Positions 1-54,191 of a stretch of 54,191 bases of DNA are shown piece by piece (the first letter of the stretch is position 1; every line of letters begins with the position of its first letter). Below the pieces are notes generated by a model, which did not search any database, was not told the DNA's origin, and saw nothing but the letters and a program-made list of their open reading frames with translations. Source of the DNA: Saprospira grandis DSM 2844 (lineage in GTDB: Bacteria; Bacteroidota; Bacteroidia; Chitinophagales; Saprospiraceae); NCBI GenBank assembly GCA_945888475.1, contig CAMDAB010000007.1:1-54191 (forward strand). Direction: 5' to 3'. A program made the position numbers and the translations under genes.

Positions 1-121
1 CTGCCATTGAGAAAAACACAGTTTGATCCTTACTGATAAAGAGAAAAACTTATTTTTTAACTATGCATGCATCTTTTTTGATAAATAATTCAGAATGAAA
101 GTGCTATTAGAACTAAAAAGA
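1..121. other. Left-edge non-coding stretch
   Basis: AT-rich sequence with no supported reading frame. It lies beyond the terminator of the first gene, and I see no promoter pair or RNA gene in it. It may be the 3' flank or leader of a gene outside the window. Confidence 0.4.
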
Positions 122-154
122 AAAGAGGCTACCCAAAAATTGGAAAGCCTCTTT
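122..154 (-). terminator. Intrinsic terminator of the 1694-aa T9SS protein
   Basis: A 9-bp stem (AAAGAGGCT at 122-130 with AGCCTCTTT at 146-154) has a loop that itself pairs CCAA with TTGG. On the minus strand it is followed by a T-rich run. It lies about 25 nt after the stop codon of the large gene. Confidence 0.8.
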
Positions 155-179
155 CAATATTTAATGATTAGCAGTTAGA

Positions 180-3100
180 CTAATGTGCTATCTGAAACTT
201 TGAGCTAATTACATTCTTATGATTCTCTGAAATTTTAATAAAGTAAGTGCCCGATGATAGAGATTTAGTGTCAATAGTCTTGATATTGTTATAGATTCCT
301 TTCGACTGTCCGAAAACATTTAGAATTTCTACACTATACGTTTCTGAAGATGATTCAATATGAATAAAATCATCTGCCGGATTCGGGTAAAATGAAAATT
401 TGTTATCCGCTGCGATTTCGACCGACCTTATGGGTGAATAACTGAAACTTCCATCCGTATCGGTTTGTTTCAAACGGTAATAGGAAATTCCGCCGAAGGG
501 GTTGTAGTCTATAGCACTGTAATTAAGTTCTACCCCGGCGGATTCATCTGCAGCTTTAACATCAGATACATATTGCCATTGAATAGCATCACCACTGCGT
601 TCGATGCTGAAAAAGTCATTATTAGTTTCAGATGCCGTAGTCCATTCAAGTAAAACGGTCCTGTTGATTTGACTGTTTGCATCGAAAGAGATAAGCGCAA
701 CAGGTAAAATCTGTGTAAACTCTCTGAAACCAACTGAGTCACAAACACAATTTGACACATTGCTGAGAACCCCTGCAAAGCCAAAGAAATTGCAACTGAA
801 TGCATTGATTTGAACATTTTGTGTCAATGTTGCTCCTGGAGCTATCGGGCTATTGATAATTGAAGTTTGTATTGGATTGCCAGTTATATTGCCCAGATTA
901 TCGATACAGTAAAAATCAATGCTAAGAGGATTATTTGTTGCTTGTGTACCATTGTTTTCAACCTCAAAGTTTACTAAATAATTACTGCCCGAAAGTACCA
1001 CAGGACTTGATAGTCTGAGATCTGCAATAGGCTTCTCCACCAAAATATTTTGACTATTAAACCCTGTAGAATATTGAACTATATTACACTGTCCTGATAG
1101 TTCCGTGACACAGGAAACAGGCCCGTTAATATCGAAACCTTGAACAGATATCTGACTTAAACCACAGGCAGGCACCGCTGTTTCAGATACATCGATACTA
1201 TATCTCAATCTTGTTGCATTGGGTAATCCCGACGGTATCTGCAACCTGATTATCTGCTGACCACTTGCATTGACAGTAACAGAACTTAGTGAAACGCAGG
1301 AGGCCGAGTTGCAGGTTAAGCTGCCGCTGACAAATCTCAAACCATTATTCAAAACAATTTCAATGCTTGCAGTTGATCCGGTTACACCGCCAATGATAGT
1401 TGTCGTAATATCAATGCTTCTATTTGCACAGTTTGAAGTAGTTGCTGCATTGATAAGGTGGTCGGTAAAGTATTCGGGTTCTAAATCTGTAATTCTGATA
1501 TTTGGTACCGAAAAAGGAATATTACTGCCGCTTGATATTGAGCCGCAAGAGCTGTTTGCAGCTGCAAATACATTAAATGAGCTGTTTGGCGCAAAATTAC
1601 AATTAGTCTGCATCTCGAAACGAACACCAATTTGTCTGAGTGAACTGTTTCCGGCAGCACTGATGGTGCCCAATAAGCCTGTAGATAATGGATAGGCGAT
1701 ATGGTTGCTCAGGATAAAACTGTAAGTATTTCCACTTTGAATAGCATTTATTGGTTGCCAGTTACCTGAGCCTCTGGGGTATTCGGCTTGAAAATTAAGA
1801 GGAAATAAACCATTTGAAGCCTGAATGACAAAACGATTGTTTACAGTGTTACCTGCTTGAACGGAATTTACAGTATATTCATAAAAGCCATTAGTACACA
1901 AACTTATAGTTCCTGAAGGAACGGTTACGTTATTTATGCTAATCTCTGAAGCTGCGGGTGTAAAACGTAGAAAAATATTTTTTTGCTGGCAGCTATAAGT
2001 ATCGGGACTCGACGGGTAGGCCGCACAGTTCCAACCTGCTAAAACCCTGATACTATCAATACTACAATTGCTGTAACTAAACCTGATTCTATAATTACTT
2101 GTTTGACCTGAACTTAAGCCAGCATTACTAAGTTGGTACCAAATACCTCCGGGATAACTGATTGGGCTAAGTGTTGTCGATGTGGTTAAATTTGTAACGG
2201 ATATGATATTATAGTTAGCACTATTTGGTAATGCCAACCATGTAAATGGCGCAACTCCGGAGCCATCATTGCTCAAACTGATATCGAAAAATTCTTGTGG
2301 CGCAACAGCTTGTACTTCACCTACTAAATTAGATAGTGTCAGATTGCCTTTATTACTATGATTGATTGGCCTGTTTGCACCGTATAGGTTTCCGCTGTGT
2401 ACAGCAGGATATGTTGCGGCATTTGCAAAAGCATAGTAAAAATCTTTAACAAATACCCTAAATGTTATTGTTTCGGTGGTTCTTGTGCCACAGGTAGGCC
2501 TAACTGTTACCGGGATCATTGTCCCATAGGTATTTGTTACAGTGATTTCAAAAGGAAGCCAATTGCCAGGATTTACAAAGGTCAAGACGTTTCCGTTTAC
2601 GGAGCTTGGTGTAAGTGTAAGGCCATACCCTGCAGTTCCGAAAGATGCCGTATAAATATAAGTTGAACTTACATACTCATAGCCATTTGGCATAACAACC
2701 TGAAAAGAATCGATATACATCGCCGGTCTGAATTCATTTCGGTATTTTACACCAGCAGTGTTGAATCGTCGGGCCAGGTAATTTGTATTTCCACCCAATG
2801 AATTATTGGAACATTGAGAGGTGTTGAAGGTGTTTGAGCCGTTCAGAGAAGTTGTGCCAACCAGATAGAACTCAGGAACAAACTCATTACACCTGATATT
2901 ATTTCCCGATATGGTATTGTAAAGGTACCATGCAAGGCCGCTTTGCGTGTCGTTTAGCGGTAGTGTATTGGTCTGCACAATGTAACGCGACAGCGTAAAA
3001 ATACTGTCATTTTGCAATAAACCACCGCTTGGCAGGGCTCCATTTAAATTCCATCCAATTCTTTGACGGCCATTTGTACTGCCTGAATTGAATGAAGTGT

Positions 3101-5264
3101 TATAGGTTCCACTGCTCAGCAAGACACCCGATCTCCATATTTCGACATAAACACTTTGTGCAAGAAGTGGATATGCTGTGCCCTGACTCAGAACCTCGAG
3201 TTGCATCCCAAGGTTCGAAGCTGCATTTGATTGAACTGCACTGCCGCTGAGTTGAATGGTGTCGAGAAAAAGCGCTTTACTCAAATCGTAGTTACTTATA
3301 CTGCTAATGGATTGGCGGCTGGTCATATTTGCATTGGTCCAGCCCAAACAACCATTGGTTCTTCTCAGCGTTGGGACTAGATTTACAGGACCCGAACTGC
3401 AGGGCATGGGACAGTATGTTTGAACAAGGAGACTGCCACAGCTTCTTCTTCCAAAACAAAGACAAGATGTTGCAGGGTTATTAATTTGTACAAAACCATA
3501 TCTGAGCGTAAAATTTAACGCATTGTTACCTGCCGTGCAATTGTACACTAAATCAATTTGTGCAAATCCAGTTGTATTACTTGGCGATTGAATCCAAACG
3601 GTATCATTCGAAACTGTAAAACCGATACTTGATGCTGCACTAGTAGCAGGGTATTCACCATTTGTCCATATGGAATTCCCTGCTACTGTTACACCTGCGG
3701 GGAGCACAACATACCAACTCCAACGCGTATTTACGGAGTTGAAAGGGTTGTTATTTCCATTAATGCCGCTACTTAAACGTACTGTAAAGGGCACTCCCGG
3801 TACTATATTTGCAGGGGCATAGCCATTTGGTATCATTACATCCTGCGACCAGCTAAGGCCATTTATTCTCTGAGACTGAAGGGCATTTCTGCAAATGTCA
3901 TTGTAATTTATTGCTCCAGCTATGCCACTGTTTGTTGATATTCCCTGTCCGCAGGGGGCATTACAGTTAGGTTGTATCTGAAAATTAATCTGAACAGTAT
4001 TACCCGGAGCCAAATCATCGAAAAAACCATCGGCATCTATATCTTCAAGACCACCTGGCCCATCAGGATCGAAGCTGAAGAAATTGGCAGTGCCAATATT
4101 GAGTATGCCTCCGCTGAAAGTGCTTGGCACTGAATTGCCGTTGATGTTTACATTCCCAATAAAAGAATAAGAAGCAATCTGTAAAGTTGTCAGGGAAGTT
4201 CCTTGACTGATTCCGCCTAAGCGTAGTACAACATTATAAGCCGATGCAACCGTATTATTGCCACTGCCCGACCAATTGTAACTGGCCTGCATATTTATAA
4301 ATCCGTTATTACCGGTTCCGCACATATCTACAAATCCCGGAGCTTTTGAAGCCGTAAATGAGGATAAACTTCCAACACCTGTAGGAAAGTTAATTGTACC
4401 TATGCCAGTACTTGTCTGACACCATTGTGAACTTAGTGCTGAACAGCCCCAACCAGTTCTGTATAAAGTAGTTGCATTGCAATTTAAAATGCGGATATTT
4501 TCTGTAAATACAAGCGACTCGCCATTTGTAAATATGCCATCAGCCCCAAGCATCGATGGACCAATTGAGTAAAATAAGGTATCACCATTGGTAGAATTTG
4601 GGGTTACAGTGCCAAAGCCGTTAAGCGTAAGCGAGTTATGGCTTATTGACCCTGACGGAGATATGACATGAAAATATACATTTGAAGTTACACCGCTCGA
4701 GCCATTTGTAATAGAAAAATTTCTGTTAATAATGCTGCCAACAATAGCATTATTTATAGCCGCAGGCTGTATGAAGGTTATTGAAGGAAATAATACGTTA
4801 TAAGAATTTATATCCGGATCGTTTTCTGTAACAGTCCCAGTGCTGCCACTTACTATCACTATATCTTTAAATATTCCACCAGCCAATGCATGCGTTCTGG
4901 CAGTACAATCTGCTGTTTTTAAAATACTGAAACTAAAAAAATTTCCTGGAATTAGCCTACTTGGACTGACTTGAAATATTGGAGCAGAAGCAGTTCCGCC
5001 AGCATGTACTATTCCTGTTATACCTTGAGCACTCATAAGCTGAACCGAACCATTTTGATAGCTGATACCAGGTGGTAACTGAATTTCAACTGTTAAGTCT
5101 GTTGTGCTGCTTAAAATATTAACATCAACTCTAAGCAGACCACTGGCATTGCAAGTGATTATATCTTCAGCTTGTGTAGGATAACTGATTAGGAATTGTG
5201 ATTTAACTTGCCCTGCCCATAATAGCAAGAACATCCAAAAATGAATTAGTAATTTTTTTTTCAT
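180..5264 (-). CDS. Giant secreted T9SS cargo protein with DUF11-like beta-sandwich regions (1694 aa)
   Basis: Predicted surface or secreted protein. Residues 1-22 form a Sec signal peptide (MKKKLL..., hydrophobic core, cleavage near VKS/Q). The body is Ser/Thr/Asn/Gly-rich with spaced cysteines. It has DUF11-like stretches such as 'VEIQLPPGISYQNGSVQL' near the N-terminus and a related 'IEIVLNNGLRFVSGSLTC' region near residue 1300. A fibronectin-like module with 'ALISFDANSQ...LEWTTASETNN' spans about 1525-1617. A type A T9SS sorting domain (YPNPADDF ... GTYFIKI) ends the protein at about 1620-1694. Export through the T9SS to the surface follows from that tail; an adhesive or structural role is inference. 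It has its own -7 box and terminator, so it is probably monocistronic. No catalytic motif was seen. Confidence 0.9.
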   Translation of the reverse strand: MKKKLLIHFWMFLLLWAGQVKSQFLISYPTQAEDIITCNASGLLRVDVNILSSTTDLTVEIQLPPGISYQNGSVQLMSAQGITGIVHAGGTASAPIFQVSPSRLIPGNFFSFSILKTADCTARTHALAGGIFKDIVIVSGSTGTVTENDPDINSYNVLFPSITFIQPAAINNAIVGSIINRNFSITNGSSGVTSNVYFHVISPSGSISHNSLTLNGFGTVTPNSTNGDTLFYSIGPSMLGADGIFTNGESLVFTENIRILNCNATTLYRTGWGCSALSSQWCQTSTGIGTINFPTGVGSLSSFTASKAPGFVDMCGTGNNGFINMQASYNWSGSGNNTVASAYNVVLRLGGISQGTSLTTLQIASYSFIGNVNINGNSVPSTFSGGILNIGTANFFSFDPDGPGGLEDIDADGFFDDLAPGNTVQINFQIQPNCNAPCGQGISTNSGIAGAINYNDICRNALQSQRINGLSWSQDVMIPNGYAPANIVPGVPFTVRLSSGINGNNNPFNSVNTRWSWYVVLPAGVTVAGNSIWTNGEYPATSAASSIGFTVSNDTVWIQSPSNTTGFAQIDLVYNCTAGNNALNFTLRYGFVQINNPATSCLCFGRRSCGSLLVQTYCPMPCSSGPVNLVPTLRRTNGCLGWTNANMTSRQSISSISNYDLSKALFLDTIQLSGSAVQSNAASNLGMQLEVLSQGTAYPLLAQSVYVEIWRSGVLLSSGTYNTSFNSGSTNGRQRIGWNLNGALPSGGLLQNDSIFTLSRYIVQTNTLPLNDTQSGLAWYLYNTISGNNIRCNEFVPEFYLVGTTSLNGSNTFNTSQCSNNSLGGNTNYLARRFNTAGVKYRNEFRPAMYIDSFQVVMPNGYEYVSSTYIYTASFGTAGYGLTLTPSSVNGNVLTFVNPGNWLPFEITVTNTYGTMIPVTVRPTCGTRTTETITFRVFVKDFYYAFANAATYPAVHSGNLYGANRPINHSNKGNLTLSNLVGEVQAVAPQEFFDISLSNDGSGVAPFTWLALPNSANYNIISVTNLTTSTTLSPISYPGGIWYQLSNAGLSSGQTSNYRIRFSYSNCSIDSIRVLAGWNCAAYPSSPDTYSCQQKNIFLRFTPAASEISINNVTVPSGTISLCTNGFYEYTVNSVQAGNTVNNRFVIQASNGLFPLNFQAEYPRGSGNWQPINAIQSGNTYSFILSNHIAYPLSTGLLGTISAAGNSSLRQIGVRFEMQTNCNFAPNSSFNVFAAANSSCGSISSGSNIPFSVPNIRITDLEPEYFTDHLINAATTSNCANRSIDITTTIIGGVTGSTASIEIVLNNGLRFVSGSLTCNSASCVSLSSVTVNASGQQIIRLQIPSGLPNATRLRYSIDVSETAVPACGLSQISVQGFDINGPVSCVTELSGQCNIVQYSTGFNSQNILVEKPIADLRLSSPVVLSGSNYLVNFEVENNGTQATNNPLSIDFYCIDNLGNITGNPIQTSIINSPIAPGATLTQNVQINAFSCNFFGFAGVLSNVSNCVCDSVGFREFTQILPVALISFDANSQINRTVLLEWTTASETNNDFFSIERSGDAIQWQYVSDVKAADESAGVELNYSAIDYNPFGGISYYRLKQTDTDGSFSYSPIRSVEIAADNKFSFYPNPADDFIHIESSSETYSVEILNVFGQSKGIYNNIKTIDTKSLSSGTYFIKISENHKNVISSKFQIAH

Positions 5265-5287
5265 AATGCCTTATTAAATTAAAGGTT

Positions 5288-5295
5288 CAAATTTA
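5288..5295 (-). promoter_or_regulatory. Bacteroidota -7 box (TAAATTTG) for the 1694-aa gene
   Basis: On the minus strand TAAATTTG matches the TAnnTTTG consensus and lies 23 nt before the ATG. No TTG sits at the usual 19-nt spacing; the nearest is 25 nt away, so only the -7 half is supported. Confidence 0.5.
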
Positions 5296-5485
5296 ATATT
5301 ACATAGGGATATTAAAAAGCCAAGTTTTTAATTTAACTGTAATTTTATTTTGAAATCAAATTTATTTTATGCAAATATGTTTTTAATATTTTTATAAAAT
5401 TATATTATGGAAAATAATATTTTGAAATTGTGTTTTTAGATGTCATGTATGAACAGTTGTAAAGCAGCGTATAAAATTAGTAAAA

Positions 5486-5515
5486 AAAGTCATCGCCAAA
5501 AATGACGATGACTTT
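5486..5515 (-). terminator. Intrinsic terminator of the 1552-aa SprB-repeat gene
   Basis: A perfect 10-bp stem, AAAGTCATCG (5486-5495) with CGATGACTTT (5506-5515), has a 10-nt loop. A run of A on its left becomes the T tract on the minus strand. It lies about 30 nt after the stop codon and probably ends the three-gene unit that starts at 13467. Confidence 0.85.
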
Positions 5516-5546
5516 AAAAAAAAATTAAAACCTAACCTAAAAAAAA

Positions 5547-8500
5547 CTATCTTTTAATATTCATTTTTCCAGTTCCTAAGACCTTGCCAGTTTCGTCGCT
5601 AAGAATGACAAAATAGTTGGCGCTGTTGAGTCTGCTGATCTCTAATGTGGTTGCTCCAACTTTTTCTGTGAGTGGCTTGATTGAAATTTGATTTCCATTG
5701 ACATCGAGCACAGATAAGACAAGCTTTGAATCAGAATTGCCTGCATAATTTACAGTAGCAGTGGTCGAAGATTTGTCAATACTTACCAATACGTAATTGT
5801 TGGCAGTACTTGCAACGCTTCTGTTTCCTGTAAGTCCGTTGTTGTTGTTACAATCGAGATTGATAGTGAACTGACCGATACATTCTTGAATACAGCCATT
5901 GGAATCTGTGGCATAGTATGCATAGATACCAGCCTGGAGACCTGTAAACAAGCCAGTATTGTTAGATACTGTATTGCTTTGACCTACACCAGCCAATCCA
6001 AAAGTAAATGGAGTAGTTCCACCGCTGGCAGTTATGGTAGCAGAACCATCGTTACCAATGCAGGTTTCGTTTGAACTGCTTTCGAGGCTAACCAAAATCT
6101 GATCTGGTTGGGTTACAATAACATTGGACACCTGTACGCAACCTTTTACATCTGTAGCAGTAACTGCGTAAGTTCCAGCGCAAAGACCACTTATACTGGC
6201 AGTATTTTCTCCATTGCTCCAAACAAAAGTTAAAGCCGGAACAGTACCTGAAACGGTAGCAGTTCCATTGCAATCGCCAAAACAAGTAACCGGGGTTGAG
6301 CTAGTCCTGATGGTAAATGAAAGTGTACCGTTCAATGTAACTGAAACAGAGGCTCTACAGCCATTAGCATCGGTTACGTTTACAGTATAAACTCCGTTTG
6401 GAAGTCCACTGAAAATATTTGATGCATTGCCAAGTCCATTAACCTGATAAGTAAACGGAGCAGTTCCACCTGTCACTGCGATTTCGAAGGAGCCATTGCT
6501 CAAACCGCAGCTTGGTTGAATTACATTGGAAGCTACCGCGCTGAGAGCCTCAGGTGTAGTAATTTCAGCACGTACAATAGCTGTACAATTATTGGCGTCG
6601 CTAACAGTTACCTGGTAAGTGCCGGTAGCAAGGTTGTTAAAGACATTGCTGCTAACATTTCCGTTGCCAATATTGAATTGGTATGCAGGAGTTCCGCCGC
6701 TTACAGCAACTTCAAAGCTTCCGTTGTTATTGCCACAAAGTGACTGTGTTACATTGATTGAATTAGCTGTAAGTTGAGCAGGTGCTGTAATTTCGGCAGT
6801 TACAACTGTACTGCAATTGTTGGCATCTGTAATCTCAACTGTGTAAGTTCCTACATTCAACCCACTGAATACATTAGCGCTGTATGCAATGCCATTGAGG
6901 TTGTAAACAAATGGCGCTGTTCCTCCTGTAACATTTATTTCAAAGCCTCCATTGCTGTTTCCGCAAAGTGCCTGAGTTAGATTTGCAACAGTTGCCTCGA
7001 GTGGGGCAGGAGTCGTAATTGTAGCGATAACACTGTTTGAACAATTATTAGCATCTGTAACAACCACGGTGTAAGTTCCTGCGGCAAGTCCGCTGAATAC
7101 ATTTCCGGAAGCTGCATTTCCATTGATTGTGTAGCTGTATGGAGCTGTTCCACCACTTGCACTTACTGTAAATCCACCATTAGAATTGCCACAGAGTTCC
7201 TGCGTCAAGCCTCCGATTGTAGCCACGAGAGGAGCTGGAGCTGTAACAGTTGTGCTAAGTGTAAAGGAACAACCGTTAGCATCAAGCACGGCTACCTGAT
7301 AAGTACCAGAACTGAGACCGGTGAATACATTGTTGGCTACAAAACCACTTCCAATTGAGTAAAGGTATGGGGCTGTTCCTCCATTCACATTTACAGTAAT
7401 TGAACCGCCAGTAGAATTAGCATCTGCACATAGTACACTGGTAGCTGTTGCAGTAGCAGAAATTGGAGTTACTGAACCGTTAATTTCAAAAGTAAAGTTT
7501 GAACAATCTGGCTGACAACCTGCAGCATCACTCACTACTAAACTGTATGAGCCCGCAGTTAAATTTGTAAATATGCCTGTATTGTTAGTGAATATTTCAC
7601 CCGTAGTGTTGTTAATCACCGTAAAATTATAGGGAGCAGTGCCTCCGCTTACTGTAATGAAGGCGACGCCATCGTTCAGGCTGCACACTAGATCTTTAAC
7701 ATCTGTAATCGAAATTTCCAACTGACAAGGAAGCGGATCAACAATAATAGTGTAAGTAAAAGTATTAACTCCACCACAACTGTCGCTAACGCTTACAGTA
7801 AAGACATTGGTGCCAACATCAGCCGAGGTCGGTGTCCAGCAGAAGTTACCTGCAGGAAAGGGTGAGCCAGCGCTTGTAAATACTGCTGAAGGAATTTCAT
7901 TATTATAATTAAGTCCTAGTACAATACCACTTTGCGGATTATTGGAGTTGATTCTGAAGCAGAGTTGCTGTCCAACAGTGGCAGTTGTCTGATAACTGTT
8001 TGTTCCGTCAATACCTGACAAAGTGCTCAAGCCTGGCTGGAAGACAGATACATTGATAGGTAGTCTTACAGAGCTTATACAGTTACTCGAGATTCCTTCT
8101 GTAACATAATAAATGGTGTTGCCGGCAATGGAAGTATTTGGTGTAATCTGGCTGCTTGCAGAACCACCTGTTGGAGTAGTGTAGAATAAAAGGAAGAAAG
8201 TACTGTCACTAGGCGTTGCAATCAGTGGTGTTGCCACTTCATTCAAGCAATATGTTTGATCATTTGCTGTTGGTGTAGAATTGATTGGAGTAAGAATAAC
8301 GGTAATCGTCAATTCTATGAAACAAGGGGCATTTATACCCTGTGGATAAGCGTAATAAGTATTTGTGCCCGCGATTGCAGGGAAGCCACTGTTGGTATAT
8401 TCTATTGAAGCAGTAGTAACAGGATTTGTATTGAAAAATCTTGTACCTAAAGGAAATGAACCGCTTATCTGAGAGGTTGCTATCGTTGTAGCGCTATCAA

Positions 8501-10205
8501 GGTTACAGAATGTAAAACTATAGCTTGGCGTAACATTCTGACAGTTGGCCTGTACAAATGCTGCAGCATTTATCGGAACATTAATTGGATTGGTAATTGG
8601 TTGGCCGCTACAAGAACCGCTCTGTTGGAAGCCCGATACAAAGGGCTCGATCAAGTTTGTATTTGTAATAGCGCCTACACCGGATATTGTACCGTTTACA
8701 CTGATTTGTTCGCTGCAATTGGCATTGTTCAAAATGATGCATTCCGTTGTGGCACTCAGATTGTAGCTTAGAGTAGCCAATACCGTATTAGGGTTTGTAG
8801 GAAGTGGCAGATTACCAATATTCCAAACAATTGATCCATTTCCACCCAGGGTAGGATTAAAGAATGGCGCAGATCCTGAATTTGGTGTGAAAAAATATTG
8901 TCCGTTGGCATTTACAAAATTGGCATTGTAAGGAACAGGAATGATGATTTGACCATTCACAACATCCTCTGAGCCAATATTTTTAATGTCGAGCTCATAA
9001 GTCAGATTTTGACCGGGTAAAATGGAAGGCGAAGCTGAAGCAGGAATTCCATTAGTTTGTGTAAGTGTATTGATACCGATAATATCGGGTTCATAGGCAT
9101 CGACCGAGAATACAATACCGAAGATAATATAGGTGTCCTGATTGGATCCGTAACGGAAAGTAGTGGACGTTTGATTATTGCCTATGATAGAGTTATTGAC
9201 ATTTGGCAAGTCGAAAACACTGATGTCTAGGCCTGTATTATTCAGAAGATTTGGATTTCTGGTATTGTTACCAGTGAAAATTGATGAGTTGAAGAAATTA
9301 GTTGTACTGTTCCCGCCATGCTCGAGATCTACCCATGCTGTATTTGCCGCATTTCTTATCTGAAAAAAGTCGCCTGAAATCTGACGGTCGCCTTCTCCGG
9401 CGATAAGGCCCATTTTGACATTTACAGGCCCACTTTGAGTAGCATTAAAACCAGACAAAGGAATCGTAAAATCGGCAGTAACATTCCCTGCAACGAAGGC
9501 ATGACCATCGAATACGGTGATATCTCTCAATCTCATATTGTTATTGCTGTAAATTACTACAAGGCTCCAGCCACCGTAGAAACCTGTAGTGCCCCCTGCA
9601 CCCTCAATCAAAGCAATATCTGCCACTGTATAGGCTCCCAATACTCCGTTATTTCTTACATAGTCGGTAACCTCTGCAAATGCCGAGTACATAAAGCCAT
9701 CTCCATTTTGAGGATAATAAATATCAGAAGTAGTGGCAATAACATCAGTATATGCGCTTGAAGAAGGCCCTTTTAATTTAATTTTCTGTTTGTCGAAATT
9801 GACAGTTACGCCATTTTTAGTAACAGGAAAAGTATTGGGGCTACTTGGTCCGTTGCTGGCACGACCTGTCCAATAAAGACCGGCAAAAACAACTTCAGAA
9901 CAGGCAGGAACGGCACCATTTTCGGTAGAGAAATTCAAATTTGCCGAAGATGAGTTTAGGGTCGCAGAATCGTTGTCGATATCAACATAAACCATTGAAT
10001 TCTGATTGCCGCTATTGTCAGAATAGTTCTGCAAGCTAAGATTTGTATTTCCAATCATTGTAAAGTCACCCTTCACATTGTAGATAGAAACACCTGGGTT
10101 GAACGGAGAAGTTCTCTGTGTAAATGGTCTAATCAACTGAGCATTTGCTGTGCCAATGCCTAGTAGAATAAAGATCATCAATAGAAAGTTTTTTAAGATG
10201 CTCAT
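5547..10205 (-). CDS. Giant SprB-repeat T9SS surface protein (1552 aa)
   Basis: Secreted adhesin-like protein. The signal peptide is residues 1-22 (ends TANA/Q). Residues about 25-340 are a distinct N-terminal domain (motifs 'VVFAGLYWTGR', 'GGWSLVVIYSN') that I cannot name. A DUF11-like module follows at about 345-490, then Ig-like segments, a cadherin/Ig-like domain from about 730 ('SGIDGTNSYQTTATVGQQLCF'), and eight SprB-type units (GGTAPY...GTY.V.V.DANGC) at about 835-1450. A type A-like sorting tail is at about 1465-1552 (ends GTGKMNIKR). SprB repeats are known from the Flavobacterium johnsoniae gliding adhesin; adhesion or gliding here is inference. It is the last gene of an apparent operon with 10254-10757 and 10822-13467. 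From the Ig-like domain onward it is a paralog of the latter. Confidence 0.92.
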   Translation of the reverse strand: MSILKNFLLMIFILLGIGTANAQLIRPFTQRTSPFNPGVSIYNVKGDFTMIGNTNLSLQNYSDNSGNQNSMVYVDIDNDSATLNSSSANLNFSTENGAVPACSEVVFAGLYWTGRASNGPSSPNTFPVTKNGVTVNFDKQKIKLKGPSSSAYTDVIATTSDIYYPQNGDGFMYSAFAEVTDYVRNNGVLGAYTVADIALIEGAGGTTGFYGGWSLVVIYSNNNMRLRDITVFDGHAFVAGNVTADFTIPLSGFNATQSGPVNVKMGLIAGEGDRQISGDFFQIRNAANTAWVDLEHGGNSTTNFFNSSIFTGNNTRNPNLLNNTGLDISVFDLPNVNNSIIGNNQTSTTFRYGSNQDTYIIFGIVFSVDAYEPDIIGINTLTQTNGIPASASPSILPGQNLTYELDIKNIGSEDVVNGQIIIPVPYNANFVNANGQYFFTPNSGSAPFFNPTLGGNGSIVWNIGNLPLPTNPNTVLATLSYNLSATTECIILNNANCSEQISVNGTISGVGAITNTNLIEPFVSGFQQSGSCSGQPITNPINVPINAAAFVQANCQNVTPSYSFTFCNLDSATTIATSQISGSFPLGTRFFNTNPVTTASIEYTNSGFPAIAGTNTYYAYPQGINAPCFIELTITVILTPINSTPTANDQTYCLNEVATPLIATPSDSTFFLLFYTTPTGGSASSQITPNTSIAGNTIYYVTEGISSNCISSVRLPINVSVFQPGLSTLSGIDGTNSYQTTATVGQQLCFRINSNNPQSGIVLGLNYNNEIPSAVFTSAGSPFPAGNFCWTPTSADVGTNVFTVSVSDSCGGVNTFTYTIIVDPLPCQLEISITDVKDLVCSLNDGVAFITVSGGTAPYNFTVINNTTGEIFTNNTGIFTNLTAGSYSLVVSDAAGCQPDCSNFTFEINGSVTPISATATATSVLCADANSTGGSITVNVNGGTAPYLYSIGSGFVANNVFTGLSSGTYQVAVLDANGCSFTLSTTVTAPAPLVATIGGLTQELCGNSNGGFTVSASGGTAPYSYTINGNAASGNVFSGLAAGTYTVVVTDANNCSNSVIATITTPAPLEATVANLTQALCGNSNGGFEINVTGGTAPFVYNLNGIAYSANVFSGLNVGTYTVEITDANNCSTVVTAEITAPAQLTANSINVTQSLCGNNNGSFEVAVSGGTPAYQFNIGNGNVSSNVFNNLATGTYQVTVSDANNCTAIVRAEITTPEALSAVASNVIQPSCGLSNGSFEIAVTGGTAPFTYQVNGLGNASNIFSGLPNGVYTVNVTDANGCRASVSVTLNGTLSFTIRTSSTPVTCFGDCNGTATVSGTVPALTFVWSNGENTASISGLCAGTYAVTATDVKGCVQVSNVIVTQPDQILVSLESSSNETCIGNDGSATITASGGTTPFTFGLAGVGQSNTVSNNTGLFTGLQAGIYAYYATDSNGCIQECIGQFTINLDCNNNNGLTGNRSVASTANNYVLVSIDKSSTTATVNYAGNSDSKLVLSVLDVNGNQISIKPLTEKVGATTLEISRLNSANYFVILSDETGKVLGTGKMNIKR
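5856..7700 (-). repeat. SprB tandem repeat array, eight units
   Basis: The encoded units share GGTAPY-x-GTYxVxVxDANxC. The four middle units have a period of about 228 bp (76 residues): the GGTAPY-type codons recur near 7141, 6914, 6685 and 6458. The first two and last two units are more divergent and each matches a unit of the neighbouring paralog. Confidence 0.88.
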
Positions 10206-10253
10206 AATATGATGCTTATTTATTATTAGATTTTTTGATAATGATAAATGGGT

Positions 10254-10757
10254 TTACTGAGGGATAGAAACCTCATATAGCAAAACTATATTCGAGTTTT
10301 TAAAATTCGAAACGATGCTTTCAAATGCTGTTGCACTCAGTTGGTATTCCGATCTGATGAGCAAATACTTCAATTTTGGAAAGTTAGCCACAAATTCAGC
10401 ATTCAGTTTAACCTGATTTTCTTCCCCTTTTTTGCTGAGACTTATTTCCATTAGTTCAATATTAGCATAGCTTGTTTGCGCTGTGTTTAACTTTGAGATT
10501 GAAGCAGCATCCGTTTTAAGATAACTTGGCTTGCCTTCCCCGAAAGTTTTTAGATTGCCACTTTCCAAATAAACTGTTGTCTGAAGATTTTTCAACAGTT
10601 TGTTTAAATTTTCAGTATCTGATTTTGCCAAAGTTTTTTGATAATCTGATACCGAGCTAATGCTTTGTGCATTGCTTTGAAATACAAATACAACAAGCAG
10701 TACAAATAAATTTATACCGATGCGCATGTAATTGTGTTGTTTAAGGATAGGTCTCAT
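10254..10757 (-). CDS. Small secreted hypothetical protein (167 aa)
   Basis: I do not recognise this family. A hydrophobic segment ending SNAQ looks like a Sec signal peptide. It fits better if translation starts at the second Met (residue 11, MRIGINLF, position 10727) than at the first ATG used here. The mature part is about 130 residues, Lys/Ser/Asn-rich, without cysteine, and looks alpha/beta. It contains 'LIRSEYQLSATAFESI' near the C-terminus but no sorting tail. It sits between two SprB-type giants, 64 nt after one and 48 nt before the other, with no terminator on either side, so it is probably co-transcribed with them. It could be a periplasmic accessory of those exported proteins; that is inference from position only. 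Confidence 0.7.
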   Translation of the reverse strand: MRPILKQHNYMRIGINLFVLLVVFVFQSNAQSISSVSDYQKTLAKSDTENLNKLLKNLQTTVYLESGNLKTFGEGKPSYLKTDAASISKLNTAQTSYANIELMEISLSKKGEENQVKLNAEFVANFPKLKYLLIRSEYQLSATAFESIVSNFKNSNIVLLYEVSIPQ

Positions 10758-10821
10758 AAATTAAATAATTTAAAGTAATTAAGGTAGATTTTGAAAAGAT
10801 GATTTGATTTTTATTGTATGC

Positions 10822-13467
10822 CTATTTTACGATCAGTAATCTTGAAGTTTCCAGAATTTCACCGTTTTTGTTCCTGAGGATAACTATGTAGGTGGATGCA
10901 GCCCAATTGTTTACATCGAGGTCAATTTCTCCTTCATTGTTATCTGCGCTGCGTTCGAACAATGATTTTCCGTTATTGTCGATTATGCTGATTATAACTG
11001 CATCATCGCTATTTGTTCTGTAAGAAATTTTGACAAAAGAATTAGCCGGATTCGGACTCAAGCCGATATAGTTTTCTTTTAGTCCGCTTAAGACATTGAT
11101 ACCGTTGTTTTGACAGACTCTTCTTATTCGTAAGCTTATTATCTGACTCAAACAATTGTTGGCATCGCTTACGCTATACCTATACTGACCTGCAGGTAAC
11201 CCGTTGAAAATACCATTTGTATTTGTAAAAGTATTCCCTGCACTGTTTGTCAGACTGAAGTTGTAGGGAGCAGTTCCGCCAGCGGCCTGAATTCTGATAC
11301 TGCCATCAGATCCGACACAGGTTTCATTTGTAATTGCCAAGGTGCGCACCGTAAGTCTGGCAGGCTCTCTTACAGTTACCCTACTTACCCTGGTGCAGCC
11401 AAAATTGTCGGTTGCTGTTACGCTATAGTTCCCTCTGCATAGATTTGTAATAGTTGCTCCGCTCTGGCCATTGCTCCAAACAAAGGTGGCGGGTACATTT
11501 GAACTTGCCGTTGCTGTGCCGTTGCAGGCACCATTGCAGCTTATGGTAGTAGCTGTTGTTGTAACTACAAAAACAGGATTTCCGTTGAGTTGAATTGTAG
11601 TATTAAACGTACAATTATTGGCATCGCGAACAATTACATTGTAAGTGCCGCCGCCTAAATTTGTAATGACATTGCTATTGTAAACAATGTTGTTAACCTG
11701 GTATTGATAGGGAGCAGTCCCTCCGATTGGCGATATGGTAAATCGCCCGTTTCTTCTGCCGCAGGCTGGCTGTATGACATTGATAATTCCTGCAGTAAGT
11801 GCAACAGGAGCGCTAATTGTTATTGTCTGATTGCTGTAACAACCATTTGCATCCATTACAATGGTCTGGTATGTTCCGCTTGCGAGACCATTAAAAATAT
11901 TTGAATTAGAAAAACCATTGCCAATAGAATAAAGGTAAGGAGCTGTGCCCCCATTAGCCGTTAATGTAATAATGCCACCAAAAGTATTGGGTGCAGGACA
12001 CAAATTTACAGAACCTTGAGCAGTATGTGTGAGCGTAGTAGCGCTGCCTCCAATCTGAAAACTGAGATTACTACAGTTTGGCTGACAACTGTTGCTGTCT
12101 GATACCACAATGCTGTAATTGCCTGCAGTGAGATTATTAAAAATACCGCTATTGTTGCTGTATATCAGACCATTGCTGTTATTAATTACAGTAAATGAAT
12201 AAGGAGCTGTACCTCCACCGGCAGTAATCTGCGCTGTACCATCGCTGTTGCTGCACCTCAAATCGCCAAAACTGACCAATGTTACATTGATTGCACAAGG
12301 AGCAGGCGGGCTAGCTGGATTTACATAAATGGAATAAGTATAGGTGTTTTGACCCACAATTGGACAATAATTGTCAGCAACCTGAACCGTAAAGGTATTT
12401 AAACCCGTATCGGCCGGGCTGGCTGTCCAGCAAAAAGTTCCAGTAGGAAAAGGGTTAGAGTTTGAACTGAAGCTGGCCGATGGAATGGCATTGTTGTAGC
12501 TTAAAGTCAACAATTGACCTTGATTCGGATCGCTCGAAAAAATAGTAAAGCAAAGCTGTTGACCAATATTGATTGTAGTGTCGAAGCTGTTGCTGCCATT
12601 TATACCACTGAGACTAGGCGCCTGATTTAAACAATTAACTACGGTGAATTGAATATCTCTGATTACTTCGCCAATTTTAACCCCATTTCTAAACTCTTCG
12701 ACTAAAACACAGACAACCCCAATCTGTAGCGCAGAGGGTGTGAAACTAATAGCACCAGTATTTGCATTGATGTTGATTCCATTTGAACTAATGAGTGGAT
12801 TCTGTGCACTGATCCCCAACTGATTGTTGTATGTAACGGAGGATCCTGCTGCACGTTTGCAGCTAGTAAGTGAATATCTGAGATCATCTCCATCCTGATC
12901 TACAGCGCCATGATTGTAAAATACTGCTTGATTGATACAGGCAAATGGTGTTGGATTGTTCAGAAAAGTGGGAGAATTATTACAGGCACTTAATCCGGTA
13001 TTAATAATTGAACTAATGTACATCTCGTTAGTGCCGGGACTGGTAAGTGTGCTGATTGCATTGTTGCGGCAGCACAGTTGCCAGCCCAAGGTCCAGATGC
13101 TGCAAGTGCTAGGCAGACTCACTGTTCCTTCATATATAAATCTTTGAATTCCAAATTGACCATTGCCCCCATTGCAGGCAGTTCCAACTATGCCAGGACA
13201 ACTGGGTGTAATTTCAGTAACTGATATAAGCGGCAGATTTAGTGTAAAAGATGCACAACCTGGAGAAGATATAGATATTGATTCAATACTATCGGCATTT
13301 ATGCCATTACAATCTCTGTAAAACTGCAGTTTTACCCTGTATTGATTGTTGCCGATGCAATTGTAAGTTAAATCAGCACCCATGGCATGAGTTGCATATA
13401 AATTTTCAGCCAGTGTTGTACTTAGCAATAATGTCAGCAAGATGTACTTGTAAAAATTCAAAATCAT
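10822..13467 (-). CDS. SprB-repeat T9SS surface protein with 'THAMGADLTY' N-terminal domain (881 aa)
   Basis: Start chosen at the ATG at 13467 (MILNFYKYILL...) because it opens directly with a signal peptide; the frame extends 17 codons further upstream to 13518. After the signal peptide comes the domain beginning THAMGADLTY (about 25-265, with 'FYRDCNG'), which recurs in large Bacteroidota surface proteins. An Ig/cadherin-like domain follows at about 285-395 ('SGINGSNSFDTTINIGQQLCF'), then five SprB-like units at about 397-782 and a type A T9SS tail at about 800-881 (LSPNPANSFVKISY ... STYIVILRN). Everything from the Ig-like domain onward is paralogous to the 1552-aa protein downstream. It is the first gene of a likely three-gene unit. 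Role: exported, probably cell-surface. Confidence 0.9.
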   Translation of the reverse strand: MILNFYKYILLTLLLSTTLAENLYATHAMGADLTYNCIGNNQYRVKLQFYRDCNGINADSIESISISSPGCASFTLNLPLISVTEITPSCPGIVGTACNGGNGQFGIQRFIYEGTVSLPSTCSIWTLGWQLCCRNNAISTLTSPGTNEMYISSIINTGLSACNNSPTFLNNPTPFACINQAVFYNHGAVDQDGDDLRYSLTSCKRAAGSSVTYNNQLGISAQNPLISSNGININANTGAISFTPSALQIGVVCVLVEEFRNGVKIGEVIRDIQFTVVNCLNQAPSLSGINGSNSFDTTINIGQQLCFTIFSSDPNQGQLLTLSYNNAIPSASFSSNSNPFPTGTFCWTASPADTGLNTFTVQVADNYCPIVGQNTYTYSIYVNPASPPAPCAINVTLVSFGDLRCSNSDGTAQITAGGGTAPYSFTVINNSNGLIYSNNSGIFNNLTAGNYSIVVSDSNSCQPNCSNLSFQIGGSATTLTHTAQGSVNLCPAPNTFGGIITLTANGGTAPYLYSIGNGFSNSNIFNGLASGTYQTIVMDANGCYSNQTITISAPVALTAGIINVIQPACGRRNGRFTISPIGGTAPYQYQVNNIVYNSNVITNLGGGTYNVIVRDANNCTFNTTIQLNGNPVFVVTTTATTISCNGACNGTATASSNVPATFVWSNGQSGATITNLCRGNYSVTATDNFGCTRVSRVTVREPARLTVRTLAITNETCVGSDGSIRIQAAGGTAPYNFSLTNSAGNTFTNTNGIFNGLPAGQYRYSVSDANNCLSQIISLRIRRVCQNNGINVLSGLKENYIGLSPNPANSFVKISYRTNSDDAVIISIIDNNGKSLFERSADNNEGEIDLDVNNWAASTYIVILRNKNGEILETSRLLIVK
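11120..12275 (-). repeat. SprB tandem repeat array, five units
   Basis: Five encoded SprB-like units. Unit 1 (C-rich, CQPNCSN), unit 2 (YLYSIGNGF), unit 4 (FVWSNGQ) and unit 5 (NFSLTNS) each have a counterpart in the same order in the 1552-aa protein, which has three extra middle units. Confidence 0.82.
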
Positions 13468-13725
13468 ATATTGGGCGCGGTGTTTTGGGTTAGGTATGCG
13501 GCGTTCAGTTAAGAACAATTAAAATAAAATTTTGATTATTATTTTAAAATAAAATTATTCTATATTAAAAATAGGTTAAAAAAATATTAGTTATTCAAGT
13601 TGAAAGCCAAATAAACTTTGGTTTTTATTCACCCACAAAAATATACAATGTTTTTTGATTTTTCCCTTTTCTGTCATCACATGAAGATGTGAAAAATAGT
13701 AAAGCTTTATAATTTTAATTGTTTA

Positions 13726-13903
13726 ACCCAATTCCGTCATTAGAGTTCGTAATGAAGGCCAAAAGTGCGAAGGAAATAAGGGCTCACACAGTTTTTTCGG
13801 GTGAAGGAATAGTCACACCTATTTCAAGCTCGAAAAAACGAGTAAGTGCTTAGTTCCAAAGCAATTATGGGTTGTAATAGAATTTCTAATGACGGATTTG
13901 GGT
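13726..13903. mobile_element. MITE-like element with 19-bp terminal inverted repeats (178 bp)
   Basis: The left end ACCCAATTCCGTCATTAGA (13726-13744) is matched at the right end (13885-13903) by its inverse complement with one mismatch. The flanks carry a short direct duplication (TTA, or TTTAA if the ends are placed one base further in). Inside, GTTTTTTCG (13791-13799) pairs with CGAAAAAAC (13831-13839), and the sequence between them is partly complementary, so the RNA or single strand would fold into a long hairpin. There is no open frame. Ends beginning ACCC are seen in some IS families such as IS982, but I cannot assign a parent element. Confidence 0.6.
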
Positions 13904-13934
13904 TTAACTATTGATTATGACCTAGAAACAAAAA

Positions 13935-13961
13935 GGCCTCAAATTGTGGAAATTTGAGGCC
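13935..13961 (-). terminator. Intrinsic terminator of the 1656-aa gene
   Basis: A perfect 11-bp stem, GGCCTCAAATT (13935-13945) with AATTTGAGGCC (13951-13961), has a 5-nt loop and an A-rich left flank that gives a T tract on the minus strand. It lies about 27 nt past the stop codon. Confidence 0.88.
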
Positions 13962-13987
13962 GGGTATAATTTAAACAATATCAATTA

Positions 13988-16900
13988 TTAGCGGATGCTG
14001 ACTTTTAGTACCTTTCTCCAGTTATCCTGCTGAATGCTAAGATAATAAAGGCCGGGCGCTAAGCTGGTTTTTGGAACAAGTACGCAGTTTGGAACTGTCA
14101 GACTATTTTGCTCAAGTATTCGTCCAAAAGCATCGTAGAGGGAAACGTCAACGCTTCCATTTATATTTCCGCTTAGGGTAAATCCTATGGACTCGGCTGA
14201 GGATGGATTGGATAACAAACGAATTTCAAACTTATCATCATTGTCACAGTCGGCCACAAATACATTGCTGTAGTTAATACTGTTATCGGCATCAATTGCT
14301 TTAATTCTGTAATAATTCAATCCGTTTGAGGGATTGTTGTCAGCAAATTCGTAATTCGATGCACTGTTGCTTAGAGTAGCCAAATTTTCAAAAACGATCG
14401 CATCGGATGAACGTTCAACAACATAAGATAAAGTGTTAGGTGTAATTGCAGTTTCCCAACTTAACTTAATGGAATTATTTAGGCAAATTGCATCGGTTTT
14501 TAGAAAACGAGAATTAAGTAAAATACAATTTATGGCACTGCCATTTAAAATTCCCGATCCTAAAGCTGAATTATTAAAACAACGCTCTGAGTTGATTGAT
14601 ATAGCTTCAACACTTGCATTTGTTATAATAGTGTCCAAAATTGTATTTATTCCCCAGATGTAAGGATTTAAAGCAGTTCCATTGCCTGAAATAGGCGTTA
14701 CATCGAAACTATCTACAATTACTAAGGTGCCGTTCACTCTGTAACTAAAGGAAATATTGATAGGTTGTTGACCGGTAAGTGAAAATAAAGCCTGAAAAGT
14801 ATCACCCGGGCAATATAGAGTATCACCTGGGATGGCTACAAAACTAGGTACAGGTGGATATGCGGTAAAATCCCAGCCTCTGTTATTGCCCTGATCATTT
14901 GCATTGGCACCAGCTTGGAATAAGGCACGTCCCGATGTAGCCCTTGTTGGTAAATCTGAAGAAATTTGTGCCGTATCGCAAAGTCTACTATTACAAGAAG
15001 TTTGCGTACTCAAACCATTCCCAATTGCCCAAATATCGCGCAGGTAGATGAAGTCGACGCAGATTTGACCGCTATCTTTTTGAATGTAACTTTGACTATT
15101 AGTTGCAGTTGAGCTAAAGAAAATCTCTCCGCCTCCCCCTATTCCGATGGCACTAAAATTGGCGCTATTGCCAATATGTTGGGTTGAATCGGCAATAAAA
15201 GTATAATTCTTTGCAGGAGAAAGTCTAAGCAGTTTATTATAGCGGTTGCTCGATCTGAATTCGCCATGCCCTAACATAATAAGAGAATCGATACGGCCCT
15301 GACTTCCTTCGATTATCAAAGGCAGTAGCAACTGGGTTGAAATGCCTGTTATTTTGTTATACCTGCCAAAGTCGGTGCCAATAAATCCACCACCAGCAAA
15401 ACTCACATTGTTGGCGCTGAAATTTCTTGCATAGATACCTAAAAAAGAATTGGAAGAACTTATTTCAATGTTATGATAGCTGGTATTATCGCCTGGATAC
15501 ATTCTGGTATAAGGCACAAAGAGTGAGTTGCCTGCGTAAGCATTTGTGAAAATTATGGTGGAAGTACCTGCATTTACACTAAAGCCGGGATTCGAAACAT
15601 GATAAGGATATCTTGACGTTCCGCCACCGTTTACATAGGCTCCAGTTACAATAAATTGACTCGAACCCAGAATAAGTGAACGAGGAGTACTTACAGTAGA
15701 GCCGAAAGATTCAACCGTTACTTTTTGATTGTTTGTATTGAAAGTACCCTGCCTCAACTCGAAAGTGTGCGGATAAGTGTTTGGGCTTAAAAACGGAGAA
15801 ACAAAAGCATTGGATCTGAAACTGTCCTGAAGTACCCAGGTAGCGCCGGGAGCATTAAAAATAGTTTTCAGATTAAACTGCTGCCCATTTGAGGTGATGT
15901 TTCTGACAGTTGGGTTACCCAAAAAGAAGACATTGCCAAGCATGTTCTGACGCATCGTTCTTGAAAACTGCAATGAACCGTATAGGTCGAGCTGTTCGGT
16001 ATTCGAAGCCTTCAATACAGGGTTGACAGTGGTATTGTGCGTCCACAGCATATCGGCACATTCTGCCGAGTTAGGGTCCAAAGCAATTTCAACAGTATCG
16101 GCAGCGCCCATAAATGAGCCTGTAGTGAAAAACACCGTATCGATTCGGGTAGGAGGGCAGTTGCCAACACTTGGATTATTACCGCCAAATGCATCTAGCA
16201 TCATACCATCTGCAAGCGACCAATTGCGGTTTTGCCCCCAGGATCCCTTGCTGTTGCCAGCAATTCCATCGAACCAATAAAGTTTTCGGGGAAGATTGCC
16301 TATGCCTATCCAGCCTCCTGTATTTCCATTAACAATACTGTTTGTGTAGTTAAAAACAGCACCCGAAGCAGTATTGTCGGTTAAAATTAGATGATTGCCA
16401 ATCTGAGCTATAGATGAAATGAAATTACCACCATTTATTTTAATATTTTTTATACAGGTCCCCTGTGCTGAGAGTCTTGCTGAACCCAGTAATTCCTGTG
16501 TGAATAAACTTGCATGTCCAATTGTAAAAGTGCTACCGGGATTTAAAAACATCAATTGACGATAACTTATATTTCTATTATAACTTGTATTGCCGAAGTA
16601 AAAGGCAGAATCTACGATCAGATTAGCGCTCGAATTAGCTGTGCCATTATTCTCAGTAAGGGTAAAAGTATTGACAATATTTTGGATATTAGTTCGCAAA
16701 AGATGAATGGTATCGGTAGAATTAATAGTGCTTATGTATGATCCGCCCTGAATGAAATTTAATTGATTTACATAGGTATGTCCTTGGTAGCTGCGGTCGA
16801 ATATCGGGGTAGGTCCGTAAAATGTAACAGTGTCTAGTCGGTGACCACTACCCATAACCATTCTTGTTAATGTGCCATTGATGGAATCCTGGATATGTAT

Positions 16901-18958
16901 ATGGGAATTTTTGGCAGAAATTGTTAGATTGCTTGATGCACTATTTACCTCGAAACCATACAAATAGGAAGAGGTTCCGCCAAGATATCTTGAACGAACA
17001 TAAAAATTTGAGCTGTCGATGCTTAGCCTTCTTATGTTATTTGTTCTGTAGGTGGTGAAATTGTTTACGAAAACAGGCTTTTTGTTCGTGTTTAACCCTC
17101 CCCTAAAAAGTATCAGTGAGTACTCAACAGCAAAGTTATTGGGCACTCTAAGTGTGTCGAGCAGAAGATAATCAGATTGTAAATCAGTAGTCTCGATTAC
17201 CAATTTAAAAGGGAAATTTTTACCATTTGAGCGAATAGTCGATGTGTTTTCCCAGGAACGCATTTTTATCACACCATTATATGAAAGTGTCATACTGTTA
17301 CTCCATTCCAAGTTGCCATAAACTTCGAGTAGGGCATAGTTAAAACTGTAATTTGCATTTGTAAAACTACCGCTGCCAAGCCAGATCATATCGTGACACT
17401 CGATAGCTGCCGAATCAGCAATTACAACAGATCCTGCCGGAAAAGTAACATTGTCGTTTAAGGTTGGGGGGCATTGACCGATAATGCCTGTTGTAATGTC
17501 CTGCCAACTGTTAAAATCGGTCCAACGGTTGCTGGGACTACTAACAACCCATCTCAATTGTCGTGCGTTAGGTAGACCTATAGGATTGAGACCAGCAAGC
17601 CAACCACCTACACCAGTACCGGGAACAGCATAAGAGTTGGACCCGGCCTGATAACTCGGTGCTGCAGGACCACTAGCAATGACATCATCCATTTTTACAT
17701 GGTTGGACTGTAAGCCAAGTTCTGCACCGGCTGCAAAATTGAAGCGCATGCGGCGAAGAAACAACTTTTGACGACAGCTGCCAACCAATTGTGTAATACA
17801 ATTACTCTGAGGAATAAAACTGAGATAAGGTGGTGAATATTCATCGCGATCACCCGAGGCATTGTACAAACCGCCCGACTCAATGCGTAATAGGTTATGA
17901 CATGTATAACTCAAATCCAATTCGAAAACACGGACTCCTTTGAAAAAACGAACTGTATTGAATGTTGCATTTGGAAAACCGTTCAAAGCCCTTAAATTGG
18001 TAAAAATTCTGAAATTCACCTCATTATAAATTTCGTTTGCACCCTGAAAACTGCCAACTGAGCCAAGATTGAAGTTCATGACAGACCCATTGCTAATAAA
18101 ATTTATACTTGAGTTACGTACATCCCAATTTGCAAGGTTGATAATAGCATTTGATATGTTTAACGTCCCCTGAGAAGATGGGTAATAATTAAAATCGAGC
18201 ATCTCATGGGTATTGCCAATCATATTCAAAGTGGCATTTGAAGAGGCCGTCCCATTTAAAGTGACAGTATTTAATAGAGCATTGAAGTTAATGTTAATTG
18301 TACCGCCTGTAATATTCAAATCCCTTACTCTGCCTGCGGTAGAACTGCCCTGCATAACAGTATTGATATTGGTAGTACCGGAGATAACTCTAATCGATCC
18401 TCCTACAAAGGATCCTTGAAAATTGACAGTTTTTCCGTTTCCTTGTCTGAGAAAGAGATATTTGACATCACCTTGACGAAAGTTGTTAACTGTATGATTT
18501 GCACCGGTAGGTTCGAAACTGATATTGTTATTTACCATTTGCAAGGCTCTGAATTCATGGGTTTCGTTTCCGGAGGATAAAAAAGTAATATCACCACTCC
18601 ATGAACTAACATTCATTCCGGTCTGCAGATTAAGGCTTCCATAGATATCAGCCTGTGTAGAGCCGTTTAATATGATGTTGGCTCCTGTATTGAATGTAAG
18701 ATTCCGACAGGTAATATTAGAACCTGTGGATGTTGACAAGGTAATTGTTGATCCTGTTGTAAGTCCGGAATTATTATCAAATACTACATCATTGAAAGAC
18801 TGAGGGATCTGTGTGAAAGCATTTCCTGGACCACCTGAGGAGGATGCCCAACGTGACAGATTGTTCCAACTGCCGCTGCCACCTATCCAATAGTAAGTTT
18901 GAGCATTACAATTAAAGATAATGAAGTATATAACAGAAAGTAAAAATAACCTTTTCAT
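13988..18958 (-). CDS. Giant T9SS cargo protein with three W-rich modules (1656 aa)
   Basis: Predicted surface or secreted protein. The signal peptide is residues 1-19 (ends NCNA/Q). Three long modules each open with an aromatic signature: YYWIGGSGSWNNLSRW (about residue 22), LRWVVSSPSNRWTDFNSW (about 466) and LYWFDGIAGNSKGSW (about 894), giving a period of roughly 430 residues. Each module continues as Asn/Ser/Gly/Ile-rich sequence that looks like a parallel beta-helix. A fibronectin-like segment near 1500-1575 ('IKLSWETAITPNTLSYVVERSSD') precedes a type A T9SS tail (about 1580-1656, ends WRKVLKVSIR). A -7 box upstream and a strong terminator downstream suggest a single-gene unit. I see no enzyme motif; beta-helix architecture is inference. 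Confidence 0.9.
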   Translation of the reverse strand: MKRLFLLSVIYFIIFNCNAQTYYWIGGSGSWNNLSRWASSSGGPGNAFTQIPQSFNDVVFDNNSGLTTGSTITLSTSTGSNITCRNLTFNTGANIILNGSTQADIYGSLNLQTGMNVSSWSGDITFLSSGNETHEFRALQMVNNNISFEPTGANHTVNNFRQGDVKYLFLRQGNGKTVNFQGSFVGGSIRVISGTTNINTVMQGSSTAGRVRDLNITGGTININFNALLNTVTLNGTASSNATLNMIGNTHEMLDFNYYPSSQGTLNISNAIINLANWDVRNSSINFISNGSVMNFNLGSVGSFQGANEIYNEVNFRIFTNLRALNGFPNATFNTVRFFKGVRVFELDLSYTCHNLLRIESGGLYNASGDRDEYSPPYLSFIPQSNCITQLVGSCRQKLFLRRMRFNFAAGAELGLQSNHVKMDDVIASGPAAPSYQAGSNSYAVPGTGVGGWLAGLNPIGLPNARQLRWVVSSPSNRWTDFNSWQDITTGIIGQCPPTLNDNVTFPAGSVVIADSAAIECHDMIWLGSGSFTNANYSFNYALLEVYGNLEWSNSMTLSYNGVIKMRSWENTSTIRSNGKNFPFKLVIETTDLQSDYLLLDTLRVPNNFAVEYSLILFRGGLNTNKKPVFVNNFTTYRTNNIRRLSIDSSNFYVRSRYLGGTSSYLYGFEVNSASSNLTISAKNSHIHIQDSINGTLTRMVMGSGHRLDTVTFYGPTPIFDRSYQGHTYVNQLNFIQGGSYISTINSTDTIHLLRTNIQNIVNTFTLTENNGTANSSANLIVDSAFYFGNTSYNRNISYRQLMFLNPGSTFTIGHASLFTQELLGSARLSAQGTCIKNIKINGGNFISSIAQIGNHLILTDNTASGAVFNYTNSIVNGNTGGWIGIGNLPRKLYWFDGIAGNSKGSWGQNRNWSLADGMMLDAFGGNNPSVGNCPPTRIDTVFFTTGSFMGAADTVEIALDPNSAECADMLWTHNTTVNPVLKASNTEQLDLYGSLQFSRTMRQNMLGNVFFLGNPTVRNITSNGQQFNLKTIFNAPGATWVLQDSFRSNAFVSPFLSPNTYPHTFELRQGTFNTNNQKVTVESFGSTVSTPRSLILGSSQFIVTGAYVNGGGTSRYPYHVSNPGFSVNAGTSTIIFTNAYAGNSLFVPYTRMYPGDNTSYHNIEISSSNSFLGIYARNFSANNVSFAGGGFIGTDFGRYNKITGISTQLLLPLIIEGSQGRIDSLIMLGHGEFRSSNRYNKLLRLSPAKNYTFIADSTQHIGNSANFSAIGIGGGGEIFFSSTATNSQSYIQKDSGQICVDFIYLRDIWAIGNGLSTQTSCNSRLCDTAQISSDLPTRATSGRALFQAGANANDQGNNRGWDFTAYPPVPSFVAIPGDTLYCPGDTFQALFSLTGQQPINISFSYRVNGTLVIVDSFDVTPISGNGTALNPYIWGINTILDTIITNASVEAISINSERCFNNSALGSGILNGSAINCILLNSRFLKTDAICLNNSIKLSWETAITPNTLSYVVERSSDAIVFENLATLSNSASNYEFADNNPSNGLNYYRIKAIDADNSINYSNVFVADCDNDDKFEIRLLSNPSSAESIGFTLSGNINGSVDVSLYDAFGRILEQNSLTVPNCVLVPKTSLAPGLYYLSIQQDNWRKVLKVSIR

Positions 18959-18977
18959 AAACTTTTTTTTGGTGTAA

Positions 18978-18985
18978 CAAAATTA
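18978..18985 (-). promoter_or_regulatory. -7 box TAATTTTG for the 1656-aa gene
   Basis: TAATTTTG fits TAnnTTTG and lies 19 nt before the ATG on the minus strand. The position 19 nt further upstream reads TTTCA rather than TTG, so the -33 half is not convincing. Confidence 0.5.
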
Positions 18986-19186
18986 AGGAAAAGGTGTTGA
19001 AGTGAAAGATGTTTAGATTGAAAAAGTAAGGAATTTATGTAAATTAATGACAATTTAATATACTGTAAGAAGTAGTAAAATAATACTATTATGGACAATG
19101 AAGCTTCCTCCCAAATTTATTTATTTGTATAAAGACAAAAGTCGTTTTAATTGTTTTGTGGAACCTATAATTCTTGAAATTTAATA

Positions 19187-20629
19187 TCAAACATTGCGCT
19201 TCAATATTTTTCTCAAAGATCTGCCTTCGAAATAGATAAGTCCTGTAAAATAGCCTACTAAAAAAATAAATCCCAAAATAATTCCAGGCCAAAATCCAAT
19301 TTTACTTGTAATTTTTATCCATGAAAATATTAAATACAAAGCGATAGCAGAAGCGATGTAAATGATTGTCTTTTGGTAATCATATGGAACAGGATAATAC
19401 TTTTGCCCCAAGTACCAGGCTACAAAAAGCATTATAGCATAACAAAGCAAAGTGGCCCAGGCTGCACCGCTATAACCCAAAAGTGGAATGAGTAGGAGAT
19501 TGCCCAAAATTGTAATAATGGCACCTGCACCTGAGATGTAAATCCCCATTACCGTTTTATCGGCAAGTTTGCACCAGCTAGCCACACTATAATAAAGTCC
19601 TAAAAAGAGATTGGCAATGAGTAGAATGGGAACAATATGAAGCCCTTCCCGGTAAGGTGCGGCAACAAAATATTGAAAGATATCCATAAAAAGCATGATA
19701 CCCAGAAACACCAATGCCCCAAGAATGCTGAAAACTAATGCCACATCGGCATAAAGCTGTCGAGAGCCGTCCTTTGCCGCATGTTTAAAAAAGAAAGGTT
19801 CGGCAGCATAGTTGAAAGCTTGTGTGAGTAAATTCATAAAAATGGCAATCTTATAACAGGCGCCATAAATGCCAACCTGGGCCAGGCGGCTGTCCAAATC
19901 GCCTGTCAGCAGTAGTTTTAGCAATGTTCTGTCCAATACTTCATTGATAACGGCAGCTAGGCCAACAATAATGAGCGGACCTGCATAGACCATCATTTTT
20001 TTCCATAGTACTGTGTCGAAAAATGGCTCTTTTTCTCTGTTTTTAAAGAGTCGGATATAGGCTGGCATAAGCATGCCTAATGTTAGAATATTCGCTATCA
20101 GATTGGCAATAAAAACCCAGCCGATGCCAATAAATGGATTATACCAATATTGGGCTAAAAGTAAATTATTGACATATAAATCGGGACCAGCTTTTACAAA
20201 AAAGAAAACGAGCCCGAGATAAGTCAACATATTTATAATCTTAATGCCAGCAAAGCTCAGGGCCTTTTCCTGCAAGCGCAGCAAGGCAAAAGGAATTGCC
20301 ATCAAAGCATCGAGTGCTACAATTAAAATGATCCAGACAATGAACTGTTTTTTATCGGAATACTCGAGCCAATCGGCAATACTGCCCGAGAGTAATATAA
20401 GTAATGCCCCCAATGCAATGGTGCTCAGCAGAACAGATATGGCCGCAGTGCGAAAAGCCGGCATCAGTTCCTTCTGTTTGCTGCCAAAGCGGAACATGGC
20501 AGTTTCCATGCGGTAGGTGAGGGGAATGAGCAGAAAAGCAGCCCAGGAGTACAACTCGGTTTGTATGCCCATATCAGCCTTTCCAAAATTATAAGTAAGG
20601 AAGGGAGTGAGAAATGCAAAAGCCAGCAC
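19187..20629 (-). CDS. Wzx-like oligosaccharide/polysaccharide flippase (MOP superfamily)
   Basis: Integral membrane protein of about 12-14 helices across its whole length, 480 aa from the GTG at 20629. Composition and the opening pattern match polysaccharide-export flippases that move lipid-linked glycans across the inner membrane. The coordinates give the first canonical start, but the conserved N-terminus continues upstream in the same frame (SKLARQTALYGLSSIATR) with no ATG, GTG or TTG before the stop at 20726-20728. The natural start is therefore probably ATA at 20686 or CTG at 20695. It is the last gene of a run with the PIG-L deacetylase and the 186-aa membrane protein, which points to a glycan-related unit. 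Family assignment is firm; substrate is unknown. Confidence 0.88.
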   Translation of the reverse strand: MLAFAFLTPFLTYNFGKADMGIQTELYSWAAFLLIPLTYRMETAMFRFGSKQKELMPAFRTAAISVLLSTIALGALLILLSGSIADWLEYSDKKQFIVWIILIVALDALMAIPFALLRLQEKALSFAGIKIINMLTYLGLVFFFVKAGPDLYVNNLLLAQYWYNPFIGIGWVFIANLIANILTLGMLMPAYIRLFKNREKEPFFDTVLWKKMMVYAGPLIIVGLAAVINEVLDRTLLKLLLTGDLDSRLAQVGIYGACYKIAIFMNLLTQAFNYAAEPFFFKHAAKDGSRQLYADVALVFSILGALVFLGIMLFMDIFQYFVAAPYREGLHIVPILLIANLFLGLYYSVASWCKLADKTVMGIYISGAGAIITILGNLLLIPLLGYSGAAWATLLCYAIMLFVAWYLGQKYYPVPYDYQKTIIYIASAIALYLIFSWIKITSKIGFWPGIILGFIFLVGYFTGLIYFEGRSLRKILKRNV

Positions 20630-20725
20630 ACGGGTTGCAATACTGCTAAGGCCGTATAAGGCAGTTTGTCTGGCTAGTTTTGATATGAGTGACAGATATA
20701 AAGAGTTTGAAGTGAACCTTTGGGT

Positions 20726-21286
20726 TTATAATTTCGATGTCATGAATATGATGGAGACAATTACAAAAAAAGACAAAACTCCGGTAATCCAAAGTGCCGG
20801 AATAGCTGCAATGAGACCCCAAATTAGAAAGCTTAACCCCAACGTAAAATAAAGCAGTATTAGCATGAGTATTAAAAATATTATGCTAAATGTGACAACT
20901 AATTTACCTAGCCCCTTTACAAAATCTGTATTTTCCTGCGTTGTGTAAAAGATCCCAACAACTGAGATAGTACAGGCAATTGCTAAAAAAACCATTCCAA
21001 TAATCCAAAGGAATGCAATAGATAATGGAGCGCCAAAACCAACAAGTATAAGTCCCGAAATAAAAAAAATAAATTGGAATATGAGCGTTGATAAAAAACC
21101 AGAATTGGCAAAATAGCGCTTGTGTTTTTTTAGTTTTTTCTTTGAATTGACTTTTTTAACTTTTCTGGAAGTTTCAGTTCTTTTTTCTGTTTTTTCTTCA
21201 ACTGGTTCAACTCCTGCAATGAGAAATCCAGTGTGAAAAAACAGCAGGCAAAACAGCAGGGAAAGATTGATGTAATTTAATCTCAT
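20726..21286 (-). CDS. Hypothetical multi-pass membrane protein (186 aa)
   Basis: I do not recognise the family. Residues 1-24 are a signal peptide or first membrane segment. A strongly basic, Lys/Arg-rich stretch follows (about 30-57). Then come four hydrophobic segments (about 64-85, 88-112, 127-149 and 151-180). The last ends at the C-terminus (FMTSKL). It lies 15 nt after the PIG-L gene and its stop is in frame with the flippase that follows. The three are probably one transcript, so a role in envelope glycan handling is possible but unproven. Confidence 0.72.
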   Translation of the reverse strand: MRLNYINLSLLFCLLFFHTGFLIAGVEPVEEKTEKRTETSRKVKKVNSKKKLKKHKRYFANSGFLSTLIFQFIFFISGLILVGFGAPLSIAFLWIIGMVFLAIACTISVVGIFYTTQENTDFVKGLGKLVVTFSIIFLILMLILLYFTLGLSFLIWGLIAAIPALWITGVLSFFVIVSIIFMTSKL

Positions 21287-21301
21287 AAACAGCGTTATTA
21301 G

Positions 21302-22027
21302 TTATAAAACAATGTTTTGATCAATTCCTGCTAAAGCAGGCTTGAAATCTTCATTATAAAATTCATAATGAACTGTTTTACTTATTTTTTCTTTGATTCT
21401 TGAAATTTCAATGACAGCCTGATAGGTTTTGTAACAGTCTAGTGCATCTAAGTTTTTTTGGAAAGCTTCATCAGATATGTTAAGTTCGCAATCGATGCGC
21501 TCTTCTACCGAATGTCTCATTCTTACAAAACCTTCGGGTGAAAAGGTAGGGCTGCCGTTGTCAATAATTGTAAAGAAAGCCAGTCTTTTAAGAAATTGAT
21601 TTTCTGCATTGTCTTTCAAATCCAAAAATGCTCTTTTTACAATGGCATGGCAAACCAGATGATCGTGAAAACCACTGATGCCATGCACAGGGTAAGTTAC
21701 GATTATTTGAGGTTTTAATTCCAAAATAAAATTGGCAATTTCCTTTTCCATGCTTCTTGGTTCCATGTCCTGCATACCATTATCAGTCCAATCCCAAATA
21801 TTGAGTGAACTGAGATTGAGTACCTTTGCAACCTCCTGCATTTCAAAAACCCTAATTTCACCCATTTCCTCAACAGAGAGGCCCAGTCGAAATCTTTCTT
21901 TGGTTGCTCCGCCCTTTGTTAAAGTGAGCAGATGCACTTCGTGTCCTTCTTGACTTTGCGCATACATAGCACCTGCAGGGCCAAAGCTTTCGTCGTCGGG
22001 ATGCGGAAAAATATAAAGTATTTTCAT
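21302..22027 (-). CDS. PIG-L family (LmbE-like) deacetylase
   Basis: 241 aa, the usual length for the family. The N-terminal metal motif HPDDE is at residues 9-13, and the second zinc-ligand segment GFHDHLVCH is near 118-127. PIG-L enzymes are zinc-dependent N-deacetylases acting mostly on GlcNAc-containing substrates. No signal peptide, so cytosolic. It heads a likely operon with a membrane protein and a Wzx-like flippase, consistent with a glycan substrate. The motif is HPDDESFGPA rather than the AHPDDVE form of BshB1, so I do not call it the bacillithiol deacetylase even though bshC is in this window. A TACATTTTG sequence ends just 3 nt before its ATG and resembles a -7 box with one extra base. 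Confidence 0.88.
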   Translation of the reverse strand: MKILYIFPHPDDESFGPAGAMYAQSQEGHEVHLLTLTKGGATKERFRLGLSVEEMGEIRVFEMQEVAKVLNLSSLNIWDWTDNGMQDMEPRSMEKEIANFILELKPQIIVTYPVHGISGFHDHLVCHAIVKRAFLDLKDNAENQFLKRLAFFTIIDNGSPTFSPEGFVRMRHSVEERIDCELNISDEAFQKNLDALDCYKTYQAVIEISRIKEKISKTVHYEFYNEDFKPALAGIDQNIVL

Positions 22028-22038
22028 TTCAAAATGTA

Positions 22039-22070
22039 AAATGTCAGGTACTTTTAAGCACCTGACATTT
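22039..22070 (-). terminator. Intrinsic terminator of the cyclophilin gene
   Basis: A perfect 11-bp stem, AAATGTCAGGT (22039-22049) with ACCTGACATTT (22060-22070), has a 10-nt loop. It separates the cyclophilin stop (22081) from the PIG-L start (22027). The following T tract is interrupted, so strength is uncertain. Confidence 0.7.
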
Positions 22071-22080
22071 GAAGTAATTT

Positions 22081-22773
22081 TTACTGTTTGATAAGCGTTG
22101 CTTTGATAATCATGACATCCTGGGTAGGACGATCGCCTCTGTCGCGGGCTACAGCTGAGATTTTATCCAATACATCGAAGCCCTCCACCAACTCTCCAAA
22201 AACGGTATAATCTCTATCGAGGAATGGGGTGCCGCCTTTTTCTTTATAAAGTGCTCTTTGCTCAGGTGTGTATTTGAATTTTTTCGCGCCCTCCATCTGG
22301 TCGAGCATGCCATCGCTGAGTGACTGACCCTGAACGATATAAAACTGTGAACCGCTCGATGCTTTTGTAGGGTTCATCTGGTCGCCAGTACGCGCAGCAG
22401 ACAATGCACCTTTTACGTGAATGTTGTTGTCGACAAATTCAGCAGGAACGGTATAGCCGGGGCCACCCATTCCAAGCATTTTGCCTGCGGCTGCGCCTTT
22501 AGAATCCGGATCGCCGCCCTGAATCATAAAACTGGGAATAACACGGTGAAAAAGTACTGAATCGTAAAATCCCTGCTCCACCAGTTTGATAAAATTGTCG
22601 CGGTGTTGCGGGGTGTTGTCATAAAGTTTGATTTTCATTGTGCCCATATTGGTCACCATTTCAACCATTGGCGTTTTGTTGTTGTCCACTTTTACATTGT
22701 TTTTTTGTGCAACTGAGCGTTGACAAGCTGTTGTCATTATCAGTGCTGTGAAGAGAAGAATTAATGGTTTCAT
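22081..22773 (-). CDS. Peptidyl-prolyl cis-trans isomerase, cyclophilin type, lipoprotein
   Basis: 230 aa. A lipoprotein signal with lipobox ending TTAC (Cys17) precedes a cyclophilin domain at about 38-228. Core motifs are FHRVIPSFMIQGGDP (75-89), which includes the catalytic arginine, and SSGSQFYIV (139-147). It catalyses proline cis-trans isomerisation, here predicted to be anchored in the envelope to assist folding of exported proteins. It is closed off from the next gene by a hairpin, so probably monocistronic. Confidence 0.93.
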   Translation of the reverse strand: MKPLILLFTALIMTTACQRSVAQKNNVKVDNNKTPMVEMVTNMGTMKIKLYDNTPQHRDNFIKLVEQGFYDSVLFHRVIPSFMIQGGDPDSKGAAAGKMLGMGGPGYTVPAEFVDNNIHVKGALSAARTGDQMNPTKASSGSQFYIVQGQSLSDGMLDQMEGAKKFKYTPEQRALYKEKGGTPFLDRDYTVFGELVEGFDVLDKISAVARDRGDRPTQDVMIIKATLIKQ

Positions 22774-23047
22774 ATTGATGATTAAGTTAGAAGTTTGAAA
22801 TTAGAACTATAAATTTGTATCAAGTATCAGGAAACGAAGTTCCGCGAAGCGCATCAAGTATCAAGATTTTTTTATTAGACTTTAGACTGTAAGATTCTAG
22901 ATGCTAGAATTTTTTATTAGCATAGAGACTATTAGACTAGAGACGCTAGACAAAATAGAAGGTAGAAATTATCTCATTTTCAAATTATCTCATTTTCATC
23001 TCGTTTGTAGAACGAGACAAATTCTAATAATCTTTCATCCTTTCCCC
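22774..23047. repeat. Intergenic short-word repeats and hairpin
   Basis: A 274-bp spacer without a gene. It contains AGTATCA three times (22815-22865 region), AGTTAGAAGTTTGAAATTAGAA words near 22787, CTAGA/GACTAGAGACGCTAGAC words (22890-22955), TTTTCAAAT-type words and the hairpin ATCTCGTT-TGTAG-AACGAGA inside 22994-23025. The same word types recur in other intergenic spaces of the window. Confidence 0.55.
22994..23025. repeat. Dispersed hairpin repeat, copy 1
   Basis: TTTCATCTCGT at the left and ACGAGACA..TTCT at the right enclose a short loop; the stem is TCTCGTT/AACGAGA. A second copy with different loop bases lies at 53168-53198. Confidence 0.55.
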
Positions 23048-23389
23048 TCAAACCTCTCCCAAATACCTAATCACCTGCACCTGCAAATAACGTTCCTGTT
23101 CTTTTAAATCTGCTTTTGGAAAGGGGGCGAGCAATTTCCAGTGCGGCCAGCCTTCTGCATCGATGCCCTCAAATTCATAATAACCTTCGTAGCTGAGTAG
23201 CCTGCAAGTGGCAATATGAATAAGGTCTCTTTTTTCCTCTTTTGTATAGTCTTCTTTTACTTGTCCCAATTCCTGAATGCCAATCAAAAATAGAATTGAC
23301 TGAAAATCGGGCACTGCATCCAAGCCTAATAGATCTTTTATCTTATGACGCGTTTCCAGCCATTTAAAATCCAGTTCCCAGTCTTCCAT
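23048..23389 (-). CDS. Conserved hypothetical protein (113 aa)
   Basis: Small soluble, acidic protein with no signal peptide. The core 'YTKEEKRDLIHIATCRLLS' followed by 'GYYEFEGIDAEGWPHW' resembles a small uncharacterised protein I know to be widespread in Bacteroidota, but no function is established. It stands alone, with an AT-rich repeat spacer on one side and a 114-bp gap on the other. Start at the ATG at 23389; no alternative is needed. Confidence 0.8.
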   Translation of the reverse strand: MEDWELDFKWLETRHKIKDLLGLDAVPDFQSILFLIGIQELGQVKEDYTKEEKRDLIHIATCRLLSYEGYYEFEGIDAEGWPHWKLLAPFPKADLKEQERYLQVQVIRYLGEV

Positions 23390-23503
23390 TGCATTGTTTG
23401 GTTTAAAATCGCTGCAAAGATAGGGAAAAATGGGGAGAAGGGCAAATGTTGTTTTTGTTAACTAAAAAAATAATATAAGATGTGATCTAGCTTTTGTTCA
23501 AGC

Positions 23504-24214
23504 CTACCATCGTTTCTCCTCCAGCATATAAAATGCCTGTATTTTTCCTCCGGCTGAAGTTTTTTCCTGCAGATCTTTATTGATTTCTCTTTGAAATTGA
23601 AATAGATATCCTCTGGATAAGCCAATATTCAAATCAAGCACTAATGAAGTCGCACCTATGTTGTTTTGTTGGAAAGTAGCACCATCACCATAGCGACGTC
23701 TAAAACGCCCATATTCATGATTTTCGCCGCCATTGACATAAAGAACTGCCGATTCGTTGCTTCTAAGTATAGGTGCTCCCTGCCAGACAAATTCAAAAAT
23801 TGGAATTGAAATACTCATCAGGGAATCTAACATGGCCGGAAAGTTTATTGAATCAGCCATTCTTACGGAGTTTTTGTATTGTTGGCCATTCAAGTCGGTC
23901 CAGGTGAAATGTGCCGAATCGATCGTTCCCGGCTGCTCGAAAATATAACTGTATTCTGTCTCATCATAGGGAAGTATCTGCCCGTTACAGCTCACCGATG
24001 CATTTTCATCGAGCACTACATAATCGCCTTTTTCTTTTTTGCAACGGAATTGGGCGATGTATCTGGTGATATCATCTTCGGCATGGTATTCTGCTCTGAA
24101 AATGCAATAAACATCTTCTATATCGACCTTGCTGAGCATACGCTCCTTGCGGCAGGCTGTAAGGGAGAGCAGGAGAAAAATTGAAGCAAAGGCTGCGATT
24201 GTTTTATGATTCAT
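23504..24214 (-). CDS. Hypothetical lipoprotein (236 aa)
   Basis: The lipobox SLTAC (Cys21) after a hydrophobic leader marks an envelope lipoprotein. The mature part looks like a beta-rich domain ('YIAQFRCKKEKGDYVVLDENASVSCNG') and has no recognised motif. Similar Cys-anchored proteins with an N-terminal 'RAEYHAEDD..RYIAQFR' pattern occur in Bacteroidota, function unknown. It has its own candidate -7 box (24251-24258) and follows the YD/WG-repeat giant by 68 nt. Confidence 0.75.
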   Translation of the reverse strand: MNHKTIAAFASIFLLLSLTACRKERMLSKVDIEDVYCIFRAEYHAEDDITRYIAQFRCKKEKGDYVVLDENASVSCNGQILPYDETEYSYIFEQPGTIDSAHFTWTDLNGQQYKNSVRMADSINFPAMLDSLMSISIPIFEFVWQGAPILRSNESAVLYVNGGENHEYGRFRRRYGDGATFQQNNIGATSLVLDLNIGLSRGYLFQFQREINKDLQEKTSAGGKIQAFYMLEEKRW

Positions 24215-24250
24215 AATAAAACGGTTGAGTTAAAGTCCTGTATCTATTAT

Positions 24251-24258
24251 CAAAACTA
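24251..24258 (-). promoter_or_regulatory. -7 box TAGTTTTG for the 236-aa lipoprotein
   Basis: TAGTTTTG matches TAnnTTTG and lies 36 nt before the ATG on the minus strand. No TTG at the -33 spacing was found. Confidence 0.4.
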
Positions 24259-24282
24259 ATGTTTTTGCTTTGTATTTAGGCA

Positions 24283-27200
24283 TTATTCATTCATTTCCAG
24301 CAGCATTTCTTTGCCATCTTTTTTGCCATAAAAATTCCCATTGCTTTCTCTGATACTTTCATATTCGTCGGGGACAACCATTTTAAAAGCATCTATGTCG
24401 AAAATTCCATAGCCCTTTGAAGTATGCACAATATAGAGATAATTACTATTAGTTGCCTGTATGTTTTTCATAAGTACACTAAGCTTGTTATGTTCTTCCG
24501 TTAAAAAATAAAGCCCTTTATCGAGGTATAGCTTATATAATATTTTGTCTTCATAGTCCCCAAACTGCATTGTGCTATAGTCTTTGATTTTTTTGAGTAT
24601 TGTTTTCTTATTTTCTAAGTCGTAGAATTCATAGCTGTTTTTCTTGCGCAGAACATATTTAGCGGAGATAATAAGAATGGTCTTTGAATCGTAAGGGAGA
24701 ATGAGATTTAATTTAGCCTTATTCAGCGCATCTTGCTGCAGCAGGCCTATAAAATCTCCTTTTTGGGCTGTAAAAAGGGCAGTTTTGTCATCTTTTTGAT
24801 AAACTTCCTGCAAATTGTGGGCGCTTAAAAAAATGCTGTCCTTTGAAAGGTAATAGTAATATGTCTGATTGTTATATATTATTTTATGGGATTCAATATC
24901 AAATCCTTCCAATAAAATTTTGCCTTTCGAATTAAGAAAACCCCTTTTGTTTTCATTCGTATTAAAAATATAATATTTGCTATCTGTGCCGCCATTGATG
25001 GAATCACTATAAAAATTAGATAGGTCCTCATATTTGGGGGAAACCAGGATTTTTCCCTCGGCATCAACCAAACCATAAAGGGCTTTGTCATCATCTATCT
25101 CGGCTTTAATTATTTGTTCCGAAATGCTTACTCGCTTGAAGTTCAGATCTTGAGAAAGGCTAATCTTACCATTTTTGATGCTGCAAATATTCCAAATTTT
25201 TGCGCTATTCGTTAAAAATTGACCATTTTCGTCAGGTTGCTCAATGCGGTCATATTTTACTGGCAGCATTTCTTCGGCCTGTTCATTGTATAAACCATAT
25301 TTCCCATTCGTCTCCACTAGCCAGCACTTTTTGTTCCATGAAGAAAATTGATTAAGGCTATTTTTAAAAAATAAATATCCTTTGACATTAATTCTATTCC
25401 AGAGATTCCCCATTTTAACTTTGGCAAAACCGTCGTTATCAGCATCGAAAAGATAATCATATTTAGGGGCTAATACTTCCATGCCTTTCACATCCACAAG
25501 TCCCCATTTGCCATTTTTCATAATTCGGACATAGCCATTTTTAGGTTCGGCAATAAAATCGTATTCAAGTGCCAGCCAAAAGGTTCCATCTGTTTTTAGT
25601 GCGCCATATTTCAGGTTTTTGCGTACAATTCCCCATCCGTCCTTAAAATCAGCGGCATATTCATAATTCGCAGCAATCTTCCAGTTTTCAGATTCGTCCT
25701 GATAACCCCAATTCGAATCTTTTCCTACGACAATAAGGCCATCTTTTACTAGTTCAGATTTGTAATTAAAGGTATTATCGCCACTTCTGTTACTCATGAC
25801 TTCTTTATTTAGTCCTTTTGGAGTGACCATAGCAGTAAGATTCTGAAAGGCCTGTGTGACTGCTAAAGATATTTTGTGCCCACCCGGACTTTTCACACTT
25901 TCGATTTCGTTGTACTTATCATAGCTAACACTAATAGCGCCAATCCCCTCCAGTTCAATGTTCACTGGTTTGCCAAAATTATTGTACCTGAAATATAAAA
26001 TCCTTGAATCTTTGGTTTTACTTGATTCGTGAAACAGGGAGATTTCATTCTTTTCATCATAAACCAATTCCAGTTTATCGCCTTCACTGTTTTCAACAAA
26101 TATTAAATTACCCTTCTCGTTGTACTGAAACCAACTAGCACGATCATCAGAATCGTAGCTTTGTACAATTTTTTGTGTGAGGGGGTGGTAAATTGCCCGA
26201 ATCATAGCACCATTGTCATTGTATTTTCCGGTGAGCAGGCCACTTTGGTTATAGGTATAATGCGTTTTATTTCCGTTGTTTACCTGCTCCAGAATTTGAC
26301 AGCTGCCGCCTTCGGCATAGCTTCGGCTGCTGCTTTCCCCCTCAATACTATTCGATACATGCTTTAGATATTCCTTTCCAAGAAGGTTTATGCCATAGGT
26401 AATTTCATACAGATTTTTTATTGGCTTTGAGTCAGCAGCCTCCACGAAGAATTTTATTTCATTAATACTGATTTTTTTCTGTTGAGCTGTGACAAGCGTA
26501 TCGTAACGATAACGGGTAAAATAATCAGCATATTTTTTGTAATTTACCAAATCGTTACTGCCGTATGTAAATTGAATGAGTTCATCTTCGTATTCATCTT
26601 TAAGGCTTGATAACATATCATTTATATCATAAGATAATGCGTAAGTCTTTTCAGCGTATTCAAAAGATATAAGCTTTCCTTCCTGATACGCAGCACTAAA
26701 AAATTCTTTGTCTTCAAACATTAGTTTGACAATTTGACCATCAGTATTATACAAAAAGTCAATTTTTCCTTTTAGGGTGTCAGTAATCGCAATAAGTTGA
26801 TTATTACTATTGTACTTTAAGTTGTAAATTCTTTTAGACTGCTCCACTTTTATCGTCTTCCCCTTTGTGTCAAAGTAATAAGTTCTTGAACCATCAATCA
26901 CTTTGTAGCCATCATTGAGTATTTCCATACTCATTGTCGGCAATTCGAATGCATAAAATTTCTGTCCGGTTTCTAATTTAGGGGCCTTCCATTTTCCAGT
27001 GAACATAAGGCTTTGCAAGAGGTCATATCTTTGCTCATAATTACCCATCAAAGATTCTTTCTTATATTTATTATCTAGAAGCGGAATCATTTTGTCCACT
27101 ACATCAGCCAGCTTTTTAGCTTCCCATCCTAGAGGTACAAAACTGTAATTTTCCTTTTTTCCGGGGCAATCACATATGCTTTTCATCAAGTAGGTTCCAT

Positions 27201-27426
27201 CTCCCACTGCAATAATTTTTTTTTCAATGTCGCTGGTCCAGCCCAAACCAAAGATCCCCTTTTCTTTTTGCCCGGATTGGTACTTTAGTTCTAATTCAAG
27301 GATGGGATTATTAATTTTAAGTGATATTTCGGATTTTCCGTTGTAAATGGAGTGGCCGTATTTTGGCTGGGCAAGTGCAGTAAGGCAATAGCAGAGGATA
27401 ATTACAATAGTTAGGATGTTTTTCAT
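24283..27426 (-). CDS. Secreted YD/Rhs-like and WG-repeat protein (1047 aa)
   Basis: A signal peptide (1-19, ends ALA/Q) is followed by an Rhs-like start containing GIFGLGWTSDIEK (about 60) and tandem YD-type beta strands up to about 560 ('HYTYNQSGLLTGKYNDNGAM', 'WFQYNEKGNLIFVENSEGDK'). From about 570 to 900 there are WG repeats: 'NWGYQDESENWKIAANYEY', 'KWGLVDVKGMEVLAPKYDY', 'KYGLYNEQAEEMLPVKYDR', 'LYGLVDAEGKILVSPKYED'. The rest to 1047 continues with degenerate copies. There is no C-terminal toxin domain and no T9SS tail, so it is probably periplasmic or outer-membrane associated. Known WG and YD repeats are binding scaffolds; the combination is unusual. Neighbours are a SUMF1-domain protein and a lipoprotein on the same strand. 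Confidence 0.85.
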   Translation of the reverse strand: MKNILTIVIILCYCLTALAQPKYGHSIYNGKSEISLKINNPILELELKYQSGQKEKGIFGLGWTSDIEKKIIAVGDGTYLMKSICDCPGKKENYSFVPLGWEAKKLADVVDKMIPLLDNKYKKESLMGNYEQRYDLLQSLMFTGKWKAPKLETGQKFYAFELPTMSMEILNDGYKVIDGSRTYYFDTKGKTIKVEQSKRIYNLKYNSNNQLIAITDTLKGKIDFLYNTDGQIVKLMFEDKEFFSAAYQEGKLISFEYAEKTYALSYDINDMLSSLKDEYEDELIQFTYGSNDLVNYKKYADYFTRYRYDTLVTAQQKKISINEIKFFVEAADSKPIKNLYEITYGINLLGKEYLKHVSNSIEGESSSRSYAEGGSCQILEQVNNGNKTHYTYNQSGLLTGKYNDNGAMIRAIYHPLTQKIVQSYDSDDRASWFQYNEKGNLIFVENSEGDKLELVYDEKNEISLFHESSKTKDSRILYFRYNNFGKPVNIELEGIGAISVSYDKYNEIESVKSPGGHKISLAVTQAFQNLTAMVTPKGLNKEVMSNRSGDNTFNYKSELVKDGLIVVGKDSNWGYQDESENWKIAANYEYAADFKDGWGIVRKNLKYGALKTDGTFWLALEYDFIAEPKNGYVRIMKNGKWGLVDVKGMEVLAPKYDYLFDADNDGFAKVKMGNLWNRINVKGYLFFKNSLNQFSSWNKKCWLVETNGKYGLYNEQAEEMLPVKYDRIEQPDENGQFLTNSAKIWNICSIKNGKISLSQDLNFKRVSISEQIIKAEIDDDKALYGLVDAEGKILVSPKYEDLSNFYSDSINGGTDSKYYIFNTNENKRGFLNSKGKILLEGFDIESHKIIYNNQTYYYYLSKDSIFLSAHNLQEVYQKDDKTALFTAQKGDFIGLLQQDALNKAKLNLILPYDSKTILIISAKYVLRKKNSYEFYDLENKKTILKKIKDYSTMQFGDYEDKILYKLYLDKGLYFLTEEHNKLSVLMKNIQATNSNYLYIVHTSKGYGIFDIDAFKMVVPDEYESIRESNGNFYGKKDGKEMLLEMNE

Positions 27427-27608
27427 GAGGGTTTCATTAAGCCTGAATAATTTAAATTATAGATTTTGTTAATCTTTCACGCAACGACTGGAGAGGCCAC
27501 CAAATAGGTATATGAAATAGCAAGAATTTAATTGCCCCCTTTGTAAGACATAGGCAAATGATACAGCCTTGAATTTGTAAATTTGATCTTAAAGATATGA
27601 CGAATAAC
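27427..27608. other. 182-bp intergenic spacer
   Basis: No reading frame, hairpin terminator or TAnnTTTG box recognised. Presumably holds the promoter of the YD/WG-repeat gene. Confidence 0.35.
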
Positions 27609-28511
27609 TCAAAACTCCATCTTCAAAATAGGCCTGAACCCCCTAAAAGGACTTGCGCTGTTTTTTATATCACATTTCTGCTTTGTGTTAATTTGTAAAT
27701 AGTAACCCGGATCGCCCCAGCTGCCGCCTTTGGTTATACAATTAGCTTCCTCTGTTTTTACAAATTCTGCAATGTTGCCCGACATATTGTATAAACCATA
27801 GGCATTTGGCTTAATACTACTCGCCTGTGCAGGGCTGTTTTCTCCTGGATTTAACCAGTTGTATGCACTGAGTTTTTCTCCAATTTGAAGAAGCTGCCCT
27901 TCGCCATAAACAATATTGGCCTGATTGACTTGATAAAAATTTCCCAGCAATTCATTTTTACTGCCATAAACAGCTTCGCCAGGCCATGAAAATACAGTCT
28001 GCTGATTTCCACCCATAGCAGCATACATCCATTCCTTTTCTGTTGGCAGACTAACTTTGACCTTTTTGTAAAACTTATTTTCCCTGCTATTATAAAAATC
28101 TTCCAGCCATTTGCAATAAGCCTCGGCCTGTGCATAGCTGATGTTTACTACCGGAAAATAGCTGTAATTGGATCGACCGTAATAATATTCTACAAAGTCA
28201 GCATACTTTTCCAAATTGAGCCAAAGCAAAGTATCGGGTAACATTGCATCGGCAGCTTCTTTGCCTTTCTGCTTTAAGGTGTAGGCAATAAATTCTTTCC
28301 AGTCGAGATTGGAAACTTCTGTTTTTAAAATCAGAAAGCCTCCCTCATTGATAACTTGATCGGGCGTCTTAAAGCTACTCTCTGGAATATAAACCCAGGC
28401 AGGATATGACTTTGCAAATTTGTTAATCTTATTTTGAAGTTCTTTGTCGCTTTGAGCGCTGAGCTTCAGTATTAAGCATGTGAGTACTAATAAAAATAAT
28501 TTTTTTTTCAT
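27609..28511 (-). CDS. SUMF1/formylglycine-generating-enzyme-like secreted protein
   Basis: 300 aa. A signal peptide (1-19, ends KLSA/Q) precedes a SUMF1-type C-lectin-like domain. Diagnostic stretches are VNISYAQAEAYCKWL (about 122-136), LPTEKEWMYAAMGG, NAYGLYNMSGNIAEFV and GGSWGDPGYYL, ending SPFRGFRPI. The paired catalytic cysteines near the C-terminus of true formylglycine-generating enzymes are not evident, so it is more likely a structural relative, as with the gliding/T9SS proteins GldJ and GldK. It is not an obvious ortholog of either. It follows mfd by 42 nt with its own -7 box. Confidence 0.85.
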   Translation of the reverse strand: MKKKLFLLVLTCLILKLSAQSDKELQNKINKFAKSYPAWVYIPESSFKTPDQVINEGGFLILKTEVSNLDWKEFIAYTLKQKGKEAADAMLPDTLLWLNLEKYADFVEYYYGRSNYSYFPVVNISYAQAEAYCKWLEDFYNSRENKFYKKVKVSLPTEKEWMYAAMGGNQQTVFSWPGEAVYGSKNELLGNFYQVNQANIVYGEGQLLQIGEKLSAYNWLNPGENSPAQASSIKPNAYGLYNMSGNIAEFVKTEEANCITKGGSWGDPGYYLQINTKQKCDIKNSASPFRGFRPILKMEF

Positions 28512-28537
28512 TGCCTTTTCAATTTTTGTTTGAAACG

Positions 28538-28545
28538 CAAAACTA
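28538..28545 (-). promoter_or_regulatory. -7 box TAGTTTTG for the SUMF1-like gene
   Basis: TAGTTTTG matches TAnnTTTG and lies 26 nt before the ATG, inside the 42-nt gap after mfd. No -33 TTG at standard spacing. Confidence 0.5.
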
Positions 28546-28553
28546 TAAAAAAA

Positions 28554-31500
28554 TTACACATTCACCTGATTAATACCCATTTCCAATTCTACTAAAATTG
28601 CCTTAGCTGCTCCTATATTCCTCACCTCATCGCAATGCAGCATCAGGTGCGATGCAGTCTGTTTCAGCATGAAACGGTGGTCGCTCTTAGTTTGTATGTA
28701 CTGAAGGGTTCTTTGAAAATAGGCCGAACTATAAAATGGTGAATCGGAATTGGAGATGAAGAAACAGCGCAGTTTTTTCTGTTTGTAACTTATTTTTTCA
28801 AATCCAAGTTTTCGGGCCGACCAGCGTAGGCGCAACGCATCGAAGAGATTTTCAACAGCAGCAGGCAGCGGACCAAAACGGTCGCTCAGTTCAATTTTGA
28901 ATTTGTCGATTTCAGCCTCGGTTTCCATGCCGTCTAGTTTCTGATACAGTACCAAACGCTCTGCAATACTCGATACGTATGCATCGGGGATGAGCATTTC
29001 ATCATCGGTTTCGATGTTTACTTCATGTACAAATTCGTGCTTCTCTTCCAGCTCATCCTGGAACAGATCACGGTATTCATCCTCTTTCAGTTCCTGTATG
29101 GCTTCGTTCAGGATTTTCTGATAGGTTTCATAACCCATATTCACGATAAAACCACTTTGTTCGCCACCCAAGAGATTTCCTGCTCCGCGAATGTCGAGGT
29201 CGCGCATAGCAATCTGTATGCCGCTGCCTAATTCCGCAAACTGTTCGATGGTTTGCAACCTTTTTCGGGCATCATTTGTCAGGGTCGAAAGGGGAGGCGT
29301 GAGTAGATAACAATAGGCTTTTCTGTTCGAACGGCCTACGCGTCCACGCAACTGATGAAGGTCGCTAAGCCCGAAATGATGGGCATTATTGATGATGATA
29401 GTATTGGCGTTTGGAATATCCAAACCAGTTTCAATAATGTTTGTACAGACTAAGAGCTCATGCTCGCCTTCAATAAAGTCGAGCAGCACTTTTTCCAGGT
29501 CGTCCGATTCCATTTGTCCGTGCGCCACGGCAACATCCAGATTCGGCATCTGTTCGCGCAGCATCGAAGCCATATCCTCCAGACTTTGAACTCGGTTGTG
29601 GATGAAAAATACCTGACCGCCACGCATCACTTCGCTTTCAATAGCCTCTTTGATCAGTTCCATGTCAAAAACCTTCAATTCTGTGTGAATGGGCTGCCTG
29701 TTAGGCGGTGGTGTATTGATGACCGACAGGTCTCGGGCAGCCATCAGTGAAAACTGCAGGGTACGTGGAATGGGCGTGGCCGTGAGGGTGAGCGTATCAA
29801 CATTCACCTTTATATTGCGCAGTTTTTCTTTGGCACCAACACCAAATTTTTGCTCTTCATCAATAATTAAAAGTCCTAAGTCTTTGAACTTGATTTTTTG
29901 ATTGAGAATAGCATGTGTACCAATCAGAATCTCGGTTTTACCCTCTTCCAGCTTTTTATAAACTTCGGTCTTTTCCTTTGCAGTTCTGAATCGGTTGATA
30001 TAATCGACATTAATGCCAAATTCCTTAAGTCGGCTGCTGAAGGTGCGGTAATGCTGCAAAGCCAAAATTGTAGTCGGAACCAAAATTGCGACTTGTTTGC
30101 CTGCAGTAATAGCTTTGAAAGCAGCGCGAATAGCCACCTCTGTTTTTCCAAAACCAACATCGCCACAAATGAGGCGGTCCATCGGATAGCTTTTGCTCAT
30201 GTCATTTTTAACATCCTCGGTGGCTTTGGCCTGGTCGGGCGTGTCCTCATAAATAAAGGAAGCCTCGAGTTCATTTTGCAGATAACCATCGGGCGGAAAG
30301 CTAAAACCTTCGGTAGCGCGGCGCTTGGCATAGAGCTGTATCAGGTCGAATGCCAGTTCCTTGATTTGCTTTTTGGTTTTGCGCTTGATGTTGGCCCAGG
30401 CATTGCTACCCAATTTATGCACCGATGGCGGATTGCCGTCTTTTCCGATATATTTCGATATTTTATGCAGGGACTGAATCCCAACATAAAGCATGTCATT
30501 GCCCTCGAAAATGAGTTTTACAGCCTCCTGTTGCTTGCCCTGGAGTGTAATTTTTTCCAAACCTGCGTATTTGCCTACCCCGTGGTCTATATGTGTCACA
30601 TAATCGCCCGGTTTCAGTTCATTCAGGGTCTTCATGCGCAGTACCACATTTTTGTCGAATCCTTGTCGGGTTTTGTAGCGGTGGAAGCGTTCAAAAATCT
30701 GATGATCGGTATAGCAAGCAATTTTTAGGTCAAGATCGACAAAGCCTCTGTGCAGCGTTTTTTCAATAGGCGTCCATTGAACATCGGCTTTGAGGTCATT
30801 AAAAATGCTGTTGAAACGCTCGACCTGTTTGGGGTTTTCTGCAAAAATATAATTACTGATGCCCTTAATACTATTGTCTTTCAGCTCTTTGATGAGCATT
30901 TCGAAATTTTTCTGAAAAGGTGGTTGCTCGGCAACATGAAAATCAAATTCTTTGGCTTTTGGATAAAAATTGCCGCTACCAAATTCCAACACTGTTTTAT
31001 TGCCAATACTTTCCAATGCTTCCTGTGGGCTCACAAATGCTGCTTCCGACATGAGGGCAGCTTCTTCTTCCTGATCGCTCAGGTTAATGGTTTTTTTTGC
31101 GTTATCGTCATAATGTTTGGCCGTATCTAGACAATCCTGCAATTTTTCGATTAGCAACTGCATATTCTGAACCCAAAGCAAGGTGTTTTCAGGCAGGATT
31201 TCGAACAATGAGGCCTTGCGGCTTTTATCGAACTGCGTGTTTACATTAGGTACAATTTTTACCTCCGATATTTTTCGGGTCGATAGCTGCGAAGTTGGGT
31301 CAAAGGTTCGAATACTTTCCACCTCTTCATCGAATAATTCAACCCTGTATGGGAGCTCGTTTCCGTAGGAATAAATATCGATGATGCCCCCTCTGAGCGA
31401 GAACTGACCGGGCTCGAAGACAAAATCGGCAAATTCGAAACCATAATCTACCAGCACTTCTACCATGAATTTTACATCCAGTTTTTCGCCTACCTTTACT

Positions 31501-31925
31501 TTGATGGCCGACTCTTCGAGATTTTCCGGGGCGACAATTTTTTCGAAAACGGCCTCGGGATAAGTCACAATAATGGGGAAAGAATTTCCTTTTGAACTGA
31601 GTCGGCCGATGGTTTCGGTACGTTGCAGCACTGCACTGCGGTTCAATTTGTCGTAGCCCTTGGGGCGGCGGTAAGAGTCGGGGAAAAGCAGTGCTTCGCC
31701 ACTTTCCAAAAGGGTTGCAAGGTCATTTTGTAAATAGGCAGCTTCCTCTTTGTCTTCGGCCAATATGAGCATGGGTTTTTCTGATAATTTGGCAAGTGCA
31801 AGCATGAGCATGGCACTCTGCGAACCCAATAAACCCCTTAAAGTGGCACGATTCTGATTGTTCAGATAATTATTCAGTCGGACAAGCGTTTCCGACTTTT
31901 GATAGGCGTTTAAAATTTCATTCAT
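28554..31925 (-). CDS. mfd: Transcription-repair coupling factor Mfd
   Basis: ATP-dependent DNA translocase that removes stalled RNA polymerase and recruits UvrA. Order, numbered from the ATG at 31925: UvrB-like N-terminal region (LFPDSYRRPKGYDKLNRSAVLQRTETIGRL type motifs near 95-125), a CarD-like polymerase-interaction domain (GDYVTHIDHGVGKY, about 435), helicase motif I GDVGFGKTEVA (about 585), motif II DEEQKFG (about 689), helicase C domain with 'QLRGRVGRSNR', and the TRCF C-terminal domain. Full family length. The frame also opens at TTG 31949 and ATG 31931. I prefer 31925 or 31931 because the -7 box TATCTTTG ends at 31936 and would exclude the TTG. Confidence 0.97.
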   Translation of the reverse strand: MNEILNAYQKSETLVRLNNYLNNQNRATLRGLLGSQSAMLMLALAKLSEKPMLILAEDKEEAAYLQNDLATLLESGEALLFPDSYRRPKGYDKLNRSAVLQRTETIGRLSSKGNSFPIIVTYPEAVFEKIVAPENLEESAIKVKVGEKLDVKFMVEVLVDYGFEFADFVFEPGQFSLRGGIIDIYSYGNELPYRVELFDEEVESIRTFDPTSQLSTRKISEVKIVPNVNTQFDKSRKASLFEILPENTLLWVQNMQLLIEKLQDCLDTAKHYDDNAKKTINLSDQEEEAALMSEAAFVSPQEALESIGNKTVLEFGSGNFYPKAKEFDFHVAEQPPFQKNFEMLIKELKDNSIKGISNYIFAENPKQVERFNSIFNDLKADVQWTPIEKTLHRGFVDLDLKIACYTDHQIFERFHRYKTRQGFDKNVVLRMKTLNELKPGDYVTHIDHGVGKYAGLEKITLQGKQQEAVKLIFEGNDMLYVGIQSLHKISKYIGKDGNPPSVHKLGSNAWANIKRKTKKQIKELAFDLIQLYAKRRATEGFSFPPDGYLQNELEASFIYEDTPDQAKATEDVKNDMSKSYPMDRLICGDVGFGKTEVAIRAAFKAITAGKQVAILVPTTILALQHYRTFSSRLKEFGINVDYINRFRTAKEKTEVYKKLEEGKTEILIGTHAILNQKIKFKDLGLLIIDEEQKFGVGAKEKLRNIKVNVDTLTLTATPIPRTLQFSLMAARDLSVINTPPPNRQPIHTELKVFDMELIKEAIESEVMRGGQVFFIHNRVQSLEDMASMLREQMPNLDVAVAHGQMESDDLEKVLLDFIEGEHELLVCTNIIETGLDIPNANTIIINNAHHFGLSDLHQLRGRVGRSNRKAYCYLLTPPLSTLTNDARKRLQTIEQFAELGSGIQIAMRDLDIRGAGNLLGGEQSGFIVNMGYETYQKILNEAIQELKEDEYRDLFQDELEEKHEFVHEVNIETDDEMLIPDAYVSSIAERLVLYQKLDGMETEAEIDKFKIELSDRFGPLPAAVENLFDALRLRWSARKLGFEKISYKQKKLRCFFISNSDSPFYSSAYFQRTLQYIQTKSDHRFMLKQTASHLMLHCDEVRNIGAAKAILVELEMGINQVNV

Positions 31926-31935
31926 AATCATGCCG

Positions 31936-31943
31936 CAAAGATA
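31936..31943 (-). promoter_or_regulatory. -7 box TATCTTTG directly before mfd
   Basis: TATCTTTG matches TAnnTTTG exactly and is followed by GC-rich CGGC and then ATG. This close spacing implies a very short or absent 5' leader, so it helps choose the mfd start. Confidence 0.6.
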
Positions 31944-31949
31944 AGACAA

Positions 31950-32092
31950 AATGCTCTTTTGAATTTTATTGAAAGCGATTTTGATACCTTTTGTTTAAAA
32001 AACGAAAGTTTTTCTTGCGTTAGATCACTTAAATTTTTTAGCGAGGCGCTAATTCCGTGAAGGAATTATTCTGATTTACTTAAATCAGCGCT
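31950..32092. other. Intergenic spacer with two small hairpins
   Basis: TAATTCC (32050-32056) pairs with GGAATTA (32062-32068), and CTGATTT (32071-32077) with AAATCAG (32082-32088). Both lie just after the stop of the FISUMP lipoprotein on the minus strand. Neither has a clean T tract, so they are weak terminator candidates. Confidence 0.4.
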
Positions 32093-32980
32093 TTACTGAT
32101 TTTTAATACAGCGGCAGGCGCAGGCGATGTTTTTCTCCAGATTGTAGTAGTAAATATTGGGACTATTGTAGGACAAAACCCCATAAACTGCTTTTTGAGG
32201 GTCAACCTCAGTAGATGTCCAAACTGCTGCATATTCGCCAAGTCCGCGGTAATCTGTTGAATCGATGGCATAGTTGCCAGCAGGGTATAGGTCGAATCCA
32301 ACCAGATTGCGTCCTTCTTCATTATGCAGCCAGCCACCTCTCGATTTTAATTTTTTGCCAATAGTAAAGTATTCATTCCCAACAGTTGTGGTCATGGTTT
32401 CAAGTTCGGCCCTTGTCGGAAGGCTAAATCCTGATGGACAAACGCTTTGCGCTTCGTTCCAGCTATAGAGTTTGCCATAAAGCGAGGATGGAAAGGCAGA
32501 ATTTGTCCATGCATTGGGCGATTGATAACGGATATTTTCTGCGGTCCAAATCTGAGCGCCAATTTTAGTGAGTAGATATTGCTGTCCGTCGCGGCTGTCG
32601 CTGTAGTATTCAGGAGAAGCGGTGAAAATCACTGACGCTCCATCGTATTTCTTAATTTCGACCTCTACCTGTTGCGCTACTGCTTCAACCCCCAGTTTGA
32701 ATCGGCATTCGGCAAAGCCTTCAGCATCTGTTGTATCAAGAAATTCAAAACTGTTATCGGAAAAAGTGCCGCTTCCGTTTTTGATGAAAAAACGCACTTT
32801 TATGCCTTCAATGGCTTCGTTTTTATGGTTTAGTACCTTTATTTTCAATGGCAGGGGCAATTCAGCATTCAAAGGAGCAAGCTGATTGTCGTTGATTTTT
32901 TCTATGTTAAGTGGTGTGAATTTTTTGCAGGAAAACAGCATAGTGCTGAACAGGATGCAAACAAGCAGCAATTTATTCAT
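32093..32980 (-). CDS. FISUMP-domain lipoprotein (295 aa)
   Basis: The lipobox LFSC (Cys18) after a hydrophobic leader marks an envelope lipoprotein. Residues about 30-125 form an Ig-like domain of the bacterial Big_1 type ('PLPLKIKVLNHKNEAIEGIKVRFFI', 'DTTDAEGFAECRF'). Residues about 135-295 form a Fibrobacter succinogenes major paralogous (FISUMP) domain: 'IGAQIWTAENIRYQSPNAW', 'LYGKLYSWNEAQSVCPSGF', 'LPTRAELETM', ending CACRCIKNQ. FISUMP domains are C-lectin-like and common in surface lipoproteins of Bacteroidota; the ligand is unknown. A complete -33/-7 promoter precedes it. Confidence 0.88.
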   Translation of the reverse strand: MNKLLLVCILFSTMLFSCKKFTPLNIEKINDNQLAPLNAELPLPLKIKVLNHKNEAIEGIKVRFFIKNGSGTFSDNSFEFLDTTDAEGFAECRFKLGVEAVAQQVEVEIKKYDGASVIFTASPEYYSDSRDGQQYLLTKIGAQIWTAENIRYQSPNAWTNSAFPSSLYGKLYSWNEAQSVCPSGFSLPTRAELETMTTTVGNEYFTIGKKLKSRGGWLHNEEGRNLVGFDLYPAGNYAIDSTDYRGLGEYAAVWTSTEVDPQKAVYGVLSYNSPNIYYYNLEKNIACACRCIKNQ

Positions 32981-33009
32981 AAAGGGTTCTTTGGTTTCGG
33001 ATAATTGCC

Positions 33010-33039
33010 CAAATTTACAGAGAAAACATGAAATTTCAA
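33010..33039 (-). promoter_or_regulatory. Complete Bacteroidota promoter of the FISUMP lipoprotein
   Basis: On the minus strand TTG (33037-33039), a 19-nt spacer and TAAATTTG (33010-33017) match the TTG-N19-TAnnTTTG consensus, 29 nt before the ATG. Confidence 0.75.
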
Positions 33040-33137
33040 AAAATAAGCTTAGCGAATGTATATTGATGCTTCAGATAAAGGCTGCTTTTATAAATCTTGC
33101 CGCCAAAATCCATCTAATCAAGTAAGATAAAAAATCA

Positions 33138-33246
33138 TGTCCATCCAATAATCTTTTCCAATCCTATTCTGACATTTTCAAGATAGACAGGATTTTGTAA
33201 TCTTGTCCATCCAATAATCTTTTAAAATCCTGTTCTGACATTTTCA
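33138..33246. repeat. Two 43-bp direct repeats (period 66)
   Basis: The segments 33138-33180 and 33204-33246 begin TGTCCATCCAATAATCTTTT and end TTCTGACATTTTCA, with 40 of 43 positions identical. The 23-bp linker (AGATAGACAGGATTTTGTAATCT) also resembles the repeat's AATCCTGT/GGATT words. The second copy runs to within a few bases of the bshC stop codon. Confidence 0.75.
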
Positions 33247-33249
33247 TTT

Positions 33250-34839
33250 TCATTCGTTGATCACCAAAAAATCCTTCTCCAGCGGATTTAAATTTTCTAC
33301 TAGGAAATCGAAAAGACTGCTGCCAAGACTAATATAGAGCGACATGAAATTTTCTTTTCTTTCCTGTAGACCGTCTGGTAAACCTAGTTTTTCTTGTAGT
33401 TTTCTGATTTGATTCAGCGCAGTTTCCTGCTTTTGTTTTTCACTTTTCAGTAGCTTGCTTTCCAGTTTTTCAAGGGCATTAAGAAGCGCTGCCTCCTGAG
33501 CAGCGAGATTGCCTAGCAGACTGGCATCAACACGCTTTATTTTTTCTGACATCTTGGTAAAAATTGCCCTAATAGACAACCTTTCTTCGTCGAAATGGAG
33601 GGTTTCGTTGCTGTTTTTAGCTATATGTGCTCTGATAAGCTGTTCTGTATCTTTGAAAATATCGGTAATATTCAGACCAAGTTTTTCCATTTTTTCCTGC
33701 GAATTTTTATCGATCCATTGCAGGGAATTACGGCGGATTAGGATAGGGAAGGGGACCTGATAATTTTCAAATTGTGATTTGCGTTCCACCCAATAGGCCA
33801 GTTCGCCGCCACCACCAATATATGCCAGATTTGGTAAAATCATTTCCTGGTAAAGCGGACGAAGGATAACATTGGGACTAAATCTTTCGGGATGGGCTTC
33901 CAATTCTTCCAATATTTCGGCTTCTGAAAATTTTAAGTCGCTATTCAATACAACAAAACCCTTTTCCGTTTTTTCAATCCTTTCCCTTTTGCCCGGCATC
34001 AGATAAAAAAGGTTTACAGGACGGGCATAAGCCTGATTCGAGAAACCTGCAGCCCTCAATTTTTCACTTGTTTCAGCAATCAGTTTTTGGGAGCTGTTAT
34101 GTAATAAATCATCTTTGAATAAATCTATTGCCGCTTTTTTTAACTCAGGAGCATCAGGAATTAAAACAATCAGCCCAAAGCGGTCGAAAAGTTGATGTAT
34201 AAAACGGAACATCGATTCCTGATAATTCAGCCCGGATATAAAGCTTCGCTCAATCATTTCTTTGAGTTCATAAGCATTGGGCGAATTGCCAAGCATACTT
34301 TTCAACGATTCGATGAGTGGGCCAAGGCTTTCGGTATGATAATGACCATAGGCACCGCCCTGATAATCTTCCCATTGCAATTTTTTTCCAAAAAGATTCA
34401 AATGATTCAACTCTTCAAAATCGTGATCCTCGCTGCCCATCCAGTAGAGCGGCACAAAATCATATTCCGGATATTCAAGCTTCAGTTTATTGGCTAAGTG
34501 TATAGTGCCAGCTATCTTGTAAATAAAATATAATGGTCCAGTGAATAACACAGGCTGATGTGCTGTTGTAATTGTAAAACAGTTATCTTTTGCAAGATTG
34601 CTCAGATGCTGCGCTGTTTTTTTGGTACATTCTATATCCCTGTATTGTTTCAACAGGCAAGTCTGCAAGAGACTTCTGTGTTTGTATGACATTGACTTTT
34701 TGCTGATTAGCCTTGGGAAAGCTTCCAATCGGGGTACTTCTGCGATAAATTCTTTTAGTCGCTCATCTTCAGCCTGAAAGGCTTTGTCGAATGCCGATAA
34801 TTGTGGTATTTCCTCAAAACTCAATCTGTCAATTTTCAT
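33250..34839 (-). CDS. bshC: Bacillithiol biosynthesis cysteine-adding enzyme BshC
   Basis: 529 aa from the ATG at 34839 (a TTG one codon upstream is ignored). Signature motifs are HQPVLFTGPLYFIYK (94-108) and WMGSEDHDFEE (133-143), followed by 'YIGGGGELAYWVERKSQ' and a C-terminal coiled coil (about 430-490). BshC links cysteine to glucosaminyl-malate in the last step of bacillithiol synthesis, in the cytosol. No other bsh gene is adjacent. TAGAATTTG lies just before the ATG and resembles a -7 box with one extra base. Confidence 0.94.
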   Translation of the reverse strand: MKIDRLSFEEIPQLSAFDKAFQAEDERLKEFIAEVPRLEAFPRLISKKSMSYKHRSLLQTCLLKQYRDIECTKKTAQHLSNLAKDNCFTITTAHQPVLFTGPLYFIYKIAGTIHLANKLKLEYPEYDFVPLYWMGSEDHDFEELNHLNLFGKKLQWEDYQGGAYGHYHTESLGPLIESLKSMLGNSPNAYELKEMIERSFISGLNYQESMFRFIHQLFDRFGLIVLIPDAPELKKAAIDLFKDDLLHNSSQKLIAETSEKLRAAGFSNQAYARPVNLFYLMPGKRERIEKTEKGFVVLNSDLKFSEAEILEELEAHPERFSPNVILRPLYQEMILPNLAYIGGGGELAYWVERKSQFENYQVPFPILIRRNSLQWIDKNSQEKMEKLGLNITDIFKDTEQLIRAHIAKNSNETLHFDEERLSIRAIFTKMSEKIKRVDASLLGNLAAQEAALLNALEKLESKLLKSEKQKQETALNQIRKLQEKLGLPDGLQERKENFMSLYISLGSSLFDFLVENLNPLEKDFLVINE

Positions 34840-34901
34840 CAAATTCTACATTTATCAAAAGAAATTGTTTTTAACCTTTCATTTTAAATCAGAAATCAGA
34901 A

Positions 34902-34919
34902 TCCCGATAGCTATCGGGA
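34902..34919. repeat. Perfect 18-bp palindrome TCCCGATAGCTATCGGGA, copy 1
   Basis: Fully self-complementary over 18 bp and identical to the copy at 34945-34962. Related cores CGAAAGCTTTCG occur at 44543 and 44650. Confidence 0.85.
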
Positions 34920-34944
34920 AGAAATTTGAAGTCAGAAGTCAGAA

Positions 34945-34962
34945 TCCCGATAGCTATCGGGA
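34945..34962. repeat. Perfect 18-bp palindrome TCCCGATAGCTATCGGGA, copy 2
   Basis: Second copy, embedded in the second 28-bp direct repeat, with start-to-start distance of 43 bp. Confidence 0.85.
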
Positions 34963-35155
34963 AGAAGTTAGAAGTTAGAAATTATATTAATTTCCAATCT
35001 TCCAATCTTTCATCTTCCAATCTTTCATCTTTCATCCTTTCACTGCGTGGAGCTCGGCATAGCCTCGGTTCAACTTTAATTCTAAAATTCTCAAATTGTC
35101 TCATTCTCAAATTTTCAAATCACCGAATTCTCAAATTATCAACTTCTTTCATCTT

Positions 35156-35671
35156 TCATCCATTAAAAAACCCTATCAATTTCCTAGTTCCCGATTCCCA
35201 ACCGAGCATTTCCTCCAGAAATTCATTGATATGATTTAGGACAAGGTCTACCGTTATTTTATCAGGTCTGAATTTTCCGATAAATTTAGGCTGTTGTCTT
35301 TCAACGTGATGTTCAACATGTGGATAATCTATAAGCACATATATTTCACCATTATATACCTGAGAATAAATAAGTTTGCCGCTTACTTTTGCAAAAAATT
35401 TGAAAACACCCTGCACCTGACCAACTATGCCGCTAGATTCATTTTTAAATCCCAACATCAAAATATCAAGATTTTCCATAGCATCAACTTTTCTGATTTC
35501 CCAATTGAGATTGGGAACATTTTTAGCTACACCCTGAAAGGTACCTAAAATGAGGTTATTGGTTTCGGCATTCCATAGTTTTCGATTTTCTTCAATCGTA
35601 ACTTTACTGGTCTCCAATGCTTTTTCATATTCAAAAGCTTTGTTCAGAATTTCTTGAAAATGATTGTTCAT
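35156..35671 (-). CDS. Hypothetical protein (171 aa)
   Basis: I do not recognise it. Soluble, no signal peptide. An N-terminal helix (EILNKAFEYEKALETSK) is followed by an alternating beta/alpha pattern: 'LDILMLGFKNESSGIVGQVQ', 'KLIYSQVYNGEIYVLIDYPH', then HVEHHVERQQPKF and a C-terminal helix. It lies 35 nt after the MORN-caspase gene on the same strand without a terminator between, so the two are probably co-transcribed. Function cannot be inferred. Confidence 0.75.
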   Translation of the reverse strand: MNNHFQEILNKAFEYEKALETSKVTIEENRKLWNAETNNLILGTFQGVAKNVPNLNWEIRKVDAMENLDILMLGFKNESSGIVGQVQGVFKFFAKVSGKLIYSQVYNGEIYVLIDYPHVEHHVERQQPKFIGKFRPDKITVDLVLNHINEFLEEMLGWESGTRKLIGFFNG

Positions 35672-35706
35672 AAAGGTGTTTTTAGTTTTGAATGTAATAA
35701 TGCAAT

Positions 35707-37131
35707 CTATTTATCGGAATCGCTGTTTTTATCGGGTAGACAGATGCCAATGGGTATGTCGGAAAAATCTAATTCGCCAAAGGTATGTCCCATAAAATTA
35801 GGCGTTTGATAGCCCGAAGTAAATTGATGTACTTTCTCAAAAACATAATCGAAAAGCTCTTTGGCACTTATTATGGTATTTTGGTCGCTGTCGGCAGCAC
35901 CCTTGAGTGCTTCGATCAGGTAATAACTGAACACGCCCTGTTTCAGATTGTTTGCCTCCAGAGAAATTTCATCAGCAGCAGAGGAACTGATAACTGCTAA
36001 ACCTTTCTTTGCCTTTGAAAAGCTGCCGTAAAAATCTTTTAGCAGATCGTTCACTGTTTTTCCTCCCCTGACTGAGGCAAGGGGGTATTTATCGCCATTT
36101 TTGCGGTACTCCTCATATTTCACAGCAAATGAACCCGAGTGACAGGCATCGGCTATGATAATTTTATATTTAGCCTCGCTGTCCTCCATGGCATTGATAA
36201 GCGAATTGTGGTCAAGATAATTGCTAAAACCATCATAATCTAAAGGTAAAAAAGCCCCATCAATTCCATGCCCGGCAAAGTAAAAAATCACCAAGTCATT
36301 GCTGTCGGCCATGGCAAAGAGATCTGCCATTTTATTTCTGATTTTCAGCGCAGTTGCATCTTTGTCGATTAGCAAAATGATATTATCATCGCTGAGCATT
36401 CCGCCTGCAGGTGATTTTAGATGCCGGTAAAAGGCCATCGCATCACCCTTGGTGAAATTCAATTTTTCAAAATTAATGTAGTCACCAATGCCAACTATCA
36501 GTGCATAAATTTCGGTTGGATTTGCCACAAAGCGCCCCTGTTCCCATTCGCCTTTTCTAAGCTGCCTTTTGATGTCGTAGTAGCTGCCTATGCCATGAAA
36601 ATTGCCTTCTTTCCAGTTTCCTTTATAAAAATCACCATTTTTGAATAGCATTTCTCCAAAGCCTTCGTACAAGCCATTTTTGAATTCACCGCTGTAGAAA
36701 TTACCATTAAAATCTACTGATTTAGAGATTGACTGGTAGCAGTCGCCTTCTTCACAAATTTGAGGAATAGATATATTGTTTTTAAGAATTGACAGCACCG
36801 AAGCGTTTTCAATACTGTCACTGAGCATACCCTTGTGCCAACGGCCAGCAACGCTTTTTCCATCGGTAAAGCTTTGTATGCCAAATCCATGAAAATTGTT
36901 TTCATGCCATTCTCCATAGTAGGCTCCTCCGTCGCTAAAACTGAAGTTTCCTTTTTTTAAGTTTCCATCCTTGAAAACACCTTCGAAAATACCTATAAAT
37001 TGACCATTTTCAAAATACTCAGCTTTGCCTGTTCCATTGGAACAATCACCGCTCAGGCATTTCATTTGCGCATTGACCGGTCTTGGAAAGAACGGCATTG
37101 ACAACAATATGAGCAGCAATGAAATTTTCAT
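35707..37131 (-). CDS. Secreted MORN-repeat caspase-like (C14) protease
   Basis: 474 aa. The signal peptide is residues 1-21 (ends VNA/Q). About six MORN-type motifs follow at about 25-205 ('GAYYGEWHENNFHGFG', 'GNFYSGEFKNGLYEGFG', 'GDFYKGNWKEGNFHGIG'). A caspase/metacaspase domain spans about 207-440, beginning YALIVGIGDY. Both catalytic residues are present: His288 in FYFAGHG and Cys330 in IIADACHSG. Caspase-fold proteases of this type usually cleave after basic or acidic residues; specificity here is unknown. The signal peptide places the protease outside the cytoplasm. The downstream 171-aa gene is probably in the same transcript. Confidence 0.92.
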   Translation of the reverse strand: MKISLLLILLSMPFFPRPVNAQMKCLSGDCSNGTGKAEYFENGQFIGIFEGVFKDGNLKKGNFSFSDGGAYYGEWHENNFHGFGIQSFTDGKSVAGRWHKGMLSDSIENASVLSILKNNISIPQICEEGDCYQSISKSVDFNGNFYSGEFKNGLYEGFGEMLFKNGDFYKGNWKEGNFHGIGSYYDIKRQLRKGEWEQGRFVANPTEIYALIVGIGDYINFEKLNFTKGDAMAFYRHLKSPAGGMLSDDNIILLIDKDATALKIRNKMADLFAMADSNDLVIFYFAGHGIDGAFLPLDYDGFSNYLDHNSLINAMEDSEAKYKIIIADACHSGSFAVKYEEYRKNGDKYPLASVRGGKTVNDLLKDFYGSFSKAKKGLAVISSSAADEISLEANNLKQGVFSYYLIEALKGAADSDQNTIISAKELFDYVFEKVHQFTSGYQTPNFMGHTFGELDFSDIPIGICLPDKNSDSDK

Positions 37132-37209
37132 ACAATTGGACTTAAGTCAAAAATCCAACAATAATACTAAAATTTATGATATGAAAAGTCTTAATAAATG
37201 CGGAGAATG

Positions 37210-38310
37210 CTATTTTTTTACCTTATAGGTTTTTTCGGCATTAATGATTTCGGTCTGCTGACGAATTGATTCCTGATGGATGGCATTGATAAGCGATTCG
37301 ATAAAAGCAGGGGCAGTGCCCATTTTTTCTGCTTTTTCCATACGGCTTGCGAAGATTTCAGCCCAGCGTTCAATTTGCAAAATCGTAATATTGTTTTCTT
37401 TTTTGTATTCGCCGATCTCGCGTACCAGTTCCATTCTTTGAGAGAGTAAATCCAGAATTTTGAAATCGAGGTTATCGATCTGTTTTCTCAGATTTTCTAA
37501 TTTATTTTTGAAAATTGGATCATTACACGAAAGTTCAGGTTTTTGAAGCCGCTCAATGATCTGGCCCAATTGAAGTGGAGTTACCTGTTGGGCAGCATCG
37601 CTCCATGCATCATCGGGACTTATGTGCGATTCAACCATCAGGCCCTCAAATCCCATATTGAGTGCATGCTGCGAAATTTCAAAAATCATATCCCTTTTAC
37701 CGCCAATGTGTGAAGGGTCGCAAAGAATTTCAATATTTGGCAAAATCCGGCGAAGCTCTATTGGGATTTCCCATTGCGGAAAATTGCGATAACGGTGCTG
37801 TCCATACACGGAAAATCCCCTGTGTATTGCAGCAATACGATTGATTCCAGCATTGTAAATCCGTTCTATGGCGCCAAGCCAAAGTTGAAGGTCGGGATTA
37901 ACCGGATTTTTAACAAAAACAGGAATGTCGCATCCTTTGAGTGCATCGGCAATGGCCTGTACCGTAAAAGGGTTTGCTGTGCTACGTGCGCCAATCCATA
38001 ATGCATCGACCTCATATTTTAGCGCAAGTTCCACATGTTCGGGGCTTGCAACCTCAACGCAAACCGGTAGCCCGGTAGTTTTCGATGCCAGATTTAACCA
38101 GGGTAGTCCTTTCTCGCCCACACCCTCGAAGGCATTAGGGCGTGTTCTTGGTTTCCAGATTCCGGCCCTAAGCATAAAAACTGGTAATTCAGAAAGTTGT
38201 AAAGCAGTCTTTATAAGCTGTTCCTCTGTTTCTGCGCTGCATGGACCTGCAATCAGCAATTTGCCTGCTGGTATGTGATAACCCCAATCTTTGGTTTTGA
38301 TGATATTCAT
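37210..38310 (-). CDS. Bifunctional 3-deoxy-7-phosphoheptulonate synthase / chorismate mutase
   Basis: 366 aa. Residues 1-265 are a KDO8P-type (aroF-like) DAHP synthase with AGPCSAE (21-27), LRAGIWKPRTRP (46-57) and DPSHIGGKRD (198-207). Residues about 270-360 are a type II chorismate mutase helix bundle (LRKQIDNLDFKILDLLSQRM, 'EIGEYKKENNITI'). The fusion joins the first step of the shikimate pathway to the branch toward Phe and Tyr, an arrangement known in Bacteroidota and thought to allow feedback control by prephenate. Cytosolic. It diverges from the membrane-protein gene at 38524; GACATTTG upstream is one base off a -7 box. Confidence 0.94.
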   Translation of the reverse strand: MNIIKTKDWGYHIPAGKLLIAGPCSAETEEQLIKTALQLSELPVFMLRAGIWKPRTRPNAFEGVGEKGLPWLNLASKTTGLPVCVEVASPEHVELALKYEVDALWIGARSTANPFTVQAIADALKGCDIPVFVKNPVNPDLQLWLGAIERIYNAGINRIAAIHRGFSVYGQHRYRNFPQWEIPIELRRILPNIEILCDPSHIGGKRDMIFEISQHALNMGFEGLMVESHISPDDAWSDAAQQVTPLQLGQIIERLQKPELSCNDPIFKNKLENLRKQIDNLDFKILDLLSQRMELVREIGEYKKENNITILQIERWAEIFASRMEKAEKMGTAPAFIESLINAIHQESIRQQTEIINAEKTYKVKK

Positions 38311-38523
38311 ACACTTACTTTGGAATGATAACCGAACTACTTAAGATTTGTTTTCAAAATTAATTGAAAGTTGGCAAATGTCTAAAAAAAAATTATAAAT
38401 TCTTAATTTCATTGAAATTAAAAGCAATAGATAGCAGTTTTCCAAAAATTAAAACTTGAAATATTGAAAAAAAAGCCGCTACTTTGCATTTCGAAATTAA
38501 AACATTGTGAGCGTAAACGAGTA

Positions 38524-39129
38524 ATGGAAAGCAGTAATCAAAATAAAAATCAGGAAAGTCTTGACAACATGAGTGGTTTTGTACCATTTGGCTGGAAACA
38601 CCTTTTGTTGAGAACCTGTATAATGGCGCTTTTTTCAATTTTAATAGCTGTCCTTCAGGCTTACAAGGTTTTAGTTCTTCAGTCGCCCGAGTCTAAATTA
38701 TTGGTTCCTGCTTTGTTCGGGCTATTTTTTGCCCTGCTCAACTGGTCTTATCTGGTTAAGATTTCTTTTGTGCTTTTGCCAATATGGTTTGCAGCTTCGA
38801 CGGCTTTGGCCCATGCAGGCGTATTGTTTATAGGAGTTTTGGAAATGCCCTACGATCCTACAAAATTTTGGTGGATTGATCTACTCATTGAATTTGTGCC
38901 TCCCTTGATTGCAGGTCACTGGTTATATAGCGGTTACAGCCGAATGGCCAAAGGAATCTCTTTCTGGGCATGGTTTATTATCGTTGGGGTTACAGTTTTA
39001 TCAATATTTCTTTTGTTCAGATCCAACCTCAGTTATTTACTGCTGCAAGGTTTTTATCATACTATTCTCTGCGCTGCACTTTGTCTGCTGCATTTTGGAA
39101 AAGAAAAAAGCCGCAGATTACTCATTTAA
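38524..39129 (+). CDS. Hypothetical multi-pass membrane protein (201 aa)
   Basis: The frame opens at TTG 38464, but I start it at the ATG at 38524 (MESSNQNKNQ) because TACTTTGC at 38480 looks like a promoter -7 element inside the upstream part. About six membrane segments run from residue 25 to the end, with a short basic C-terminus (KEKSRRLLI). No recognised family. The exonuclease gene follows 10 nt later and is probably co-transcribed. Confidence 0.72.
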   Translation: MESSNQNKNQESLDNMSGFVPFGWKHLLLRTCIMALFSILIAVLQAYKVLVLQSPESKLLVPALFGLFFALLNWSYLVKISFVLLPIWFAASTALAHAGVLFIGVLEMPYDPTKFWWIDLLIEFVPPLIAGHWLYSGYSRMAKGISFWAWFIIVGVTVLSIFLLFRSNLSYLLLQGFYHTILCAALCLLHFGKEKSRRLLI

Positions 39130-39139
39130 AAAACTCAAG

Positions 39140-39883
39140 ATGATTGCCAATTTAGATTTGACCAAGGTTTTGGTTCTGGACATTGAAACTGTTTCGGGCC
39201 ATCGCAGTTTCGGGGATTTGAGTCCCGAAATGCAGGAGCTTTGGCGTATAAAGTCCGCTGGACTTCAGCGTAGGGTTACAGAAGATGAAAGACTCGATGA
39301 TGTTGATTCCTACAGAGATATGTCGGCGATATATTCAGAATTCGGTAAAATTGTCTGTATTTCAGTTGGCGTTTTTCGTCGCGACAAAGAGCATGGCGCT
39401 TTGAATTTTCATGTAAAATCCTATTACGGTCACGATGAAAAAGTGCTTTTGACTGAGTTTTCAGAACTTCTGAACAATCATTACAACGACCCCAAGAAAT
39501 ATTTTATTTGCGGACACAATATCAAAGAATTCGATATTCCTTATATATGCCGACGAATGCTTGTTCAATATATGCCATTGCCAAAGCTTTTTGAAATTCA
39601 TGGTAAAAAGCCCTGGGAGCTTGAATATTTTATCGATACGCTCAACCTTTGGCGATTTGGAGATTACAAGGCGTATACATCATTGAAATTGCTTTGCGGC
39701 ATTTTTGGCATCCCAACGCCTAAAGATGATATTGACGGCAGCGAAGTGGGCAAAACCTATTGGGAAATGGATGACCTGCAAAGAATAGAGGTTTATTGCA
39801 AAAAAGATGTTGTCGCCACTGCCAGAGTGATGTTGAGGATGCTGCTAATGGACCCTATGGGTTTTGAGGTGCATGAAATCTAG
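39140..39883 (+). CDS. Predicted 3'-5' exonuclease (DnaQ/PolB-type RNase H fold)
   Basis: 247 aa from the ATG at 39140; the longer frame back to 38909 only overlaps the membrane-protein gene. DEDD motifs: exo I DIETV (Asp14, Glu16), exo II GHNIKEFDIPYI (about 125-136) and exo III YCKKDVVATA (about 218-227). This is the family annotated as predicted PolB-associated 3'-5' exonuclease, a two-metal nuclease acting on DNA ends. Cytosolic. The stop is followed by a short-word repeat and a convergent TPR gene. Confidence 0.88.
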   Translation: MIANLDLTKVLVLDIETVSGHRSFGDLSPEMQELWRIKSAGLQRRVTEDERLDDVDSYRDMSAIYSEFGKIVCISVGVFRRDKEHGALNFHVKSYYGHDEKVLLTEFSELLNNHYNDPKKYFICGHNIKEFDIPYICRRMLVQYMPLPKLFEIHGKKPWELEYFIDTLNLWRFGDYKAYTSLKLLCGIFGIPTPKDDIDGSEVGKTYWEMDDLQRIEVYCKKDVVATARVMLRMLLMDPMGFEVHEI

Positions 39884-39994
39884 TGTAAGTAAGAAGTAAG
39901 AAGTACCTTCTGATTTCTACCTTCTGATTTCTGACTTCTAATTTCTAATTTCTAATTTCTAATTTCTGACTTCTGCCTTCTAATTTAACTTAGC
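39884..39994. repeat. TTCTAATTT-type short-word repeat between convergent genes
   Basis: About ten near-copies of the 9-10-nt words TTCTGATTTC, TTCTAATTTC and TTCTGACTTC, preceded by inverse-complement AAGAAGTAAGAAGTA words, so the region can fold back. The same words occur in the opposite orientation near 34925-34980. Confidence 0.65.
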
Positions 39995-40312
39995 CTAATC
40001 TTCCAAATTCATCTTAGCTTCCGCCAATTCAGAAAGGGAGTGTCGGTCCCCAGCTTTTTGAGCTACAGCTATACCCAAACTATAGATTTCAATGGCGCGC
40101 TCAAAGTCGGCTTGTTTTTCTATCAATTTACCATAATGGTAATAATTGCCAACATAATCCGGAAAGTCTGCCAATAGCTTTTTATAATTTTCTTCTGCAT
40201 CGGGCAATTGTTGCATTTTTTCATATTCTTTGGCTACAGCAAATAAGAGAAAGGGCTCATAGCTTTTGCTGAGCATATCGAGCAGTTGATCAAGCCTTTT
40301 TGAGTTTGACAT
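39995..40312 (-). CDS. Small TPR-repeat protein (105 aa)
   Basis: Two tetratricopeptide-like helix pairs: 'PFLLFAVAKEYEKMQQLPDAEENYKKLL' and 'YYHYGKLIEKQADFERAIEIYSLGI', then a short helix 'SLSELAEAKMNLED'. No signal peptide; soluble scaffold of unknown partner. Small stand-alone TPR proteins like this are common in Bacteroidota. It converges on the exonuclease gene and diverges from tRNA-Phe. Confidence 0.85.
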   Translation of the reverse strand: MSNSKRLDQLLDMLSKSYEPFLLFAVAKEYEKMQQLPDAEENYKKLLADFPDYVGNYYHYGKLIEKQADFERAIEIYSLGIAVAQKAGDRHSLSELAEAKMNLED

Positions 40313-40409
40313 TGTTTTTTTGAATTGGGTTTGTTATTGAATGCAAGGGCACTTATCTGTAAAGTTGCAGGAAATTTCAGATTTTTTTAAAAAAAACAAT
40401 TAAAATATT

Positions 40410-40438
40410 TTGAATTATATCGAAATGCCTTACATTTG
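40410..40438 (+). promoter_or_regulatory. Promoter of tRNA-Phe
   Basis: TTG (40410-40412), an 18-nt spacer and TACATTTG (40431-40438) fit the Bacteroidota TTG/TAnnTTTG promoter. The tRNA begins 34 nt after the -7 box. Confidence 0.78.
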
Positions 40439-40471
40439 TGTCGCTCTTTGAAAAAGGGGCACCAACAAGGA

Positions 40472-40544
40472 GGTTTCTTAGCTCAGTTGGTAGAGCATCG
40501 GACTGAAAATCCGTGTGTCCGCGGTTCGAATCCGCGAGAGACCA
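40472..40544 (+). tRNA. tRNA-Phe (anticodon GAA)
   Basis: The cloverleaf is complete: acceptor GGTTTCT (40472-40478) with AGAGACC (40537-40543), D stem GCTC/GAGC, anticodon loop CTGAAAA with GAA at 40505-40507, and T arm CGCGG-TTCGAAT-CCGCG (40520-40536). The discriminator base is A and the 3' CCA is not encoded. The outermost anticodon-stem pair is T-T, leaving four firm pairs. Confidence 0.95.
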
Positions 40545-40545
40545 C

Positions 40546-40579
40546 AAGACCGGAAGCATTTGCTTTCGGTCTTTTTTTT
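40546..40579 (+). terminator. Intrinsic terminator of tRNA-Phe
   Basis: AAGACCGGAAGC (40546-40557) pairs with GCTTTCGGTCTT (40562-40573) with one wobble, over a 4-nt loop, and runs into an eight-T tract. It starts two bases after the tRNA. Confidence 0.88.
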
Positions 40580-40690
40580 GTGGGTAAATACTATAAAATT
40601 TTTAAAAATTAAATCCTAAATTTACCTTTCTGAACACATTGTACCCTATGGGTGTTTAATCAGATATTTTCTAAACCAAACGTTTTTAAC

Positions 40691-41833
40691 ATGAAAAAAA
40701 TCATACTTTTCTGCCTTTTCTTTATTGGCGCATTTTTTACAAAAGCTCAAAGTAGCCTTTCCGATTCAATGTCGCACAATGGAATTATGCGTTATTACAG
40801 CTATTATGTTCCAACTTCTTATGATGGTGTGAAAGCCTTCCCGCTGGTTTTGAATCTTCACGGTTACGGTTCGACCAGTTGGCAACAGTCATTTTATGGC
40901 GATTTTAAACCAATTGCCGATACTGCCGATTTTATCGTTGTACATCCTGATGGTTCTTTTCAACCTGGTTCTTCCACTACTCAGTTTTGGAATGTAGGTT
41001 TTTTCCCATCAGCAATAGATGATATTGGCTTTTTGGAAAGGGTTATCGATACGATTTCGGCTCGCTACTATATCAATCATACCCGGATTTACACTACCGG
41101 TATGTCGAATGGTGGTTTTATGAGTTATGAATTGGCTTGTAGGTCCGACCGTTTTGCGGCCATCGCCTCTGTCACTGGTTCAATGACAACACAAACTGTT
41201 AACAATTGTAATCCTTCTAAACCGACGCCAGTAATGCAAATACATGGAACTGCAGATCCTACTGTTCCTTATGCAGGCAATACAGGTTTACTGCACATTG
41301 ATTCGGTAGTAAATTATTGGGTAAATTTCAATAATTGTCCTACCGTACCTGTCTTCGACAGTATTCCAAACACTATTATTACAGACAATTCAAACGCCGA
41401 GCACTATGTTTGGGCAGTTGGCGATAGCAATACTACTGTAGAATTTTACAAAGTTATCAATGGCGCTCATACCTGGCCTGGAGCTGGCTATATTATCGGT
41501 GTGACTTGCCAGGATTTTAGCGCATCGAAGGAAATCTGGAGATTTTTCAGCCAATATGGTCAGGAGCTTCCGCTTTTGCTCAATGTTGAACAAAATAAAT
41601 TCAGCAGTTTTAATCTTTGGCCAAATCCAACAAATGGACTATTGCGTTTCAGAATTGACAATTTTCAAAATGGATTGGTTTTAATCAAATCGATCGACGG
41701 AAATACAGTTGGAACTTATAATTATGTCGGCAGCGACCTCGAAATTGATGTAACAGCACTTCCCTCGGCTGCTTATATCATAGAGTTTATCGGTGAAAAT
41801 GGCAGAATGGCTTCAAAGTTTATAAAGCTTTAG
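40691..41833 (+). CDS. Secreted PHB-depolymerase/feruloyl-esterase-family hydrolase with T9SS tail
   Basis: 380 aa from the ATG at 40691, which opens directly with a signal peptide (ends TKA/Q); the frame extends 13 codons further upstream. An alpha/beta-hydrolase follows with oxyanion motif LHGYGSTSW (56-64), nucleophile Ser139 in GMSNGG, Asp189 in HGTADPTVPY and His260 in AHTWPG, a complete triad typical of the LpqC/polyhydroxybutyrate depolymerase family. Residues about 305-380 form a type A T9SS sorting domain (LWPNPTNGLLRF ... SAAYIIEF). It is therefore an exported esterase; aryl-ester, polyester or acetyl-glycan substrates are all possible. An intrinsic terminator follows. Confidence 0.93.
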   Translation: MKKIILFCLFFIGAFFTKAQSSLSDSMSHNGIMRYYSYYVPTSYDGVKAFPLVLNLHGYGSTSWQQSFYGDFKPIADTADFIVVHPDGSFQPGSSTTQFWNVGFFPSAIDDIGFLERVIDTISARYYINHTRIYTTGMSNGGFMSYELACRSDRFAAIASVTGSMTTQTVNNCNPSKPTPVMQIHGTADPTVPYAGNTGLLHIDSVVNYWVNFNNCPTVPVFDSIPNTIITDNSNAEHYVWAVGDSNTTVEFYKVINGAHTWPGAGYIIGVTCQDFSASKEIWRFFSQYGQELPLLLNVEQNKFSSFNLWPNPTNGLLRFRIDNFQNGLVLIKSIDGNTVGTYNYVGSDLEIDVTALPSAAYIIEFIGENGRMASKFIKL

Positions 41834-41858
41834 CAATTAGTAAACATCAATGAATTTT

Positions 41859-41889
41859 GACCTCTTCATGCCGAAGGGGTCTTTTTTTT
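41859..41889 (+). terminator. Intrinsic terminator of the esterase gene
   Basis: GACCTCTTC (41859-41867) pairs with GAAGGGGTC (41873-41881) with one wobble over a 5-nt loop, followed by eight T. Confidence 0.88.
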
Positions 41890-41900
41890 AAAAAAAATCC

Positions 41901-41908
41901 TAAATTTG
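41901..41908 (+). promoter_or_regulatory. -7 box TAAATTTG for the HU-CCDC81/SPOR gene
   Basis: Exact TAnnTTTG match, 40 nt before the ATG and right after the previous terminator. The -33 region falls inside that terminator hairpin and has no TTG. Confidence 0.55.
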
Positions 41909-41948
41909 TACACTTATAAACGCAAAGTACCCCTAAAATAATTCTAAA

Positions 41949-42836
41949 ATGCCCGATATCAGTAAGCTTATCGCAAATTTTATTGCAATTTCCGATTCGG
42001 TTATCATACCTGGCTTTGGTAAATTATCAAAAGATTACCTGCCTGCGGTACTCGACCGAACAGTAAATAAAATTAGTCCAACGCATTTTGTACTCAATTT
42101 TGACGATGCAATATTAGAGGATAAATCTGACAGTTTGTTACATTACATTTCTAGTACCGAAGCAATGAGTTTTGAAACAGCAGCCGAACTTTTGCAGGAA
42201 TACAAAAAAAATCTAACGTTTAAAATTTTTGAACAGCGTGAAATTTATGTTCCCGGATTGGGTACTTTTTACATTGAATCAGATTCCATCAAGTTTAAAT
42301 CAGAAAGTATTGACCTGAGTGCAGCAACAATTGATGCACTTCCCATCAATAGAAAAATTACCAAAGTTGAACAAGCTATCAAACCAAAAACCAATAAATC
42401 TAAAGTTTTGGTCTACAGGATATTGATTGCATCGATAATTGTGGTTTCGCTTGTTGTCTCAACGTTTTTTTTAACAAATAAGAAGCAGGCTGAGATCCTT
42501 CCCAAAAGTGGCGAAAATAACCCGCTGACCATAAAAACAGATTCAACAGTGGCTGATTCAATTGAGCATAGGGAAGCTGATACTGAGCCTGAAAAGTCTG
42601 AAGCAGAAATTGAGGGCAAATCGTTTCTCATCGCAGTTGGAACCTATGGGGGAATTGAAAATGCCGCTAAGATTGAAAATCTCTTAAAACGTGATGGCTA
42701 TAAAGTTCTGACAAAGCAATACAAAAGTGGTAAAGTAAGGGTCTCGGTTGTAATTGAAGGTCAGGTTTCCGACTTGAACAAGGCATTAAATAATATCAGG
42801 TTAAAATATGATAAAGCTGCTTTTGTTGTAGAATGA
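41949..42836 (+). CDS. HU-CCDC81 and SPOR domain membrane protein (295 aa)
   Basis: Two HU-like (HU-CCDC81, bacterial type) domains occupy about 1-65 and 66-125, with PGFG (21-24) and VPGLGTFYI (110-118) turns. A single membrane helix is at about 157-175. A linker rich in Glu, Ser and Thr leads to a SPOR domain at about 222-295 ('SFLIAVGTYGGIENAAKIENLLKRDGY'). SPOR domains bind glycan strands lacking stem peptides at division sites. The topology puts the HU part in the cytoplasm and SPOR in the periplasm. This fits a cell-division or nucleoid-envelope role, which is inference. Single gene with its own -7 box. Confidence 0.88.
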   Translation: MPDISKLIANFIAISDSVIIPGFGKLSKDYLPAVLDRTVNKISPTHFVLNFDDAILEDKSDSLLHYISSTEAMSFETAAELLQEYKKNLTFKIFEQREIYVPGLGTFYIESDSIKFKSESIDLSAATIDALPINRKITKVEQAIKPKTNKSKVLVYRILIASIIVVSLVVSTFFLTNKKQAEILPKSGENNPLTIKTDSTVADSIEHREADTEPEKSEAEIEGKSFLIAVGTYGGIENAAKIENLLKRDGYKVLTKQYKSGKVRVSVVIEGQVSDLNKALNNIRLKYDKAAFVVE

Positions 42837-43005
42837 GGTCTTTGTTAATTTTACAAAACAATAAATTGATAATCTTAACAAAAATTGCTTCGACCAAAAG
42901 AAAATTTTTCAAACTATTGATAAGCCACAAAAATCTTTAGACAATATCAGTTTTTTTACAGAGATTTGTGCCACTTTTTTCAGAACACATAAGAAATATA
43001 TACAC

Positions 43006-44490
43006 ATGAACTTACAAAATGTAGAATCGCAATTTGAACAGCATTTGAGTGCCTGGCGCGAAGATGAAAAAACTGCACTAGAACTTCAAAAACTTGTTGG
43101 AGAACTTCGTTTCGACCGCTCCATTGAAATTGTAATTTTCCGTCGCGATATTCACGATAGTCGCCCAAGTGAGGTCCTGAACGATCATCTTTTTGCAACT
43201 AATTATGTAAACAAACCCATTTCTGTAAAAACCAGTCTCGAAATAACGCAGGCTATTGCAGCATTGGACATGGCTCCTGCCCGTATCGATATTGGTTCAC
43301 TCCAGACAAAGTGGTTGAATCAGGAAGGCAACCTGAGTGTTGCGGAATTTGTAGCTTCTGAATTGAAGCATATTATTGGCGCCGAGGCTAAGGCAGCAAA
43401 GCAGGTGAAGCCAAAAGATGTTGTTATTTATGGTTTTGGCCGTATCGGTCGTCTGGCAGTACGCATTATTACCGAACTGATGGGTCGTGGCGAACAATTG
43501 CGTCTGCGTGCTATCGTAGTTCGTCCGCGCAAAGCAGGAGAGGACCATGAGGAAGAACTTACAAAACGTGCCTCGCTTTTGCGTAAAGATTCAATCCACG
43601 GTAAATTGCGCGGTATCGTTGAAATTGTACCCGAAGACAATCAGCTCATTATCAATTCCTGCCGTGTGCAGATGATTTTTGCCGAACAGCCCGAAGATAT
43701 CGATTATACCGAGTATGGAATTCACAACGCTTTGTTGATTGACAGTTCAGGTGTTTGGACCGACAGAATAGGGCTGAGTAGACATTTACGTCCTGGCATC
43801 GATAGAGTGTTATTCACTGCACCCGGAAAAGAAATCAGAAACATTGTTTATGGTATCAATCACAATAGTCTAAATCTGGAAAATGAAGAGGACCGTGTTT
43901 TCTGTGCGGCATCTTGTACTACCAATGCCATCGCGCCTATTCTAAAGGTGTTGAACGACAAATTAGGAATACATCAGGGTCATATGGAAACGGTACATGC
44001 CTATACCAGCTCTCAAAACTTATTGGACAACTACCACAAAAAAGAACGTCGCGGTCGTGGTGCAGCAACCAATATGGTTATCACCTCATCTGGTGCAAGC
44101 TCTGCACTCAACGAAGTTTTGCCCGAACTTGCAGGTAAAATCACAGGTTCATCTATCCGTGTACCAATTCCTGACGGTTCTCTGGCAATCATGACCCTGC
44201 AGTTAAATCGTGAAACAACCCTCGAAGAAGTAAATGAAATCATGAGAAATGCAGCGCTTTTCGGTGATTTATTTGAGCAGATTATGTACTCATCCTCAAA
44301 AGAGTTTGTATCTTCGGATGTCATTGGGGCCCTTGCTTGTTCGGTTTATGATGCTCCTGCAACAAAACTGTCGAAAGATGGTAAACAGTTGACGGTCTAC
44401 ATCTGGTACGATAATGAATATGGCTACACGCGTCAGGTAATCCGTTTGGCGAAATATGCAGCAAAAGTGAGACGATACATGTACTATTAA
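43006..44490 (+). CDS. gap: Glyceraldehyde-3-phosphate dehydrogenase, long Bacteroidota form
   Basis: 494 aa. The Rossmann NAD(P) motif is IYGFGRIGRLA (about 140-150), and the catalytic Cys304 lies in AASCTTNAIAP. Later motifs are 'HAYTSSQNLLDNYHKKERRGRGAA' (abridged: YTSSQNL, RRGRGAA), SSGAS, VPIPDGS and WYDNEYGYTRQV. It oxidises glyceraldehyde 3-phosphate to 1,3-bisphosphoglycerate. Compared with the usual 330-340 aa it carries a helical N-terminal extension of about 135 residues, seen in other Bacteroidota. The tandem palindromic repeat follows the stop codon. Confidence 0.95.
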   Translation: MNLQNVESQFEQHLSAWREDEKTALELQKLVGELRFDRSIEIVIFRRDIHDSRPSEVLNDHLFATNYVNKPISVKTSLEITQAIAALDMAPARIDIGSLQTKWLNQEGNLSVAEFVASELKHIIGAEAKAAKQVKPKDVVIYGFGRIGRLAVRIITELMGRGEQLRLRAIVVRPRKAGEDHEEELTKRASLLRKDSIHGKLRGIVEIVPEDNQLIINSCRVQMIFAEQPEDIDYTEYGIHNALLIDSSGVWTDRIGLSRHLRPGIDRVLFTAPGKEIRNIVYGINHNSLNLENEEDRVFCAASCTTNAIAPILKVLNDKLGIHQGHMETVHAYTSSQNLLDNYHKKERRGRGAATNMVITSSGASSALNEVLPELAGKITGSSIRVPIPDGSLAIMTLQLNRETTLEEVNEIMRNAALFGDLFEQIMYSSSKEFVSSDVIGALACSVYDAPATKLSKDGKQLTVYIWYDNEYGYTRQVIRLAKYAAKVRRYMYY

Positions 44491-44916
44491 AGGGTGAAAG
44501 GGTGAAAGAGGAAAGGGTGAAAGATTTTTTCCAAACGGCCCTCGAAAGCTTTCGGGGCCTTTGAGAAAAAACAATACCAACAGAGCGCGGTATTTTAATG
44601 CCGCAAATAGGTGAAAGATTTTTTCCAAACGGCCCTCGAATGCCCCTCCCGAAAGCTTTCGAGGAAGCTATCGGGGGGGCCTTTGAGAAAAACACCAGCA
44701 GAGGAGCGCGGTATTTTAATGCCGCAAATAGAGTAAAGTTAAGCATCGTCTTTTTGAAAGATTTTATTAAGATTGTCACCCTGTTCAATATCAGAACATT
44801 AAGCGTAAATATGATTTGCGATTTTGTGTACTAAAAATTCAATTGTAAATTTTTAATCAATTGGTTTTAATACATTTTCAAATTTTCAAATCAGCAAATT
44901 TTCAAATTCTAATTCC
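44491..44916. other. 426-bp intergenic region with tandem palindrome-bearing duplication
   Basis: It begins with GGTGAAAG words (44492-44524), then holds a direct duplication (44517-44610 and 44611-44731) and ends with AT-rich TTTTCAAAT words (44873-44912) before the zinc-ribbon gene. No gene is supported here; frames read across it on either strand are repeat-derived. Confidence 0.6.
44517..44731. repeat. Tandem direct repeat, 94-bp and 121-bp units
   Basis: Both copies start GTGAAAGATTTTTTCCAAAC and end ATGCCGCAAATAG, separated only by their junction at 44610/44611. Copy 1 contains a near-perfect long palindrome with GGCCC and GGGCC arms around CGAAAGCTTTCG. Copy 2 carries about 25 extra bases in that region, including a second palindromic core. 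Both keep the small hairpin GCGGTAT/ATGCCGC near the right end. Confidence 0.8.
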
Positions 44917-46017
44917 ATGTTATCCAACAACGAAAATGTCAAACAGAGTATCGTAAAACTGTCTTGCCCTACCTGTAGCAGTCAGTTGACTTATTCAGCC
45001 GATAAACAGAAAATAGCCTGCGGGCACTGTGGTTTCGAAAGAGATTACGATAAAGCCAATGACCTTATCAAAGAGCAGTCACTCGCGCTGGCCGAAAGTC
45101 TTAAAACCAAATATATACCCAAAGAAAGTGGTAAAAAGGTAATCGACTGTCAAGGTTGCGGTTCCAAACTGATGATTGATGAAACGGAGGTTTCTGTCCG
45201 TTGCAATTTCTGTGGTTCTGAAAAGGTGAATGAGAAGGCATATGATCAGAATATAATACAACCTCAGGCAATTGTAGCATTCAAAATTGGAAAAAAGCAG
45301 GCCGTTGACAAATTTAAAGAATGGATCAATAAAGGTTGGTTTCATCCAAACAAACTGAAACAACTTGCTGCACTTGGCGACTTGCATGGTATCTATGTTC
45401 CTTTTTGGACCTACGATTCACAAACTTATACAGAATGGTCAGGCGAAGCAGGATATTATTATTATGAGACTCAGCAGGTTTATGAAAATGGTCAATACGT
45501 AAGCAAGGAGGTTCGGAAAACCCGCTGGGAATGGAGAAATGGCTGTTTTAATGAGTTTTTCGACGATGTGCTCATTGTTGCTTCGAAAGGTTTACCCGAG
45601 AAAATTATTTCCAATATTTATCCCTACCGACTCGAAGAACTCAGTAACCATAATCCCGAACTGATGGTTGGATGGGAAGCTGAAATATACAGTTTAGATG
45701 TAAAAGAAGGCTATAATAAAGCTGAAGCTATTATGACTGACAGACTTCGCGAGCGCGCAAGAAGGGAAATTGGGGGAGATACCCACCGCAACCTGTCAAT
45801 CGATGCCGACTTTTACGAGCAGTCTTTCAAACACATTATTCTCCCGGTTTGGTTGTGTACTTATCAGTACAATGGTAAGCCTTATCAGTTTGCAGTAAAT
45901 GGTCAGACTGGTAAAATCAAAGGACAGAAACCAATTTCCGTAATCAAAATTGTATTATTGGTTATTTTTATCCTTGCTTTAATTATTGCTTTGGTAATGA
46001 TTTTCTCAAAAAATTAA
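44917..46017 (+). CDS. Membrane protein with two N-terminal zinc ribbons (366 aa)
   Basis: The first zinc ribbon is Cys17/Cys20 (CPTC) with Cys35/Cys38 (CGHC), and the second is Cys78/Cys81 (CQGC) with Cys96/Cys99 (CNFC). A large alpha/beta region follows ('YVPFWTYDSQTYTEWSGEAG', 'FNEFFDDVLIVASKG', 'LPVWLCTYQYNGKPYQFAVN'), and a single membrane helix lies at about 342-363. Relatives are often labelled TFIIB-type zinc ribbon proteins or, wrongly, PriA helicase; there is no helicase motif here. Function unknown. It leads a tight run: the PAP2 gene starts 5 nt after its stop. Confidence 0.85.
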   Translation: MLSNNENVKQSIVKLSCPTCSSQLTYSADKQKIACGHCGFERDYDKANDLIKEQSLALAESLKTKYIPKESGKKVIDCQGCGSKLMIDETEVSVRCNFCGSEKVNEKAYDQNIIQPQAIVAFKIGKKQAVDKFKEWINKGWFHPNKLKQLAALGDLHGIYVPFWTYDSQTYTEWSGEAGYYYYETQQVYENGQYVSKEVRKTRWEWRNGCFNEFFDDVLIVASKGLPEKIISNIYPYRLEELSNHNPELMVGWEAEIYSLDVKEGYNKAEAIMTDRLRERARREIGGDTHRNLSIDADFYEQSFKHIILPVWLCTYQYNGKPYQFAVNGQTGKIKGQKPISVIKIVLLVIFILALIIALVMIFSKN

Positions 46018-46021
46018 CAAT

Positions 46022-46765
46022 ATGAAGATTCTACCGCTGCTACTGATCTGCTTAGCTTTGAATTTTTATAGTCTGAAGGCTCAAAACAGTTTTGTTTCAC
46101 CTACTTATGCCTTGACTTATAAGTTTGATGTTCCACTTGCAACTGCTGGACTGGGACTAAATTTTGCCTATTTTCTGCTGGATAAAAAATCGGAGCCTTT
46201 GCAACCAAGCTTTATTGCCAGTCTAGACAGAATGCAAATAAATGCTTTTGACCGCTCGGCAGCCTATAACTGGTCTAGGCCTGCTGCATTAGGAAGTGAT
46301 GTGGTCATGTATGGAGCTATCGCTGCACCATCTCTTTTATTTCTCGATAAAAACATTAGAAAGGACTACGGCAAAGTTGGCGTTATTTGGGCACAGACAA
46401 TGGCATTGAATACAGGTTTGACCAATATTACCAAAGTATTGGTGAAAAGAACTCGCCCCTATGTTTACAACCCCAATACTCCTGAACATTACAAGCTGGA
46501 ACGCGATGCCCGTTATTCTTTTTTCTCGGGACATACGTCGGTGACGGCTTCAATGAGTTTTATGACAGCTAAAATTTTCAGCGATTATAACCCGGGTTCA
46601 AAAGCCTTACCTTATGTATGGACTACTGCTGCAATTGTGCCGGCCACTGTAGCATTTTTGCGATGGAGAGCCGGTAAACACTATGCAAGTGATGTAATCG
46701 TAGGATATCTGACAGGTGCCGCAGTAGGATTTTTAGTACCACATTTACATAAAATTATCAGATAA
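46022..46765 (+). CDS. PAP2-superfamily phosphatase (phosphatidic-acid phosphatase type)
   Basis: 247 aa with a signal peptide (ends LKA/Q) and several hydrophobic segments. The three PAP2 motifs are KVLVKRTRP (138-146), SFFSGH (166-171) and RWRAGKHYASD (214-224), with catalytic histidines 171 and 220. Such enzymes dephosphorylate lipid phosphates or undecaprenyl pyrophosphate at the membrane; the actual substrate is unknown. It is embedded between the zinc-ribbon gene (4-nt gap) and the short asparaginase-like gene (13-nt gap). Confidence 0.93.
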   Translation: MKILPLLLICLALNFYSLKAQNSFVSPTYALTYKFDVPLATAGLGLNFAYFLLDKKSEPLQPSFIASLDRMQINAFDRSAAYNWSRPAALGSDVVMYGAIAAPSLLFLDKNIRKDYGKVGVIWAQTMALNTGLTNITKVLVKRTRPYVYNPNTPEHYKLERDARYSFFSGHTSVTASMSFMTAKIFSDYNPGSKALPYVWTTAAIVPATVAFLRWRAGKHYASDVIVGYLTGAAVGFLVPHLHKIIR

Positions 46766-46778
46766 TTTTCAATCTAAT

Positions 46779-47294
46779 ATGAAAAAAAAGATATTGGCAC
46801 TCATCACCGGTGGTACCTTCGATAAAGAATACAATCTCATCTCAGGCGAACTCTTTTTTAAAGATTCACATTTGCCCGAGATGTTTATCAGAGGACGTTC
46901 CACGCTCGATATCACCGTCAGAACGTTGATGATGGTCGACAGTCTGGAAATGACCGATGATGACCGTGGAATTATACAGCACCAGTGTGAATCGGCAAAA
47001 GAAAAACATATTCTCATAACTCACGGTACCGATACCATGGTCATCACTGCCGAAATGTTAGCAAAATCGGAGGATATTTCCGACAAAACAATTGTAATTA
47101 CTGGAGCTATGATTCCCTATACTTTCGGTATGTCATCAGATGGTTTTTTTAATCTCGGCTCTGCGCTTGCCTTTGCCCAGTCGCTTCCTCCGGGTGTTTA
47201 TATAGCCATGCACGGCGAATATTTTAATTGGGATAATGTCAGAAAAAATCGTTCAACTGGCTATTTCGAAAGACTAAATCCCGATAAACAATAA
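46779..47294 (+). CDS. Short asparaginase-like protein (N-terminal domain only, 171 aa)
   Basis: It contains the N-terminal half of the L-asparaginase fold: TGGTFD (10-15), THGTDTM (81-87), TGAMIP (108-113) and SSDGFFNLGSAL (119-130). The first catalytic Thr (T12 region) and the Thr-Asp pair are kept, but the C-terminal domain of about 150 residues is absent. The frame ends with an ordinary stop, and I found no asparaginase C-domain downstream. Similar short proteins exist in databases, so it may be a stand-alone family rather than a fragment; activity is doubtful. No signal peptide. Third gene of the zinc-ribbon/PAP2 run. Confidence 0.85.
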   Translation: MKKKILALITGGTFDKEYNLISGELFFKDSHLPEMFIRGRSTLDITVRTLMMVDSLEMTDDDRGIIQHQCESAKEKHILITHGTDTMVITAEMLAKSEDISDKTIVITGAMIPYTFGMSSDGFFNLGSALAFAQSLPPGVYIAMHGEYFNWDNVRKNRSTGYFERLNPDKQ

Positions 47295-47348
47295 TTTTTT
47301 TATATAAATTCTCTCTTTATATTTTCGCCAAAAACTAACCCTGGAATT

Positions 47349-47909
47349 ATGATTTCGAATATTACCTGTTCAGGAGGTGGTCCACTCATTGCTTTGCCAT
47401 CTGAAATTGCAGCAGATTGGAGAGGTACTTTGCCGCCCATTGGAGCAAATATACCCGATGGTTGGCGTTGGGGTGATTCACCCTATATCGAATGTGACTA
47501 CGACAGAGCCTGTGGCAATATTGAAAAAATTGGCCGATTTGGATACGATTATTTTGGAGTATTGGGTGTAAACAATTCCCGCGCCTTTGTTTTTACCTGC
47601 GAGCAGGTCATATCGTTCAAGGAAAATGAAAATGGGGGAATGCTCATTGGAAATTTTCATGAATACGATAAGTTGGATCAGTTCCTGGCAACCGTGGATG
47701 ATAATAGTTGGACGCTTTATCCTGATATTTGTGAACTTAAAGAAGGAAAACTTTATATTTATGACTCGGCTTTTGAAGGTTATGCCAATGCCGAAGAGAT
47801 CAGGGCCTACGACCATGTTGTGGTTGGAAATCCGGGTCCAGGCAAATACAATGTTTATCACCAAAACACAAACGACAAGGTCGGCTTGTTAAAATTTGTC
47901 AGAATCTAA
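47349..47909 (+). CDS. Imm21-like immunity-family protein (186 aa)
   Basis: The opening 'GGPLIALPSEIAADWRGTLP' and the later 'YIECDYDRACGNI' and 'YFGVLGVNNSRAFVFTCEQV' fit my memory of the Imm21 immunity family (GGPL near the start, DYDRAC, then a Y-x-G-V/L-x-V segment). Those proteins neutralise polymorphic toxins. No toxin gene or nuclease domain is adjacent, so this would be an orphan. Soluble, no signal peptide. It lies 54 nt after the short asparaginase gene. The family call is tentative; otherwise hypothetical. Confidence 0.6.
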   Translation: MISNITCSGGGPLIALPSEIAADWRGTLPPIGANIPDGWRWGDSPYIECDYDRACGNIEKIGRFGYDYFGVLGVNNSRAFVFTCEQVISFKENENGGMLIGNFHEYDKLDQFLATVDDNSWTLYPDICELKEGKLYIYDSAFEGYANAEEIRAYDHVVVGNPGPGKYNVYHQNTNDKVGLLKFVRI

Positions 47910-47980
47910 TCAATTATTGCTTTACTTTGTTGAACTGCTAGTTAATTTTGTTTCCTTATATAAAATACTAATAATTACTT

Positions 47981-48634
47981 ATGGGTTTTCTAAGATTTTT
48001 TAATTTTCAAAGACAGATCATCCTGTTTTTCGTTTCGCTTGCTTTAACAGTTCTTCTTTGGCTGACAGTGGGTTTGGTTTGGGCATGGATGCCCTTATTG
48101 CTTGTGATTATCCTGCTCACAAAACATATACTGATAGGAACAGTAAACGGCGCTGCTCTGAAAATGCAGGAGGGCGATGCCGAAGGGGCCGATAAATTAT
48201 TGAATTATACATTCAAACCCTCATGGCTGCAATTTGGATATCATGGTATGTATTACTTTATGAAAAGTAGCATTGCTATGCAGAAAGGAGATACCAAAAA
48301 AGCAGAATCGCTTACCTATCAGGTGCTTACTATGAAAATTGCCGACGATTTTAAAGGAATGGCTTACCTGCAGCTTATTAATATTCAGGCCATGCAGTTG
48401 CAGCGAGACCCAAAAAATATGCTTATTGTCAATAAAATAAAAGAACTGTATGCTAAAACCAAAAAGCTGAACATTACCACACCACAGGTAAAAGAACAAC
48501 TCTTACAGGTAGATATGATGCTTAAAGGTGATCACGAATCGCAACGCAAAATGCAATCTTCCGGCAAAGGAGGTATGAAATCAATGATGCAACAAGGATT
48601 CATGAAAAGAAGCCCCGGCAAACGTAGAAAATAA
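47981..48634 (+). CDS. TPR-like membrane protein, paralog of the next gene (217 aa)
   Basis: Two hydrophobic segments at about 10-30 and 32-50 are followed by GTVNGAALKMQEGDAEGADK and helical, TPR-like sequence ('HGMYYFMKSSIAMQKGDTKKAESLTYQV'), ending in a very basic Lys/Arg/Met-rich tail (QQGFMKRSPGKRRK). The helical part probably faces the cytoplasm. Same layout and shared words (GTVNGA, KP.WL, YYF) as the 184-aa protein 71 bp downstream, so tandem duplication is likely. A terminator lies between them. Function unknown. Confidence 0.78.
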   Translation: MGFLRFFNFQRQIILFFVSLALTVLLWLTVGLVWAWMPLLLVIILLTKHILIGTVNGAALKMQEGDAEGADKLLNYTFKPSWLQFGYHGMYYFMKSSIAMQKGDTKKAESLTYQVLTMKIADDFKGMAYLQLINIQAMQLQRDPKNMLIVNKIKELYAKTKKLNITTPQVKEQLLQVDMMLKGDHESQRKMQSSGKGGMKSMMQQGFMKRSPGKRRK

Positions 48635-48653
48635 TATGTCATAAAACATTGGA

Positions 48654-48685
48654 AAACAGTCCGGGTACTAATTCGGGCTGTTTTT
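48654..48685 (+). terminator. Intrinsic terminator after the 217-aa gene
   Basis: AAACAGTCCG (48654-48663) pairs with CGGGCTGTTT (48674-48683) with one wobble over a 10-nt loop and runs into a T tract. It lies about 20 nt after the stop. Confidence 0.78.
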
Positions 48686-48704
48686 ATCATTTAAATAAAC
48701 ACTT

Positions 48705-49259
48705 ATGCTTTTTTCCTTGAGATTTAGAATTTTTTTCATTTTCACACTCATAGCAGGCGGTTTTGTCTCCATGATGCTGAACCTTGGTCCAGCAACAAGC
48801 ATTGGTATGTGGGTTATTGCAATTATTCTTATAGCAGGCTATCTCCTTTTTGGTACTGTAAACGGCGCTTTGTTTTTGCTCAATAGTGGCAGAGTCGATG
48901 AAGCTGAAAGTTTATTAGCACAGACCTATAAACCCGAATGGTTATTCAAAAGTCACAAAGCATATTATTTTTTTACAAAGGGCTTGATTTCTCTCTATAA
49001 AGTAAATTTAGACGATGAGAGCGAAGCCCTGTACCTTAATGAAGGTGAAGAACAGTTGTTGAAAAGCCTCGATTTCGGACTGCCTAGAAAACAGGAGCGG
49101 GCTATGGCTTATCTGAATCTGGCATCAATTGCCCTTAGAAAAGGTGATAAGCTAAAAACGCAGGAATATTATCAGGGAGTTAAAGAAAATGAAAGCGATA
49201 ATCTGCGTTTGCAAAAAAGTATCGAAGAATTGGAGGCAGCAATTCAAAGAATGAAATAG
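48705..49259 (+). CDS. TPR-like membrane protein, tandem paralog (184 aa)
   Basis: Two membrane segments (about 8-25 and 30-48), then GTVNGALFLLNSGRVDEAES, 'TYKPEWLFKSHKAYYFFTKGLISL' and TPR-like helices to a lysine end ('ERAMAYLNLASIALRKGD'). It shares order and several words with the 217-aa protein upstream but lacks its basic tail. Start at the ATG at 48705 just after the preceding terminator, so it probably has its own promoter (not identified). Function unknown. Confidence 0.78.
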   Translation: MLFSLRFRIFFIFTLIAGGFVSMMLNLGPATSIGMWVIAIILIAGYLLFGTVNGALFLLNSGRVDEAESLLAQTYKPEWLFKSHKAYYFFTKGLISLYKVNLDDESEALYLNEGEEQLLKSLDFGLPRKQERAMAYLNLASIALRKGDKLKTQEYYQGVKENESDNLRLQKSIEELEAAIQRMK

Positions 49260-49407
49260 CATTTCGAAATAAAAATAAACGGAAATTATAAAAAGTTGAT
49301 TTAGAATTATGAATTGGTATCACTTTTGACTATTTTCAACTCGAAATTACATAGCTTCTGGCTGTAATTTCCTACAAATTAGATTTCTGCCAATTCTGCC
49401 TATTAAA

Positions 49408-51294
49408 ATGAAAATTCAAAATTTTGTATTGTTATTTATTTTTATGCTTGCAATGTTTCAAACATTGTCTGCACAAAATAATGTTTATAAATACAAAATT
49501 AATCTCAACGAGCTTTCAGAAGACAGGCTTAAGGTAGAACTCAAGGTTCCTGCCGGAATACAGGCAGATCAGGTATTTTTTCATTTTCCACGTATCGTTC
49601 CCGGCACCTATGCATTACATGATTATGGCCAATTGGTTAGAGAGCTAAAAGCCTTTGATGCAAAAGGAAATTCCTTGTATGTAGACAGGGTCGACGAATC
49701 AACCTGGCGCATTTCAAAGGCAAAAAAGCTCGACAGAATTGTTTACATAGTAGATGATACCTGGGATACCAGACTTAAGGATCCTGTTTTTGAATCTGCA
49801 GGAACAAGTTTCGACGAAGGAAAGAGTTTTTTGTTGAATACACATGGGCTCTTCGGCTTTTTCAAAAATGGACTCGATTTACCCATAGAGCTCACTGTTG
49901 CTCATCCAAGCTCCATGTATGGAGCAACTTCACTTAGAAGGACTGGTTCAGACAGTGGTACAGACTATTTTACAGCAACGAATTATCGGGACCTCATCGA
50001 CAGGCCAATGATGTACGCTGTACCCGATACAATAAATTTTAAACTTGGCTACGGCGAAATTCAAATAGCTGTTTATTCTCCAAATAATAAGGTCAGTGCC
50101 AATGAAATCAAAGAGCGCATCATGCCAATACTGGACGCTCAAAACAAATATCTTGGCAGTATACTTCCTGTTGATCATTACAATTTTCTGATATACCTTT
50201 CCCCAAAAGGATTTCCTTCCGGAAACGAAAGTGCCTTAGAACATAACAATTCCGCATTATTCTGCTTTGATGAGGATTCAATTAGTGTTCTGGGAAGTAA
50301 AATGGTCGAGCTCTCAGCGCACGAATTTTTCCACATTGTAACACCTCTTCATGTTAAATCTGAAGAAATTCAATATTTTGACTACCTCGAACCTAAAATG
50401 TCGCGGCATCTTTGGTTATATGAAGGCGTTGTAGAGTACATGTCTTTCCATATGCAGGTCAAAACTGGCTTAATGAGTACATCCCAACTTTTGAATGTTT
50501 TTAGTCAAAAGCAGGATGAATCAAGATATGGCGTAAAAGAAGGGCTTTCTTTAGCTGAAATCAGCAGTTACATTCTAATTGAGCCCTATTCAAATTATTT
50601 TGAGACCTTTTATACAAAAGCCGCTCTAGCAGCAATGTGTCTCGATTTATCGCTCATTAATCATAGTAAGGGGAAGTACGATTTGCAAAGTCTGCTCAAG
50701 GATTTATCCAGTCATTTTGGCAAGGAGCAATGTTTTAAAGATGATGAGCTTTACGAGAAAATAATCGAAATAACCAGACAAAAGGATTTACTGTTATTTT
50801 TCTCGCGCCACATTGAGGGAACAGAATCGCTCAAATTTAACGAATACCTTGAACCATTTGGGTTAAAGTATAGTGAAAGTGCCTTAGTAGCTGAAATATC
50901 GCCACTTGGAGGTTTAGAAAAAGGCGTATTGAGATCAGATGGCTCGGGTAGGATGTTTATAAACAAATATGATAATTTGGATGACTTTGGCAAGAAGTCA
51001 ATAAAATTTCAGCCTGGAGATATTCTTCTTTCCTGGAATGGAATTGAAGTAAATGATAAAAACATACAGCAGGTTTTATCTGAATATCAAAAGACTGTGC
51101 GCATCTCCGATATGCTGAACGTAAAGGTGCAAAGAAGAAATAACAACAGCGGGAAATTAGAGCTCATAGCACTAGATACGAAGGTTACAACTATACCTGT
51201 GCTAAAAAAAGATGTTTTTAGCTTTGTCCCTAATCCAAGCGAAGAACAACTAAAATTAAGGCAAATCTGGTTAGGCGTTAATGAAAATAAATAA
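49408..51294 (+). CDS. M61-family metallopeptidase with C-terminal PDZ domain
   Basis: 628 aa. A signal peptide (1-22, ends LSA/Q) precedes the M61 N-terminal beta domain ('FHFPRIVPGTYALHDYG' near 62-78). The gluzincin active site is His305-Glu306-x-x-His309 in AHEFFH, with the third zinc ligand Glu339 in WLYEGVVEY. A PDZ-like domain is at about 520-600 ('KFQPGDILLSWNGIEV'). M61 peptidases (glycyl-aminopeptidase type) act on exported substrates; the PDZ suggests binding of C-termini. The gene ends 4 bp from the stop of the oppositely oriented M1 peptidase. I see no terminator between them. Confidence 0.93.
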   Translation: MKIQNFVLLFIFMLAMFQTLSAQNNVYKYKINLNELSEDRLKVELKVPAGIQADQVFFHFPRIVPGTYALHDYGQLVRELKAFDAKGNSLYVDRVDESTWRISKAKKLDRIVYIVDDTWDTRLKDPVFESAGTSFDEGKSFLLNTHGLFGFFKNGLDLPIELTVAHPSSMYGATSLRRTGSDSGTDYFTATNYRDLIDRPMMYAVPDTINFKLGYGEIQIAVYSPNNKVSANEIKERIMPILDAQNKYLGSILPVDHYNFLIYLSPKGFPSGNESALEHNNSALFCFDEDSISVLGSKMVELSAHEFFHIVTPLHVKSEEIQYFDYLEPKMSRHLWLYEGVVEYMSFHMQVKTGLMSTSQLLNVFSQKQDESRYGVKEGLSLAEISSYILIEPYSNYFETFYTKAALAAMCLDLSLINHSKGKYDLQSLLKDLSSHFGKEQCFKDDELYEKIIEITRQKDLLLFFSRHIEGTESLKFNEYLEPFGLKYSESALVAEISPLGGLEKGVLRSDGSGRMFINKYDNLDDFGKKSIKFQPGDILLSWNGIEVNDKNIQQVLSEYQKTVRISDMLNVKVQRRNNNSGKLELIALDTKVTTIPVLKKDVFSFVPNPSEEQLKLRQIWLGVNENK

Positions 51295-51298
51295 ATAA

Positions 51299-52963
51299 TT
51301 ACTGCCAGAAATATTCAGTTTTAACCCCATTATTGTTCTCAACAATTCTGTAAAGTCCATAAAGAAATTCAGGGCTTTCTCCCTTTTTTAAATTAGCATC
51401 AAATATGTTGTATTGATCGCTGCAATTCAATTTACAGATTTTACCTTTGTACTTTAAAAACACGGGCATATTGAAGTTTTTAACTGCATTTACCCATTTA
51501 TAATGTAATTGTGGCCCATTTTTACCCTCTTTTATTTCATAATACAAAATTGGCAGCTTAGATTGCTTCAGGTATTGATTGAAAAAAGACGTAAAATCTT
51601 TTCCAGTTTTTTCATTTACATGATTTATAAAATCCTCTGTAACGGCTGGTTTGGTGTTAAATTTTTTGTAAAAAGATTTTAAAATATCCCACCAAAGGCT
51701 ATCACTGTCAATTGCAGTGCGCAAGGTATGCAGCATTGCTGAGCCTTTGTAATACATATCAGAATCATTACTTTCGTAATTCACATCTTTTGGACCCAGA
51801 ATCGGATCAGTGTTTGACATGTATAAAGCGTGAAATTTAAGATACTTAATTGCGGCATTTTTACCATACTTTTCTTCCATATATACTGATTCCATATAGG
51901 TACAAAAGGTTTCATGGATCCACATTTCTGCATGGTCGACACAGCTCACACTATTGCCCCACCATTCGTGCCCAGTTTCATGTAAAATGATATAATCTTC
52001 GGGCATACCTTGTGGGTGTCTGCCCATATACCCAGGCATGAACTGATTGCCATAAGCTATACAACTCTGATGTTCCATGCCAAGATAAGGAGTTTCAACC
52101 AATGCGTAGCCATCATTCCAAAAGGGGTATTTATCCAGATATTTTTCAAAAATTCTTAATACCTCATGTGCTTCTTTAAATTGTTTTTTTGCCGCAGCAA
52201 GATTGTAGGGCAGCACATAAAAGTCCATAGGCAACTTTGAGCTATCTATTGGGGAAACAAATGTGTCTGAAAAATGTACATAATCGGCTACATTTAAAGT
52301 CACATTGTAATTATTGATAGGGTAGGAGACAAACCACTCGAATGCAGTTTTTTCCCCTTTTTTCGTTTTGCTGCGCATATTTCCATTCGAAACACAGGTA
52401 AGATCCGATGGCACAGTGCAGTTGATGCGCATACTGTCCGGCTCATCCGATAAGTGATCTTTATTAGGCCACCATAAGCTGGCACCAATTCCCTCGCATG
52501 AAACACCAAGCCATGGTTTTTCATTTTTGTCTTTGGTCCAAGTGAATCCTCCATCCCAAGGGGCATTCAAAGCTATTCTGGGAATTCCCTGATAATAAAC
52601 TCTGATACTATCTGTTATATCTTCCTCCTGCATTTCACCCAGGTCTACAAAAACTGCGTTGAATCTCCTGTGAAATTTTACACTATTGTCTTTGTGCACA
52701 ATACTGTCAATTTTCATATTTGCAAATAAGTCAATCTGTAGCATATTGAATCCACGAACAACTTTATATGTAATTGTATTGTAGCCTTTTATGTGCTTAG
52801 TTTGAAAATTGATATCAATATTTAAATCATAAAATTTTACATCATAGCAAGTTCGTTCGGGTCTTAATTGCCCACGTAAACTATCAGCAGCCGTAAATTG
52901 CGCGAAAATACTTTGCGAAAACAAAGTACATATAAGAACAAAACACAGATAGAGGTATTTCAT
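51299..52963 (-). CDS. M1-family aminopeptidase-like metallopeptidase, secreted
   Basis: 554 aa. The signal peptide is residues 1-21 (ends SIFA/Q). The M1 N-terminal domain leads to the GMEHQS substrate-binding motif (about 294-300), then HETGH (His328, Glu329, His332) and Glu351 in WIHETF, 18 residues after the second His, as in true M1 enzymes. The catalytic tyrosine region 'YYKGSAMLHTLR' follows. The usual long C-terminal HEAT domain is largely missing, a short form common in Bacteroidota. Predicted to act in the periplasm or outside on peptides. It converges with the M61 gene with a 4-bp gap. Confidence 0.94.
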   Translation of the reverse strand: MKYLYLCFVLICTLFSQSIFAQFTAADSLRGQLRPERTCYDVKFYDLNIDINFQTKHIKGYNTITYKVVRGFNMLQIDLFANMKIDSIVHKDNSVKFHRRFNAVFVDLGEMQEEDITDSIRVYYQGIPRIALNAPWDGGFTWTKDKNEKPWLGVSCEGIGASLWWPNKDHLSDEPDSMRINCTVPSDLTCVSNGNMRSKTKKGEKTAFEWFVSYPINNYNVTLNVADYVHFSDTFVSPIDSSKLPMDFYVLPYNLAAAKKQFKEAHEVLRIFEKYLDKYPFWNDGYALVETPYLGMEHQSCIAYGNQFMPGYMGRHPQGMPEDYIILHETGHEWWGNSVSCVDHAEMWIHETFCTYMESVYMEEKYGKNAAIKYLKFHALYMSNTDPILGPKDVNYESNDSDMYYKGSAMLHTLRTAIDSDSLWWDILKSFYKKFNTKPAVTEDFINHVNEKTGKDFTSFFNQYLKQSKLPILYYEIKEGKNGPQLHYKWVNAVKNFNMPVFLKYKGKICKLNCSDQYNIFDANLKKGESPEFLYGLYRIVENNNGVKTEYFWQ

Positions 52964-53040
52964 AAATGGTATTTTATATATTTTGGTAGTTTGTTTTGAT
53001 TGTTAAAACCAATTTATGATTGCTAAACGATAAATTCTAA

Positions 53041-53076
53041 AAATCAAGTCTCGCCGTTTTCGACGAGACTTGATTT
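53041..53076 (-). terminator. Strong hairpin terminator after the partial SprB-type gene
   Basis: A perfect 13-bp stem, AAATCAAGTCTCG (53041-53053) with CGAGACTTGATTT (53064-53076), has a 10-nt loop. T-rich sequence follows on both strands, so it could work in both directions. It is about 120 nt past the stop of the minus-strand gene to its right. Confidence 0.8.
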
Positions 53077-53167
53077 TTAATAAAAAGTAATTTCGTTTTA
53101 GATACTATCGGAACACTCACTTCTCTCACTAGAACACTGTTCTCTAAAAACACTTATTTCTTTCATC

Positions 53168-53198
53168 TTTCATCTCGTCATAATGACGAGACATTCTT
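53168..53198. repeat. Dispersed hairpin repeat, copy 2
   Basis: TTTCATCTCGT and ACGAGACATTCT flank a short loop; the stem is TCTCGTCAT/ATGACGAGA. The arms match the copy at 22994-23025, while the loop differs. It abuts the stop codon of the neighbouring gene. Confidence 0.6.
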
Positions 53199-54191
53199 TT
53201 ATCTCAGAAGGGTCACGTCCCCCCTAATAATCTCCTTAAACCCATCAATATACTCGACTTCAGCATACCAACTATAAACACCAGAGTTCATTTTCTCACC
53301 TTTGAAGGTGCCGTCCCAACCTAAATTCGGATCATTCGGTGCAATGTTTTCAGCAAAGAATACACATTCGCCCCAACGGTCATAGACACGGAAGACTTTT
53401 ACTTTTTCCAGCTTTTCATCACCTTGAATGAAGAATGCATCATTGGTACCATCACCATTTGGTGTGAAACCTGCCGGAGCAGCTGCTCTGCGAGGTTTGG
53501 TGACTGAGATGATAACGGTAGTGTCAACTTCGCATCCAAGCGGACTTACTGCACTGAAGCGGTAAACTGTTTCGTTGGCCGGATTAACAATCACTGTATA
53601 GTTTATTGTATCGAAGATGCTGTTGGAATTTACATCGGCCCAGTTGAAATTGACACCTGAAGTTTCGTTCAGTTCAACTTCCAGACTAATGCTGTCGCCA
53701 TATTCAATCGTAGTATCCTGCGGACTAAAGAAAGTGATGAAGAATGGTTCTGCCGCTTCAATTACTGCTGATTCTTCTGTCACGCAACCGTTGGCATCGC
53801 GCACAAATACTCGGAAGCTGTCGACACCGAGGCCCGGGAAGAGGTCGCCTGTCTGCCAGTTGATGGAATCAATACTGTATTCATAAGCGCCGAGGTTGCT
53901 TGTGCCACCGCTGCCATTTACAATGATGCTGCCGTTTTCATCGCCCGTACAGCGCACATCTACTGTGCTTACACTGAGTTCGAGTAGAGTCGGATTAGCA
54001 AGCGAAACGCTGCTGATGCTTCTACATCCGTTGGCATCGGTGATGGTCACAGTGTAGTTTCCTGAAGGAATATTGCTATTGGTTGGTGTTGTTATACCAT
54101 TGCTCCAATTGAAGCTATAACCTGCGATACCTCCTGCTGCTGAAGCAGAGAGATTGGCCGTTGAGCCATTGTGACAAAGTACCGGATTGAT
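53199..54191 (-). CDS. SprB-repeat protein with type B T9SS tail (3' part, 330 aa visible)
   Basis: The reading frame is open without interruption to the right edge of the window, so the start lies outside. Internal GTG at 54050 is within a repeat (YTVTITDANGC) and is not a real start. Two SprB-like units are visible, then a beta-sandwich segment ('YGDSISLEVELNETSGVNFN'), a short hinge PRRAAAPAGF and a type B (gliding-motility-associated) C-terminal domain: TPNGDGTNDAFFI, VYDRWGECVFFA, GWDGTFKGEKMNSGVYSWY, ending IRGDVTLLR. Type B tails direct T9SS export and surface attachment of SprB-like adhesins. The protein is probably much larger than the part seen. Confidence 0.92.
   Translation of the reverse strand: MNPVLCHNGSTANLSASAAGGIAGYSFNWSNGITTPTNSNIPSGNYTVTITDANGCRSISSVSLANPTLLELSVSTVDVRCTGDENGSIIVNGSGGTSNLGAYEYSIDSINWQTGDLFPGLGVDSFRVFVRDANGCVTEESAVIEAAEPFFITFFSPQDTTIEYGDSISLEVELNETSGVNFNWADVNSNSIFDTINYTVIVNPANETVYRFSAVSPLGCEVDTTVIISVTKPRRAAAPAGFTPNGDGTNDAFFIQGDEKLEKVKVFRVYDRWGECVFFAENIAPNDPNLGWDGTFKGEKMNSGVYSWYAEVEYIDGFKEIIRGDVTLLR

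Follow-up and report, generated by a model that had tools for sequence, protein, structure and literature searches.

The window analysed here, a stretch of DNA of 54,191 nucleotides, carries on its minus strand two adjacent genes for SprB-repeat proteins, one of 1552 amino acids (P1) and one of 881 amino acids (P2). They raise the question of how two neighbouring proteins that resemble each other in their C-terminal parts came by different N-termini and different numbers of repeats. A preliminary description had attributed the pair to duplication, domain exchange and tandem amplification inside one operon, and had regarded this as a route to varying surface adhesins. Based on the present data, the pair is a clear example of an ordinary kind of evolution, and its history is much as had been guessed.

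Gene layout, surroundings and distribution

Both open reading frames were recovered (Table 1), and that of P2 runs from 10822 to 13518 when read from a TTG. The SprB repeat (PF13573), which is named after SprB, was matched above the curated cut-off of 28 bits in both proteins (131.3 bits for P1, 65.7 bits for P2). Eight SprB stretches in P1 and four in P2 were recognised by the Pfam model, and eight and five by a model of the pair's own 13 units. P2 consists of a head, an Ig-like domain, the SprB units A-B-C-D-E and a tail, while P1 consists of a head, an Ig-like domain, the units A-B-M1-M2-M3-C-D-E and a tail. The Ig-like domain of P1 that is shared with P2 matched He_PIG of Pfam weakly (18.5 bits, below the cut-off of 24), and the P1 domain at residues ~381-540, which we take to be DUF11-like, had no Pfam match. 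Neither protein has a useful solved relative: the search of PDB sequences returned none for P2, and the nine nitrophorin sequences returned for P1 at E-values of 0.1-0.7 were taken as chance matches. Predicted structures of the heads had a mean pLDDT of 30 (P1) and 47 (P2).

Table 1. Positions of the features of the P1/P2 locus in the window.
Feature	Position	Strand	Remarks
P1, 1552-aa SprB-repeat protein	5547-10205	-	
P1 head module, aa 1-640	8286-10205	-	boundaries approximate; signal-peptide-like start and GLYWTGR domain (~1-380), then ~381-540 domain, then linker domain
P1 Ig_7 domain, aa 641-721	8043-8285	-	PF19081, 27.8 bits (cut-off 27.3)
P1 Ig-like domain common to P2	7728-8042	-	chimera junction near its start
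P1 SprB unit A	7473-7727	-	
P1 SprB unit B	7236-7472	-	
P1 extra SprB units M1-M3	6552-7235	-	3 x 228 bp
P1 SprB unit C	6324-6551	-	
P1 SprB unit D	6105-6323	-	FVWSNG
P1 SprB unit E	5853-6104	-	
P1 C-terminal domain	5550-5852	-	probably a divergent type A T9SS sorting domain
167-aa ORF between P1 and P2	10254-10757	-	signal-peptide-like start (by eye)
P2, 881-aa SprB-repeat protein	10822-13467	-	from ATG
P2 head	12634-13467	-	signal-peptide-like start and HAMGADLTY domain
P2 Ig-like domain	12298-12633	-	
P2 SprB units A-E	11116-12297	-	A 12043-12297, B 11806-12042, C 11578-11805, D 11362-11577, E 11116-11361
P2 type A T9SS sorting domain	10825-11115	-	PF18962 and TIGR04183 over cut-off
Terminator-like hairpin directly after P1 stop	5486-5515	-	13 pairs, T-rich tail; consensus match only
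Terminator-like hairpin after upstream 1656-aa gene	13935-13961	-	11 pairs, T-rich tail; consensus match only

Between the two genes lies an ORF for an orphan, secreted-type protein of 167 amino acids, for which no Pfam or NCBIfam match was found at E 0.01. The gaps that separate P2, this ORF and P1 measure 64 and 48 bp and hold no terminator-like hairpin; such hairpins were found after the upstream gene for a 1656-aa protein and after P1. The close spacing and the hairpin-free gaps are in line with the single operon that had been proposed. The hairpins themselves lend it less, because terminator-like sites were no commoner in our scan than in shuffled sequences (6 versus 7.4), so that only the length and position of the two speak for them. 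A weak promoter-like match at 10853-10824, before the 167-aa ORF, counts against it. P1, P2 and the 167-aa ORF may form one operon. An Rfam scan of the window returned a tRNA only.

The 40 genomes searched for the pair included that of the window (G000), and the congeners searched were G001 to G005, of which G004 (record CANETR01) is a Saprospiraceae MAG that is 63% complete. Among the matches listed, P2 was found near full-length, at 50% and from residue 11-15 to 879, in G001, G002, G003 and G005, and at 98% in G004 (residues 100-881, where a contig end removes the start). The remaining P2 matches listed cover parts of the protein. The P2 head is 65-66% identical in amino acids to those of the orthologues in four congeneric genomes. 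Full-length P1 was present only in G000 and G004 (97%) among the matches listed. In the four other congeners the best match of P1 was the P2 orthologue, and the 19 kb around that orthologue contained no P1 and no 167-aa ORF. The 167-aa ORF itself occurred in 2 of the 40 genomes, again G000 and G004.

Close to the pair, at 13722-13909, we observed an element of about 188 bp that is nearly palindromic, has ends like TTAACCCAA...TTGGGTTTAA and folds as RNA at about -63 kcal/mol. The genome contains 32 near-identical copies or part copies of it (96-100%, own included), 13 of which begin no more than 3 bases from the start of a contig. It had no match in the five congeneric genomes, in a search that included the incomplete G004 and ran without a positive control. 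The element looks like a recently spread repeat, presumably of the kind called MITE or REP-type.

A common stalk behind different heads

P1 and P2 were cut into parts by eye and aligned part by part. The shared Ig-like domains have 56 of 105 residues identical, and the same-letter SprB units follow each other collinearly with amino acid identities of 59% (A), 53% (B), 49% (C), 56% (D) and 39% (E). The tails are related as well (25/97 identical, E about 1e-7), and the heads aligned with a negative score. The signatures named in the preliminary description are present: the first unit is rich in Cys, SIGxGF occurs in B as LYSIGxGF, and FVWSNG occurs in D. The larger protein has three extra units of 76 aa (228 bp) each, M1 to M3, between B and C. 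The matching Ig-like domain, the unit order at either end of the array, the related tail and the complete difference before the Ig-like domain were all borne out by this domain-by-domain comparison.

Could the two C-terminal halves have been drawn independently from the SprB pool of the genome and have reached the same order? The raw material for this would be abundant, since SprB matches in the genome number at least 150, the number scored out of 312 candidates. We compared the P1 units with a set of 292 units from P1, P2, genus relatives, the SprB proteins of 26 stretches of G000 and three foreign proteins, a set that represents part of the genome's SprB units. Each P1 unit was ranked against 278 others, itself and the 13 copies in G004 being left out. 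The same-letter unit of P2 was the best partner of A, B and D. The best partner of C was M2 of P1 itself, followed by the C unit of P2, and for E the first five places were taken by the five E units of the P2 family that were scored, that of the P2 in the window being fifth. Outside P1, the best partner was thus the same-position unit of the P2 family for all five units.

A tree of the 292 units (74 columns) was weakly resolved. In it, the P1 and P2 copies of A all fell into a single clade, and so did those of B and those of E (SH-aLRT 95, 96 and 85, respectively). The C and D units united P1 with the P2 of G000 and G004 (89 and 94), and those of the other four P2 proteins joined them at zero support. 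In a tree of Ig, A and B together (26 rows), P1 and all P2 formed one clade with 100/100 support, and the corresponding clade in a tree of C, D and E reached 90/84 only. On the unit ranking, the unit tree and these two clades, the proposed duplication stands, and the C-terminal parts are closer to each other than to other SprB proteins. We give next to no credence to independent recruitment, against which the one-to-one collinear homology of five units, Ig and tail, the Ig+A+B clade and the fact that P1 units score higher with P2 units than with the rest of the SprB set all argue. Judged from the alignments and trees, the stalks of P1 and P2 go back to a single ancestral stalk, made of Ig and SprB units, that was duplicated.

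The tandem amplification is less firm. M1 to M3 are 66% (M1-M2), 54% (M1-M3) and 51% (M2-M3) identical in amino acids, and 41-50% identical to unit C of P1. They grouped at an SH-aLRT of 85 in the 292-unit tree with one unrelated unit (L021) inside the group, and their link to C had a support of 10. Three extra units with the predicted period are present, and an expansion of the middle units is suggested rather than firmly established.

Origin of the P1 head

Searched for alone, the P1 head was found in 3 of the 40 genomes (G000, G004 and, at 36%, G039), with no match in G001, G002, G003 and G005. In wider samples it was found in 41 of 395 genomes of the phylum and 26 of 396 genomes of the order (own included). 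Close forms of at least 270 bits came from G260, G209, G311, G142, G236 and G256 in the phylum sample and from G543, G692 and G623 in the order sample; the matches in the remaining genomes reached at most 170 bits. In all nine close homologues the match covers residues 1-380 (44-63%) and 381-540 (31-47%), while the Ig_7 domain of P1 was matched in two of the nine (L134/L135, 36-39%). The proteins of G260, G209, G311, G142, G236 and G543 resemble the N-terminal ~530 aa of P1 at 47-58% and differ from it in having other C-terminal parts; at E 0.01 they gave no match with the shared Ig. These matches place the P1 head in a module that occurs patchily among the Bacteroidota. Three of the head homologues (L139, L154 and L156) have ~130-150 aa inserted at the site that corresponds to P1 residue 130.

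None of 14 head homologues, the nine close ones and five distant ones, matched the shared Ig at E 0.01 (best E-value 0.011); some of their genes run off the stretch analysed. The shared Ig lies directly behind a HAMGADLTY-type head in several other proteins (L042, L041, L038, L037 and L039). Because of these two observations, we place the join in P1 between two Ig-like domains, at about residue 721. A distant head homologue, L140, that matches P2 at 309-622 was considered as a counter-example and set aside, since its match falls within the SprB region and the shared Ig by itself gave nothing significant there. From its matches on either side of the join, P1 is a chimera in which a different head was placed on a duplicated P2-type stalk. 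The exchange of heads that had been proposed is well founded in that the P1 head has homologues of its own with other C-terminal parts.

How this head reached the lineage can be read in two ways. P1 might date back to the origin of the genus or beyond, with an inherited head, and might have been lost from the other four sampled species. Head homologues at 40-46% in G692 and G623, which represent two further genera of the family, a tree constrained to hold the heads of the family together, which is not rejected (p-AU 0.31), and a duplication that tree tests do not separate from the species split are all compatible with this. It is opposed by a search of 25 family members, of which only G000 and G004 had the head, and by the head tree with all nine close forms, in which the P1 head grouped with heads from other families (80/86) and those of G692 and G623 formed a pair outside this group (99/97). 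We consider an old, inherited P1 unlikely, yet worth keeping in view. The strong transfer signal of a first head tree had weakened to the above p-AU after three homologues were added and distant rows were thinned. A horizontal origin of the P1 head is likely, as the reading we prefer rather than as a result of these trees. The full version of it, in which a head module moving among Bacteroidota families was captured horizontally and joined, at the edge of a domain, to a copy of a resident adhesin stalk, yielding an operon of two adhesins with the same stalk and different heads that may pair with the 167-aa protein, is put forward tentatively, at slightly less than even odds.

Age, repeat number and predicted export

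Between G000 and G004, dS was 0.149 for P1 and 0.098 for P2, with an omega of ~0.09 in both, and no unit was gained or lost in either protein. The M units are only 57-64% identical in DNA, with dS values of 1.3-2.8, and dS between units of P1 and P2 was 2.7 or beyond measurement (DNA identity 47-64% over the M-M and P1-P2 pairs). The 228-bp period is a fact at the protein level. By these distances, both the duplication and the expansion greatly predate the G000/G004 pair. Trees that date the duplication before or after the split of the congeners gave no resolution: a P1+P2 clade of G000 and G004 had a p-AU of 0.43, all P2 together 0.25, and the best tree weakly preferred a third grouping (65/61). 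Within P1, residues 541-640 (8286-8585) showed a dS of 0.45 between G000 and G004 compared with 0.14 and 0.05 in the adjoining segments, at low dN; this is perhaps a recombined tract.

These values bear on a more dynamic reading, according to which the pair would be a live contingency locus where slippage or recombination between units varies the repeat number within a population. P1 does carry tandem 76-aa units, and the account in PMC8400371 has the repeat motifs of a gliding-associated protein differing between isolates of F. psychrophilum. Moreover, a giant SprB gene of the genus (L173-L178, 6020-6810 aa, in G001, G002, G003 and G005) has 66, 66, 62 and 56 units in G002, G005, G003 and G001, respectively; its proteins are 94-99% identical and differ by long gaps of 790, 316 and 158 aa, which are multiples of 79. 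Set against this, the unit number is 8 in both P1 proteins and 5 in all six P2 proteins, including those of the four genomes in which the giant gene varies. Tandem Repeats Finder reported no array at the P1 repeats, and the dS of the M units exceeds by far the 0.10-0.15 between the two genomes. A slippage-prone array is not supported by these data, and we hold a live contingency locus to be very improbable. Repeat number varies in the genus, and no such change was seen at P1/P2. The proposed route to varying surface adhesins therefore found no support in the genomes compared, two of which carry P1; the rebuilding of the pair looks old and now stable rather than like a live switch for surface change.

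With regard to export, the P2 tail exceeded the cut-offs of both type A sorting-domain families (PF18962, 37.7 bits; TIGR04183, 26.6 bits). The P1 tail reached 17.3 bits against Por_Secre_tail (PF18962; E 0.0058, cut-off 27), had no TIGR04183 match at E 0.01, and is placed as a divergent homologue of the P2 tail by the alignment above. The genome encodes SprA (2434 bits), a protein of the PorV family (401 bits) and at least 150 TIGR04183 matches. The gliding adhesin SprB of Flavobacterium johnsoniae is, like P1 and P2, a surface protein with the SprB repeat exported by the T9SS, export being predicted for P1 and P2; it has many more repeats, and SprB proper has a gene for an SprF-type carrier alongside. 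No SprF-type carrier was found among the five neighbouring proteins scanned here. All sorting-domain matches of P1 and P2 were of type A, and neither protein had the type B domain of SprB proper. In the account of PMC10994853, PorV carries type A substrates, and SprB itself has a type B sorting domain and uses an alternative carrier, in which it differs from P1 and P2 with their type A or type A-like tails. The gliding role is that of F. johnsoniae SprB. P1 and P2 are probably T9SS-exported cell-surface proteins and, by family resemblance, adhesins.

We put a probability of roughly 80% on a history in which duplication of a P2-type gene, a new head and added units led to two surface proteins that were both kept. 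P2 would be the resident gene of the genus, with its HAMGADLTY head, Ig, five SprB units and type A sorting domain. Its Ig-to-tail part would have been duplicated at about the time this lineage left the other sampled congeners, and the duplicate would have received a different head module of the Bacteroidota, one that brought an Ig_7 of its own, the junction falling between domains close to P1 residue 721. Three middle units would have been added to P1, and purifying selection would then have kept both genes, with two heads on a common stalk. The proteins, probably co-transcribed with the small secreted-type protein, would be exported by Sec and then translocated by the T9SS, in which they would pass through SprA and be carried by PorV. 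The SprB stalk would display the head, which would bind a putative ligand, possibly a different one for each protein, and the three extra units would give P1 a longer reach.

P1 and P2 offer a clear case of surface diversification in the Bacteroidota, in which the head changes by module exchange and the units of the stalk remain position-specific. Within one genus, SprB proteins behave in two ways: the short arrays have diverged and stay constant, and the giant array gains and loses units. This contrast between short and giant arrays suggests a testable rule on which SprB proteins vary in length.
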